64,000 nt of DNA from Chiua virens (taxonomy: Eukaryota; Basidiomycota; Agaricomycetes; Boletales; Boletaceae), in the NCBI GenBank assembly GCA_019787685.1, contig JAHNUO010000009.1, forward strand, positions 620,001-684,000. The letters are read 5' to 3'. Under the pieces are notes generated by a model. It saw only the letters and a list, made by a program, of their open reading frames with translations. It was not told where the DNA came from and ran no database searches. Of this stretch, positions 1 to 64,000 are shown piece after piece. Position 1 is the first letter of the stretch; the number at the start of each line of letters is the position of its first letter. Both the position numbers and the translations under genes were made by a program.

Positions 1-171
1 AAACAAATGTCCGTGTCATTGATTGCATGGTCACATCTTTTCAGTGACAGATCATTGTCACTGATACTCAATGTCACCAGATGATGTCTAGTTACCAGAA
101 GTGGACTTTGTCGAAATGTTACCTTAAGTACAAAAATACTGTTTATATACAACTATAAGACTGCATATCAT

Positions 172-271
172 GTGTGGACTGTTAGTCTAATGGTCATGGT
201 GGAATGCTACTCTGGATAATGGCACATCCATAGAGCCTTAAGTTCAATCCCCTGTGGTGGAGTTTTTTTTT
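172..271 (+). ncRNA. tRNA-like Pol III element (possible SINE head)
   Basis: A box-like TAGTCTAATGG lies at 183-193, a B box-like GTTCAATCCCC at 242-252, and a run of nine T at 263-271 could terminate Pol III. The spacing suits a tRNA or a tRNA-derived SINE head. I could not fold a proper T-arm or acceptor stem, so it is more likely a tRNA pseudogene or SINE remnant than a working tRNA. Confidence 0.3.
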
Positions 272-522
272 GGTTAATTTTTATGATGCATATAGTACAG
301 GATGTTCGACATAGTATTGGGCCTGTGCCCACACTCAGTCTCCTATTGTACTTACAAGCTACTACATGTGGACAGATTTGAGTGCTGATCTTAAATGACT
401 TTGGGACTTCTATTGATTAGCCAAAAGTGGGAATCAGTGACGGGGCAGTGACAATGGTTAAAAGTGCCTGTCAGTCATTATCAGAGCATGGGACTACTAG
501 TTTTTGGTGACAGAGACACTCT

Positions 523-1150
523 TTGAGAGTGATTTTACTTCTCTCAGTGACGGCATTCCTGAGTATACTACATACCAACATGTCCATTCCCTCCACGACT
601 GGTCCTGATTCGGATTCTTATCAACTGTACAACTTGAACTCTGACGGCTCAAATACCTCGGAGATTCCCCCGTCGCCGTGTTCAATGCCAGTGATTGGCA
701 ACGATATGTATATCAAGATCGGAAAGCGAAACGACACGAAGGCGCACGGGATCGATGAATCTGACATTCTTGACGTGTTCATTCTCCTGGTCCTAACCCT
801 GTCTTTGTCTTTTCTCTACGCGCGCCTTATGGGGACACCCATACCGTACCTCCTAGTTGTCCTCTATCACGTATAACCAATGTCGCTGGTGTCTTGAAGC
901 GGCTCGATGAAGCGAATATGGACGTCTTTTGGTTCGATATCGAGTATCCCGGCGGAAACAGTACTTTATGTGGGACGAGAAGGCGTTCCCTGATTCGGTC
1001 GAGATGATTGCAGACGTCGATGGGAAGAAACGAAAGGTACGTTTCAGTGATCGGGGTGTTGATGAGTCTCAATTAGACACACAGACAGTCATTATCATCG
1101 AACCCCATCTCAAAGGCGAGTCGGTGCTGATACGAATTTGTGACAGCTAG
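523..1150 (+). pseudogene. GH31 glucosidase II alpha-type fragment (relic)
   Basis: Conceptual translation resembles the middle of glucosidase II alpha subunits. It reads a segment with PSTTGPDSDSYQLYNL, then a part with DESDILDVFILL and LYARLMGTP. After a frameshift near 850-900 it reads RLDEANMDVFWFDIEY, and after another near 955 YFMWDEKAFPDSVEMI. A still recognisable 48-nt intron (1037-1084, GTACGT...ACAG) precedes a VIIIEPHLK segment, where the family has a DPHIK-like motif. The N-terminus, the WNDMNEP nucleophile region and the C-terminus are missing, and the frame is broken at least twice. The original product would be an ER N-glycan trimming enzyme; this copy cannot encode one. Assignment rests on remembered family motifs, not on an alignment. 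Confidence 0.6.
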
Positions 1151-1803
1151 CCCACAATACGTGCTGTTTTCCGAGGACGAACAAGGCTTCGGAATCGATG
1201 ATCAAACTTGTCTCGGTGACAGAGCGAGCCGTGACCGTACGTGACCCCTGCGTGCTAACCACTCAGATGCACAAGTTACTATGACTATTCCTCATACACG
1301 GTCTATCGTTCATCCACATTCAAAGCCACTGGCTAGACCGTCACTGTCCCAGCGGTCCTATTGATCCCGCAGACCGTACGGACCTCTCGTCGACACACGG
1401 TCATCGCACTCCGATGACGGAACCAGGACGCGAGTCAGTCGGCGGTGATCGAGACTAGTGTGTTGATGGATCTACAGCCGTTGGACGGGTTCCATGATAG
1501 TGGCTGGAGTGCGGAGCGGACGGCTGCCGTTGGTGTTACTGAGAGGGGGTGCAGTGGTATCTGATACTCATTGAGTGTGGATATGTCAAGGTGTCGCGGG
1601 TCAAGTTGGTGGTGGATGTACGGTTTCAACGTTGGAGGAACTTCATCTGCATGACAGACACGAACGGACGGTGTTGGTGTCGCCAAAGTCTTAGCAGTAT
1701 AGCATGTCGGAACGTTGAAGTGGCTGAATGGTGTTGTGGGTTGTTGACACGGTCTCTCAAAATCTTTCTCATAGTCGACATCGAGTGAGCAGCACTAAGC
1801 ACA
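1151..1803. other. Intergenic, 5' flank of the GTPase gene
   Basis: No gene is recognised here. Open stretches on both strands are short and show no family motif. The segment is the presumed promoter of the gene starting at 1804, but no clear TATA or initiator was identified. Confidence 0.5.
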
Positions 1804-4800
1804 ATGAAAAGGTTTATAGCTCGCCTTCGTTTCCCGTACTTTCGCTCCAAGGCTCCTACGAGACCTTCCGCAGAATCTCTCGCAGAGCCACCCACAGAAC
1901 CTCTTGCAGAACCGTCCACAGAATCTCTCGCAGCGCCACCCGCAGAACCTCTCACAGAGCCACCCGCAGAACCTTTCGCAGGACTTTCCGCCGAATCTCC
2001 CGAAGAATCATCCGCGGAACCTATTATACAGATGGACGGTATTAGAGAGAAATTCGGGCGCTTCAGAATCCTTATCATTGGCCGGGCCAATGCCGGGAAG
2101 ACTACGATACTCAAGCAAATCTGCAACTCTACGGACGAGCCAGTGTTATATGATGGAGATGGGAATGAGGTATGCTTAAAATGAGATGCCTGTGGTGATG
2201 TGGGTGCACTGATAGTGTGCGATCAGGTTGGTCTAGCACAGATCCAGGAATCCCGGGACGTGAGTTACATAAATGGTTACCGTGAAGTCCTTATCGGTAA
2301 CATTTTTCTAACGCGTCTCAAGCGCGGAATGCATGATATCAAGAACGAATTGGTCTTTCGAAGCAACCCAAATTTTATCTTTCACGACTCGCAGGGCTTC
2401 GAAGCTGGCAGCATAGGAGAATTTGAACAGATGAAGGAGTTTGTGTCCGGGCGTGCGAAGACAGCACACCTCAAGAAGCAAATCCATGCTATCTGGTGAT
2501 GAGAGATAGCAGCATTTATGTGACACTGACACTGACATGTGACTGAATAGGTACTGTATTCCAATGGACCAGTACCACCGTGCTGTCTTGGCTGCTGAGG
2601 AAATGTTTTTCAATGAATGTAACACAGGGAGTGGTAAGTTCTCCTTGTGCATGTATGATGTCTTTTTTCTCATACTATTTGCAGTGCCTGTGGTACTTGT
2701 ATTCACAAAATGTGATGCACTTCTGTTACAAGGCATGGCAGCTTTGACACCTGAGGAACAAAAGCTTCCCCAAGGGAGAAGGATTGTAATTGGACAGCAG
2801 AATGCTGAGAGAATGTTGAAAGAGAATCCTACATGGGAGAGGGTGCAAAAGATGATGTATCCACCAAATGCATATGTGGAGTTGAGAGGTGTGTATGTAT
2901 ACATGTCTCTCATGGTCAAACTGATTTTAAATGTACAAAGAACTGCACAAGTCAAATGAGGGGTGTAAACTTCTCTTGAAAAGGACTGTGGAGGCCTTAC
3001 ATGAAGGAGCATTGCAGATGCTACTTGTGACTACACAACACACAAACATATTGCTTTGCATTGAGTATGCACTTACCAGGTAATATATATGGAATTTATG
3101 AACTATGGGTTATATCTATTAATTTTTTATAGGGTCTTGATACCTTTCATTGAGGATACACATGAGAACAAGGAACCTTTGACAGACACTGCCCAGCAGA
3201 TAGTGGTGAAAGGAATTGGATCATGGTTTCCACATACTAAGGTGTGTGAATTTCTACAGTGCAAATGAGATCTATAGTGAAAGAAATGCTTGTCCTGTTC
3301 ATGAAAGGTAAGACACTCTTGTGATTGTAAATGGGTTCCCAACCTGAGGATGGTGATCCATGCTCCTCTATTCTTGCCCCTATCCTGCCATTCATAGCTT
3401 GTAAGTGCTCTGATTGTGAATGAACTTCCAGAAGGATACTGATCCATGTCTGTCTGTTCTTGCACCTGTCCTGCCATTCACAATTCATAGTATGTAAGTG
3501 CTCTGATTGTCAATGGGTTTCCAGAATCAGATGCTGATGCATGCTGCTCTGTCCTTGCCCTTGTACTGCCATTCGTAGGAAGTAAGTGTTCTGATTGTGA
3601 ATGGGCTTCCAGAAGAATGCTGATCCATACTGCTCTGTCCTTGCCCCTGTCCTGCCATTTATAGCTTGTAAGTGCTCTGATTGTGAACAGGCTTCCAGAA
3701 GGATACTGATCTATGCCCCTCTGTCCTTGCCTGTGTCCTGCTATTGATAGCGAGTGAGTGCTCTGATTGTAAATGGGCTTTGGACCAGAAGGATGCTGAT
3801 TCATGCCCCTGTGTCCATGTCCCTGTCCTGCCATTCATAGCTAGTAAGTGCTCTGATTGTAAATAAGCTTCCAGAAAAATGCTAATCCATCCATCTTTAT
3901 CCTTGCCTCTGTCCTGCCATTCATAGCAAGTAAGTGCTCTGATTGTAAATGGGCTTTGGACTAGAAGGATGCTGATCCATGCCCCTCTGTCCTTGCCCCT
4001 GTCCTGCCATTCATAGCTAGTAAGTGCTCTGATTGTGAACAGGTTTCCAGAAGCATGCTGATCCATGCCCCTCTGTCCTTGTCCCTGTTATGTCATTCAT
4101 AGGAAGTAAGTGCTCTGATTGAGAATAGGCTTCCAGAATTGAATACTGATCCATGTCCCTCTGTCCTTGTATCTGTGCTGCCATTCATAGCAAGTATGTG
4201 CTGTGATTGTGAATGGACTTCCAGAAGAATGCTAATCCATACCCTTCTGTCCTTGCCCCTGTCCTGCCATTCATAGCGAGTAAGTGCTCTAATTGTGAAT
4301 GGGTTTCCAGAAGAATACTGATCCATACCCCTCTGTCCTTGCCACTGTCCTGCCATTCATAGCGAGTGAGTGCTCTGATTGTGAATGGGCTTCTAGAAGG
4401 ATGCTAATCCATGCCCCTCTGTCCTTGTCCCTGTCCTGCCATTCATAGTTAGTAAGTGCTCTGATTGTGAATGGGCTTCTAGAATGGTGTTGATCCATGC
4501 CCCTCTGTCCTTGTACTTGTTTTGCTATTCATAGCTTGTAAGTGCTCTGATTGTGAATGGGCTTCCAGAAGGATGCTGATTGATGCCCTGTTGTCTTTGC
4601 CCCTATCCTGCCATTCATAGCAAGTAAGTGGTCTAATTGTGAATGGGCTTTGGACAAGAAGGATGTTAATCTATGCCTCTTTGTCCTTGCACCTCTTCTG
4701 CCATTCATAGGAAGTAAGTGCTCTGATTGTAAATGGACTTCCAGAAGCATGCTGATCTATCCTCTCTGTCCTTGCCCTGTCCTGCCATTCATAGCAAGTA

Positions 4801-7800
4801 AGGCCCTGATTGACTTCCAGAGTTGCATGCTGATCCATGTTCCTCTGTACTTGCCCCTATCCTGCCATTCATAGGAAGTAAGTGTTCTGATTGTGAATGG
4901 ACCTCTAGATGGATACTGATTGATGCCCCTCTGTGCTTGCCCCTGTCCTGCCATTCATAGCAAGTAAGTGGTCTCATTGCAAATAGGTTTCCAGAATTGA
5001 ATGCTGATCCATGCCCCTCTGTGCTTGCCCCTGTCCTGCTATTCATAGCGAGTAAGTACTCTGGTTGTGAATAGGATTCCAGAAGGATGCTGATTCATAC
5101 CCCTCTGTCCTCATACCTGTTCTGCCATTCATAGCGAGTAAGTGCTCTAATTGTGAATGGACTTCTAGAAGGATGCTCATCCATGCCCCTCTGTCCTTGC
5201 CCCTGTCCTGCCACTCATAGCAAGTAAGTGCTCTGATTGTAAATGGACTTTGAACCAGAAGAATGCTAATCCATGTCTCTTTGTTCTTGCCCCTGTTCTG
5301 CTATTCATAGCTTGTAAGTGCTCTGTTTGTGAATGGGCTTCCAAAAGGATACTAATCTATGCATGTCTGCCTTTGCCCTTGTTCTGCCATTCATAGCAAG
5401 TAAGTGCTCTGATTGTGAATGGGATTTCAAAAAAATGTTGATTCATACCCCTCTGTTCTTATTCCTGTCCTGCCAATCATAGCAAGTAAGTGCTCTGATT
5501 GTAAATTGCCTTTGGACTAGAAGGATGCTGATCCATACTCCTCTGTCCATGTCCATGTCCTGCCATTTATAGCAAGTGAGTGCTCTGATTGTGAATAGGC
5601 TTTTGACCAGAAGGATACTGATGCATGCCCCTCTGTCCTGCCAATTATAGCAAGTATGTGTTCTGATTGTAGATTGCCTTTGGATTGGAAGGATTCTAAT
5701 CCATGCCCCTCTGTCCTTGCCTCTGTCCTGCCATTCACAGCAAGTAAGTGCTTTGATTATCAATGGGCATCCAAAAAGATGCTAATCTATGTCTTTCTGT
5801 CCTTGCCCTGTCCTGCCATTTATAGCTTGTAAGTGCTCTGATTGTAAATGAACTTTGGACCAGAAGGATGCTAATTCATGCCCCTCTGTGCTTGCCTCTG
5901 TGCTGCCATTCATAGCGAGTAAGTGCTCTGATTGTGAATGGGGTTCCAAAAGAATGTTGATCTATGCCCCTTTGTCCTTGCACCTGTGCTACCATTTATA
6001 GCAAGTAAGTGCTCTGATTGTGAATGGGCTTTAGACCAGAAGGATGCTAATCCATACCTATTTGTCCTTGCCCCTATCCTGCCATTCACAGGAAGTAAGT
6101 GTTTTGATTGTGAATTGGCTTCCAGAATTGGATACTGATCCATGCCCCTCTGTCCATGTCCCTGTCCTGACATCCATAGCTTGTAAGTGCTCTGATTGTG
6201 AATGGGATTCCAGAAGGATATTGATCTATGCCTCTTTGTTTTGCCCCTGTGCCCATTTAAAGCAAGTAAGTGTTCTAAATGTAAATTGAACCAGAAGAAT
6301 GCTGATCCATGCTTCTCTGTCCTTGCCTCTATCCTGCTATTTATAGTATGTAAGGGCTCTGATTGTAAATGGGCTTTTAGAAGGATGCTGGTTCATGTCC
6401 CTCTGCCCTTTCCCCTGTTCTGCCATTTATAGCTTGTAAGTGCTCTAATTATAAATGGGCTTCTAGGAGGATGCTGATCCATGCCTATCTGTGCTTACCC
6501 CTATCCTGCCATTCATAGCAAGTAAGTGTTCTGATTGTAAATAGGCTTTGGATCAGAAGGATACTGATCCATGCCTGTCTGCCCTTGCCCCTGTTCTGCC
6601 ATTTATAGCAAGTAAGTGCTCTGATGGTGAATGGGCTTCCAGAATTGGATGCTGATCCACACCCCTCTGTGCCTGCCCCTGTTATACCAATCATAGCAAG
6701 TAAGTGCTCTGAGTATGAATGGGCTTTGGACTAGAAGGATGTTGATCTATACCCATCTGTCCTCACTCTTGTCCTGCCATTCTTAGGAAGTAAGTGTTCT
6801 AATTGTGAATAGGCTTCTAGAAGGATGCTCATCCATGCCCCTTTGTCCTTGTTCCTGTGATGCCATTCATAGGAAGTAAGTGATCTGATTGTCAATAGGC
6901 TTCCAGAGGGATGCTAATCCATGCCCCTGTGTCCTTCCCCCTGTTATGCCATTTATAGCGAGTAAGTGTTCTGATTGTGAATGGGCTTCCAGAATTGGAT
7001 GCTAATCCATACCCCTCTGTGCTTGCCCCTGTCCTGCCATTCATAGCAAGTAAGTGCTCAGATTATGAATGGGCTTTGGACCAGAAGAATGCTCATTCAT
7101 ATCCCTCTGTCCTTGTTCCTGTCTTGTCATTCATAGCGAGTAAGTGCTCTGGTTGTGAATGGACTTCTAGAAAGGTGCTGATCCATGCCCCCTCTGTCCA
7201 TGCCCCTGTTCTGTTGTTTATAGCTTGTAAGTGTTCTGAGTATGAATGGGCTTCTAGAAGGATGCTGATCCATGCCCCTCTGTCTTGCATCTCTTCTGCC
7301 ATTTATAGGGAGTAAGTGCTCTGATTGTGAATGGGCTTCCAAAAAATGCTAAGCCATGCCTGTCTGTCCTTGCCCCTGTCCTGTCATTCATAGCAAGTAA
7401 GTGCTGTGATTGTGAATAAGCTTCCAGAAGAATGCTGAGCCATGCTCCTCTGTCCTTGCCCCTGTCCTGCCATCTATAGCTAGTAAGTTCTTTGATTGTA
7501 AAAAGGCTTCCAGAAGGATGCTGATCCATGCCTATCTACCCTTGCCCCTGTCCTGCCATTCATAGCTTGTAAGTGCTCTGATTGTGAATGAGCTTCCAGA
7601 AGGATGCTGATCCATGGCTCTGTGTCCTTGCCCTTGTCTTGCCATTCATAGCAAGTAAGTGCTCTGATTGTGAATGGGCTTTGGACCAGAAGAATGCTGA
7701 TTCATGCTGCTCTGTCCTTGCTCCTGTCTTGCCATTCATAGTATGTAAGTACTCTAATTGTGAATAGGCTTTCAGAAGCATGCTGATCCATGCCCCTCTG

Positions 7801-10800
7801 TCCTTGCCCCTGTCTTGCTATTTATAGCTTGTAAGTGTTCTAATTTGGAATTGGCTTTCCAAAGGATACTGATCTATCCCTATCTGTTCTTGCCCTGTCC
7901 GACCATTCATAGGAAGTAAGTGCTCTGATTGTAAATGGGCTTTGGATCAGAAGGATGCTGATCCATGCCTGGCTGCCCTTGCCCCTGTTCTGCCATTCAT
8001 AGGAAGTAAGTGTTCCAATTGTGAATATGCTTCCAGAAGGATGGTGATCTATCCCCCTCTGTTCTTGGCCCTTCCTGCCACCCATAGGAAGTAAGTGCTC
8101 TGATTGTGAATAGGCTTCTAGAAGAATGCAGATTCATGCCTGTCTGTCCTATCATTCATAGGAAGCAAGTGCTCTGATTTTGAATGAACTCCAGAAAGAT
8201 ACTAATACATGCCTCTCTGTCCTTGTCTTTGTGCTGCCATCCATAGCTTGTAAGTGCTCTGATTATGAACAGGTTTCCAGAAGGATGCTGATCTATCCTA
8301 TTTTACTCTTGCCCCTGTTCTGCCATTTATAGCGAGTAAGTGCCCTGATTGTGAATAGGCTTCCAGAAAGATGCTGATCCATGTCCCTCTGCCCTTCTCT
8401 CTATCCTGCCATTCATAGCGAGTAAGTGCTCTAATTGTAAATGGGCTTCCAGAATGCAATACTGATCCATGCATATCTGCCCTTGCCCCTGTCCTGCCAT
8501 TCATAGCAAGTAAGTGCTCTGATTGTAAATGGGCTGCCAAAGGGATGCTGATCCATGCCTGTCTGCCTTTGCCCTGTCTTGCCATTCTTAGCAAGTAAGT
8601 ACTCTGAAGAATGCTCATCCATGCTCATCTGTTCTTGACCTTGACCTGCCATTTATAGGAAGTAAGTTTTCTGATTGTGAATGGGCTTCCAGAAGGATAC
8701 TGATTCATACCCCTACATCCTTGCCCCTGTTTTGCCATTCATAGCGAGTAAGTGCTCTGATTGTGAATAGGCTTCTAGAAGGATGCTCATCTATGCCCCT
8801 TTGTCCATGCCCCTATCCTGCCATTTATAGCAAGTAAGTGCTCTAATTGTGAATGGGCCTCTAGATGAATGTTGATTGATGCCCCTCTGTGCTTACCCCT
8901 GTCCTGCTATTCATAGCAAGTAAGTGTTCTGATTATAAATGGGCTTCCAGAGGATGCTGATTCATGCATGTCTACTCTTGCCCCTGTTCTGCTATTCATA
9001 GTATGTAGGTGCTCTGATTGTGAATAGGCTTCCAGAAGGGTGCTCATCCATGCCCCTCTGTCCTTGCCCCTGTCCTGCCATTCATAGCAAGTAAGTGCTC
9101 TCATTGTGGATTGTAAATGAGCTTCCAGAAGAATACTGATGCATGCCCCTTTGTCTTTACCCTTGCCCTGCCTTTCATAGGAAGTAAGTGCTCTGATTAT
9201 AAATGGGCTTCTAGAGGGATGCTAATCCATGCCTGTCTGTCCTTACCCCTGTCCTTCTGCCATTCATAGCAAGTAAGTGCTCTGATTGTGAATGGGCTTT
9301 CAGAAGAATGCTAATTCATGCCCCTCTGTCCATGTGGCTGTTCTGTTATTTGTAGGGAGTAAGTGCACTGATTGTGAACAGGCTTCTAGAAGGATGCTAA
9401 TGCATGCCTATCTATCCATTCCTTCCATTCCATTCATAGAAAGCAAGTACTCTAATTGTAAATGGGCTTACAAAAGAATGCTAATCCATACCTCTGTGGT
9501 CCTGCACCTGACCTGCCATTCATAGTATGTAAGTGCTCTGCTTGTGAATAGGCTTTCTAATCTATTCCCTTCTGTTCTTTGCTCTGTTCTGCCATTCATA
9601 GCGAGTAAGTGCTCTGATTGTGAATGGGCTTACAGAAGGATGCTAATCCATACCTCTGTGTTCCTGCACCTGTCTTGCCATTTATAGAAAGTAAGTGCTC
9701 TGATTGTGAATGGGCTCCAGCCAGATGCTGATCCATGCCCCTCTGTGCTTGCCCCTGTCCTGCCATTCATAGGATGTAAGTGCTGTAATTGTAAATGGGG
9801 TTCCAGAAGGATGCTGATCCATGTCTCTCTGTGCTTGCCCCTGTTTTGCCATTCATAGCTTGTATGTGCTCTGATTGTGAATGGGCTTCTAGAAGAATGC
9901 TGATCCTTACCCCTCTATCCTTACCTGTGTCCTGCCATTCATAGCAAGTAAGTGCTCTGATTGTGAATAGGTTTCCAGAAGGATAGTGATCCATGCCCCC
10001 CTGTCCTTATCCCTGTTCTGCCATTTATAGCTTGTAAGTGCTCTGATTATAAATGGGCTTCCAGAAGGATGCTGATCCATACCCTTCTGTCCTTGCACCT
10101 GATCTGCCATTCATAGCAAGTAAGTGCTCTGATTGTAAATGTGCTTCCACAAGGATGCTGATTTATACTACTACTCACCACAATTTTCTTTATGATGCCT
10201 ATAATAGCTTGTATGTATTCTACTATATTTAACCCTATTGATTATTTTAACATTCTATAGGATGTGAGCTTTTACATTCATTTTAACTTCAAATATGTTG
10301 ACTTTTATTTATTTCAATTTACAGCAGGTATGAATGAATAACTTTTGATTTTTGCTTCATTTGACTTATTCTTTATAGGAGGTTTGTACTGCATTGGAAT
10401 TTTGTAGTACAGATAATAACATCAAGTTCATAGATATTGCAGGCTTCTAGTGTATGTTGATCCATTTTATCCTTCTAATTTTCTTCTTTTTCAATTAATT
10501 CACAATATTCTCAGCCCTCTATTCCTGTTGAAGGTGCACTAGCAAGAAAATGTACATTCATTGTGAGTACAATGATTTCATAACACCAGTCTGCCTAATA
10601 TTTTATTCCATAATTTAGTCTCCTTTGAAAGATAGTACTGGATGGCATACAGCACTTCATTTAGGCATTGGTCAGTTTTCTAAATGTGCAATTCAGTAAC
10701 CATCTCTATTAACATTTGTAGGCATTGCAATTATCCTGGAACATTCTTTCTTTTTACACCAGCAAGGTGTTCAAGACCCAATCATGGTAGCAACCCAGGT

Positions 10801-10969
10801 TTATGAATCATCTGACACAATGCATAAAGTCAAGAAAGCAGTCTCTGAGCTTATTCCTCAATATGATTTTGAGGATAGAGAGAAAATGACAGAGTTCCTT
10901 TTGCATCTGATTTCTAAGAATCTTATTTGTAAGTCATCTGCCCTTTTGGTCATTATGAACAACTTTTGA
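1804..10969 (+). CDS. Fungal G-domain (P-loop GTPase) protein with 83 single-codon exons
   Basis: Predicted GTPase-like protein of 573 residues. Ordinary exons: 1804-2169, 2227-2259, 2323-2495, 2551-2633, 2685-2888, 2941-3079, 3133-3241. Their summed length is 1107 nt, exactly 369 codons. Exon 1 has an Ala/Glu/Pro-rich repeat segment (residues about 21-74). G1 is GRANAGKTT at 93-101, G3 DSQG at 155-158, G4 TKCD at 226-229; HAIWYCIPMD follows the Agaricomycete family pattern. After K369 come 83 three-nucleotide exons (3398-10381), then 10434-10451, 10515-10562, 10619-10670 and 10722-10969. All joins keep one open frame to TGA at 10967-10969. The last exon may instead be spliced at GTAAGT, 10929. 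The insert lies between the G domain and a conserved helical C-terminal part. It could be a coiled-coil linker. The function of this family is unknown to me. The exon model is inferred from splice signals and frame only. Confidence 0.72.
3242..3397 (+). other. Entry intron with internal AG|GTAAGA ratchet-like site
   Basis: Exon 7 ends in AAG at 3241, followed by GTGTGT. The next usable acceptor in phase is ATTCATAG at 3397, giving a 156-nt intron. Inside it, 3308-3397 is a diverged copy of the repeat unit with its own donor GTAAGA at 3308, directly preceded by CATGAAAG (3301-3307). This can be read as a zero-length exon (AG|GT, recursive splicing) or as an ancestral AAG codon exon whose acceptor TAG has become TGA. 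Either reading keeps phase 0. Confidence 0.5.
3308..10207 (+). repeat. Tandem array of ~80 intron-like 86-90 bp units
   Basis: About 80 head-to-tail copies. The commonest period is 86 bp, with 88 bp and 90 bp classes made by a 2-nt or 4-nt change around the CTTCCAGAAGG segment (for example CTTTGGACCAGAAGG). There are a few short units of 67-80 bp. Each unit reads GTAAGTGCTCTGATTGTGAA, then GGGCTTCCAGAAGGATG, then CTGATCCATG, then a C/T-rich stretch ending ATTCATAG. This is donor, branch-point candidates (CTGAT or CTAAT, both CTRAY), polypyrimidine tract and acceptor in the correct order and at normal fungal intron length (about 83 nt). Copies differ at many internal positions. In every unit the AG and the GT (twice GC) are kept, and the spacing between units is always 3 nt. 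The intron at 10120-10207 is a hybrid: repeat-like 5' half, unrelated 3' half. Confidence 0.93.
3398..10381 (+). other. Cluster of 83 predicted single-codon (3-nt) exons
   Basis: First base of each triplet. CTT: 3398, 3665, 4535, 5311, 5826, 6180, 6433, 7224, 7566, 7828, 8247, 9859, 10031, 10208. CAA: 3927, 4191, 4621, 4795, 4961, 5221, 5397, 5483, 5573, 5651, 5741, 6002, 6263, 6519, 6609, 6697, 7047, 7394, 7652, 8507, 8592, 8831, 8917, 9088, 9270, 9945, 10117. GAA: 3579, 4103, 4711, 4875, 6092, 6787, 6873, 7913, 8003, 8088, 8162, 8659, 9181. CGA: 3751, 4277, 4363, 5049, 5135, 5916, 6959, 7137, 8333, 8419, 8745, 9602. TAT: 3491, 6347, 7742, 9002, 9526. CTA: 3841, 4017, 7480. GGA: 7309, 9356. 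AAA: 9440, 9688. GAT: 9773, 10261. TTA: 4449. CAG: 10325. GAG: 10379. No stop codon occurs. In the other two concatenated frames stops appear within the first nine triplets (TGA, TAG). That these are exons is inference. Confidence 0.7.
10208..10514 (+). other. Distal microexons between non-repeat introns
   Basis: Downstream of the repeat array four more triplets keep the same arrangement: CTT 10208-10210, GAT 10261-10263, CAG 10325-10327 and GAG 10379-10381. The introns after them are AT-rich and not visibly related to the 86-bp unit: 10211-10260 (GTATGT...TAG), 10264-10324 (GTGAGC...CAG), 10328-10378 (GTATGA...TAG) and 10382-10433 (GTTTGT...TAG). An 18-nt exon (10434-10451) and a 63-nt intron (10452-10514) follow before the next ordinary exon. 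Confidence 0.65.
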
Positions 10970-11249
10970 AATCATGTTAGCTATAAACATCACCAAGTGA
11001 AATAGTGACTCTTACAAGGGTTACAATGTGCTTGCATGTGCTTTGATAGAAATATAGTGTGATGAGTTGTCTTGGAACCACCCTATGTACAGTATTAGTC
11101 ATTGAAGACCAAATGTCACAAGTGCAAGGCATCAGGCTAAAGAAAATATCACAAGTTGTGGGAAAATAAAGTACATGCATGACTCATTGAAATGTAGCAT
11201 ACAAGTCTCAAACAAAATATCCATCATATGATATTTTGAAAGATCCTGG

Positions 11250-11950
11250 ATGACAGTTATCATTCAAGAATCAATATTCAGCTTGAAGTCAAAGAAAACA
11301 CAGTTCCGTGGAGGTCTAAATGGATTGCAAGCAAAGTGGGCATGCATGATCCTGAGCTTTTTCACATTACTCATTAAGAAAAGCAGATCTCCAATTGATG
11401 CCTCTGAACAAGCAGCAGAAAGCCATGGGTTTGCATGTGGATGGGGTGGACATCAATTACACAGCTGGGCAGCTGCTTGGATATCCAAACAAGAGCTGCC
11501 TTGTTCTCATGCAGGTTGTGATGCCAAGATTTATTCACTCCTTAATGATTCAACCATTTCTGCAGAGCTGTGCACATATGTACAGTCAAACAAGTGGTCA
11601 ATGAACCCAGAGAAGCTTGCAGCATTTTCAAAGAACAAGCTTGTTCCTGATCAGGCAAAAAAGTATCTTCAATCTATTGTGAATGAGCCCTGTGGATTGA
11701 AGCAGTATATGGAATTGGAGCTGTTTCCCTGCAGTTGGTCAAGGCATCTTACTCCCAACAGCTTGCTGATAGTTGTAACATGAAGGCTTTTGTTACATGT
11801 CACACTGAAAGGGGCTCTATTATGATGGTCATGATAGACCAGATGTTGTCAGGTACCACCAGGAGTATTTTCTTCCCAAGATGAAGGAGTATGCCCATCG
11901 GCTGGTTCACTATGATATTGGTCCTACATGCAGCAAACACAACAGAACTC
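11250..11950 (+). pseudogene. DDE-type transposase fragment (relic)
   Basis: One frame reads a segment with SNKWSMNPEKLAAFSKNKLV and KQYMELELFP. After a frameshift and several stops a second reads KGLYYDGHDRPDVVRYHQEY, then FLPKMKEYAHRLVHYDIG. This is the signature order of a large class of Agaricomycete DDE endonuclease transposases: an N-terminal DNA-binding region, then a YYDGHDRPDVV block before the catalytic core. Stops and a frame change near 11735-11800 and the absence of the downstream DDE core show a dead fragment. It lies about 280 bp 3' of the GTPase gene end. Confidence 0.6.
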
Positions 11951-13443
11951 ACAAAGGAGGGTCAAACTTCTCCCTGCGTGTGTCACCCACACGTAGGGTG
12001 ATCTGGGTATCCCTTAGTGATACCCCACCCCTGGTGCTGAGTTTGATGGATCCGACTCTCTTCCGAGATTCCCTTGCAAGGCTGATATCAATGGCTAGCA
12101 AGAGTGAGTTGAACGGGAAGGTCCACTCAGTGAAAGTGTCTTACTTGATATGGAAAGTGAAGAGGGATGAGCGTTGGACATTGTCAGTGCAGGTGTGGTG
12201 GTGGAGCGCAAAGACAGAGCGAGGAGAACTTTGTAGAAACTGTAGTCCAAGTTGGAAGCATGCTCAGGACATGCAGCATACCTACATGTGGTGTTTCTTC
12301 TATGTGAGGCCCGGGCGCTGGCACCACATGCCAGTGTTCCAGCATCCCAACCCAATGGGATTGGGGTGATAACCATAAATTTTGGATTACCAGACATCAT
12401 CAAACTGGCATCGTCAGAGTGATTTGATGTATTGACCTACGAAGCGAATGTCGCAAGTGGATCATAAGCGGATCCTTCAGTTGGACACAGTTCCATTGGC
12501 ATTCCTTGTGGGTCTAGACGCATTCAAGTTGTCCTCTTTTATAACTGGCAAAGCATGTCACGATGGGTGGTACAATGAGCCGAAGGTTTACCCCACCGGG
12601 GAGAGAGTATGGTTGTGTGATAGGCGAAAGCTTTTACATGAAAGGGTGTACGCGTGCTGTGAGCCAACCGTGAGCATCCAGTATCTCGGAATGGAGGCTG
12701 GGATTGGCTTAAGGGCAGTTAGGAACAGGGAATAAGGTGTGGTCGTCACCTTGTATGAGTTGCTCGGTCGTTCTAGTAGTGGGTTGCCGATGAGTTGGCT
12801 CTGACTTTATTGAAGAGCTCTAGCAATACATTTTTAAAAGCAGGGGAGGCATCACAGTGGTGAGAAAAACACAGTGGTCTACATCACTGGTCGGTACTTA
12901 TCTTGATATGACATGTTATATTTTTCAGTTCAATTCCATTTTGAGTCATGATTGTAAGGAGCTGTATTGCTTGCCATTGGGCTTACATGGTCTCATCAAC
13001 TTTCTTTTGTGGTGTCATATCTGATAATCATTATCAGTGGCTTCATGACTATATGCTATCTTGCAGACTGTACATATAATACAATAGCTATTATAATGGG
13101 TTTGTCGTACCTTCATGATCCTGTAAGTCTAGGCAATGGAAGCCAATTGACTTGCAAATTTACACTACAAATTTACACTCTTGCAATTGCATGGATAATA
13201 TGTTTCACACTCTAAATTTGTGGGTCATCAAATTTTGTGGCTGTAAAGTATTACATTTGATTGAATGACAGTAAGAGTCCTTGCCAGTCCACTCGGAAGT
13301 CGTGGTACAAGGCTAGTAGAGCAGAGCATTTGAAGACACATGAGTGATCCGACACCAAGTATGGCAACTGTTGGCAATCCGGGTCACGGTTTTACTTAAC
13401 TAGTACTAGGACTCCTTATGTATATGCCATTACTGAGTAGTAC
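11951..13443. other. No recognisable gene
   Basis: An ATG-initiated 95-codon open frame at 12448-12735 (+) has no recognisable motif. A GGGTATC/GATACCC hairpin lies near 12005-12026. The rest is A/T-rich and non-coding to my eye. Part of it may belong to the 3' end of the transposon on the minus strand to the right. Confidence 0.4.
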
Positions 13444-16400
13444 TTAAAATAAAGTATCAGTGTCGACTTCTTCACCATACTCGTCAAGGCCCGAGTCTGA
13501 ATCGTTTTCGTTGTCACTTGATAGCGCCAAGTTGCTCCCATCTGATTCCGAGTCATTGTCACATTCCGACTCGGAGTCCTGATTTGTGCCAGGCTCGTGC
13601 TCTCCACCAGCGTCTGCCTCATCCGAATCAATTTCCATTTCTTCATCGTCAGCGCCATCCTCTGCCAGCGATCCATCAATGTTTTCATTCATCGGGAAGG
13701 AATTGTGACAATGACCGACACCATGACCAATCATATTGTGTCTTATAAACATGTCTCTGTCGGCAAAGCTAGCAGAACTCAGTTAAGTATAGTCGGACAG
13801 TCACGGTAAGTCGCTTACACGTTCACGTAATAGGCACTCCAATCATCGACCTCACCTAGGGCCCTTCTGAGCGAAGGACCTGCCTTTAGCAAGGTAGTGG
13901 TGCGACCATCAGAAAAGGCAGGAATGAGGTGACATGCTCGAATCACAAGGGAGGGATTGAGAAAACCGAAAGCGGCGGGGTCTGAGTCTGGCACAAAGCC
14001 GACTTTTGGTAATCGTGCTGATGTTGTACCGTAACGGTGACCAGGGACGATTCCATACCAGCATACCCAAAGGATTTCAATAGGCTGTACCGATAGATCT
14101 TGCGAGTCTGGTCCGCAATGACGAACGTGAGCATGAAACACCCGCAACACGCGGGCATACCAATACGGATGATGACCGGGTCCAGTTTCCCACGACAGCA
14201 CCATTACATCTTTGTGTGTGTGTGAGGACTGATTATGTCCTGCTCCCTGCGTACATCGTACATCGTATAATTGACCTGCATGGTTGCTACAGAGTATAGA
14301 CGGTCGTCAAGGATCCACACACAGTTGTGTTGATCGTCGGTAAAGATATAATATTCTGCTTCGAAATCAAGGTTGAGTAGACAGTACAATAGGTGGTCCT
14401 TTAGCTTCAGGATAAAAGACTATGATATGATTAGCAGTGAGGACTTGGAAGAAAAATGGAAGAGAAGCACCCTCACAGCAGAATCCCCTTCATGTTCCCA
14501 CAAAAAAGAGAATATGTCCACTGGATTTCTGAGTGCGTCAGAGACAAAGTGGTGTAGTTCTGGGTCACAAGGAAGCAATACATCACCGCTGACTGCCCTA
14601 CCACAGCTATCCGAGCCGAGGTGCCAGAAGTGTTGCCATCTGGCCTCCTGCTTTGTTATTTGCCTAATGGCGTTATTCTTGTTCGTCAGGGTATAAAGAG
14701 ATTTTATATGGCGGTGGGAAAGTTTGCCCTATGAATTTTTTAAAATAAAAAAACGGTAAGGTGTGGAGAATGTTTCATACAATCTGAGTGGAGTAGGAAT
14801 CTGTGGTACCGAATTGAATGATAGATTGTCCATAATCACTGATGGCATGAAATTTGTAGGTCTTCAGGTTAAGTCCTTTTGCCTTTGGTGCAGAACATTG
14901 TCCATTCTTGAGTGGGTCTTCAGCTTGCATTCGGCACTGACGAGCCGCACATTCCTTCGGGAGCTCAGATGTTTGATACGCCTTGGTGGTTTGCTGTCTG
15001 AATTTCCGCAAAGCATGACTGAGTTGCTTGCACGCCCTGTCCAAGTGCACGAGAGATGACTCGGTGTGCATGTGGAGTTTAGCAAACACGTGCCATTCGG
15101 CACAGCAGTATAGTACAGTCATAATTAACCCTTCGTGGGCCTTTGGAAAAAGTCCTTCAAAGACCGGGATAGAACACTGTCACTGTTAACCGCAATCACA
15201 ATCAAGGAAAACTAAGATACTTACTTGCAAGAGATCTTCAAAGTCTCGGGCAGCGAGTTGCTTCATCTCTGAAGCATTATTCAAAAAGCGATGAATAACA
15301 CCACATCCAAAGCTGGGCACCTGCCGAAAGCTGACCAACATCAGATTTGACAGCAGGAATCCCACAATACCATCGACATACCGTCCATCCAATTGGGCGA
15401 CCAGCTGCCCAGAAGGGTCGACTGCATATAAGATCCGTATCAGGTGGGTAAACACCACCTTCCACGTCCCAAGCTCAAACTCATGCATAAGATCCACTAC
15501 CAGCATGCAGAAGTGGTTGAAGCCGAATTTCTGGAGCTTCTCAGAAAAAGAATTCTATACTCACACAGCGATCAGAATGGGTACTGCACAGGGGCCAGAA
15601 ATCATGAACGTTACCAAAGTAGGTACAAGGGATGCTGTGTCGAGTAGTCGGCGTACTGTGACACCATCCACTGCTCTCCCTTGCTGGTATATGAAGTCCC
15701 TTGCTCGCCTGACCGTCTCGAGGGAATATGTCTGAAGTTCTCCAAGGCGAAGTCGCATGTCATGAAGAAAGCCGGTATGATCTAATTTTGTCTTCGGGAT
15801 CAAACATTGTGGACAAAGATACAAACCTCCGTCATGGATTGTTGCCAGCAAAACTCTATGCCAATCAACATCAGTAGATATGGGGAAGGAATGAGAGAAC
15901 GGCATACTTCTCAGGGTAATCTGCTGAATATGTAAAGATTCTAGGATAGATCCTACGAAAAATACTGTCAGCACACTTCAATACTATACCGTGTTCATAC
16001 ATGTATAGAAATTCTTCGTCTAAAAGAATGTTCCACACGGTGTGCATCAGTTCACGTCGACAGTGTGCTAGTATATGCCGAATTGCAGTCTTCGAAAATT
16101 GGCCCAGAGTGGTGATAAATTCCGTGATTGCGTCCGGCAACTGACAAATCAACCAATTAAGTAAGCCTGAGTACTGAGTACTGGATACTGAATGTTCACC
16201 GAAGGTATAAATGCGACATGGTGACAAGTGTGACCAACGGAAGGCTGGGCGCGGGAGTACTTGGACATATTTCCAAAAAAAAAGGTAAAGGGGCCAAGCT
16301 TTAGCTGTTCCGAATGTCGCCAGTGTGGTTGTGTCCGATGAGAACATGATTGCTGCAATCACTTTATCAAGCTTGCAGTTTGGTTCGTTTGGTTGTTTCT

Positions 16401-16512
16401 GCAGGTCATCATGCGCTTTTAACCAGGCATCCAAAGTGTACAACTCATCGAAAACTCTGTGTTCAGTGCTGTTACAACTTTTCTCTTTTGCCTTGTCGAC
16501 TCCATTTCCCAA
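13444..16512 (-). pseudogene. Plavaka-type transposase, C-terminal two thirds
   Basis: Minus-strand exons give consecutive blocks known from Plavaka elements of Agaricomycetes. From the N-terminal side these are EHRVFDELYTLDAWLKAHD, CRRELMHTVWNILLDEEF, RRIYPRIFTYSADYPEK, a CPQCLIPKTKLD zinc-binding segment, VDLMHEFELGTWKVVFTHL (near 15500), ASEMKQLAARDFEDLLQ, an AEWHVFAKLHMHTESSL region (about 15080), GTTDSYSTQ (near 14800), PHYWYARVLRVFHAHV-like and PKVGFVPDSDPAAFGF blocks (13815-14200), and an acidic tail (13444-13700). Introns separate the blocks. The element belongs to the CACTA-related/KDZ-like group and would encode a cut-and-paste transposase. The reading is largely conserved, but the coding region is cut off from its N-terminal part by the LTR at 16524-17525. 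Confidence 0.75.
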
Positions 16513-16523
16513 TGGACTCTTAC

Positions 16524-17525
16524 TGTTACGATATCAACTTTTCCTCACTTCACAACTTCAATATTCGGTCTATTCTAAAGATACATGCCTCATGTCAAGG
16601 CTGTCCAAAGGACCATATCCGATTGGCTGCCACAATAACACAGCATCCATCAACACATGTTCTTATCTCTTCATTTCCCTTATCACTGACTCATCACCGG
16701 CAGTGCAAGGCTATGCTCTTATCTATGACTCATATCTGTTCACACCTTATCATCCAATAGGATACACTATGCTTATCTACGTAGTTCATACTCAGATTAG
16801 AACTCCGATATCCATGTAGTATATAAACCCCATGAATCACAGCCAGAGAGCTCTAACAAAGTTCTCTTGGAGTTTTCGCCTCTTCACTGGACTGAACCCC
16901 CTCTTCACTACACCACTACAACTTTAACAGTCTAGGTTGTTCTAGGTTGTTTCACTTACTTAGCTCTTCTGCTCTATGACCCACTCCCCGTACTTGCGGA
17001 GATCATATCGCTCCATAGCTTGGTAGCTATCTTTGTTTCTTGATCAGTCGTCGTAGCACGACTCCCTCTTCTCACGAAGTGTCCCCACTTCACCTTTGTT
17101 CCCTTTACTTGATTCTTCCCTTTGTTGGAACACCCTTTATATCAAACGTATATAACCCGCAGCGATACTCCCTCTGTACCACTATACTTCTGTAGTACCT
17201 GCAATCTAGCTGAGTATCTCTGCTCCACTCGCCACAGCGCCTGTGACCACTCGACCGGACTACTCCTAGTCCTCTTTGAACACTCGGACTCATTGTAGTC
17301 AACCCTTGACCCTTGACCATCCCTTGGGTATAGATTCCCAACAGGACAACTCTCAGCAACACCTGAGTTTTCACTCGTCTCTCTGGTAGCAACCCGCTGA
17401 CCAGAAACCCTCATTCGACTCTTCAGCGCACCACATATCAAGTGGTGGTTGTTTGAGTTATCGCAGCCACTTGATACTTGGTGCTTTTGCGGCTACGCTA
17501 GGTCCTACCCGGAACTATCGTAACA
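16524..17525 (+). mobile_element. Solo LTR of an LTR retrotransposon
   Basis: A 1002 bp block starts TGTTACGATA and ends TATCGTAACA: perfect 10-bp terminal inverted repeats with the canonical TG...CA ends of an LTR. A TATA box (GTATATAAACC, 16819-16829) lies about 295 bp in, followed by a plausible transcript start and a C/T-rich leader. No second LTR and no gag/pol lies next to it, so it is a solo LTR. The flanks CTTAC and AGTGC do not match, so no 5-bp target duplication is visible. It interrupts the Plavaka coding region. Confidence 0.7.
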
Positions 17526-18977
17526 AGTGCTGTCTACAGGATTTTTCCAAAACTGCTTGAATGGAAAGAGATGAAGGTGTTTCACATGCAAACCAGAGAA
17601 TGCTGACTTGATCATGTTGACAAGTGGACGATACAACAAACCACTGACCATGAATGACCAGTGATATAATTTGGAGGGATTGTGAACCCGAGTGCCAGTG
17701 GGAACTTCAATCTTTACGTCCACTTCCTGCCAACTATCAGAGTTCTGAGCTGACATTTCGCTGGCGACACCTCGAACTGTGTTGAGAATCAAGTTTTGAG
17801 TCGCGACACAGAAATTTTTAAGCTCCTCTACTTTAAAATCGTCGGCGAGAAGGACATTGTGAACAAGATGGTCAACCTCCTGTTGGGACTTCATAACACT
17901 TCCAGAATACCTCCATTTCATGAGGCGGTAGGTAGACATATTGAGAAATGGCCACGGGGGTGGATGTTGAGATTCTGATTCCTCTGATGGAGGAATTGCT
18001 GGTTGGGGTGGCCGGCGACATTTGTACATCAAATCATCGGAAGCGACAAAAGCATCAGGATCACATGATGGCCAATGCAGATACTCTCGCAGGATCCCAA
18101 AGGCATTGGCAGCTGTATGGATGGTGTTGCGGACGCGTAGTATTACTCTCCGGATAAATGGCTGCGATGGATTCTCTGTAGAGGCTGTTATCGGAGCAGA
18201 AGGTTGGGGGAATTCATCATGGTATCGTTGGGGTAACTGAATCGTTAGCCTTGGGCGGTCAAGTACAGGGTGTGAAGGTTCTGCGGATGGCACAGGACCT
18301 GGCAATGCTAAAGGAAGTGTTGAGCCCGGGCTGGAGAGAGTAGTGGGTGTCGAGCTGGAGAGGGACAGATGCGGGGGGGCTGAGGGGCAGGAGGAGGAAC
18401 TGGCAGATTGGGCAGGTGAGGGAGAACATGTGCATGGCACAGGTCCTGGTGATGCTAAAGGAAATGTTAAGCCCGGGCTGGAGAGAGTAGCAGGTGTCGA
18501 GCTGGAGAGGGACAAATGTAGTGGAGGTACCAAAGGGCAGGAAGAACCAGCAGATTGGGCAGGTGAAGGAGAAAATGGAGTTGCTGGACCACAATTTGAT
18601 TGTGCGATCAATTTGTTAGTCTTGTTAGCATCTGGAACCTTGTTTAAGAAGATGATCGAGCAAATTACTAGTAAGAGCCTGCCAGTGAAGGGGAATCGCG
18701 CAGCACTTACTACTATCATTGATTTTGTACTGGATGAATCCCTCGCCTGCTTGCCTGCCATGTAACTTGGGATCCTCGCCTTTTCGAGATGTTCTCTGTG
18801 TTTTTGCATGCTTGCGTGCAGGGAGGCATGATATGTTTGGCAGGTTGCTCGATGTCGGTTGAGCGAGCGTTGGCTGTCAAAAGGTGGCTTCAGACATCCA
18901 TTTCCACAGGAGAATACAGCATCCATGGAGACCAGGAAAAGAACCAATATCAATATGCAGGCCTTGATGGATTTCAT
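17526..18977 (-). pseudogene. Plavaka-type transposon ORF, N-terminal part
   Basis: Minus-strand frame beginning near 18926 (ATG of MDAVFSCGNGCLKPPF). A Cys/His zinc finger reads CLKPPFDSQRSLNRHRATC. It is followed by a Ser/Pro-rich linker containing two imperfect repeats of about 50 residues (18280-18590), then LTIQLPQRYHDEFPQPSAP, NTIHTAANAFGILREYLHW, PPWPFLNMSTYRLMKW and LYRPLVNMIKSAF. These are the N-terminal blocks of Plavaka proteins. The frame ends at 17505 inside the solo LTR. An in-frame intron (GTAAGTGCTG...AACAAG, about 18640-18710) is likely. Together with 13444-16512 it forms one element on the minus strand. Its terminal inverted repeats were not found. Confidence 0.75.
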
Positions 18978-21068
18978 AGACTTGGAAGTATAGCACCGTC
19001 ACCATAATGGCAGTAGTCACGCCGGTAAAGTCTGTTTATGTAATTAAACTTGAACATCAACTGGGTATTCCCGGCGCGCTACTACTACATAGTACAACTT
19101 GAAGTTGATAGATACCTAGCTTGCCGTATAACACAAATGTGGATCTTGGAGCTTACTTGTCAGAAGCAAGTATATAGCCACATGTGAGTCCTCCACTAGT
19201 CAAAGTTAGTCTTGGGTCAAATTGGTACACTAGGTGAATACATTGAAGAACATACATTGTCGCTGGCCCATCTAGTAGATTTTCTCAATAACAAGGGTAC
19301 TAGAATATGGAGCATCAAGATGTCATGTCATCAACACATGTCTGTATAATTGAGACTCACTTTCTCTGGGAATGCCTTGAGGCTGCTGACTCAGAGGCAG
19401 ATGCTGGGATCACGGAAGTGGCAGCGAGACCTTTCTGGTTGGGTTGTTTCAAAAATCGAAACAGAATCTAATAAACATGGGGTCAGGAAGCGGTTTAGTG
19501 ACTGTTGGGCCACGTGCCAGTGTCGCGTCCTTGAGAAGGTGAAACACCAATGGGCTGTGAACTATGAGATGAGCCTCCAACTTCATGTGCCGGACTGGAT
19601 AGCTATGGATAGTGCAAAAATTCACTGGTATGTGAGGTCAAGATGATGGACTCGAAACGAGGAAAGACGATTACTCACCAGCAGTCAATCCACAGATACT
19701 TACACTTCCTCGATCGCCTCGCAAATGGACAACACCAGGGTACCACTGATGAACGAGATCAGAACACAATCATGTTTCAAGCCCATCTACAAAGGGATGA
19801 AATTGACACAATTGATGGACACAGACAATGAGATATGCACTCTCTTCTTGTTGTTTTGACGTCCAAACGGCATTTGGGATACTTGTAAGCTCGGAGCTGA
19901 CGAATTCCTCCGGATCAAGACCATGAGCATGCCCCAACCACAAGCTACTGGAATTGGGGAGCATCCAAATTCCATAGAATGTTCAACGGTTTCAAGCCCG
20001 ATGTATGATCTGAGAGAACCAAGTAATGCAGAGGTGGGGGTGAACATATGCATGTGGCAGTGGGGAAATTAGATTAGCTATGCCAAACAAAGGGTAGGAA
20101 GTTGAATCAAACTCAGGTTTGTTGTCGTTATTGCCCAATTTTTGAATTGGTAAACACACCTATCGGAAGATGAGCCGACGTCCAGAAGATGGAAACATAA
20201 AGGTGACTCACCTCAAAAGCGAGATGGAAACTGGATTCAAGATATGGTGGCTATTAGCCGCAGGTACAGCAGCGATATAGTTGATTTTGTCCCCTGGCTT
20301 CGTCTTCTTCATGGTCTATCGTAACTTTAAGCAGGTCGCCATCTTCACTTCCAAGGAGGAAGAAGAACTTGAAGCCACCCTAAATGACACGCAAATTAAG
20401 AGATATGATGCGGAAGTCATTAAGCAACAAACCTTCATGTTGTGCATGACGGCTACAATGATTCTGACACCTCTTCATAGATCTTCAAGTGGATGGATGT
20501 CTTCAACGCAGGATGAGGTCATATCCATATGCCAACATGATTGAGACCCAGATCCAGCTCATAGAAGGGTGATGTCTAGAAATTTGCTCGAGTAAATGAG
20601 ATCGGATGTGGCTGTTGAAAGACATACTTTTCAGCATTGTTCTTCTACTTGGAGGAGCAAATTTGAAGGTGGGGTTGAATAGAGGAGCAAAGGAAGGTTG
20701 ATGCTTACCTGTCTCGCCGAGAGTCCCCAGTTTCCTGGTTTGACTTGGAATTGTTACTAGTAGTACCTTGTAATGGACTCGGAGTCCCAGATTCTTGGTT
20801 TTCGGTCCATTGTATTCTATTCGGGGAGACATTGACACTGGATACCTGCCGTTCAAAAGACAAGGTCAAGATGCACTCTTGAGATCTGAGTTGGCATGGT
20901 GGTCATGGTCACGGTCACAGTGTCCTACTGCCAATGGCATCACTTTCACGAAGACTCAGAGAAAGCCTGATCATAGTACATGGCTGACATGATAACCATT
21001 GAGATCAAGTTCTAGTAGTCTAATGTGTAGGATACTTTGACAACTTGAAAGTCCTGTCACCGAGACGT
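18978..21068. other. No recognisable gene
   Basis: Several open stretches exist: 19350-19646 (+), 20281-20544 (+, rich in Lys/Glu) and 20503-20856 (-). None has a start, motif or splice pattern I recognise. The right end of the Plavaka element should lie in the first few hundred bases. Confidence 0.35.
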
Positions 21069-22930
21069 CTATGCAATCACATATGTAGCGTTTCTGCAGG
21101 AAATTAGTCGATCACAAAAATATTCAAATCGCTCTCGTGAACACTTTGACACTAAAACACATGTGCTCATAAAGTTGTGAATGTCCTGGTAGAATGTGGC
21201 ATGTCGCTCCTGAGTCGATTGGGGAGTGACTTGACCGCTCTGACGACGATACAATTCTGCCATATAAGCCGCAGCAACAAGGCTAATGAGAGATGACATG
21301 GTGGAGGGGTGAAGGAATTCAGGGTGCTGGATTTTTGACCAAACAACACATTCAATTGCGTCTCGGATGCAGTTGTGTTCAAAGTAGCGCACGTTGGTGC
21401 CTGCGGGCAGGCCCTAGATAATATCCCAGATTAGGGATATCATGTATGAATTAGTACTCACAGATACTTATGGGGTTGTTACTGTGAAAATGTGAATACT
21501 CATGGTCACTGAGGATTGCCTGAACAGCCTCCCGTCGGTGCAAAATTCCTTCTTCTATAGAGTGGTCGACTGATAATTTAAGACCGAAAAATTGCTCCAC
21601 ATGGTCATCTGCGAATTTGTGGAAATAATCTCTTGTTTTCCAAAGGAAGTCGACACTTGGAGAATGAAAGTCAAAGGGCGCATCCTCTGGCAAGACGAAA
21701 CTGTTATACTCTGCTATGCATACCTCACGGAGCTTGTTGTCGATCAGTTCATCTCGAGGGGTCACATCCACTACCATCGCCTCTTGGGAGAGTGTGTACT
21801 CCACCAGTTTTCGTTTCAAAATATCCCATAGCTTCTTCTTCTGCCTCTTCTGAGCTGAGGTGAGCACAGGCTCATTGTTCTTGTCCTTCTTACTGGGTCG
21901 CGTCATGACGCTGGCAGTGCCAGTGACTCTGTGACGTGATTCGATACTGCCACCAAGCGGACGTAGTGCAACTTGAGATGAGAACCCCTTGGAGAGGTTT
22001 GGGTCTGGGTCAGCGCCAAAATCACCGTGTGCGTGGACCTTAGCTGATGCAATATCTTCACCGCTAAGCGGATGTGGGGCACCTCGATATGATGGCTTGG
22101 AGGAGCCCAAGTCCGGGTCAGAGTCATGGTGCATCGGGATCTCTCCGCCGCCAAGCGGACATAGCACAGCTTGATACGACGGTGCAGAAGGGCCCTGGTC
22201 TGACCGAGAGCCATCATAATGGTGGATGGGGAATGTATAGAGGCTACCCGAGGCAATGTCTCCACCACCAAGCGGACATGACGTGGCTTGATATGACAGC
22301 CCCTTGGAGGGGCCTAAATCTGGCTGAGAGTCTTCATAGTGGTACACAGGGAGTGTGTGGACGCTTAGGCTAGCAGATGTGATGTTTCTGCTGCCCAGCG
22401 AATGTAGCGTGGCATGATACGATGGCCACCCAAGATCAAATGATGGTATTGGAATTTCGGCGTCGATGTAGGGGTTGGCTTGCCAGTGGCCTGGGGGCAT
22501 GTTTCCGGTGTGGTAGATATCGGGTAAGTTGCCTGCAGCGGCAAGGCTCAGACTCAAAATCATTGACAATATCATGACGCGCACCAAAATTGTAGGGGTT
22601 GGGTACGTCTGGCCGAGTTGCAGGGTTGATCATGACACTGTTGAAGGTATCAGAGAAGGTTGCTGCGGCCCCAAAAGGACTGGCAGAACCATAATAGAAA
22701 GGGGTGGGGTCGACTGATGCTGAATGATTGCAATCATCTAGTTGAATAGATGACAGTCTTTGGGCATATCCTGAGAGGGGTGCCAGAATAGTGGATGACC
22801 TAGACATGGCCATTGATCCTTGATCAAGCAAGAGAGAATGATTTGGATAGCCAGATTGAGGGTATTCCAGCCGCCTAGGCAAAAGATCGTGCAGGGACTG
22901 ACAATCATAACAATCATGATGCAAGGGCTA
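21069..22930 (-). CDS. DUF6532-type hypothetical protein with peptide repeats
   Basis: Three minus-strand exons fit together. The first runs from about 22930 to 22592 (N-terminus unresolved; first in-frame ATG near 22813). A 52-nt intron (GTGCGC...TGCAG) follows, then an exon from about 22539 to 21463, an intron beginning GTGAGTACTAAT and ending GCAG near 21400, and a last exon to the stop at 21069. The N-terminal half has five imperfect repeats of 28-43 residues around SYQA..CPLGGG.I and DLG.SK. A basic stretch (KKDKNNEP) precedes the conserved part. That part, with EVCIAEYNSF and HNCIRDAIECVVW, resembles the DUF6532 domain that is expanded in Agaricomycetes. Function unknown. The domain name is recalled from pattern, without a profile search. 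Confidence 0.5.
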
Positions 22931-23323
22931 ACGGTCATGCAGGGATTGAGGGAAGGGGGGCAGAATACCAGAGTCCTGTACTTCGTCCTGAGGGGGATAT
23001 CGCACTTCAGACCATAACATGGCTGGGACCTGTCAAACGTATTACCAACGAATAAGGGAGACATATACATTGGCATACGCCCGAGCCTTCACTAGCAGAC
23101 TGGTAAGTTGTCTGGACATCACGCGTCACGGTTCTGCCAGAACTAAGAAATTTGGAGACCTCTTGATCTACTAAGAGGCCAAACACAAGCCAAACAAAAC
23201 AACATACATGATTTGTTTGGTCTACGGTTACAGACATGTCCAAATTGGGACAATAACACAAACACGAAGGCAGAGGGCAGAAATACAACAGAAGTTGTAC
23301 ATGTTGGTGTTGATTCTGACCTA

Positions 23324-23820
23324 TCATCCTATACAAACAAAAATTAACATTTTACCATTGGGTTTGACAAGAAGTGACGTACAGTCATGGCTACCATCAT
23401 GTTCCTGTGCTCCCGAAACCTGACGTCCTGACGTTTGTTCAGATTGACTTGACGATCCGAGGTCAGAGAGGTTCAACATATGGCTCAGCTGCGTGTTCAA
23501 GACCGTCAAAGCCACCAACTCATCAGCATAGACAGCATGACGAAAAGCGATGTCTTGCTTGATATCGCTACATTGGGTTTCAGCCACTTCTTTCAGGGCT
23601 GTTAACTCCTGGTCAGTGGTGGCCAGCATGGCTTGATCATGCTTCTTGACTTCCAAGAGGACTGTTCGAGTCTTCTCCAGAGCATCAATCTCGCCAAGGT
23701 TGCTTGCAATGCGGGCCAGGATACAGTCCCTGGAAGCAAGCTTGGCAATATAAAACTGCCTCACAAGATGCTGAGGCAACTGTCTCAACCCTTCTCTGAA
23801 TGCATCCTCCCCCTAAGTTT
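23324..23820 (-). CDS. Coiled-coil hypothetical protein (3' exon)
   Basis: Minus-strand frame reading EDAFREGLRQLPQHLVRQFY, then an alpha-helical, heptad-like region rich in Leu, Glu and Ala with no stop, ending near 23324. An exon at 24008-24361 (ATG at 24361, Ser/Pro-rich) could be its first exon, with short exons between, but the joins are uncertain. It lies upstream of, and on the same strand as, the DUF6532-type gene. No family is recognised and no function is proposed. Confidence 0.35.
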
Positions 23821-24007
23821 AAATTAGAACACATCAGTGATTTTGAACACTAAAACTAACATCGATCATATCATCCAGCGATAGTGAAGAGTGAGATGTC
23901 CTATCCAAGGACCTCATCGCAAATCGCAACTCAAGAGGTCGGCCTACTCAATGTTGGGAAGGGGTGAGCATCTTCTTCATCAATTTGTGAGCATCCATAG
24001 TGCACTT

Positions 24008-24361
24008 TCAATAGACAGAAACTGGTCTTCTGGGAGATTCTGGGGATGATGAAGATAGGGAGGGATGTGTTTCCCCCTGATGATTCATTGGGCGCTTATT
24101 AGGGGTACAAAAGAGCAAGGCATCGAATGAGAAAGGCGTAGGTGGACTTGGTTCTGTCAAATCTGTGTTTGAAGAAGGGGAAAGGATTGGAGTGTCGTTC
24201 ATGACAAACGTATTCAAATTATACAAATGACTCAACTGCAGGCCAGTGGGAGGAACTTGACTTGCGTAGTCATTCTTTGGAACAGAGCTTAAATGCCACA
24301 GCTCCCACGCAGTCACATCTGAAGTTGGAATTGGAATCAAATTCTTAATCATGTCTCGCAT
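24008..24361 (-). CDS. Hypothetical protein (possible first exon)
   Basis: ATG-initiated open frame of 117 codons on the minus strand. The N-terminal half reads MRDMIKNLIPIPTSDVTAWE. The rest is Ser/Pro/Thr-rich and probably disordered. It may be the first exon of the coiled-coil gene at 23324-23820. No motif is recognised. Confidence 0.3.
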   Translation of the reverse strand: MRDMIKNLIPIPTSDVTAWELWHLSSVPKNDYASQVPPTGLQLSHLYNLNTFVMNDTPILSPSSNTDLTEPSPPTPFSFDALLFCTPNKRPMNHQGETHPSLSSSSPESPRRPVSVY

Positions 24362-24399
24362 GGGCGACAGTTTCTCGACACTGTGACTGGAGGAACAGA

Positions 24400-26160
24400 T
24401 GATCTCACCTTCGAAAAGGCTTTAGTCTAGCAAACTCCCTTCAACTTGCCCATACAATAGCCACCAGTGACTAGGAGCAATGATATTTGTTATCATTTCA
24501 ATGTTACAGCCTGTCAGGAATTAATTCATAATGAATGCCACCGAGACGTAGCTATGACATAGTGACACAACAGCAGCCACGATCAGGTGGAGAAACAAAA
24601 CAACTCACAGTGTGAGCGATTAGGAGACCATCGGGACCGGAACCCGACAGCGCTTCAAGTTTGTTGCTTGAGGGTTGTTTGCATGAGAATGTTCATGTGC
24701 AGGGTAAAGTGAGGAGGTGAGTGCATGAGTCTACATCCATATAAGTGAGCAAAGTTGACTCCATGGAGATAGATAATCAGCTATGTCTGTGTGAATAGAG
24801 CGGAAAAAGTGACTGGACGAGAGCAGTGAGCGACGCAGGTGGGCGTGAGATGAGTGCACGCACTGGCAGCCTTGGTACCATGTGGGACGGCAGGGGGCTG
24901 GTGTCCACATGCCAGTGCACATGTCCACTGGCAACTTGAAGTGGGTCTCACTCACAGGCGGGCAGGCTCGGACAGTCTCCACCTAAGAATATATCAAAGG
25001 GACTGAATGAAATGGAATTCGCTTGACCAAACCAGATCCTCGACAACATTTAAAATAAAATCTGAACAGCCACCTGGCACATTATCATGATGCTGGCCCA
25101 AGAGGGACGACTTGGACAACTTCGAAACACCCACCGTTGGAAGTTACAGTGCCAGTGAATGACTCACCATGCGAACAACCTAGATGAACCCGCATAACAA
25201 AAAAATGGACCTATAGAATTCAAGCTAAGATCAAAAGAAAGATGAGCAAGCTCCAAATTTTAGCTTGTGGTAGTAAGCGCGAGGCGGATGGGCCAATTCC
25301 AAGATAATATAATACTTGGTACGGAATGGTATGTACACCGACAATACCATTTCTCAATCTGGGCCGCCTGTGCTCCAGTTCTCACTTTTACATAATGTTT
25401 ATGTGTGTAGCACTCAGGCACTCGACTTTTTTCATGTTGTAGTACAAGACTCTGAGTCTACACCTGGACTTCCCACCTCTTCGCACACACTTGGCGCGCT
25501 TGCTCATGTATCCATTTACGCCGATTGCACCATCATGGCCCAGGTGACTCGGAGTGTGGAGTGCAGACTTGGATTGGATGTCCCTTTGTTAGACTGCGAG
25601 TGTAAGTCCCTACATCTGAATTTCTGAACCCTTGCGGCTTTGCCCATGTCAGTAGTATGCTACTTAGACCTTGCCATCCAAGTTATCTGAAGGAATACAA
25701 CGGTCGACTCGGGGGAGATCAATCCACTTATCCGAACGGGAGGTGTTCTCACTTATCCGCTTCAAATTATCCGAAGGAATATGACAGTCGACTTGGGCTC
25801 AAGCCCACCCTTTGGAGGAATATTAATCCATTGGAATGGGTCTCAGTGAGGCATTCTCGCTTATCTGAAGGCATACGGCTCAGGCTTGAGCCTGCCTTTC
25901 AGGGAAGATCAACCCAAATGGGGCAGAACTTCTCACTTGCGAGGAGGCATACGACTGGGCTTAAGCCTTACTCAAGCTCTCTTTTCTTTCTGGAGAGAGT
26001 GATAAGTGCGCGGGTAATCTGCAACCCTTCGAAAGACCCTGAACTTTGTTTGATAGCTGTGTCCTTAGGAGTTGAATAACACTTACCGCTCATCATACCA
26101 ACTTGTATGATGACGTTACTGCCATGCTATAGGCTGAGGTTCTTAGAAGCGGGGCCTTGC
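24400..26160. other. No gene; degenerate direct repeats at 25660-25970
   Basis: No coding signal is convincing. Between 25660 and 25970 a short motif recurs four to five times at irregular 75-110 bp spacing: (C/G)TTATC(C/T)GAAGG(A/C)ATA followed by CGACT(C/T)GGG and AAGCC. This looks like an old, decayed tandem repeat. Confidence 0.35.
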
Positions 26161-26166
26161 CCACGG

Positions 26167-26356
26167 TGAGTACTAATCACACTAGCAGACCTTATAAGAA
26201 TTGTCATGGTTTTCTGACAGCAAGCCAGACTTACCCTCTCTCCACTTTGCCAACTACTTGTGACATGAGTACTAATCACACTAGCAGACCTTATAAGAAT
26301 TGTCATGGTTTTCTGACAGCAAGCCAGACTTACCCTCTCTCCACTTTGCCAACTAC
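26167..26356 (+). repeat. Two-copy 99-bp tandem duplication
   Basis: TGAGTACTAATCACACTAGC starts at 26167 and again at 26266. The two 90-bp copies are practically identical to CCAACTAC. A 9-nt spacer follows the first. The second is interrupted at its TA by the Tc1/mariner element, and the remainder (CTTGTGAC) continues after the element at 27967. Confidence 0.85.
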
Positions 26357-27964
26357 AGTGACTCCAAAAACTGTTCCAATAACTAACCCCAAACTGGGGC
26401 GTGAAGCACCCCGCAATCACCCGTGGGAATCACACCTCACTTTGGTGAGACCAAACAAAGTACAAATGCTTGGCTACAAATTGGTCCCTTGGTCATGTGA
26501 TTTGACTCAAGGGCTGTGGAGATATGCCTATTTTAAATCAGGATTACCATTGGAACAGTTTTTGGACTTTTAATATAAGGTATAGGATCTCAATATTGTA
26601 AGAGGTTATTTGCTGTTGTTTGGTGCGACACAAAGATATACACGTAAACATGTCATCTGAGTTTTAAAACATTCACATGCCTCTTTACTCTTTACCACTA
26701 TCATCATGTGATCTCTCTCTATTACTCAAAAGAATACCATTCTTGCTCAGCTTGATTCTGGTCATTCTATTTGCTCTATTGCATCTAGCACTGGTGTGGG
26801 CCTTGCTACTATCTCCAGACTTTGTTCCAAGGAGCGTTCTGACCTCCAAAAGTCTGTTAGGGGTTGTCCATCCAAGCTTTCCCCTACCAATATTTGCCAT
26901 GCTATCCATCTCATCTCTTCTCACAAGGCAGAGAATGCTGTCCAGGTGACCAAAGCACTCTCCAATGTCATTAACCAGCCTCTCCATCCTAACACCATTC
27001 ATCACTACCTGAAAAAATCTGGGTTGAAGGCTGTAGTCAAGTCCAAACATCCTTTACTTTTTGCTAAACATCACAAGGCTCGCTTGGACTTTGCTATTGC
27101 TCACAAGGATTGGACTATAGAGGACTGAAAGAGGGACATATGGTCTGATGAGACCAAAATCAATTGCCTAGGGTCAGATGGGTGCAAGTGGGTATGGAAA
27201 AAGCCAGGTGAAGGCCTCAGTGACAGGCTAGTACAAGGAACTGTGAAATTTGGAGGAGGATCTGTGATGGTATGGGGGTGTATGACTTGGCAGGGAGTTG
27301 GCTATGCTGCTAAGATTGATGGTAGGATGGATGGGAACCTTTACCTTCAGATTTTGAAGGATGATCTGCTGAGTACTCTGCAGTATTATGGTCTTGATCC
27401 ACCTGACATCATCTTTCAGCAAGACAATGACCCCAAGCACACCTGTAGAAAGGTAAAGGAGTGGTTGGAAGAGCAGGATTTTGAGACCATGGTGTGGCCT
27501 GCACAGTCCCCTGACCTCAATCCCATTGAACTTCTCTGGAGTTACCTCAAGAGAAGGCTGGCAGAGTATGAACATTCCCCTAATGGAATTTTGGAGTTAT
27601 GGAAGAGGATTCAGGAGGTATGGGAGGGAATACCAGTTGAGGAGTGTCAGAAGTTGATTGAAAGCATGCCAAGGAGGGTACAGGCTGTGGTTAAGGCCAA
27701 AGGAGAATACACCAAGTATTGATATATACCAAATACCCTCTCAGTATCAAAAGTCCAAAAACTGTTCCAATGGTAATCCTGATTTAAAATAGGCATATCT
27801 CCACAGCCCTTGAGTCAAATCACATGACCAAGGGACCAATTTGTAGCCAAGCATTTGTACTTTGTTTGGTCTCACCAAAGTGAGGTGTGATTCCCACGGG
27901 TGATTGCGGGGCGCTTTGCGCCCCAGTTTGGGGTTAGTTATTGGAACAGTTTTTGGAGTCACTG
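26356..27964 (+). mobile_element. Tc1/mariner element, 1609 bp, complete ends
   Basis: The ends are CAGTGACTCC...GGAGTCACTG with a TA duplication on both sides (26354-26355 and 27965-27966). The terminal inverted repeats are 216 bp each (26356-26571 and 27749-27964) and nearly identical; two differences lie in the CGTGAAGCAC/CGCAAAGCGC part. Each arm is itself bounded by an inverted 17-mer (CCAAAAACTGTTCCAAT and its complement). The first copy of the flanking 99-bp duplication supplies the empty-site sequence CAACTACTTGTGAC, confirming the boundaries. It encodes a transposase on the plus strand. Confidence 0.92.
26706..27722 (+). pseudogene. Tc1-like (DD34E) transposase with in-frame stops
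   Basis: The frame carries the Tc1 signature order: an N-terminal helix-turn-helix (SLSITQKNTILAQLDSGHSI), GCPSKLSP, WSDETKINCLGSDGCKWVWK with the first catalytic Asp, FGGGSVMVWGCMTWQG, the second Asp in QQDNDPKHTCR, and WPAQSPDLNPIELLWSYL with the catalytic Glu. Two TGA codons interrupt it: at 26709-26711, directly after the ATG, and at 27126-27128, where the family has Trp before the SDET motif. The catalytic residues are all present. With intact 216-bp ends it could be mobilised in trans, but the gene is not expected to make full-length protein. Confidence 0.88.
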
Positions 27965-27981
27965 TACTTGTGACACACTCT

Positions 27982-29605
27982 ATGTCCACCCAGGAACTTC
28001 CCGCTCTGTGCACCCTGACCGCTGAAGCTCAAGGCGGTGCCCTATTTTCCAGTGGCAGTCATGAGAACAAGCAACTTCTGTCCAGAACAAAACATTGAAT
28101 CAGGGAGTTAGAGGATGAGGTCAAGCAACTTCAATCGCACAAGGAATTGAAACGATCGTAAGTCCTCATACCTTCCTACTGCTTGATTGAGTTGATCGAC
28201 CCGAACGTTTCCACTTGCAGAAACTCTGCCAGTACTGTTAACAAAGGGTGCGCATTTGGGAGAGTCGTCTCTTTGTTTGAAAACCCAATTGACCTCATCC
28301 GTGAATACGATTGATGAGCAGAGATTGCAGATCAAGATCTGGACAGCAAGGATAACCCATTTCCACATTCTCCCAGGTGAGTGTCATTCCCGAGTCGTCA
28401 CACTTTCTATAGCATTAACTGATATCCATAGCCACAACCGCCTCCACCGAGGGTTTCAAGAATTTCTTGAATTTTTCCCGTGGATCAAGACTAAATTGAC
28501 GACTTGCGAGGCTGCCGAACTTGAGCATATATTCAAAGAGGTAAGAAGGACATCCGCTTCTTGTACAGTCACTATTCTAACATGTTTCAGGTGCGAAAAG
28601 GCAGTGATGGGGCTTGGGGCGATGATGTCTCTAGCCTCAAAAAAGAAGTTGTGAATTGGCTTGTTGAGCTTTATGCCCCCATCATCCCTCCCATTTCGCC
28701 TAGCTTGAAGTCAGACCGCGGCCTGGATCACAACGTTATGGGGTGTCTTCTCTGTCCTATCGAATATGACTGGGACGATGCTGGGTACATGTTTGAATCT
28801 CTACAATTACTGTACCACTGACGGTTATCAGAGTAAGGAAAAATATTTGCGAATGCCACCCTCAATTTTTAGTGACAGAAGGGTCTTGGCTGAGGTTTGT
28901 TTATAACAAGGGTTATCATTATGACCCCAACCACATCGAGAAGGGTCTATTCAAATCAACTTTATTACTGAAGGTAAAGTGGTTTTACTCAGAATACATG
29001 GATGTGCATGCTGAATGATCACATTCCAGGCATTCAAATTGATCTTTACTTCTCCAACATCAGCTCACGAGGTCTCCACCAATGAACATCTCGAGACGCG
29101 GAACGGGCAGAGATGGACACGTTCGTCGACTGACAAAAGCACACGTTCTCATGTTGCATCTCTCATCGGTATGCGTTCTGTCAAGCCGCATGCAATTGCA
29201 TATGCTGCCATACAGGTAATTTGGGATAGAGACTGTGGTGATATTACTGACGAGATACTTCAGCTCCGTTTTGCATTGTCGAGCCTCACATCCTGGCGGG
29301 TGATTGACGGCGATTTCGATGCGAACACGTTTTACCAAAACATTGTCGATTATTTCGAGGCTCCTCCAGGCCCACTCGCAAAGACCCAAGTCCAGGAACT
29401 GTTGCTCTGGTGGGACAGGTATGTTACCATGATTCAATTCTTGTCAAAATGCCAACATGTGAACAGGAAAGCTTTCGGTTTTAATCGGGAGATTGCTCGT
29501 CCTCAGGATGTTGTAGCTTCCCTGTCCGTTGCACGACTGGCCAATCAGCACACTGTGGCCGAGGTGGCTGTTCCGGTCCATGTAGCTAGGGCCGGTGGTT
29601 ACTAA
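27982..29605 (+). pseudogene. DUF6698-type protein gene, probably inactivated at 5' end
   Basis: The downstream exons join in one open frame: about 28431-28533 (FQEFLEFFPWIKTKLTT), a 59-nt intron, 28592-28786 (RKGSDGAWGDDVSSLKKEVV, DRGLDHNVMGCLLCP), an exon near 28830-28972 with EGSWLRFVYNKGYHYDPNHI and EKGLFKS, 29030-29215 (LIFTSPTSAHEV, VASLIGMRSVKPHAIAYAAI), 29263-29417 (LRFALSSLTSWRVIDGDFD) and 29467-29605. The order matches the DUF6698 family, expanded in Agaricomycetes, function unknown. The 5' part has an ATG at 27982 but an in-frame TGA at 28096-28098 before a coiled-coil segment (IRELEDEVKQLQ), and another frame change near 28310. The Tc1 element ends only 17 bp before that ATG. A different upstream start could rescue the gene. 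Confidence 0.6.
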
Positions 29606-29639
29606 CTGGGTCTATGATGCTTGATTCTACCGTACATTC

Positions 29640-30770
29640 AAGTTCAATTTAATAGTCTAATATGTAATTCCTGTCAGATATTAGTGCAAATGCAGTAGAT
29701 CCTGTCATTGATCAAAGTTGTGACTGGATTAGGAATAATAAAGTTTATTATATCATATTATATGGGATTTTGATATGATGATAATAATCACATTGTTCTC
29801 ATATATCAAGTGGTTATAATATCACTGATTGCAACATAGTTGTTATCTCAATATTAGAACAGTGGTACAATCATATTATTCATAATATTCTATGTCAAAT
29901 TGTATATGGGATGGTGTATTATCAGCAAAGATGACAATCTAGTGGTTAAATTCTATTGCTATCATAATGTTAGACAGTGCAAACAATTATATCACTCTTG
30001 GCATTCTATGTCACATGGTTTATCAGATGGTATGATATTAGTAGAGATCACAATGTAGTGGCCAAGTTCTATTGTTAACATAATATTAAAAGCTTCAAAA
30101 TAATATGACATGGTATTAGTAAAAATCATAATATAATAGCTCAATTCTATTACTGTTATAATTTTAAAATAATTTTTAAAACAATTTTGATATTCATTCT
30201 ATTATTTTGCAGAGACTATTATCTTAAGTAATAAAGACAAGCATTTAGATCTTCTGAATTTTTTGAACATATTGCATTGCTATATCATATCACTACCAAA
30301 TGGTACAATATGAGTAAAGACCCAAATATTGGTGCCAGGTTCTCTGTTCATTTCTAACTATGCTGATAAAATCTAGTTGACATTAAGAATTAGCTTTGAA
30401 GATGGTCAAAGACAATCCTTCTAGTTGTTAGCAATGAGCTTTGACCTTTATATGATTGTATATATGTTTAGCATTTTGATAATATTAATTATTCAAATTA
30501 TTGCAAATGTATACCTTATAATCATCTTATATGGCATTATCAAAACTTTTCAAAATCAATGATGTAGTCTTGGCTTTCAAACGAAGATGAATTGACCATA
30601 TAATCCTTTGATCACGTAGAAGTTCAGCGCCACGGATCACAAGTCCGGAACGTTCGTGGCCCGGAGTGTACGTCTCCGTTCTGCATGCCACCACTGCTCG
30701 CTGTCGTGATCCATCTTTTCAAGTTCGTGCCCACCACCACTCCCACTCCTCTTGGTCTAACCCTGAACTT
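29640..30770. repeat. AT-rich decayed tandem repeats, no gene
   Basis: Strongly AT-rich non-coding DNA. A diverged unit of roughly 110-120 bp recurs three to four times between 29780 and 30190. Common words are ATTCTATGTCA, GATGGT(G/A)T, AT(C/T)AG(C/T)A, AATCTAGTGG or AATGTAGTGG, and AATTCTATT. It may be an old satellite or a decayed element. Confidence 0.4.
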
Positions 30771-30773
30771 GCT

Positions 30774-31948
30774 ATGCTTCGGGGTCGCTGTGAAGCATAG
30801 TCACGCGAACTAGCCGTGGCACGGAAGGAGCTCGACACCTTAAAGTCATCCAATGGAGCCAAAGATCGCGAAAACGATGCACTTACTGCCGAAGTGGTCC
30901 GATGGAAATGTTCCGATGCTGCAAAAGTCGAGGAGCTCGCCGTTACGCACAAGGAACTCGAGGAGCACCGTCGTGATTCGCAGGAGCTCGTCGCCGTCCG
31001 CGAGGAACTTCGGTTCTCCCAGTCTCAAGCCATCGAGACCCGGAAATGGTACGACGAGCAGTTCGGACAACTCAAGTATCTCGTCAGCGCTTACCGTTTC
31101 CCGTGCAGAATTCTGTTACCAAGGCGGATGCACGTGCGGAGATGAACATAATCGAGACACCAACAGTTCAACGAGAGCATTCAGTGGAGTTCGACATTCA
31201 TGTCACCCACGACTTCCAGCCCCGCGCTGCGAACTCGACAGAGGAACAAATATCTGTAGCACGAAGAGTCTCCGGGCATGTTGGCCATGCTTGGTGCTCC
31301 CCATACGGAGCAATTCATGCGCCGACGTGGCGGCATATCTTCCAATCGCGTTCCTGGCGTACTTCATCTACCACCTGTACTGGATCATGTCCTCGTGGTC
31401 TACGGAGAGCGGGCCCAACCTCGCAAGATATACAGAGCTGTACGGAAATTAGGTAACGAATCAAGTTTTAAACACGCTCAATTCTTCTGCTGACGGTAGT
31501 AGTAGGATCCCGAACGAAGTTCGGAAGCTGGCGATCGTTAACCGTAACGCCGCTCTCTCGCCTACCTGTGCCAGCCATTGCTTCTACAATAGACAGGCTC
31601 TCTGACATTGTCGTCGCAGCCGGCTGCGCCACCTCCGTCTCCGCCGCAAACGCAAACATCTCGACCAGGTTCTATAAATCTTTCATCCTTGCTACTGCGG
31701 GTCAACTTGCTAAATCGATCATGGATGCCCTGTCGGGCGACTACAGAGTCGACGCTATCCGTTCACCCGAGATGTTCGATGGGAGAACAATGGAGATTGA
31801 CTCGGGCGGTCAAGGGAGAAGGACGGCCGGCCAGCATGCGTTATGTATGACTCAGTTCGGGTTGTCGAATCAGTCGAAAGTCGGACCAAACAAGAAAAAT
31901 ACCGCGATGGTGATGGACTTGGTCAAGGCAGAGATCGTTACAAGGTAG
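30774..31948 (+). pseudogene. WD40/coiled-coil family copy A (truncated relic)
   Basis: Homologous to the coiled-coil and C-terminal parts of the genes at 32302 and 35898; it lacks the WD40 exons. The coiled coil reads ARKELDTLKSSNGAKDREND, then TAEVVRWKCSDAAKVEELAV. It is preceded by an in-frame TAG within SRELA, a motif shared with copy D. Frameshifts follow near 31085 and 31270. The C-terminal part (31568-31948) is still open with FYKSFILATAGQLAKSIMDA. It lies just upstream of the intact copy in the same orientation. Confidence 0.7.
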
Positions 31949-32301
31949 GAAGTGATATTGTGTGTACCGTCGTCTCAAGAGGTTCCGTTGTTACGCGTCT
32001 TTGTCTCAAGTCCATCTTGTTCGATACGCATCGTGTTGTATCGTTCTCCGGATGCTTTCAAGTTGCAACACACTACACGACATATATCTCTGGTCGTATG
32101 AGGCTGCTGATTTGTACGATCTTGACTTGCAGTTCCGGTTATTATGCTGTTTTTTGCGTTACTGCCTCATCAGGCACGACCCGGTGACTGTCCTGTGAAG
32201 AAAAGTGCCGAGGGCATAAGGCGGGTTTCGATAAGAGACATGGGCGCGTGAGGCTTGCTGTAAACAAACAGCCATATATCTTTGCTCTCGCAACCACAGT
32301 G

Positions 32302-34838
32302 ATGTTTCCCGAATCGCGCCAGACTTCTAATGACGGTGAGTAGGTGTGCGAGACCATTGAGAGTGGGATACTGATGAAGACTCAAGAATCATACGGAGGT
32401 ACTTCACATCGTTTCAATGGCATCTACCGGGAGGAACGAAGTCCGATCCAAGATCGAGGCGAGAGAGGTTCCAACTCCACTAATCAGCAAAGTATTGAAA
32501 AAGACACATTCAACGTCGATGGGAAAGAGATCATACTTTCGGTTGCATTCCTCATGGAAGGCGAACACATCTTGGGCGGAGGATGGGAGGGCAATATTGG
32601 ACGATGGCAATTGGACGATGGCAAGGGAGTTGGGATGCCATTAGATGCGGGAGGGATTGTCAACAACATTGCTATATCAAGAAATGGGAAGTGGATCGTC
32701 GGCGGATCGGGTCGAGGACGCGTGTTGATGTGGAGTGCGCTGAACCATGAGCGGATGGGCGAGATGAAAGGACATGCAGATGCAGTGGGTGTGGTGGATA
32801 TCTCTCCAGATGGGATCAAGATCGCTAGCGGATCGGTTGACAAGACGGTCTGCATCTGGTTTCGTCGGACGGGCGAGCGACTACTTACGCTGAAACATGA
32901 CAACGATCTGGCCGCAGTCAAATTCTCACCTGACGGAAGCCTTCTTGCCACTGCCACGTGGCTTCGCGAATCTGTTCGCATCTACAACAGCAAGGACGGC
33001 CGTCTTGCTGCTGAATTTCCGATCCAAGTTGGCTCATGTTTTAACCAGTGCCTTGCGTGGAATGACAAAACACACCTCTACGCCATCTCTTTGGATGGCA
33101 GAATTCACTACCTCGATGTCACCACCGGAGAAACACTATCCCAATGGCCGATCCGCACCGACGGCGCAGAACTTAAACGTGGGTGCATCGCTCTGCCAAG
33201 GGATCGTGCATTCATCGCAGCCTCTGCCAACTCGTCAATATCATTTTGGAATACGACGACGCACACGAAAATCGGGTCTAGCATCAATTACGATGACAGG
33301 GTCAGGGCAATGGCGATTTCAGAAAATTACGACATCGTGATTGGTCACGGCAAGACAATCACTGTCCGCGACCTTGGGGAAGTACTCCCATGTCGCTATG
33401 TTCACAATGTAAGTGTATCTGTTCAATATACCTATGATTTTAACTCACACCCAACTGGCTGCAGAATTTGAGTCCCGAAGAAAAAATAACATCCGCCCGT
33501 ACCACACAGGACGAGCAGTCACGTGCGTGGAACACAAACCTTGGTTTAGACCACTGCCATGCTAACACCAGTTATCTGACTGAATCTATCAGACGAAAAA
33601 ATTTCCAATCTAGAGAAAGCTGTGCAGGAGCTTAAGAATGGACTTGCAGTGCTCCAGGGCCACTATGAGGCACAGTTGCGTGAACTTGCCTCTACAACAA
33701 AGGAGCTTGGGACCTTGAAGACATCCAATGATGCCAAAGATCGCAAAATCGAAGCTCTTACTGCCGAAGTGGAAAAGTGGAAACGTTCCGATGCCGCCAA
33801 AGGAGAGGAACTCGCCGCTGCAAACAAGATACTCGAGAAGCGCCATCACGATTCGCAGGAGCTCGTTATTGTGCGCGAGGAACTTTGCTTCTCCCAATCT
33901 CAAACGATCGATATCCGGGAATGGTACGGCAAACAGTTTAACCAGCTCAAGTCCGACGTCGAACAAAGTCAGCGCATACCGTTTCTCGTGCAAAATTTTA
34001 TCACCCTAGCGGACGCACGTGCGGAGATGAATATCATTGAGACACTCCAACGGCTCAACGAGAGCATTCAGTGGAGCTCGATATTCATCGCAGACTGTGT
34101 CATCCATAATTTCCAGCCCCGCGTTTCGAACCCGACGGAGGACCAGCTTTCTATTGCAAAGAGGGTCGCAGAATCTATCGGTCAATCCTTGGTGAACCGC
34201 ATACGGAGCAACTCGCACACTGATCTGGCGGTGTATCTTCCAGTCGCATTTCACGCGTACCTCCTCTACTACCTGTGCGGCATCATGACTTCGTGGTCCT
34301 TGGAGAGCGGGCCCAACCATCTTATCCGCAAGATGTACAAAGCCGTGCGGAAACTAGGTGATGACACAAGTTTCAAACGACCCCAACTGTTCTGCTGACG
34401 ATAGGCTTAGAATCTCAAACGATATCTGGACGCTGGCGATCTCTTACCTACGCCTGTATCTCACCTACCTGTTCAAGTAACCCGGACATGTTAATCATGC
34501 CGACAATGGACGGGCTCTTGGATATCATTGTTGTCGCTGGTTGCGCCCCTTCCACCTCCGCTGCTCGAGAAATGATCTCATCGAAATTCCGGGATCGTAT
34601 ATCATTTATCCTTACCACCGCGGGGCAGCTCAGCAAGTCAATCATGGATGCCCTGTCCGCGGACTATCGAGTAGAGACCGTTCGTCCAGCAGAAATGTTA
34701 GATGAGGGAACAATGGAGGTCAACTCGGTTGGGGGTAGGAAGTCGAGGAGCCAGAGGGTGTTGTGCACCACTCAGATGGGCTTGTCAAAGGAGGTCATCA
34801 CGCAAACGAAAGTCGGATCCAACAAAAGAATACTGTGA
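32302..34838 (+). CDS. WD40-coiled-coil protein, paralogue B (768 aa)
   Basis: Exons 32302-32335, 32387-33408, 33465-33522, 33593-34357 and 34411-34838 total 2307 nt and keep frame. Residues about 45-350 form WD40 repeats; visible blades include ISPDGIKIASGSVDKTVCIW and FSPDGSLLATATW. Residues about 365-500 are a Lys/Glu/Leu-rich coiled coil. Residues about 510-760 are a conserved domain with IQWSSIF, SIGQSLVNRIRSNSHTDLAV, ISGRWRSLTYA and ISFILTTAGQLSKSIMDALS. It is probably a scaffold, but the partner is unknown. The start is the ATG of a 34-nt first exon of the same length as in paralogue C. The C-terminus ends KVGSNKRIL. In paralogue C the homologous reading continues about 14 residues further, so a one-base deletion near 34830 is likely. 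Confidence 0.75.
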
Positions 34839-35897
34839 CGACGACAAACATAGTCAAGTCAAAGGTTCTTCTTGTGTAAGAAGCGAGATTGGTGCAGTCA
34901 CGGTACCCTTTGTCTCAAGTTTATTTCTTTCCGACTGCTTTGTAGCTTCCCACACGGCATCTTTGTTTTTATTGGATAACAATCAAGACCAGACTATTGC
35001 AGTACCCTGAGGCTCCTGGGCCAACACTCTGTATTTTCGTCTCAAGTCTGTCGTATCTGTATCGCTTATCATATCGCTCTCCAGTTGTTTTCGACTCTGT
35101 ACTCGAATCGATGTGTGCAGTGTCACATCCACGACGATTCCACGTCGCTCACCCTTCGCATCCTATACCCTAGCCACAGTGCCAGTTCCCGTACCTCATG
35201 TATCTACGTTAGTTCCTAACGTCGACCTTTCTTCCTTCTCCTGCCATATGAAAGCGATCGAAATGCACGGATTACACCGTCATGAGACCACTCAACATCC
35301 CGCTCCAACACTATCCATACGTGCCTTTACATGTAGGTGCTACCCCACATTGTGGTCATGCAAATGCGTATCATATAGTGATACTGCATTGGCGTGTGAA
35401 TACAGACCGTCGACGATCATCATGATCGAGGTCTCGAGGAAGATAAATTTGAAATGCATCCAGCTTCCTCCGCGCAGTAGTACTCTTTGTCTCCGTCACC
35501 GCGTCCGCCACTAGTACTCCCGCATGCGACCCACAGCAACACGTCCCAGACATCCTCTGACGCGAATGGGAACTTCACCTCAGGAACGAGCCAATAGTCA
35601 GAGGATCACAACCAAGAAATTTCGCGCTGCGAAATTGAACACTCTGAATCTGTCTTCATGATATGTATGCTGCCAGTGATGTGTTCGATGACTCTACTCT
35701 TTCTAGCCCCCTGATCGTGTCACATCGTCTCAATTAGAAACTGGCATCACCTGTGATGATCAGGTGGGAACAAGTACCAAGGGCGTAGGCGATCTGATGG
35801 ATTCCGATAAGAAAACACGTGTAGGCTGAGCGAAAAACTGCGCTTGCAATTAGACGTCCACGTATCCTGTTTTCTGTCACCATTCTACCAGTCGAAG
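34839..35897. other. Intergenic between paralogues B and C
   Basis: No gene is recognised. Open stretches at 35113-35514 (+) and 35734-35925 (-) have no family pattern. It contains the presumed promoter of paralogue C. Confidence 0.45.
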
Positions 35898-38568
35898 ATG
35901 TTTCGCAGAATACTCGGAACACCAAAGAAAAGTGAGTCGAAGGGCAGGAGTCACAGGACTAATTAAGGCACAGTCCTGACGAAAACTCCAAGCGTCTGAT
36001 GACGACGGTTCCCCGTCCCGTGGCGCTGAGCGAGCAGGAGGAAGCCTGATCCAAGATCAGGGGAAAGAAACCGGAAGTTCAAAGACGGGTCCCCAAGTGA
36101 CCAACTTGAACGAAGGCACTTCCGTCATTACCAATCAGCAAAGTGTCGAGAAAACCATACTTGTAATCAATGGGAGAGAGAGAATATATTCAGTCGCATT
36201 CCTCGGCGTTCCAGAGGACCCGGACAAACACATTCTGAGCGGAGGCCGGGAAGGCAAGATTCGACAATGGCAATTGGAGGATGGCAAGGAAGTTGGAATG
36301 CCGATAGACGTGGGTGGGTTTGCCAACAACATCGCAGTATCAAAAGATGGGAAATGGATTGTAGGAGGATCGGGTCGTGGAGATGTGTTGGTGTGGAGTG
36401 TTGAGGACCACGAGCGGGCGAGCGAGATGAAAGGACATACGGACGGTGTTATTGGGGTGGACATCTCCCAAGATGGGACAAAAATCGCGAGTGGATCGAA
36501 TGACAAGACCGCCTGCGTCTGGTTGCGTCACACGGGCGAGCGACTCCTGACGCTGCAACACGATAACGATGTGGTCGCAACGAGATTCTCACCCGACGGA
36601 AGCCTTCTCGCAACTGCCACCTGGAATCACGATTCTATTCGTGTGTACAGTGTCGAAGACCGCCGTCTCATTTCTGAATCCCCAATCAAAGTCGGCTCAT
36701 ATGGAAACCAAAGCCTTGCGTGGGATCATCAAAGACACCTCTACGCCATCTCCCGTGACGGTCGAATCCACTACCTTGATGTATCCACGGGAGAAACACT
36801 CTCACAGTGGCCCATCCGCACCGACGGTGCGGAAAAAATTGGATGCATCGCTCTGCCAAACAATTGTAGATTCATCGCAGCCTCTGCCCATTCGTCAATA
36901 TCATTCTGGGATACAACGACACACATGAAAACTGGGCCTGACATCGACTGCGATTCCAGGGTCTCGACAATGGCGATTTCGGAAAACTACAATATTGTAA
37001 TTGGACATCGCAAGAAAATCATAGTTCGGAACCTTGGTGACATCCTCCCTTCTCACTACGTTGACTGTGTAAGTAATAACTTGAATCTCGATATCAAGTG
37101 CCTCATTACCTCGACATCAACCACGATACAGCATAACCGTGATGTGGAACCCGGAGAAAGAATAACGTTTCCTTGTACACAGGACGAGCAGTTAAGTGCG
37201 TGCATAACCAATCTTGGTCGAAACCATCAGCATGCTGACATTGTTTTTCTGACACCTGACACCCGACTGGGAATCAATCAGACGAAGAGACATCAGACCC
37301 CGAAAAAATTGAAGGCGTGCGGGAACTCAAGAGTCAACTTGCAATGCTCCAGAGCCACCATGAGGCGCAGTTAGCTTCCGTACAAAAGGAGCTCGAGACC
37401 TTGAAGTCATCTAATGAAGCGAAAGATCACAAAATTGATGCACTTGTTGCCGAAGTTGACCGGTGGAAATGTTCTGACGCGGCTAAAACAGAGGAGCTCG
37501 CCGCTGCACACAAGGAGCTGGAGGAGCGCCGTCGCGATTCACAGGAACTTATCGCCGTGCGCGAGGAACTTCAATTCTCTCAATCTCAAACCATCCAGAT
37601 CCGTAGGTGGTATGATGAGCAGTTCAGGCGGCTCAAGAGTGTCGTCGAAGAAAGTCAGCTAAAAATATTTCCTGTGCAGAATTTCATCACCCAGGCAGAT
37701 ACACGCGCAGAAACGATGATAGTCGAGACGCTCCAACAGCTGAACGAAAGAATCCAGTGGAGTTCGACATTCATGGCAGACCGTATAGTCCATAACCTCG
37801 CGGCAAAGTTCGCAGACCCGACGGAAGAACAAATATCTGCAGCACGAAGAGTCTCGAAATGCGTCGGCCAATCCTTAGTTAACCGTATACGGAGCAACTC
37901 ACACACTGATGTGGCGGCATATCTTCCAATCGCGTTCCGTGCGTATCTCATCTATCACCTGTGGGTAATCATGTCCTCGTGGTCAACGGAGAGCGCACCC
38001 AACCGGCTTCTTTGCGAGATTTACAAAGAAATACGGAAATTAGGTGACGAATCAGAATTCAAACACCCTCAATTGTTCCGCTGACGGTAGGATAGAATCT
38101 CAAACGAAATCCGGAAGCTGGCGGTCGCTGACTTACGCGGCTATCTCACCTACCTGCGCCAACAACCCGGACATGCTCATCACATCTACGATAGATGGTC
38201 TGTCTGACGTTGTCGTCACAGCTGGTTGCGCCCCCACCGTCTCCGCTGCAAACGCGATTATCTCGACCAAGTTCTACAATAGGATATCTTTCATCCTTAC
38301 TACTGCGGGACAGCTCGCCAAAACGACCATGGATGCCCTTTCAGGCGATTACAGAGTTGAAGTTGTCCGTTCAGCTGAGATGTTCGATGAGAGAACAATG
38401 GAGGCGGAGAAGAGCGGTCAAGGGAGAGGAGCGACAAGCCAGCATGTGTTGTGTACCACTCAGTTCGGATTGTCAAAGGAGGTTGTCACGCAGTCGAAAG
38501 TTGGACACAAGAAGAAGAACATCATGACGGTGACGAACTTGGTCAAGGCAAAGGTTATCACAGTGTAG
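35898..38568 (+). CDS. WD40-coiled-coil protein, paralogue C (802 aa)
   Basis: Exons 35898-35931, 35993-37068, 37132-37195, 37282-38043 and 38096-38568 total 2409 nt and keep one frame to TAG. The short first exon reads MFRRILGTPKK. Intron 1 has a CTGAC branch point and an AAG acceptor. Residues about 55-365 are WD40 repeats (ISQDGTKIASGSNDKTACVW, FSPDGSLLATATWNHDSIRV). Residues about 395-515 are a coiled coil, and 520-790 the conserved C-terminal domain (CVGQSLVNRIRSNSHTDVAA, PIAFRAYLIYHL, ISFILTTAGQLAKTTMDALS). If the last intron (38044-38095) is retained, translation stops at 38082-38084 after a 13-residue tail that is similar in paralogues A and B. Function unknown. The domain order suggests a protein-interaction scaffold. 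Confidence 0.8.
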
Positions 38569-39805
38569 GAAGTGAGATTGGTACGGTTTTCTTCCCCAAG
38601 GTTCCGTTGCGTCCATGTTGCTTACTAGTCATGATGTTGTTTGCATCGCTTTTCTGTCACCTGCAGGTTGTCACTCATGACACGCTATCTGTGTGGTTCT
38701 CAGTCCCGTCGTACTATGAGCTCCGGGCTAGGCTCAAGCTATAATATAACTTGGAGTCTTTGCTCGGAGTGTTGAATGTGATTATTTTCTTGCTGGAACT
38801 TCACGCTACCGCCTGCATATCAGGTACGTCGTTCCGGTCTCCGCTCACACCGTGGACTTCAAGTTGAAGAACCGGGGGTTCGTCGTCACGACAACTTGAA
38901 GCAAATGGACATCATGATGTTCATAACTCGGATATTCTTCTAAACTTGTAGGTTCAAGACCGTCCGAAAAGGGGGTATGTGGAAGACTTCGGCTCGAGTG
39001 TGTTTATGTGCGTACCAAATTAGCCGACCGAAACAGAGCCGCCCAAGCCTGCATTTTACGCACGAGTGATCACATCTCACGATTATAATACATACGGCGT
39101 CAACCTGTTTGGAGTCACACGTAGTAACGCAAAGACGGCCTCTCAAGATCACGAAAAGCACGTTAGTAAGACGGAATAGTATCCCCATATTTGATCAGTT
39201 GTGAAGAAAAGGTGAGCCTGAGACTCATCGCAACAAAAATGACCTGCTGCGTCCGAGTCAGGGAATTGGTGACTGGTTGGGGATGGTTGTTGCGTTGAGG
39301 AGAGAGGTGGCGGTAACTGCAGCGGGGTATAGGCACGTCAAAAGGTTCATTGCTATGCAGGTCCAATCAGGCCGGAGGAACTGTTTCATTGACAGGCTGC
39401 ATAACATATGGGGGTAGATTTGCATACTATGTGGGTACAGGAAAAGACAGAGTAGAATGTTAGTGATAACGATACAGAGAGCACTGGGCAGACGAGAGGA
39501 ATGCTGAATAGATTGAACTAGAGGGGGACACAAGGGATGATCGGTGGCGGGCTGAACAAATGGAAGGATGAGGTTGACAAAGGAAATTTGAATGACTACA
39601 GAGGTAACGAGTGCAGCACATCAGGTCGAACCGACTTGGAGGAGAGGAATGGATGGGAGGCGCGTCGAACTGCCAGTGAAAGAGGGATGAATGGGACTCA
39701 GAGACGGGTCAACTGATATGAAGGCGGATGTAGGTGAATGACTCCCCTAGGGCAAGATTCCACACCGACCCCTGATGCAGGTGATACACCTCGTCACGAG
39801 TTCTA
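38569..39805. other. Intergenic, no recognisable gene
   Basis: Only short open stretches without motif or splice pattern. The right end is the 3' flank of the transporter gene on the minus strand. Confidence 0.5.
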
Positions 39806-41470
39806 CTAAAACAGAACCGCCATCTCTGCAGAGACAACGCCAAGCCCCACAGTTGTCATCACTAACAGCGGTAAGAGATTCCAGAAAGCGAAGTCCCTCT
39901 GTCTCACATGGATCCCTTTTTGACCCAAAATGGCGCGCCAGAGCAGACCAGCAAGAGAAGCCGAGAAGGTGAAGCTGACCGCACCAATGTTGGATGCGAC
40001 GGCGAGCGCAATGGCAGCCGCGCGGTTGGCGTCGTACGGAAGATCCGCCTCGCGGACAACTCGAGTGAGAAGGATGGTGGCTCCAATATTGGTGCCTGCG
40101 ATGTTGCACAGAATGATATCGAGAACGCCGATCAACCAGATCGTCGGATGGACTTGTTTGTTAGAGGCACGAACGAGCCACTGGGAGAAAATGCTGACCC
40201 ATCCCTGGTGATCGAGGGCTTCGATGAGGATAAACTGGGAAAGTGTAAAGAGAATGGGGTAAAAGGGTAACAACGGCAGCGCAGTGATGAAAGTCGGGAA
40301 TCGCTCATCAAGTCGGGCGCGAAGGATGGCCATAGCTGACAGGTACTCCCTGATGATCGGTGGTGCCTTGATATCTCCTGGTGATGAGGGAGGGAGTGCC
40401 GGGCCCGTCGTGGCCCTGCGTGAAGACGCCGGTTCCTTCATGTGCCAGATATTGCTTCGCGCCGAAGGACCCGAAGAACTACTACTATCATCTTCAAGGT
40501 CCTCCTCCCTCACACTAATCGGGTCCCCACGGCCAAGCATCGGGATGCCACAAGAGTACCTATAATGGTCCCATCCAAGATCGAATGAGAATTTAGCGAC
40601 AGCGAACGGCAAACTGATCATCCAGACGTCGATTCCGAAGAAACTAACGATGAGACAGAGGGCAAGGGTAGTACCAAGCATGAAACTGCCAACGCAAGCA
40701 CCAACGGGATCCAACAATGCGTGCCGTGGGTCTTGGTGAGGGGTACGAGCCAATTTCCGAGGAACATACTTGCGAAATTGGAACACAAGCGCGGCAAAGC
40801 AAAAGATATTACATGCAAGGAAGGGGAGGATGGTATATGCTGTAAAGGCCGCGTTGTTGACGCCGAAGCCTTCCGTTATAATAACCTTGCGCACAGTCAG
40901 TTGGTCTAGGTATGGAACTAATTTTGGAAGGCGTACGTTAACGGGATTTCCGACGAATAGAATCATGCTGGCAGCGTTGGCAACGGCAAATTCTGCCACG
41001 ATCCATGCTCTAGGGTCGAGCATCGCGACCTCCGTGTAATAGACCAAGAATGCAGTCCCAGAGAGTACGACGACATCATTTCCCAACAGAATGGAGAGTA
41101 AAGTGAGCATGATATAGAAATAAAGATACATCCTCCACCCGTTGTCGCCACCCTTGTTGCTGACCCAGAATGCCGTAGCACGAAGTACCCCGGTAATGTC
41201 GAGGGTTATTGCCATGTAAGCGAGAGAGAAGAATAAGATGAGGATGTTATAAGGCTTGACGCCGTCGGTGCCGACAATTCCGTTGCGAATGACCGCTAGG
41301 TCAAGACATTCAGCGGCCCATAGGATGGCGATGGCGAGGATTGGAGCGGTAAGGAGATTGATTGGTATCCGAGGTATGAAGCGGGGTGTGGGTATGGAAA
41401 TTGGACGAATCACGAATAAGGTAGAGACGATGAACAACACCAAGGAGGCGATAGCGTATCCAGAAATCAT
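39806..41470 (-). CDS. ArsB/CitM-type ion transporter (IT superfamily)
   Basis: Single-exon minus-strand gene, 554 residues from the ATG at 41470 (MISGYAIASLVLFIVSTLFV). About 11-12 hydrophobic segments are visible, split by a hydrophilic Ser-rich loop (EEDLEDDSSSSSGPSARSN). Motifs typical of the arsenite/Na+:H+ (ArsB/NhaD) and citrate-Mg (CitM) permeases are present: LGNDVVVLSGTAFLVYYTEV in the first half, FAVANAASMILFVGNPVNV, and the inverted-repeat counterpart CNIAGTNIGATILLTRVV in the second half. The product is predicted to be a membrane anion exporter or antiporter; the substrate cannot be read from the sequence. It stands between paralogues C and D of the WD40 family with no shared expression signal. 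The absence of introns is unusual beside its neighbours. Confidence 0.85.
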   Translation of the reverse strand: MISGYAIASLVLFIVSTLFVIRPISIPTPRFIPRIPINLLTAPILAIAILWAAECLDLAVIRNGIVGTDGVKPYNILILFFSLAYMAITLDITGVLRATAFWVSNKGGDNGWRMYLYFYIMLTLLSILLGNDVVVLSGTAFLVYYTEVAMLDPRAWIVAEFAVANAASMILFVGNPVNVRLPKLVPYLDQLTVRKVIITEGFGVNNAAFTAYTILPFLACNIFCFAALVFQFRKYVPRKLARTPHQDPRHALLDPVGACVGSFMLGTTLALCLIVSFFGIDVWMISLPFAVAKFSFDLGWDHYRYSCGIPMLGRGDPISVREEDLEDDSSSSSGPSARSNIWHMKEPASSRRATTGPALPPSSPGDIKAPPIIREYLSAMAILRARLDERFPTFITALPLLPFYPILFTLSQFILIEALDHQGWVSIFSQWLVRASNKQVHPTIWLIGVLDIILCNIAGTNIGATILLTRVVREADLPYDANRAAAIALAVASNIGAVSFTFSASLAGLLWRAILGQKGIHVRQRDFAFWNLLPLLVMTTVGLGVVSAEMAVLF

Positions 41471-41559
41471 GAAGAGTCCCGTGCTCAGGGGAAACACTGA
41501 GTGTGCACAAAGAAAGCCGAAGTGGGGAGGGAGATTCAGAGTGTGAATGTACCGTCACA

Positions 41560-42932
41560 TTCTACAGGCAACAGACTCACATTGACAACCGATCAACCAG
41601 ATGCAGTACCCGTACACTGCCTTGGCAGAATGCAAAGGAAAAAGCAAACAGAATTCGCAAATCGACTTAGCTTGCCGGGTTGCATACGATCGATCGGCTG
41701 ACCGGAGTTAGAACAGATTCTATTATGTTATCTCATGCGATTAAGTCGTGGATTCATCACAGCCTCTGCCGGCTCATGATCATACTGCGTGTCTACGATG
41801 TGTAAAATCTACGTGTGGCTGTGTGATTACTAATCGTATCGTACGAAGAAAGAATCATGTCTTCCTGTACAGTCATCCACCGGCACTTTGAACAACAAAT
41901 TTGCAAGTCACGTAGAAAACACAACACCACAAATATACTAGATCGTATACATATGATGCATGGTACTCTAGCATTACTATTGATTCATAAGGTCTAGAAA
42001 ATATGAATTGATGAGGAAATGAACAATAAACTCGACGACCCAAAATGACCCATTATCGCGCCGCACCAGCACTTTGAACAGTCCAAATGCGGTAAATCGT
42101 GCGTAAGCGATATCGCTAAGCGTTATCACCTCTCACTCATCCTCGCTCCCACCCTCAGACCGTATGCCCCCGTCGCTCTCGTTCCTGCCTTGCGCTTCGG
42201 TAGCCGTGCCCCCGTCAACCTCGTTAATATTGGGTTTGGGAATTGCACCTTCCAGCTTTCCGCGTGCGCCGTGTTGGTTTGTCCCAGCCCTTTTGCCGCC
42301 CTTCTTGCTTGGCAAGTTCACATTCTTCCTCCCAAAGGTGCAATTGTGTTGGTAATCCTCCCTTCTCTTCTTGTTTCTTTGCTTCCTTGCCCCATCATCT
42401 TCTTTCCATGTAACCGACATGTCTCTTCATTCTAACACGTCCAGCCTTGCATGTGCGTGCTCATCAAGAGTAGCTCAGCGAGGTCCTGCCATATAAGGCA
42501 TATCACGTGGCAAGCGTCACTGATAGCAGCTGAGCAGACTTGCTCAACCGGCAGCTCTCTGGCACAATTACAACAGTTCGATTGGGATCTCAACTAATTG
42601 TACTATACTGAACAGACCTCTACACATGTAATACATAGTTTTTTTCAGCCCCGACGTGTTTTTATAGGGAGCAATGTGTCATTTACCAAAAAATACGACA
42701 TAAAAGTCTCATCATTTCTTTCCCAGACAGCATGAGGATACTAAAAACTACTGGAAACTATGCTGTCGGATAGTACCCCCATTTTTGTCAATTATGAGCT
42801 GAATTTTGTGCATGGTGTGGGTTTGTTCAAAGTGCCGGTGGTGTTTAAAGTGCTGGTGGATGACTGTACAGAGAACGAGCAGCCAAATTACAAGTTGTCA
42901 GTGGGTGCGTACATAATTGAATTTAACCTACT
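41560..42932. other. Mostly intergenic; small basic ORF at 42133-42420 (-)
   Basis: An ATG-initiated minus-strand frame of 95 codons (42420 to 42133) encodes a hydrophilic peptide with a basic Lys/Arg N-terminal half and a Gly/Glu-rich tail. No family is recognised and it may be spurious. The rest shows no gene. Confidence 0.35.
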
Positions 42933-44047
42933 AATAGACCGTCATGCTGACGCCGGTGTTCTGGCACCCGAATCCATCAGACTTTGAAAAGATGACCGAT
43001 CTCGAGAAAACCATGAGGGAAGTCGGAACTTCAGAAAGAGTTGGAATGCTGCAAGCCCGCTGTGAAGCACAGTCGCGAGAACTAGCTTCGGCACAAAAGG
43101 AGCTTGAGACCTCAAGAAGCCAAAGATCACAACGTCGATGCCCTTACTGCGAATTGGACCGGTGGAAATGTTCCGATCCCCGCAAAAGCTGAGGCAAGCT
43201 ATGCGCACAAGGGACTGGAAGAACGCCGTTCGCGAGGAGCTTCAGTTTTCTCAATCCAAAACCATAAAGATCCGGCATTGGGCAATCGTACGATGAATAG
43301 TTTGAACGGTTCAAGTCTATTGTCGAGTCAGCGCATTTTCCGTGTCAAACCATATAACTCAGTCGGACACGCAGCGGAATAAATATCATCGACACACTTC
43401 AACAACTGAACGAGGGCGTTCAGTGAAGTTCCACTTTCATTACAGATCGTGTAGTCCACAATTTCCAGCCCCGTGATTTGGACCCGGCAGAGGGACAACT
43501 TTCTATTACGAAAGAGGTCACGGAATGTATCGGCCAATCCTTGGTGAACCGGCTACAGAGCTCACGCTCTGAGGTAGTTGCGCTTCTTCCTATCGCGTTT
43601 CGAGCCCACCTCATCTATCGCTTACGCGCGATCATTTCCTCGTGGTCCATCGATAGCGAGCCCAACCGGCTCATCCGTGAATTATGTGACCTTGAAGTCA
43701 CAGAATCTCAGACGATATCTGGTCGCTGGCGATCCCTTACATACGCCTCTATCTTATCAATTTGTTCAAGCAACCCAGGCATGTTCATCGCGCCTGCGAT
43801 GGTACTCCCGTCCCCCAGATTCCGTGTCTGTCTCAATTCTATTGCTTTGCGACTGGGCGGCGCCTCCCCTCTGGCAGTTGTGTCACATGTCGCACATCCT
43901 ATGACTCAGAGTTTGCTGATACGATTCTCGTTTCCGGTTCCATCCATGGGAGCGCTGCTGCTTGCATATCAATTGCCAGTGCGACGTCTCGCCGAGAACG
44001 GCCGCGACGGCCCGAGTCGATTCCAAAACTGGCTCGCCCCCCCCTAG
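42933..44047 (+). pseudogene. WD40/coiled-coil family copy D (truncated relic)
   Basis: Copy without WD40 exons. It starts in the coiled coil (MLQARCEAQSRELASAQKEL near 43046), breaks frame in the LDRWKCSD segment near 43120-43190 and again near 43380. It then resumes with QLSITKEVTECIGQSLVNRL and LPIAFRAHLIYRLRAIISSW, followed by SQTISGRWRSLTYA. The downstream domain has no resemblance after about 43800. It lies on the same strand as the other copies, beyond the transporter gene. Confidence 0.7.
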
Positions 44048-44632
44048 TGGCTAAGCCTCGTCTCCGACTGACGAGCGGTCTACAAACGTCCAAGTTAACA
44101 GGCTGGCATGTCACTACAACCCACGCGTCTCGCCAGCCTCCGATTTGCATGATGTACGACCATTGACCCGTCCAATTCGCTTCGACATCTTGGATGATGC
44201 TTAAATCCACCACTCTCGACCCTCAGTTCGGACACGGCACTTGCAGCCCATCCCCATTCACAGGTTAAAGGGTTCCGAGCCTTTTGGTGCAGATGAACGA
44301 AAGGGAATATTGGGGTTCACAACTTGAGATGAGCCAGACAGAAGGAACCTTGGAACAAGAAATCTCAGAACACACCAGTAAGAGACTAGAATAGAATTAT
44401 CATTTTCAATGAACAACTATGGCTAGCACGTAATCAATCATTAGAGCGATAAGCCATAAGCCAAGATGCAAACAAGACAGCGGACAAACCAAACGAGAGG
44501 GAAACAAAATGACCATGGCCAATCATGTCTATCGTGTAGGGGATGTCGACATCTATTATCCTCGTCATGTCATCAACAAGGTATCATATCCGGGTAGCTA
44601 TTCGATCATCCGAGTGTTTCCGCGTGTAGCAA

Positions 44633-47600
44633 TTAATAGTAATAGTTGTAGCCCCAAGGTAACCTCGGAACCCACTTTCCGATACGGTTCTTGAGCCAGC
44701 ACCAGGGGAAATCGGGGGGACAGTCGTCCGGATTACCAGGCGTCGGGTCAGGCGTCGGTTCTGGTTCTGGCTCCGGTTCTGGGTCATCAAGGCGGCACTC
44801 AGATGGAACTTTGACACCCTGTTTCAAGGTACGTTAGTTGGGAACCGACAAGATGACGGGATAACTTACGTTCGTGCGCACTCCTCCACCCCATGGTGAG
44901 CTGCCAACTACCTTGGCATTGACACCCAGCCCCCTCTCCGCGAACCCTTCCCAGATGTCACAGAAGTTCTCGCCGCCGGTCAAAACCTTGTCAGCCTCGA
45001 CGATGGCAGCCCTAGGCATCAAAGAAGCTTGGGAGAACAAGGCTGCAGCTTCATGCCGTTCAACACGAGCTGCAACAAGTAACGTGTTGCCATGCTTGGG
45101 AACGAGAGGATTGGGCGAACCGGTGAGTCGATCGAACGTTTGAGGCTTGTAGAAGTCGTTGGGTGGGAGTGTCCCATCCGCATCGAGAACAGGCGGGAAG
45201 AGCGTTTCCGAGAAGCCATGTTTGGCAATGAATCGTTGTTGAACAACCCAGAGCATCTCGGCCCATACTTCGCCAATTGCATGAACACCCCAGTATCCCG
45301 GTTTATCGAGGGTCTCGTAGGTCGATGGATTGATGTCGGTGTTGGTAGAGTATGGGTAGTTGCGAATGCCATCCAAACGATTAGCAGCCCAAGCACCCAT
45401 CGCGTAGTCGGTATAAGTCGAGGTGGAACGGACGGAAGTAGCAATGAAATCTGACAGGGATTAGTGACATGCAGTGAGGTAATGGTCGTGAACGAACCTC
45501 CCCACCCTTCACCCATTCCGCCAGCCTCTCCCCAGCCAAGACATCCAGAGTTCTTCGGTCCACCCGTAAGGCGAGTAGAGAGGCCATGAGACAACTCATG
45601 AATGACAATACCAGCCTCCATGTCCCCGTCAGGGTAGGGAGAATCAGTATTCCAAAGGTACATCCGGCAGCGACTGATCAGAAAGTGAGGAATAGTCGGT
45701 TAGTAACGGTGTAATTTCAACGAGAGCTTGTACGAACCCATTCTGCCCATCAGGGGGGGTCATGAAGTTGGCGTTGTTGAATCCGCTTCCGTCCTGTGCA
45801 GTTTGCAATCACAGCATCATTTTCTGCACCACCTCTCTCGAAGTTGAACTGCTGGAAGTTGCCGGCAATCTCATTGAAACCGTATCTGGAATGGATTGAG
45901 TGCACGCGAACGAGACAAAAGACAATGTGCTAACCGGTAGAAGAGATCATGGACCATGTTGCTGGTATAGAACAACTGCGTTACAGTTGCATTAATGTGG
46001 GCCTTTGCCTGCTCCATCGAGTCAATTTGATTATCCGCTGGTTCTGGGGAATAAGGGTATGCGAATTGCGAATCTGGTCCAGCTGCACTTGACATGAGCT
46101 AGCGGCCAAAGAATGTGAGCGAGAGCGGTACCTAGCGGACGCTCATTGTACATCCAGCCGTTCCTGCCCTCCCAATTCTCATGTGTGAAAACATTGTTTC
46201 CCCACGTTGTCTTGGTCGTACGCCAGTATGAACCTGTTTGGCATCCAAGTCAGGTGTGGAGATTCAAGTAACTACCAGCTAGCACTCACCACAGGCAGAC
46301 AGGTCCTCACTGGTGGAGGGATCATTGGGGCAAGGAAGGGTGTGCCAGCCCGCGGGGGAAGCAAGGGTATCACCAAGTTCTTTGACGAGTTCTCTACCAT
46401 ACGCCAAAGGGTATTTAGCCCCCGCTGAAGAAATTTCAGACCACGAAAGTTGAGACGTGACCAAAAGCACTATACCAGGCTCACCGTGACTAGCAGCCTT
46501 CTTCACCGCAGCTTCTACAGGATCGTTCGTGCCCCATGGGAAAATCAAGTAAGCTGCCTTGGTCAACTCGGGAACCGGGTTCTTGGGTGCATAAGACTTG
46601 GCACCTGGAAAGAAACAGTCGTCATGGACAATATAGATGAAAGACATGCGTGCACTCACCCTTCTTTCCTGCAACGGCTTTACCCAGTCTCCTTCCCGGC
46701 CCGCGCAGTGAGTTAGACGCGACCGAATCAGAGTTTGATCCAGGAGGAACGAAAGCACCGAGGTTAGGAAGGCGATCAGTCTTTATAAAAAGTTAATGGC
46801 ACGATAATGGGATATCGGGGAGGGGTCGACAGTCAGGCTCTGGTGATTGCGGACTATGGACAAGTCCGCACTCACCCTCAAAGACAGGCATTGGGGTCGG
46901 AGAATCGCTCGCCCAGTCGACAACACTGACGATGCGGTGGGGTATCGACGTGGTAACAGTGGTTTCGTACCAATTGTGTTCCATCTCAACCTCAAACTGA
47001 TACACAGGATCAACACAATGAAAGCAGTACAGCACGAATACTTACACGGTGGACCAATTCCAGCTTGAGGCCATGCTCCGTGGGAACCTGAACCCAAACG
47101 ATGCGTGCCTTGACCTCGCTGACTGCGCCAGGAACGTTGGAGAGGGACATGGCAACCGAAGAATGGTCCCCAAGGAGGTGTGTCTCTGGGGTCATGACGA
47201 TGCTGCTCACATGGTCCTCCAAGCTTTCTTGCAAAGAAGGCAGGTCGGGATGGTTCTCTGGGAGAGCAGATGCGAGGAAGGACAAGAGGGGTCGCCTTGG
47301 ATCCATGTCGACCTCGGTGGGGGCTGTGAGGGAGGGGATAGAGGGGATACTAGCACAGTTGGAGAGGTGGAGGTGCTCCAGAGTGTCGAGTCCATGAGAG
47401 ACTCGTGCGCGGTCAGTCGAGGTGAGAGGGGTCTGCACGAGAGATCGATGGACGTCGAGAGCAGAAGAGAGTTTGGCACAGTGGTCGGCGTGCGGATGGA
47501 CATGGACGTGAGAATTCTGAGCGGCTTGACCAGTAAAGAACTAACATTGCGCCAACGTGAACGGATCAGGTCATCAACGGGACAGCGGAACGGAAAGCAG

Positions 47601-47987
47601 ACGTACGGAATCGCCAAAGCTGAGGACTCTGCCATCCTTGATGTTCAAGTTGATGTGGGCGTTTGCGACCTCGATGCCGCCGATGAGTTGGCGGGCGTAG
47701 ACGTGGGTGACGCCAGTTGCTGTGTCTGTGTACGAGTCGGGGCGGATGACGACTGCGCGACCCTTGTCGAGGTCTTGGTACGGACTCAAGAAGTCGCGTG
47801 CAAGGATGTACGGGTCCTTGGTGACGTCGACGGCAGAGGTGCCAAGGGGAGACTCGAAGCGAGCATGAGGGAGGTCAGGCCCGAAACTGAGCGACTTCCT
47901 GCGTAGTAGTGGTGGTGGTGCGGAATGAGCGAGGGCATGTGCGGCGAGGCCAGCCAAAGCGAGGGTGACTGTCGTCAGACCACGCAT
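44633..47987 (-). CDS. Fungalysin-type extracellular metalloprotease (M36)
   Basis: Minus-strand multi-exon gene from the ATG at 47987 ([20 protein letters not shown], a signal peptide). The prodomain includes RVLSFGDSV near 47600 and [17 protein letters not shown] near 47050. The mature enzyme includes [18 protein letters not shown] sequence near 46980, the zinc motif HELSH (45583-45600) followed by [10 protein letters not shown], and [11 protein letters not shown] (about 45500-45540) carrying the third zinc ligand Glu. [20 protein letters not shown] and [18 protein letters not shown] complete the family pattern. Around ten introns of about 50-65 nt are needed. The C-terminal tail after an exon join near 44826 is unusual: a Pro-Glu/Pro-Asp repeat followed by a Cys-containing WCWLKN segment and a Tyr-rich end. 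The product is a secreted zinc endopeptidase. Confidence 0.82.
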
Positions 47988-50355
47988 GGTAAGTAACAAA
48001 GGGAAATGTCATGTCACGTTTGGAGGTGCCGGTCTTTTAACAGTATACGTATCGCATTTTCCGATTGGTCGATTGTAGTCACGTGATGGAAATAAACCCC
48101 TATTTTATTGACTCGTCTCTTCCCCGTTACACACCAAATACGTCCTTCTCCGCTGCACGCACCGCCCTTATCTATCTATGTACCTCGCAGCACAACACCC
48201 CAGCAGTCGCTCTTCGGATTTTCCCAATACCGCCTTGGCATTACTCAGTGTCAAACACAACACCACAATTTGTCTCAAACCAGGAAATCATCAAGGGCCG
48301 CTGTTGCATGTAGTCCCTCAATGCAATAGCTTTTTTCTGATTTGAATATCGATCGTGCGATAAGCATGGCGTGTGCTCGCTTGGTCCGTCGCATCATGGA
48401 GGAGCCAAAACCTCGCATCGTTAAAAACGTGTCCTGGTTATGCCACATCAAGCCCGTCTAGTATCTGCTGGCGCCTTATCGCTCCTCCGGCTCTTATCAT
48501 CGTCACGGTAACGTGGCAGTGGCAGAGGAACGACCCCACGACCTCGGCCCGGCCTCGGCAACTGGTCGGGATTTTCGCTATCTGTCAATTTCTCCGATCC
48601 TAATCAACGACGACGTCAAACGATGACAGCACCCACTGAGTGGATCGAATCACGGGTACTTAATGATGTCTCGCGTGCATAGTGAACCCGCAAACGCCAT
48701 CCCAACGACAGGCCACGTCTTATTGCGTAAGTACCCGCGGCCGAGATTGGTCCGAGATCCTGTCCTTTCCGTGGTACATAGTACTCATCAGTTTTACGAC
48801 TGACGAGACCTTGGGGTAACTTCGACGAAATGAAGCAGGTGCATCGGCCGTTGCTAGCAGTCCGGATAGCACGAGGGCTTAACGTGTTTAACCGTTACTT
48901 GTGCTCTCGGCCATATCTCGGCCACCCACTCACCGCAGTGTGAGAGTTCAAGATGGTGGATCGTCTCGCGGTCGTTCGCGTTTAGGGGGCCCCGGACAGT
49001 GGCCGTACGTAACCATAGTATTAGGCTATGCCAGTGACATGACACGGTAGGTCGCGAACTGACAACTATTCTTGATATGCGAACTCGGATGTAATAATGA
49101 GGAGTCTGCCAAGGTATGGAAAGCAGGACAACCGTGCTCTCCCGGATCAAAATTCAATCACGTGGGATACTAAATTAGGGTAGATGGCTTTCGGACCCTA
49201 TAGTTGAACCGGTTCCCTCAGTGCCCCTCTTTCTTTCGCTCACCTTGCTTCGACTCATGCGTCTTTCTGATGCGATTCATATCCATCAGAAAAGGTGTAC
49301 AGCATATTATCACACAAGAGGGTCGGAATTCGAGTCAACGCATTGGCTCACACGAATGATCGTCACAGTACGAAAATCTAGATGAATACGTATTATTGCG
49401 GTCCCGCAAACGCCAGAATTTCCAAACCTAAATCAAAACAGCTATTAGTATCGGCGAGGGACAGCAACTCGAATACCAATACTCAGTCGTCGTGCGCGTA
49501 CGGCAGCGGACTAGGGATGAGTACTGAGTGGTCACGCGTCACGTCACGTCGGTACTACTCTTGAATATTAGAATAAAATACGAAACGAAACGTCAATAAG
49601 GCTGCGAGCACCGGTCGATTCGGAATCACGATGGCCCCACAGCAATACTAGATCATAGCAATAATGGCGCTCCAAAAATAAAGAATAGTTAAAAATTAAT
49701 GCGCGATCAAGGGTAAATGAACGAAGATACCCCGGTCCGGGGGACGGGCGGCTGCCAGGGTTGCGGCGCTGCGTAACTTCGACTCCACGGTATTAACTGC
49801 CACATCTTAATCTCCTTCACAGCGACTTTTCTTTCTATTCGTCCCTATGCTGTCTCACGAGTCACTTTCTGATCGATATATTACCATCAGAAGAGCATCA
49901 CAGCAAATGCGAAATGAATCCGGGCAACAAGCATATCAGAATCATAAAGGACGAGTCGGCAATACAAAGTCTGCAAGTGAACATACATAATGACGAGGTC
50001 GTCACACGAAGTCCTATTGTAATATTAAAAATGTCACGTTTCTGTTTATTGCAATGGTAAATTGTCGAGGAAAACACAGTGGAAAATCAGAGTCCTGGAA
50101 TTGCGGAGTTGTCCGTGTGATATATTTAGTCTCTCGTGAACAGCCTCTAGATAATCCCCGAGTCGTTGCTTCTTCTACAATGGTGACCCTGGGTGTTTGG
50201 GACCGCAGCACCGGCCCGAGCATTGGGTCAAATATTCTGAAGCGCTGGACTCCTACAATTCGATAGTGAAGGATCAAGGGAAAAAATGGTTTGGGAAAAA
50301 GAAGGAGAGAACAGTGGCGTCCTGGCGTCCGGTTCCGAGCAACGCCAAGGTCGAA
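47988..50355. other. Intergenic 2.4 kb, no recognisable gene
   Basis: No long frame, splice pattern or repeat stands out. It contains the divergent 5' flank of the fungalysin gene (left end). Confidence 0.5.
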
Positions 50356-51703
50356 TCAATTGTTAGACGCCTTTTCGTACACGATGAGGTATGCGGGCCG
50401 AATCGCGTCCGCGTCGTATACCACGTACTCGTCTTCTGTAAAGGCGCTCCCAGGGATGGATCTTCCAAGGACCTACAACGCCGCGCGGACGTGAAAACGG
50501 ACACCATGAGACTCGCACACGTCAACGGCAGTTAATGTAGAACCCACAGAGTCATACCCCGGGGGAGGACGCCTGAACGTCGGGTCGTTTTGGTACATCT
50601 CGTATGGCTTGCCGATCACGACGCGACAGACGAGCATCGCTCGGACGGTCGAATTCGGATCATGCGAGTTGTTGGCATAGTCGTCCGCCCTGCAAAGTCA
50701 AGGTGAAACCTAGGAACCGGGTCAACAAAGAAGGTTTACTTGGAAGACGCGTAGCCGGTGTAAATCCCCGCTCCCAAACGGACGCCAACTCCGTGACTAG
50801 CGGATATCAGAATCAGAACAAAAAGCCAAGAATCGCCGTGGGGCCAGCCACACGACGCATCGAGACGTACCTTCGCTTGCGCAGCAGGTGCGGCTCGAAT
50901 CCAAACCTAATTGTCTCACACATCCAGCATGCCTGGTTGTGGCACGGGGTGACGTTTCCGCATTCGCCTAGGGTACACGCGCGATTCGTGCTCCGGAATT
51001 GCTTCTGTTCGTTGCCTGGAGACAATCCCATGTAACTGAACCTTCCTCGGGCCTCGACAGCATCCCTGTTCTCGTCATTCAGCCACGCGGTCCTGCAGCG
51101 GGCAGGTGGCGAACGCCCTACCTGTATTGTTCAAAGCCCCTCCGCGACGCATCCGTCCGGGTGGTCATGTACACCGCCAACACCTTCGGACAGGGCGATG
51201 ACGTCCACCGTTGAATAAACTGGTTTACGACTAGAATACGGCAGATCGAATCAAACTTTGACGGCCGTGAAACAACGCGGACACGCACCCCTAATGGACA
51301 GCTCGTGATGCGGCGGGAGATATTTCAGTTGCGGCGCGAAAAGAGCGGCGTACTGACTGCACGTGATGGAGCAAAATAGGTGGTGGGGATCCCTACGGTA
51401 TCGCCAACATTGGGGACACGTGTTCGATACCACCGGTACTGACGTGGGATTGGATGGTGGGGGTAGTTGGCCTTGGGACTGAGGCGAACGAGGCGCGAAG
51501 GAAGGGTGACGAATGCATGACCAGTGTGCTCGGGAATCTTGCAAGACGTAGGGTTCGACAGGAGGGAGTAAATACACGGGTGACCAAGCGAGCGCGAGTT
51601 GGGAAATGGGAAGGCCGCGCGAATGCGTCACAGACGATGGGGACCGCCTGGGATTGACCGTAATCGACGACTGCGACGAAGCAATCACAATTGAGGGAGA
51701 CAT
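50356..51703 (-). CDS. PARP-catalytic-domain-like protein, His position altered
   Basis: Minus strand, start probably ATG at 51703 (MSPSIVIASSQSS). A Ser/Pro-rich N-terminus leads to a Cys-rich zinc-finger-like segment CPQCWRYRRDPHHLFCSITC near 51380-51440. After an intron comes VLAVYMTTRTDASRRGFEQY (about 51160), an intron near 51080-51115, then GLSPGNEQKQFRSTNRACTL (about 51000) and NQACWMCETIRFGF. The end reads RRPPPGYDSVGSTL (about 50560) and DEYVVYDADAIRPAYLIVYE with TGA at 50356-50358. The order matches the PARP-like proteins common in Agaricomycetes. Family members have an HGT motif where this protein reads FRST, so NAD+ binding may be lost. The catalytic-core exons between 50560 and 50880 were not fully resolved. 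It is likely a nuclear or cytosolic ADP-ribosyltransferase homologue of uncertain activity. Confidence 0.6.
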
Positions 51704-52500
51704 ACGTTTGGGCTGAGAGCTCGGGACGAGGTTACTGAAGGTCGTCTGAAGAGTGACCAAAACCTTTTATCACTAACGAGATAAGCTCGGTCAATACAAA
51801 ACGTTTTCCAAGTCGAGGTACATAAATAGATCGATGATCATATTATGGGGTAACTCAGGAGACGAAAGGAAATAAAATGAACCCACTGGTTGGCAGTACA
51901 GCTTGGAGGTGTTCTTCCGGTTCTCCCCTACTCGGGGCAGTGTAACGCCTCCGACGGTGATTCCACAAATCCTCTGAACACCGCTCGCAGAGAAAATTTT
52001 TGGAAGCTCATTCCAATTGAAACGTTTATTCGTACGTTCCTGTGCCGGGTTTGCTGTGGTGGAGTCGACTCCAATCGTTATTACGTATACCATTCGGAGG
52101 CATTGAAATGGCCTTGGACCAAGTCCCCCAAAAAAATTGGTACCGGATGAGCGTGACAGATCACAGTTACTGAGTAATCCGTGAGGCAAAGAAGAAGAAA
52201 AAAATCAATTCCAGAAGGAAGCTAGCATCAACACTTCCTACCTCTTTTCAAGAGCTGCTCGGCGGGATGGTGGGATGGAACAGACAATGCTGTCTCGTGG
52301 AGATGGAGGTCAGCGGAAAAAAAGCTCAACCTCCTCAGTTACACTCGCGATCAGCTAAAAACCCACGCCAAGTTGCCTTCGGGGGCATCCGAAGACATCG
52401 TATCTTGGGATCGTTTTCATTAAGATACTTTACCGATCAATCGCTTGCCAACGCCTGCCGTGAACCAATCCATCATATGTTGAAACGCGGGATATGACAT
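51704..52500. other. Intergenic, no recognisable gene
   Basis: A minus-strand open stretch at 51791-52189 shows no motif or composition that would support a gene. The rest is non-coding to my eye. Confidence 0.4.
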
Positions 52501-54683
52501 TCAATCGATACGCAACACAACGTTAGCTATGTCACCTCTAAACCCTTCGCTCCCGATAGTCGCTGATGGTGCAGCGAAGGACATGTTGGCTTGCGTGAGA
52601 TAATCGCCCCATATGTCTAGAGTGGTTTGATACCAATATGTCTCTACTTGACCGCCAGTGGACTCTCCAACGACGGTCAGGCACGTGTAATCTCGAGTGG
52701 CCTGAATGGTCACGTTTGTCCAGACAGTCCAGGCTTGAGTTGGAATGGAGGAGGAAGGGGATAATATTCCGCGTTGGAGGAAAACGTAAGAGAGGACGCG
52801 TACAAGGACGAGTCCGTGCCTTTGAACAGCTCACTATTCGTAGTGTCTCCCGTCGTCTGCACATCGCTAGCACGGGGCCGCACACTGAATGAGAGGGTGT
52901 AAGGGGGGCCGACAGATTCCACGCCAGTGTGAAATGGAAAGGAAGGCAAGTCTTCGAATACGAAGACAACGTCGCCCGAGCTTTTGCCCGTTACAACACG
53001 ATTAAGGTTCTGTCCTGGGGTATGGGCATTCAGCGGGGAATATGCGGCTTCGAACTGTTCCATCGTCAGCTCTGTAGAGCGGAGCCCAGATCCTGCCCAG
53101 GTCTTCTCTGCAAATACAGCAAGAGATTGCGATAGTTGGTAGTAGGTCTCCAAGGGTGTCGTGGCATTCGGTCCCCAGTCATTCCAAAGCGCAAAGATAG
53201 CACCTCGGATTCCCGAATTGTCGTAGGCTGTGTTATTTGCGGGATCATTCACGGTGAAAATGTTCGGGCTCCATCCACCGTCCTCCGCACTTGCGCCGGA
53301 GAAGAGCAAGGAAAGATTAAGTGTCTGTGGGAAGCCACCTTCCGCTGGGATCTTTCCCTCGAGGTAAAGGAAAGCTTGTTCGGAGTTAATTACGCGATAG
53401 CCAGATTCCAGAAGATCAATAGGAATGGAAGCGGAGGGGAAGTCCCAATGCTGAATTGTCACGTTAGTTGAGATGAAGGATGTGTTGCTTGGCTCGAACG
53501 TCCCCCAGGCACGGATGCTCTTCCCGCTAACCTCTCCAATGTATGTCGACATCTTATTGACAAATGCGATGTACTCCTCCGCGAACAACGACGGGTACTC
53601 GTCAGCGCCAATGGAGACCTCGCTAGACGAGAACCAAGGCAAGAACTGGGACCAAATGGATTGGATGGTAGGTATTGTTTCGGGGTAGCTCAGATTGAGC
53701 GAGTCTGGTGTCCCGTTCAGCATCAACTCGGGAAGCCACTGCGAAATAACCAGGGAATGACCAGGAGTGTCGAATCTCAGGTATAATGGTTACTCCACGT
53801 CGTGCGCAATGTGACTGTAGATCGACGAACTCGGTGAAACTCCACGACTCATTTCGATAAGGCACGAGACTTGAAACCGACGAATCTCGGGGTGGTTGGA
53901 ATCGGAACCCAGAGTACAGCGAACGCCATTCTGGACCGTAGAGGAGCGAAGGAATCCAGAGATTGTCAGAAGCATGCAGATGGAATTCGTTAATCTTGAA
54001 AAAAGACGCATAGGTGCAAAGTTCGGCTAAGAGGTAGATTAGCAGGACGAGTTAGCTCACATGAAGAGGTGCTCACCAAGGAATTCAGTCGTGTACCAAT
54101 GGCGTCCAGCATCAAGCATGAACCCACGCACTTCCCAGCCAGGACTATCAGTGCCGTTCCCAGCTGGAATGGTGTATATGCCATTAGATCTTGGACCGGA
54201 CAACACGAGCTGTTGCAGCAGGGTTCTTGTTCCCCACCACGCGCCAATCGGACCACGTCCAGAAATTACATACGAGGAATTTGAGATAGTGAAGTCATAA
54301 CCCTCGGGCGTAGCAGCGCCCGAGTAGAGCGTGTGATTGCTTGACGGGCCAAGCGTGAGGACGATAACGGAACCATCATGGTTGATCCTCGTCTGGTTGA
54401 ACGACGCGACTTGAACTTGAGGGAGCGTTAATGATGTTAATTGGACTAGGTCGGATCGGAAGGTCTCCGCAAAGTCAAGTAGGGTAGGCGCGCTGGACTG
54501 AGAGCCGCTGCTTTGGGATGCAAAGATTTCATCGACGAAAATCTGTGTTTCTGGGCTGAAGACGAATGACCGGCTAAGTTCGTCGGAAAAGAACAATTGT
54601 AGAGACGGGATCTGTGGTTGAAACTTTGTTGCATGAACGCCGGCCACCAACAAGAGAGGAACAAGGGACTGGAGAAACTGCAT
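52501..54683 (-). CDS. GH20 beta-N-acetylhexosaminidase (probable frameshift)
   Basis: Minus strand, ATG at 54683 (MQFLQSLVPLLLVAGVHATK, a signal peptide). Exon 1 (54683-54077) includes the N-terminal GH20 domain and WEVRGFMLDAGRHWYTTEFL. A 50-nt intron (54027-54076) leads to ELCTYASFFKINEFHLHASD and a segment with VDLQSHCARRGVTIIPEI. The catalytic Asp-Glu pair lies in SIGADEY (near 53610), and GIRGAIFALWNDWGPNATTP follows. After the catalytic barrel comes a carbohydrate-binding-like beta-rich domain (PPYTLSFSVRPRA, DYTCLTVVGESTGGQVETYW). Near 53771 the family pattern continues as DTPGHSLVISQWLPEL in another frame than IIPEI: one extra base with no room for an intron. This is either an assembly error or a recent inactivation. 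The product would be a secreted chitin-oligomer-degrading enzyme. Confidence 0.78.
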
Positions 54684-54689
54684 TATGGG

Positions 54690-56209
54690 GTAGTCGGCGA
54701 TAGTCAATGACAGATTCACTTGTAGCAGCATTCTCCGAGGTGCGTCCGCCGAACAGTTACACGTGGTTGCTAGGTGAAGCGCTGACCACCGATACGGATG
54801 AAAATTCATCAATTTCATGGTCACATGGCACACTTCGAAGCATTCCGAACCGAGAGAATATGTGAGGTGAAGAACTCGAGGCCTTGGTCCAGATCGAGTA
54901 GGCCGCCAGCAAAGGCTGCAAAAGGTTGGTTGGTTAGTAATGTCGGATGAAACAGCATCCGATACACATTCACCTAACGGTCCACCCTATTCGCGACTAT
55001 TCATCCCCGGGCCGAAAAAACGGATTCTATGCGGACGCTACAATCGGACCCGGACCTGTTGGCTGGAGTTGCTCAGTGCATCATGGCATGGGAAAACGAT
55101 GCACGGCGGCCCGGGTCGGATCCAAGTAACTTGAGTCGTTCGAACTTCTGCCAGTGAGATCTGAATGTTACTTACATAAGTAGTAACTGCGAACAATGCG
55201 GCCTCGGTGGCATCATTAGGACCTCATCACCATCAAGAAAGTAAACAAATTGTTGCTTATGCTCTCGGGAGTAAGGGGGTAGTGCACCCCAGTGGAGTGG
55301 TGAAAGAGAAGAAAATAAGTGAAGTGGGGCTCGATGGGAATACCGTCAGGTACATTATCTCGTTGACTTTTGGTAACCCGCCGAGAATACACGTGTTACT
55401 TACTACAGTAATGTGTACGCAATGTGCTTCAACATGACAGCGAACCCAAACTCTGGGAGACGCTCGATGAGGTGGGGCAAAGGATGTTCGATACGCTGGT
55501 TCCGAACGCAGAACAACGCCAAGAGCAATGTCCAGTTGTTAGTAAGTCAACATGACAAAAAGATGATAGTGTCCAAGCGCCTCCTCAAGCGCTCAGGCGT
55601 GGAGTGATGTGTTATATGCTGCGACCTCGTTCCCGCAAACAGTGCAGCCCAGCCGCAACATAAGGGTCACCGATCGGCGGGAACGAACCCCTTGTTTCCA
55701 GTCGGATTTCACTCCTTCAGCCACTCACCCACACGAATCAAATTTGCAATGCTCGCCATATAACGATACATCCACCCTTCCGAATGCTTGGGCACTCCGG
55801 GTTCGACGACTGATACAATGCAGTTGGCCCTGCTCTGCCTCGTCCGATAAATCTGCTGACTCAGTCATGTCGCTCGCAAACTTTTCCAATCCCCACTGGA
55901 CGTCTCGCCTTGAGGTCGTACTGCTCGTATTGGGACCGCCCACCGTGTCCACCCTTCCCGCACTGCTCGTCTGGCACGAGTAAGTAGAAAAACATCGCGA
56001 CGACGTCGAGGAGGCAGTGATGTGAGATACACGGTGCTCTAATACAGCACTCTGACGTACGTCCACGCGTGCCGCGCTGTGCCGTCCAAAAAGTGGGTGA
56101 TAGAAAGCGCGCTGAGACTCGCCAAGTAAACGTGGGGGCTCGGAAAGGTCTTTGAATACGAGCGGGGAAGTGGGGAAGTGGGAAATTGGAGGACGCAGTT
56201 TGGTAGCCA
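54690..56209. other. Intergenic with possible decayed fragments
   Basis: No intact gene. Words near 55490-55550 (GGTTCCGAACG...AACAACGCCAAG...GTTGTTAG) resemble the PARP-like 3' end at 50333-50365, suggesting that more than the GH20 fragment was duplicated, but the similarity is too patchy to call. Confidence 0.3.
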
Positions 56210-56850
56210 TTGCTACCAGTGAGGGCGCGGATCGTTGAATCGAAACCCAGAGTACAGCGAACACCATTTGGGACTGTAGAGCAGCGAAGGAATCCAGAAG
56301 TTGTCAGAAGTATGCGGGAGGAATTCGTTGATCTTGAAAGGAGATGCATTAGTGCAGAGCTCGGCTGAGAGGTGGGTTAGCAGGGCGAGGTAGCTCACAT
56401 GAAGAGGTGCTCACCAAGGAATTCAGTCGTGTACCAATGGCATCCAACATCAAGCATGAACCCACCCACTTCCCACCAGAACTATCAGTGCCGTTCCCAA
56501 CTACAACGGTATACATGCCACGAATCGTAGGCTGGGCAACACGAGTTGTTACTACAATATTTTTGTTCCCCACCACGCGTCAATTGGACCGTGCCTAGAA
56601 ATTACATGGGAGGAATTTGAAATCCGTCGAGCCAAGTGTGAGGACGACAACGGAGCCATAATTGTTGGTTTCACCTTGTTGGTGACTCGATCTCGAAGGG
56701 ATCGCATTGTGAGGTCTCCGCGAAGTTACCAAGTAGGTTTGGTTTGGTGCATTGCGCTGCTAGATTGGGATGTAAAAATTTCATTGACAAACAACTGTGG
56801 AGAGAGGATGATATCTGTAAGCTGTAAGCTTGTTGCATGAATGCCCGCTA
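56210..56850 (-). pseudogene. Duplicated GH20 fragment (relic)
   Basis: The segment matches the GH20 gene around its first intron: 56370-56470 is nearly the same as 54030-54130, including the donor sequence and the codons for AGRHWYTTEFL. Further matches extend to the KINEFLPHTSDNFWIPSLLY segment (about 56240-56340) and to the signal-peptide-proximal part near 56830. Deletions and substitutions remove whole blocks of the N-terminal domain. It has the same strand as the parent gene 2.3 kb away. Confidence 0.75.
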
Positions 56851-57149
56851 CCAGAAAACGTACGGTGAATTCCCAGTGAAGAACTTGAAGGGTGCAGACC
56901 AAGCTGAATACTGCAGCAGCTTGGTTGGTGTGGTGTACATGAGACGGATCCGATGAAACAGTATCAGAGGATTACCACTGCAAATGTGATGTTTGTATAG
57001 ACGGACTTTTCGGAATCTGCCGTGGACAACGTTTACCGAGTCACGGTTTCTCCTAGTAAACGGCCCCAATTCAGCCAAAGTTCGTGGAACTTAAAGGACA
57101 AGCCACCTCAATCGGAATATTCGAACTCCGGACACAAGATGCACAGATG

Positions 57150-58812
57150 CTTGAGCATTGCTGAAGTGTAACACACCATTTTCCGCGAGCTCCGAGTCGG
57201 TGAAGGACGTCAGGGGAAGGCTACATTGGCCAGACTCGCGCAGACTTGTCGAACTTTCAGCAATGCTGCTCTGGATGTTCTGTGGGAAAACTTGACTTCG
57301 TTCGTGTACCTCATTCGATGTCTTCTGAGGAACTTGTGGAAAATCAAGTCGAGAGGGATGGTACGTCGTCATACATTACCAATTCATACGCACCACTGAT
57401 TTGGGACAGACGTTCCAACGAGCCATGACACTCAGCGACTGGGAAATTTTTTTCAGATACTCTTCTCGAGTCCGGTCTTTGACTGGTTTTGAACCCTCCA
57501 GATTTTGCTCAAGTTTGGATAGCAATGTCATCTTTTCGTTGTCCCATCCCCCGCAGTATGGTCCACTTGTCCCATGCCTCCAAACTCTCATCTGGGGAAA
57601 GTCGAAGAAAGAGTATGCACCGCTTTTGCAGCTGCTGTTCACCCATTCTCTAGTCGATGCTACGCTGCCATGTTTTGCCCTATGCTTACCTGAAATCTCA
57701 ATGCAGCTGACCTCAAGATGTCCGTCATTGAAAAAAATCAACATCCAAATTGTCGACGCGTACGGATCATTCTCGAACACTCCCCATGCTGATAGCCACC
57801 CAATGCTACACGATACGCTCTTACGCCTGCACTCATTGGAATCGGTCCGATGTCTCTCATCGACATCCGTTGACAGTCTCACTGAAGATTTCATGGTCCA
57901 TCTGTTCCGACGTCTCTCTTTGATTGAAGTCTCACTGTACCTCCCCAACGATTTACGGTTGGCGAATATAAAACCCCATCTTTCCCCTCCCGCTTTCGCA
58001 TCCATCGAGTTCTTGACGCTGAGCTGCAAACTGTCGACCTTGACATCACTTTTGGAACACATTCACTTTAAACCGAGAAGTGTCACGTTCACAGTAATCG
58101 ATGCTTGTACCCCAGACGCATTCCATTCATTCTCCATCGCACTTGCCAATGCTTGTGATTCAAAACAGCTCTCCCAAATCACGTTAACCATGGAAACGGA
58201 ATGGCTATATGACCGTGAACGTCAAGACATTTCCCTGACCACATTCCAGCCACTTCTTATGTTCCCGAACGTGGATTCCTTCACGTTCGATGTAATCTGC
58301 AACATCTCCTTTGACGACCACGTAATCGAGACGCTGACAAAACACTGGCCAAAGCTGACTAAATTCTCCCTCAACCCGACATTTGGCTGGGGAATCGAGT
58401 CGCAAGTGACGCACCATGGACTAATCACACTCCTCTCATGTTGTGTTGGGCTCGTCGACGTCGCGATCACAGTGGACTTTACAGAGATTGATCGGCCACA
58501 TCCCCTAATACCAAAGTCGCGACCAGGAAATGGGTTCACCACTGTCGGCGTGCCGACTTCATTACATCAGCGATCGAATTTCCACCGATGATCGCAGCCT
58601 TCCTGAGCGATATCTGTCCCAAGTTGGAGATTTTCCCGTCACCTTACCGCTTCCTGGACATTGACGAAGTGGACGAGGATGAGACGATCTTAGGCTGGAA
58701 GAAAGTGGGCGATTTGCTGCCTGTGTTCTTGGGAGTAAGAGAGCAATGTATGGAATGGTGCAAAGGAGGAAAAGCAAGAAGTGGCAATGACGGGGACTCA
58801 TTTGGTATTTGA
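57150..58812 (+). CDS. F-box/LRR-type protein
   Basis: Plus-strand gene. An N-terminal F-box-like segment (57210-57300) reads ATLARLAQTCRTFSNAALDV followed by LWENLTSFVYLIRCL, the typical Agaricomycete F-box start. One or two short introns near 57350-57410 lead to a long exon (about 57400-58560) with LSDWEIFFRYSSRVRSLTGF and leucine-rich-repeat-like strands. Toward the C-terminus the family pattern continues in a different frame (ADFITSAIEFPPMIAAFLSD, then VDEDETILGWKKVGDLLPVF) up to 58812, so a frameshift or an unrecognised short intron lies near 58540-58560. The product is a predicted SCF ubiquitin-ligase adaptor; the substrate is unknown. If the frameshift is real the protein loses its last 75-80 residues. 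Confidence 0.6.
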
Positions 58813-59369
58813 TCTCATTGACACTGGTAGACTCGCCTAGAAGACACGCAAGTTTATTGTGATGCGTCTTGTTGCAACTTACAGTGTTTTGCATGACGAG
58901 TGCCGTCCGGACTGCAAGGCGACTGTGACGGGGTCTTTGAGATTCTCGAGTGCCCGGAGCCACGAGTAGATGATCCAGTTTGAAGAATATAAGACGGATG
59001 TATCGGTCACAGACATCTCCCCAGACCATTGGACAAAAGTCCTACTGGTAGAGCGTTCCCTACTCCCCATAACGTGATATGGCGTTGTCCCAAGCCCACT
59101 CTCTGCGACCTGAGTGTTCTCGGTCCCAACCCTCCTAGGCTGGAGATGAATTGAACGAGAGGCTTTCGGCGTGTAGCAGTATGCACTCCAGTGTTTTGTT
59201 TTATCCCAGACGTGTGCAAACAGAATGAAACGATTGATTTTACGACATTCGTTACAGAACTGGTTCAGGAGAAACACCAACGACCCGAGGGCCCATATTG
59301 CAAGATAAAAAGGCAATAATACACATACAAGGGCGTGTACTAAGCATCATGGAAAAGTTCCGACACCAC
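58813..59369. other. Short intergenic region
   Basis: Open stretches on the minus strand (58562-59316) do not show family motifs. The region is the convergent 3' flank of the F-box and amidohydrolase genes. Confidence 0.4.
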
Positions 59370-61441
59370 TCACTTTCCTTTGTTCTTGTTCTTATGAATC
59401 TGACCATTCTGTAGGTCGTAGTGAGCACTGCCCAGCGCACATCATGAAGCAACTACTCACGATCATGATGACATCGAGCTTTCCGTTGGTTGCAGTTAAT
59501 ACGCTGATGTCCTCCAGTGGGTTCCCATCGACTAAAATGAGGTCCGCATAGTAGCCGGGCTGAACTTTGCCCAGTTCATGGGGGTGCATCATGATCTCAC
59601 CCCCTAGCGCAGTAGCAGACAGGATGGCTTCCATAGGCGTGAAGTCGAGAAGCTTGACGAAGAGTTCGAGATCCTGGTAGGAACTACACAGTGTCAATGT
59701 CCCAACCGCCGTTTGGTACCACGAATCATGCATACCCGTGGGGCGTCCATGCGAAGCTGACAATATGATGTAATCAGACTCTACCCTTCGACGAAACACG
59801 GAAACGTTACCCGTAATCACCGCCCGGGAGAATCTTGATGCCGCGTCTCTTCATCTCTTGCATGGCAGCGATGCATATGTGCAGTTCTCGTTTGTATCTC
59901 TCCGCGTCAGGTTTCTTGAAACCGACTATTGGATCATCCACAGGGAGTTAGCATGAGCAAAGCTACATGCATGAAGACATACACTGTGCTTTCTCAGCGA
60001 CGAGCAAGGACGAGTACAAAATGTTTATAGTCGGTGCAACATAGACACGATCTTTCTGCGCTTCGAGAGCATCCATGGACTCATCGGAGATAAACGCTTT
60101 ACGTTGACTTTAGTGAGATGATCCTACTCGAAGAAAAGGACACACAGCAGTGGTACAAGATATCAATTCCATACTGGAGGCACTGACGGACAGCTCTGTC
60201 GGAACGAGCATGGGAGCAAACACGGATGCCTTTGGCATGAGCAGCTTCAACAGCAGCAATGACGAGCTCATCAGAGAAAGTAGTATCCTCGGCACGAAGA
60301 TTTTCAAGGATTTCGTCGCCACTCATGAATAGCTTGATCTGAGAGACCGTTATCTTGATCAGAGGGGAAAACATGGACACAAGCAAGTACAAACGCTGTC
60401 AACGCCTGCATCAGCAAATGTGTTGATGGCTTTCGTGATATCTCCAGGGGTCTGAACATATGTCGTCACCCCCTCACAAAGATCACCACCGCGGGGTGCC
60501 ATCTAGTAGATTTAATGCATATCCTCTTGGAGGTACAATCGAGCACACACCTCCTGGCCATTAGCAAGATAGCGAGGACCGGGGATGTCTCCAGCTTGTA
60601 TAGCATTGCGCACAACAAGGTCCAAACGGGGCTTAGCTGATGCTGCGCCCACTGAAGCCACACTATGGACTCAGAGAAGCTCGCGAGAGACTCGGCATAG
60701 GAACATACCACACATGGTATAACCACTATCCAAGAACTGTCTCGCACTTCTAGCAGACATGATCGTGTGTTCTTCTGTGGGCAACGAACTGAGATCATCA
60801 AGGGTAGGCGAATTAATAAAGCTCGCATGCGCATGGGAATCGCAAAGACCACTCATGAGAGTGCGACCACTACCCTCGATGACAAAGGCATCTTGGAGTG
60901 TCTCGGGAGCGAGCTTTCCACCAACGCTGATGATACGCTGTCCTTTGACGAGAACATCACCTCGGTACGGATCCGCGCCAGTGGAATCGAGGATGTTGAC
61001 ATCAACAAATGCAACGAGCGTATCGTTGCTGCTTGATCTGATTTCCACGTTAGGAATCTTTAGGCGGGAGTCTGCTTTGGTCTGGTCGCGATCAGCGGGT
61101 CACTCCACTTGCCAGCCATCGTATTTTTACCAGATCGATTCCACGGAATGAAGGGTTCTGGGGATCCCATGGTTCTCCCAACCCGTTAGCATTATCAGGC
61201 CTGAGGGTCCTTAGTGGAGAATGAGGAGCCATCATCCTGTCCCCCGTCAACATTTGTGGAGAACTTGCGACAGGGGCATTGAACATACCACTGAGGAGGT
61301 ACCCATGTGCTGTTCGCGGGGACGGCGGCTGGATCCCAACTGGTTGAAAGGCTTATCAGGTAGCATGTACCACAATCTCTGCAGGACAATCACTTACTTG
61401 AAATTGAGCGGACGTGCGCGTTGGACATCTGGAGCGGCCAT
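59370..61441 (-). CDS. Amidohydrolase family protein
   Basis: Minus strand, ATG at 61441 (MAAPDVQRARPLNFK, then an intron). The next exon has SWDPAAVPANSTWVPPQWYV. The exon around 61048-60690 has VAFVDVNILDSTGADPYRGD and the metal-binding HAHASF motif (LMSGLCDSHAHASF). Later exons give AGDIPGPRYLANGQE (about 60560), ITVSQIKLFMSGDEI (about 60340), IRVCSHARSDRAVRQCLQYG with a metal-ligand His (about 60200), FTPMEAILSATALGGEIM and KVQPGYYADLILVDGNPLED (59500-59640). The last exon ends HKNKNKGK with TGA at 59370. About eight introns. This is a metal-dependent hydrolase of the imidazolonepropionase/prolidase-like group. The substrate is unknown. Confidence 0.72.
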
Positions 61442-62205
61442 GGCTTGAGCCGGGTATCAAAACGGTCGGGTCTGATCAGGAGGTCACGACTCGCTCGGAC
61501 GATGGGGTCCCGCCTATATAACGGCCGTCCAGTACCAAATTAAACAATGGAATTTCTACTAAATGACGCGAAGCTGGGTCTGATGATCCATCCGAATGGG
61601 GGTGTGAAACCTGTGTCCCAACTGGTTTACCCCAAACAACCGATTGGGACCCACGGAGGATGCATCTAATTTAGCGGCCAGAGTGCAAAGAATACTACCA
61701 GTGATAATACCAACTCTAGTAAAGGTGCCAGCTCTGACATGGTGAGTGTCAAGTTAGGCGGGTACAATTGTCGTTTCATCATGTCGGATTACATAGTCCT
61801 CGAACACCAGAATCATGTACCAAGCATTCATGGCAGGACATTCTGTTAATGATCGATCGAAATGCGCGTCGTGCACGGCGGAGATGATATCAAGGAATTC
61901 TACTTGCTTCAAATGATGGAGACTTGGATGAACAAAGTTGAAGTTATGGTTGAATTATGTACGTGTGTTTGCTAGACTTGGATGCAAGTCTGATAATCAA
62001 ATGAATGTATGCGTTGTAAACCAGTTCGAGAAAAAAATGAGATACTTGCACGTTGAGAACTTATGCGAAGGCGACGAACCTGAGGGTCGAGCAGTGATCC
62101 TACGCCAACGCAGCGGATTCGTTTTTGACAGTCACACGAGTCACTGGTGACTTGGGAGTTGGCCCATTGAGAGCCGCACAAGCGGGTTGCTGAACACTCT
62201 TTTCA
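61442..62205. other. Intergenic, no recognisable gene
   Basis: 5' flank of the amidohydrolase gene and the relic to the right. No gene is recognised. Confidence 0.45.
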
Positions 62206-62690
62206 ACGAACTTAAGGAGGCTCCTTGCTAGTATAGGCATTCCCGTTCTCGACAACCGCAATATCACGCGTCAGGAGGATAAAGCACCGAAGTCCCGACA
62301 TACCATCACGATGACCTCCGAGGGTGTCTCCGAGGGGAACAGGAGATTGATGTCTTCCAATGGATTCAACCCGTAGAAGGTCGGCATAGCATCCTGGCTG
62401 CACCTTGCCGAGCTCTTACTGGTGAAGTGTGATTTCACTCCTGAGAACTGCTGCAGATCTCTGGCGAGAATCAAGTAAGTTGTCAATGAGTTCCAGATCC
62501 ACCTATGGCACGCGCGCAGTGAAGCTGCACGTCCGATGCGATCCAGTAAGTTCCTCCGAATACAGTCAACTTACCCGTGAGACGTCCAAGAAAATTCTTC
62601 TCGATGCCGGAGTCGTTACAACTTACAAGAATGTTAACACCCGTAGTCGGTACCTCAAAATATGTGATGACCATGCGAATAGACCTTTTT
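62206..62690 (-). pseudogene. Amidohydrolase C-terminal fragment (relic)
   Basis: Minus-strand sequence reads QPGCYADLLRVESIGRHQSP, matching the QPGYYADLILVDGNPLEDIS block of the amidohydrolase gene with several substitutions and a frame change. FTPQ-like and EITLHQ-like remnants lie upstream. No other part of the enzyme is recognisable nearby. Confidence 0.55.
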
Positions 62691-62699
62691 AACCTTGGA

Positions 62700-64000
62700 G
62701 TCGCCCTTACCTTGATTCCCCTTTCTTCATTTCCTTCAGACCTGCCATGCCAATGAGAAGCTTTCTGGCACCGGCAGCATCAAAACTGTGAGTGTTTGAC
62801 TTGGATATGCTGGACGAACTACCCAGGGTGGATATCTCGCGCCAGTCCATCTCTCAGAAGGCGAGCATGTGACTGGTCACAATACCGTGACCGTGATACA
62901 CCTGAAGTTTGCTACGAGAGCTCCAATTGGAATTGTTGCACCGACGTATGAATAGTCTGGACAGCAAGGCAGGAGTTTCGATATCCGGTATTCCATATAG
63001 CACCTGATCGCATGAAGAATTGAAACTTGAAAGTCGTGGTCAACTGATAGCGATACATCGTTCTCAGGGTCACTTCACCTTCCACTCTGAATAGGTAAAG
63101 AACCTGCTATTCGCTTGAGGAATTCGACCTGTACATTGACAAATGTTAATTGTTCCTTCAAGTTCGCGGGCCCTAGTAGTATTAATAGCCACCTAGTAGT
63201 AGCTGCATGAACTTCACACGTTCAGCTGACGCAAACAGACTTCCTCAAGGCTGAACTTGCATGTCGAGTGTACCTCACCTTCTCCCGGGGCAATTTGAAC
63301 GACCGCACCTGATCTATTCCGTCCATTCATAGGCTTGGTGGAGCGCCAATATGTACTTATCAGGTCAGGCATAGAAGCCTCTGAGCTTGCTTCTAAACCT
63401 AAAATCATTACGTTCAACCTGGAGCGGTAATGAGGTCTCAACCGTTACTGGCAATTACGCGGAAAGTGCGAGGGGCGCGGTGCAGACGTACATGATGGCG
63501 GAAAGAGCAGTCGTAAAAGGTCACTTCATGGGCGGAATATGTTCTATGATGATCGGATCAGGCTGACCGGCGCGCTGCGCAGATGCTAGAAGCGACCCTA
63601 GCCGCAGTTTACTTACGGAATCAAGTGAGCGCCCCGCTCAAGGTATTACGACTGCGGCTCTACATTAACGTCTGGCAATATTGCCAAATTATTCTTTTAG
63701 GTCCTGTGAAACAATTGGCGAGGTCGGTGAACACGTTTGTGACGGAAGCTGTACGCAAGGATTTAAGTGGCAACGTGCGTCCCTCCCGCGAGTCCGAGAT
63801 TCTAAGTCTGCCAGTGACTCAGGGTACTATACGTACCCGGTAACTAGGTCAGATCCATAACGCCTTTGGAACATGACCTGCGGTTGATCCCTTGCGAAGA
63901 ACTTGGAGGTGAGGCCGTCCAAGATTGCAAGGCTTCCCAAACGTGCTTTGCAGGGGCCAAGAGGTTAAGAATCATGATCATGGTACATTCTACCTCCCAA
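62700..64000. other. No recognisable gene at right edge
   Basis: Open stretches at 63214-63441 (-) and 63583-63843 (+) have no recognised motif. The first could be the end of a decayed copy related to the fragment at 62206-62690. Confidence 0.35.

What the first reader, a model, noticed from the sequence alone, without database searches (positions are those of the whole stretch)
3308..10433. Gene built from 83 consecutive single-codon exons in a tandem intron array
Seen: an 86-90 bp unit repeated about 80 times inside a GTPase gene. Every unit has GTAAGT-type donor, CTRAY, pyrimidine tract and AG, and neighbouring units are always separated by exactly 3 nt. Inference: each unit is an intron and each triplet a one-codon exon, giving an 83-residue insert in frame between exon 7 (phase 0) and the downstream exons (phase 0). 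Spliceosomal exons this short are known only as rare isolated cases; a long uninterrupted run would need sequential intron-definition splicing, because the two sites flanking each triplet cannot be bound at once. I know of no described system of this kind.
Basis: partly seen in the sequence, partly recalled or inferred. Interest (0 to 1): 0.97.

Follow-up and report, generated by a model that had tools for sequence, protein, structure and literature searches.

The report
Hypervariable protein from one-codon exons
In a bolete mushroom, a GTPase gene family carries runs of up to 83 three-base segments, each fenced by splice-site sequences, that are predicted to be joined as one-codon exons; the codons differ widely between genes while the introns between them can be identical, which would be a new way to diversify a protein.

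Summary
From 3398 to 10381 there are 83 AG-NNN-GT/GC junctions with exactly 3 nt between introns, in frame between GTPase exons and a downstream domain; the last four introns are not repeat units, yet the 3-nt spacing holds. The genome (Chiua virens, Boletaceae) has about 68 loci of this family; all 38 that I read carry such arrays. In 28 non-duplicate arrays 0 of 693 triplets are stops (about 46 expected); in 36 loci, 1 of 872. In one array 26 introns are identical while codons differ in 82% of pairs. Two homologous segments are 100% identical for 900 bp before the array but differ in codons. Most residues use one codon, mostly avoiding decoy splice sites. Uninterrupted ORFs of relatives, probably cDNA, carry a variable insert at this place. 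I conclude that the triplets are very likely spliced one-codon exons, forming a hypervariable segment that changes codon by codon. RNA from this species was not available; a recognition role is only a guess. Ten searches of open-access papers listed no such system.

The parts
1804..3241 (+). Seven ordinary exons of the GTPase (1804-2169, 2227-2259, 2323-2495, 2551-2633, 2685-2888, 2941-3079, 3133-3241), ending in phase 0 after ...GIGSWFPHTK
   Evidence: NCBI model P0001, 94% identical over 380 aligned positions, ends some residues before this exon's end
3242..3397 (+). First intron of the array, 156 nt, contains a fused partial unit whose acceptor is lost (TTCATGAAAG next to GTAAGA at 3307/3308)
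   Evidence: same arrangement in 10 of 13 other loci looked at, once with GC
3398..10207 (+). 79 one-codon exons and 79 repeat introns (64-90 nt)
10208..10381 (+). Last four one-codon exons CTT 10208, GAT 10261, CAG 10325, GAG 10379 (L-D-Q-E), separated by non-repeat introns; the second (D) recurs at the array end of most other loci read that far
10434..10451 (+). 18-nt exon ILQASS
10515..10562 (+). 48-nt exon PSIPVEGALARKCTFI
10619..10670 (+). 52-nt exon SPLKDSTGWHTALHLGI plus one base of the next codon
10722..10929 (+). Tail-domain exon (IAIILEHSFFLHQQGVQDPI...LISKNLI); the 3' end of the gene was not settled

Best explanation
The stretch is a tandem array of 83 three-base segments between conserved splice-site sequences inside a GTPase gene, very likely spliced as 83 consecutive one-codon exons, and it belongs to a family of about 68 loci in the same genome, all 38 of which that I read carry such an array, with diverse codons and, in 13 of 22 arrays measured, introns at least 98% identical. 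How it works: each unit is a cassette of one codon plus an intron of mostly 83 or 85 nt. Because the exonic part is one codon, units can be gained, lost, exchanged or rewritten without breaking the frame (follows from the anatomy). The introns are inferred to be removed by intron definition in several rounds, because two splice sites 3 nt apart can hardly be occupied at once. The joined codons would form a hypervariable low-complexity segment between the G domain and the helical tail (predicted protein; seen in read-through ORFs of relatives). Arrays with homogeneous introns are inferred to turn over by unequal exchange and short gene conversion, like a coding minisatellite, with selection keeping the codons diverse; the window array (81.5% mean intron identity among 36 units of modal length) looks like an older array that no longer turns over but keeps its splice sites. 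A role in recognition of non-self or of partners is a guess from this pattern.
For: 83 of 83 spacings exactly 3 nt, no stop; splice sites far more conserved than intron interior. All 38 loci read carry arrays. 0 stops in 693 triplets of 28 non-duplicate arrays, 46 expected from base composition, 42.3 (minimum 25) in 2000 within-array column shuffles; 1 stop in 872 triplets of 36 loci. L049: 26 units with one single intron sequence, codons differ in 82% of pairs. 1618 unit pairs with identical introns share the upstream codon in 21%, against 17% of 3787 other pairs. Codon diversity 0.36-0.69 in 28 arrays whatever the mean intron diversity (0.000-0.32). L049 vs L050: 900 bp upstream 100% and 522 bp downstream 99.4% identical, codon strings different. 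Mostly one codon per residue (CTT 122 of 129 Leu, GGA 118 of 122 Gly, TAT 74 of 74 Tyr, CAA 54 of 54 Gln, GAT 38 of 38 Asp; Ala and Thr are split); third base A/T in 701 of 723 against 194 of 369 in the gene's ordinary exons; NAG 5 of 723. ORFs on 1.1-2.6 kb contigs of relatives run from WFP through 38-61 residues to the tail in 10 of 30; P0004 has ...FEFAN-LDRA-VIPSSQ, like the array ends L-D-x-x.
Against: No RNA from this species was available. The NCBI model of this gene stops before the array (P0001). That the short contigs of relatives are cDNA is inferred from their uninterrupted ORFs; whether their inserts come from one-codon exons is not known, and none is as long as the window's 83 codons plus flanks. 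19 of 30 such ORFs do not reach the tail by my HMM, and 9 of the 11 that do were used to build it. Genome-annotated relatives that reach the tail (30 of 239) have 11-214 residues there, 9 of 30 more than 31, so a long insert is not confined to the cDNA-like set. One array (L061) holds a TAA triplet and L043 a broken junction. In L056 and L057 many intron positions (47 and 85 of 85) are as variable as the least variable codon position. CCA, GCA and TCA, which put CA before the donor G, do not fit decoy avoidance well. 30 of about 68 loci were not read, though unit matches put arrays in six more. Splicing of 84 introns with 3-nt exons is mechanically demanding. Diversifying selection was not tested by a codon model.
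Confidence: 0.82

Rival explanations
1. The array is one long intron: a minisatellite that grew from an ordinary intron and carries its splice sites only by descent. It is removed whole or in pieces and the triplets never reach protein.
For: The units are tandem copies. The NCBI model ends before the array. No RNA from this species.
Against: Neutral decay would break sites: 81 of 83 junctions exact against 42 of 79 for interior 7-mers. Stops are missing: 0 of 693, 46 expected. The last four introns are not repeat units but keep 3-nt spacing. Codon choice is mostly one per residue, with NAG 5 and NGT 2 of 723. Relatives' ORFs contain an insert at this place.
Confidence: 0.07
2. One-codon exons are real, but inclusion is partial: each pre-mRNA skips many of them, so one gene makes a population of in-frame isoforms by splicing noise or by regulation (as proposed for schistosome micro-exon genes).
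For: Splice sites within an array are much alike and every exon is 3 nt, so any skip keeps the frame.
Against: Conservation of each junction in old arrays suggests that individual exons matter. Nothing here measures isoforms.
Confidence: 0.3
3. The repeat is a host for small intronic RNAs (a snoRNA-like cluster); the 3-nt exons are spacers.
For: Introns are more uniform than exons in young arrays.
Against: Two Rfam matches up to E 1, both far below their gathering scores (best E 0.48). The three consensus introns fold no better than shuffles (z -0.47, 0.81, -0.60). Stop avoidance and codon choice are not explained.
Confidence: 0.02
4. Introner-like elements inserted one by one between codons of a pre-existing coding exon, so the codons are old and the introns new.
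For: Explains identical introns beside diverse codons.
Against: Every listed copy of both intron units lies inside an array of this family (read against 15, 16; the lists are capped). Insertion exactly at every codon boundary would be needed. Codon strings differ between loci with identical flanks, so codons are not old.
Confidence: 0.06

Closest known systems
Schistosome micro-exon genes (MEGs)
   Same: Most of the coding region in very small symmetrical exons, variable proteins (passages of PMC4350168)
   Different: As I recall, MEG exons are several codons long and their introns unlike each other; here the exons are one codon, introns are tandem and often near-identical, and variation lies in the genome itself
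Podospora anserina HET-D/HET-E WD-repeat genes
   Same: Tandem repeats in a gene family with concerted evolution, exchange within and between loci and four selected residues per repeat (abstract of PMC1805685)
   Different: There the repeat is a protein unit of about 42 residues (recalled); here the repeat is an intron and the coding part a single codon; no WD40 or NACHT match
Hypervariable minisatellites with variant-repeat maps (recalled, not looked up)
   Same: Identical flanks, different interior order of repeat variants, more similarity at one end (L049/L050)
   Different: Here the variant position is a codon between splice sites and the array is predicted to be coding
Isolated plant microexons, such as the 1-nt exon of APC11
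   Same: Extremely short exons, often missed by annotation (passages of PMC8831610)
   Different: Single or paired cases in the passages seen, not runs of 20 to 83
Fungal introner-like elements
   Same: Multiplying introns in fungal genomes (abstract start of PMC4457414 in listings)
   Different: As I recall those spread over many genes; here all listed copies lie in one gene family at one place
Immunity-related GTPases (IRG, such as Irga6)

Membership tests
Schistosome micro-exon genes | Most exons very small and symmetrical (multiple of 3) | tested here: met
   83 of 94 predicted exons are 3 nt (7 upstream, 83, 4 downstream); prediction only
Schistosome micro-exon genes | Alternative splicing gives protein variants | not testable with these tools
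   no RNA data
HET-D/HET-E type recognition genes | NACHT domain and WD repeats | tested here: not met
   Pfam scan of the spliced model: no NACHT or WD40 among 10 families up to E 1
HET-D/HET-E type recognition genes | Repeats homogenised within and between loci | tested here: met
   introns 99.96% identical between L049 and L050, 98.4% between L013 and L015; recent duplication could contribute, as flanks are 98-100% identical too
HET-D/HET-E type recognition genes | Positive selection on few codons, shown by a codon model | not tested
   only diversity and stop counts were made
Introner-like elements | Copies inserted in many unrelated genes | tested here: not met
   all listed places of both units lie between G-domain and tail hits of this family; the lists are capped, so unlisted copies were not seen
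Microexons (exons up to 30 nt) | Inclusion in mature mRNA | tested here: inconclusive
   sequence constraint and relatives' ORFs only
Immunity-related GTPases | Shared fold beyond the G domain | tested here: inconclusive

The most novel reading that the evidence does not exclude
A codon-level diversity generator: introns serve as identical spacers that let a recombination or RNA-templated process rewrite a protein one codon at a time, drawing on a set of about twenty one-codon cassettes, and so supply a fungal GTPase family with an open repertoire of recognition segments.
Probability: 0.4. Interest if true: 0.98.

Novelty: categorically new. Interest (0 to 1): 0.96.

Why it matters
If RNA confirms it, runs of up to 83 one-codon exons would push the limits of what spliceosomes are known to do and give a natural test bed for intron definition. 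It would also be a gene family in which introns let selection and recombination act on single codons: codons vary while identical introns keep frame and homology. It may explain why gene models of this large GTPase family often stop at the same place (of 209 tail-less annotated hits, 107 end within 25 residues after WFP, 19 run further, 83 have no WFP), and it offers a candidate repertoire for fungal self/non-self or partner recognition.

Tried and rejected
Paper searches for a described system: (open-access PMC only; 10 of 10 used); nothing on consecutive one-codon exons appeared in the listings. Small-RNA host rejected. A first test of codon-intron linkage sorted ties by codon and so overstated linkage at identity 1.00; one search replaced it. 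Early junction counts included frame-shifted look-alikes; one search removed them. My first gene model read through a 63-nt intron in exon 2, so the query and the protein held 21 extra residues; corrected from P0001. IRG kinship could not be told from a plain G domain. DNA of other fungi was not searched: by their descriptions the collections at hand hold bacteria, archaea, viruses and plasmids, and metagenome scans were capped at 0. Whether C6 and C27 are two haplotypes or a segmental duplication was not decided.
Full report
OBSERVATION. The window (G000:C9:620001-684000) belongs to a 48.3-Mb genome in 136 contigs. Protein hits name it: P0001, JVU11DRAFT_6897 of Chiua virens, is 94% identical to the window's GTPase and lies on a contig of 1961657 bases, the length of C9; the species is a bolete (Boletaceae). 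From 3398 to 10381 there are 83 triplets, each preceded by AG and followed by GT (81) or GC (2). The translation is LYELRLQLEQRRLLQEQ...LQLDQE, made of Q, L, E, R, Y, K, G and D. Repeat introns are 64-90 nt (79 of them); the last four introns are 50-61 nt and unlike the repeat, but the exons between them are still 3 nt long. The upstream exon ends in phase 0, and downstream exons 10434-10451, 10515-10562, 10619-10670 and 10722- continue in frame.

MORE THAN CHANCE. Against an 83-nt consensus, 79 repeat introns hold 740 substitutions and 50 indel events, yet G1, G5, A82 and G83 are kept in 79 of 79, T2 in 77, the branch-like A42 in 78, and no indel falls in the last 8 nt. The junction design is exact in 81 of 83; the same shape placed inside the intron is intact in 42 of 79 units on average (range 24-72). 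The junctions were found by the pattern itself; the only sign of a lost one is the 156-nt first intron.

A GENE FAMILY. The tail exon has 70 matches in the genome, about 68 loci after merging two pairs of fragments, including two near-identical contig pairs; a G-domain exon has 84 (with a query that held 21 intron-derived residues). The 83-nt unit has at least 1189 matches and a related 85-nt unit at least 373 (the two counts may overlap). Every place listed in those two calls lies between a G-domain hit and a tail hit; the rest was not listed. I read 38 loci in whole or part (the window, L011-L018, L020-L022, L025-L027, L029, L041-L061, and L062 with L063 as one); all 38 carry one-codon arrays. 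Five distant members (L055-L059) use a mostly 88-bp spacing and another intron sequence but the same design. Array ends are much alike: in loci read to the end usually L-D-[QEKR]-[EQA], with Y, F or M in place of L in some.

CODING. In 28 non-duplicate arrays none of 693 triplets is a stop, where base composition predicts 46 and within-array column shuffles give 42.3 (minimum 25 of 2000) (L052 and L054, near-identical copies of L051 and L053, were dropped). With eight more loci there is 1 stop in 872, in L061. Of 723 triplets inside the repeats, 701 end in A or T, 21 in G, 1 in C; in the ordinary exons of the window gene the third base is A 103, G 100, T 91, C 75. Most residues use nearly one codon (exceptions: Ala GCT 13, GCA 11; Thr ACT 4, ACA 1; Arg CGA 59, AGA 8). 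NAG (a second acceptor) occurs 5 times in 723 and NGT (a second donor) twice. That this is decoy avoidance is my inference; CCA, GCA and TCA do not fit it well.

HYPERVARIABLE CODONS, OFTEN IDENTICAL INTRONS. In L049 26 units have one single 83-nt intron, but codons differ in 82% of pairs; in L050 29 units have two intron variants and codons differ in 86%; in 13 of 22 non-duplicate arrays measured the mean intron identity is at least 98%. Over 28 arrays codon diversity is 0.36-0.69 per site while mean intron diversity runs from 0.000 to 0.32; 156 of 2333 intron positions reach the least variable codon position of their array, 132 of them in L056 and L057. Among 1618 pairs of units with identical introns the upstream codon agrees in 21% and the downstream in 20%, against 17% and 19% in 3787 other pairs: codon and intron are nearly uncoupled. 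L049 (C6) and L050 (C27) lie in homologous segments, 94.8-97.5% identical over several kb on both sides, but the 900 bp before the array are 100% and 522 bp after it 99.4% identical. Their codon strings align well only at the 3' end (13 codons: score 19, 200 shuffles at most 10); the 5' part scores 7 against a shuffle mean of 2.6 and maximum of 11. In contrast the near-identical contig pairs L051/L052 and L053/L054, whose introns are diverged within the array, share all 52 and 21 codons: 28 and 20 mismatches in all, none in codons, 0 and 1 in splice sites (too few to be a test of constraint on codons). I read this as active, homogeneous arrays that turn over and old arrays, such as the window's, that do not. 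How codons change without their introns is open: short conversion tracts with selection for diversity is my first choice; intron-RNA-templated homogenisation and targeted mutation are not excluded. The narrow codon set speaks against random mutation.

TRANSCRIPT-LIKE EVIDENCE. Of 269 protein hits from three searches (the best 120 of each are listed), 30 come from unnamed contigs of 1.1-2.6 kb (sources jgi, lgn). Several have ORFs that cross the positions of the window gene's introns (alignment of seven), so they are probably cDNA. By my HMM 11 of 30 reach the tail domain, 9 of these 11 being in the HMM's own training set; 10 of the 11 have a WFP motif, with 38-61 residues between it and the tail. 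Of 239 genome-annotated hits 30 reach the tail, with 11-214 residues in between (21 of 30 at most 31); of the other 209, 107 end within 25 residues after WFP, 19 run further and 83 have no WFP. Examples of inserts: P0044 ...HLEYHHREEEEYHHHHHYLEYEEY..., P0004 ERFEVFREFVFEFAN-LDRA, close in style to L044 EFEEFERFEEEF-DQE. This shows a variable insert at the same place in proteins of relatives; it does not show that it comes from one-codon exons there.

KNOWN SYSTEMS. Ten searches of open-access papers listed nothing like it. I saw the abstract of PMC1805685, passages of PMC4350168 and PMC8831610, and PMC4457414 in listings only. HET-D/HET-E genes are the nearest in logic, MEGs the nearest in exon structure.

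VERDICT. One-codon exons are very likely, codon hypervariability beside uniform introns is shown at DNA level, the mechanism of change and the function are inferred.

Noticed in passing
window 3307/3308: AG directly followed by a GTAAGA donor (a zero-length exon, like a recursive splice site) in the first intron; the same in 9 other loci and with GC in L051, of 13 others looked at. In the window it looks like a repeat junction that lost its acceptor.
   Followed up: partly
window 1863-2022: 24-bp coding tandem repeats in exon 1 giving a Pro/Glu-rich N-terminus, also seen in paralogue P0002.
   Followed up: no
L062/L063 (G000:C10:1118500-1136700): Family locus with 18 kb between G domain and tail; runs of 24 and 12 units with a gap, perhaps an insertion.
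   Followed up: partly
window 32344-33471 and 36097-37374 (+): Two ORFs of WD40 repeats, possibly parts of a fungal NLR-like gene.
   Followed up: no
window 15871-16512 (-): Plavaka transposase match, E 1.2e-15.
   Followed up: no
window 26167-26356: 99-bp unit in 1.9 perfect tandem copies.
   Followed up: no
window 39806-41497 (-) and 52710-53726 (-): Citrate-transporter-like ORF and glycosyl hydrolase 20 match.
   Followed up: no
G000:C9:617577-617759 (-): A distant G-domain match 2.2 kb left of the window.
   Followed up: no
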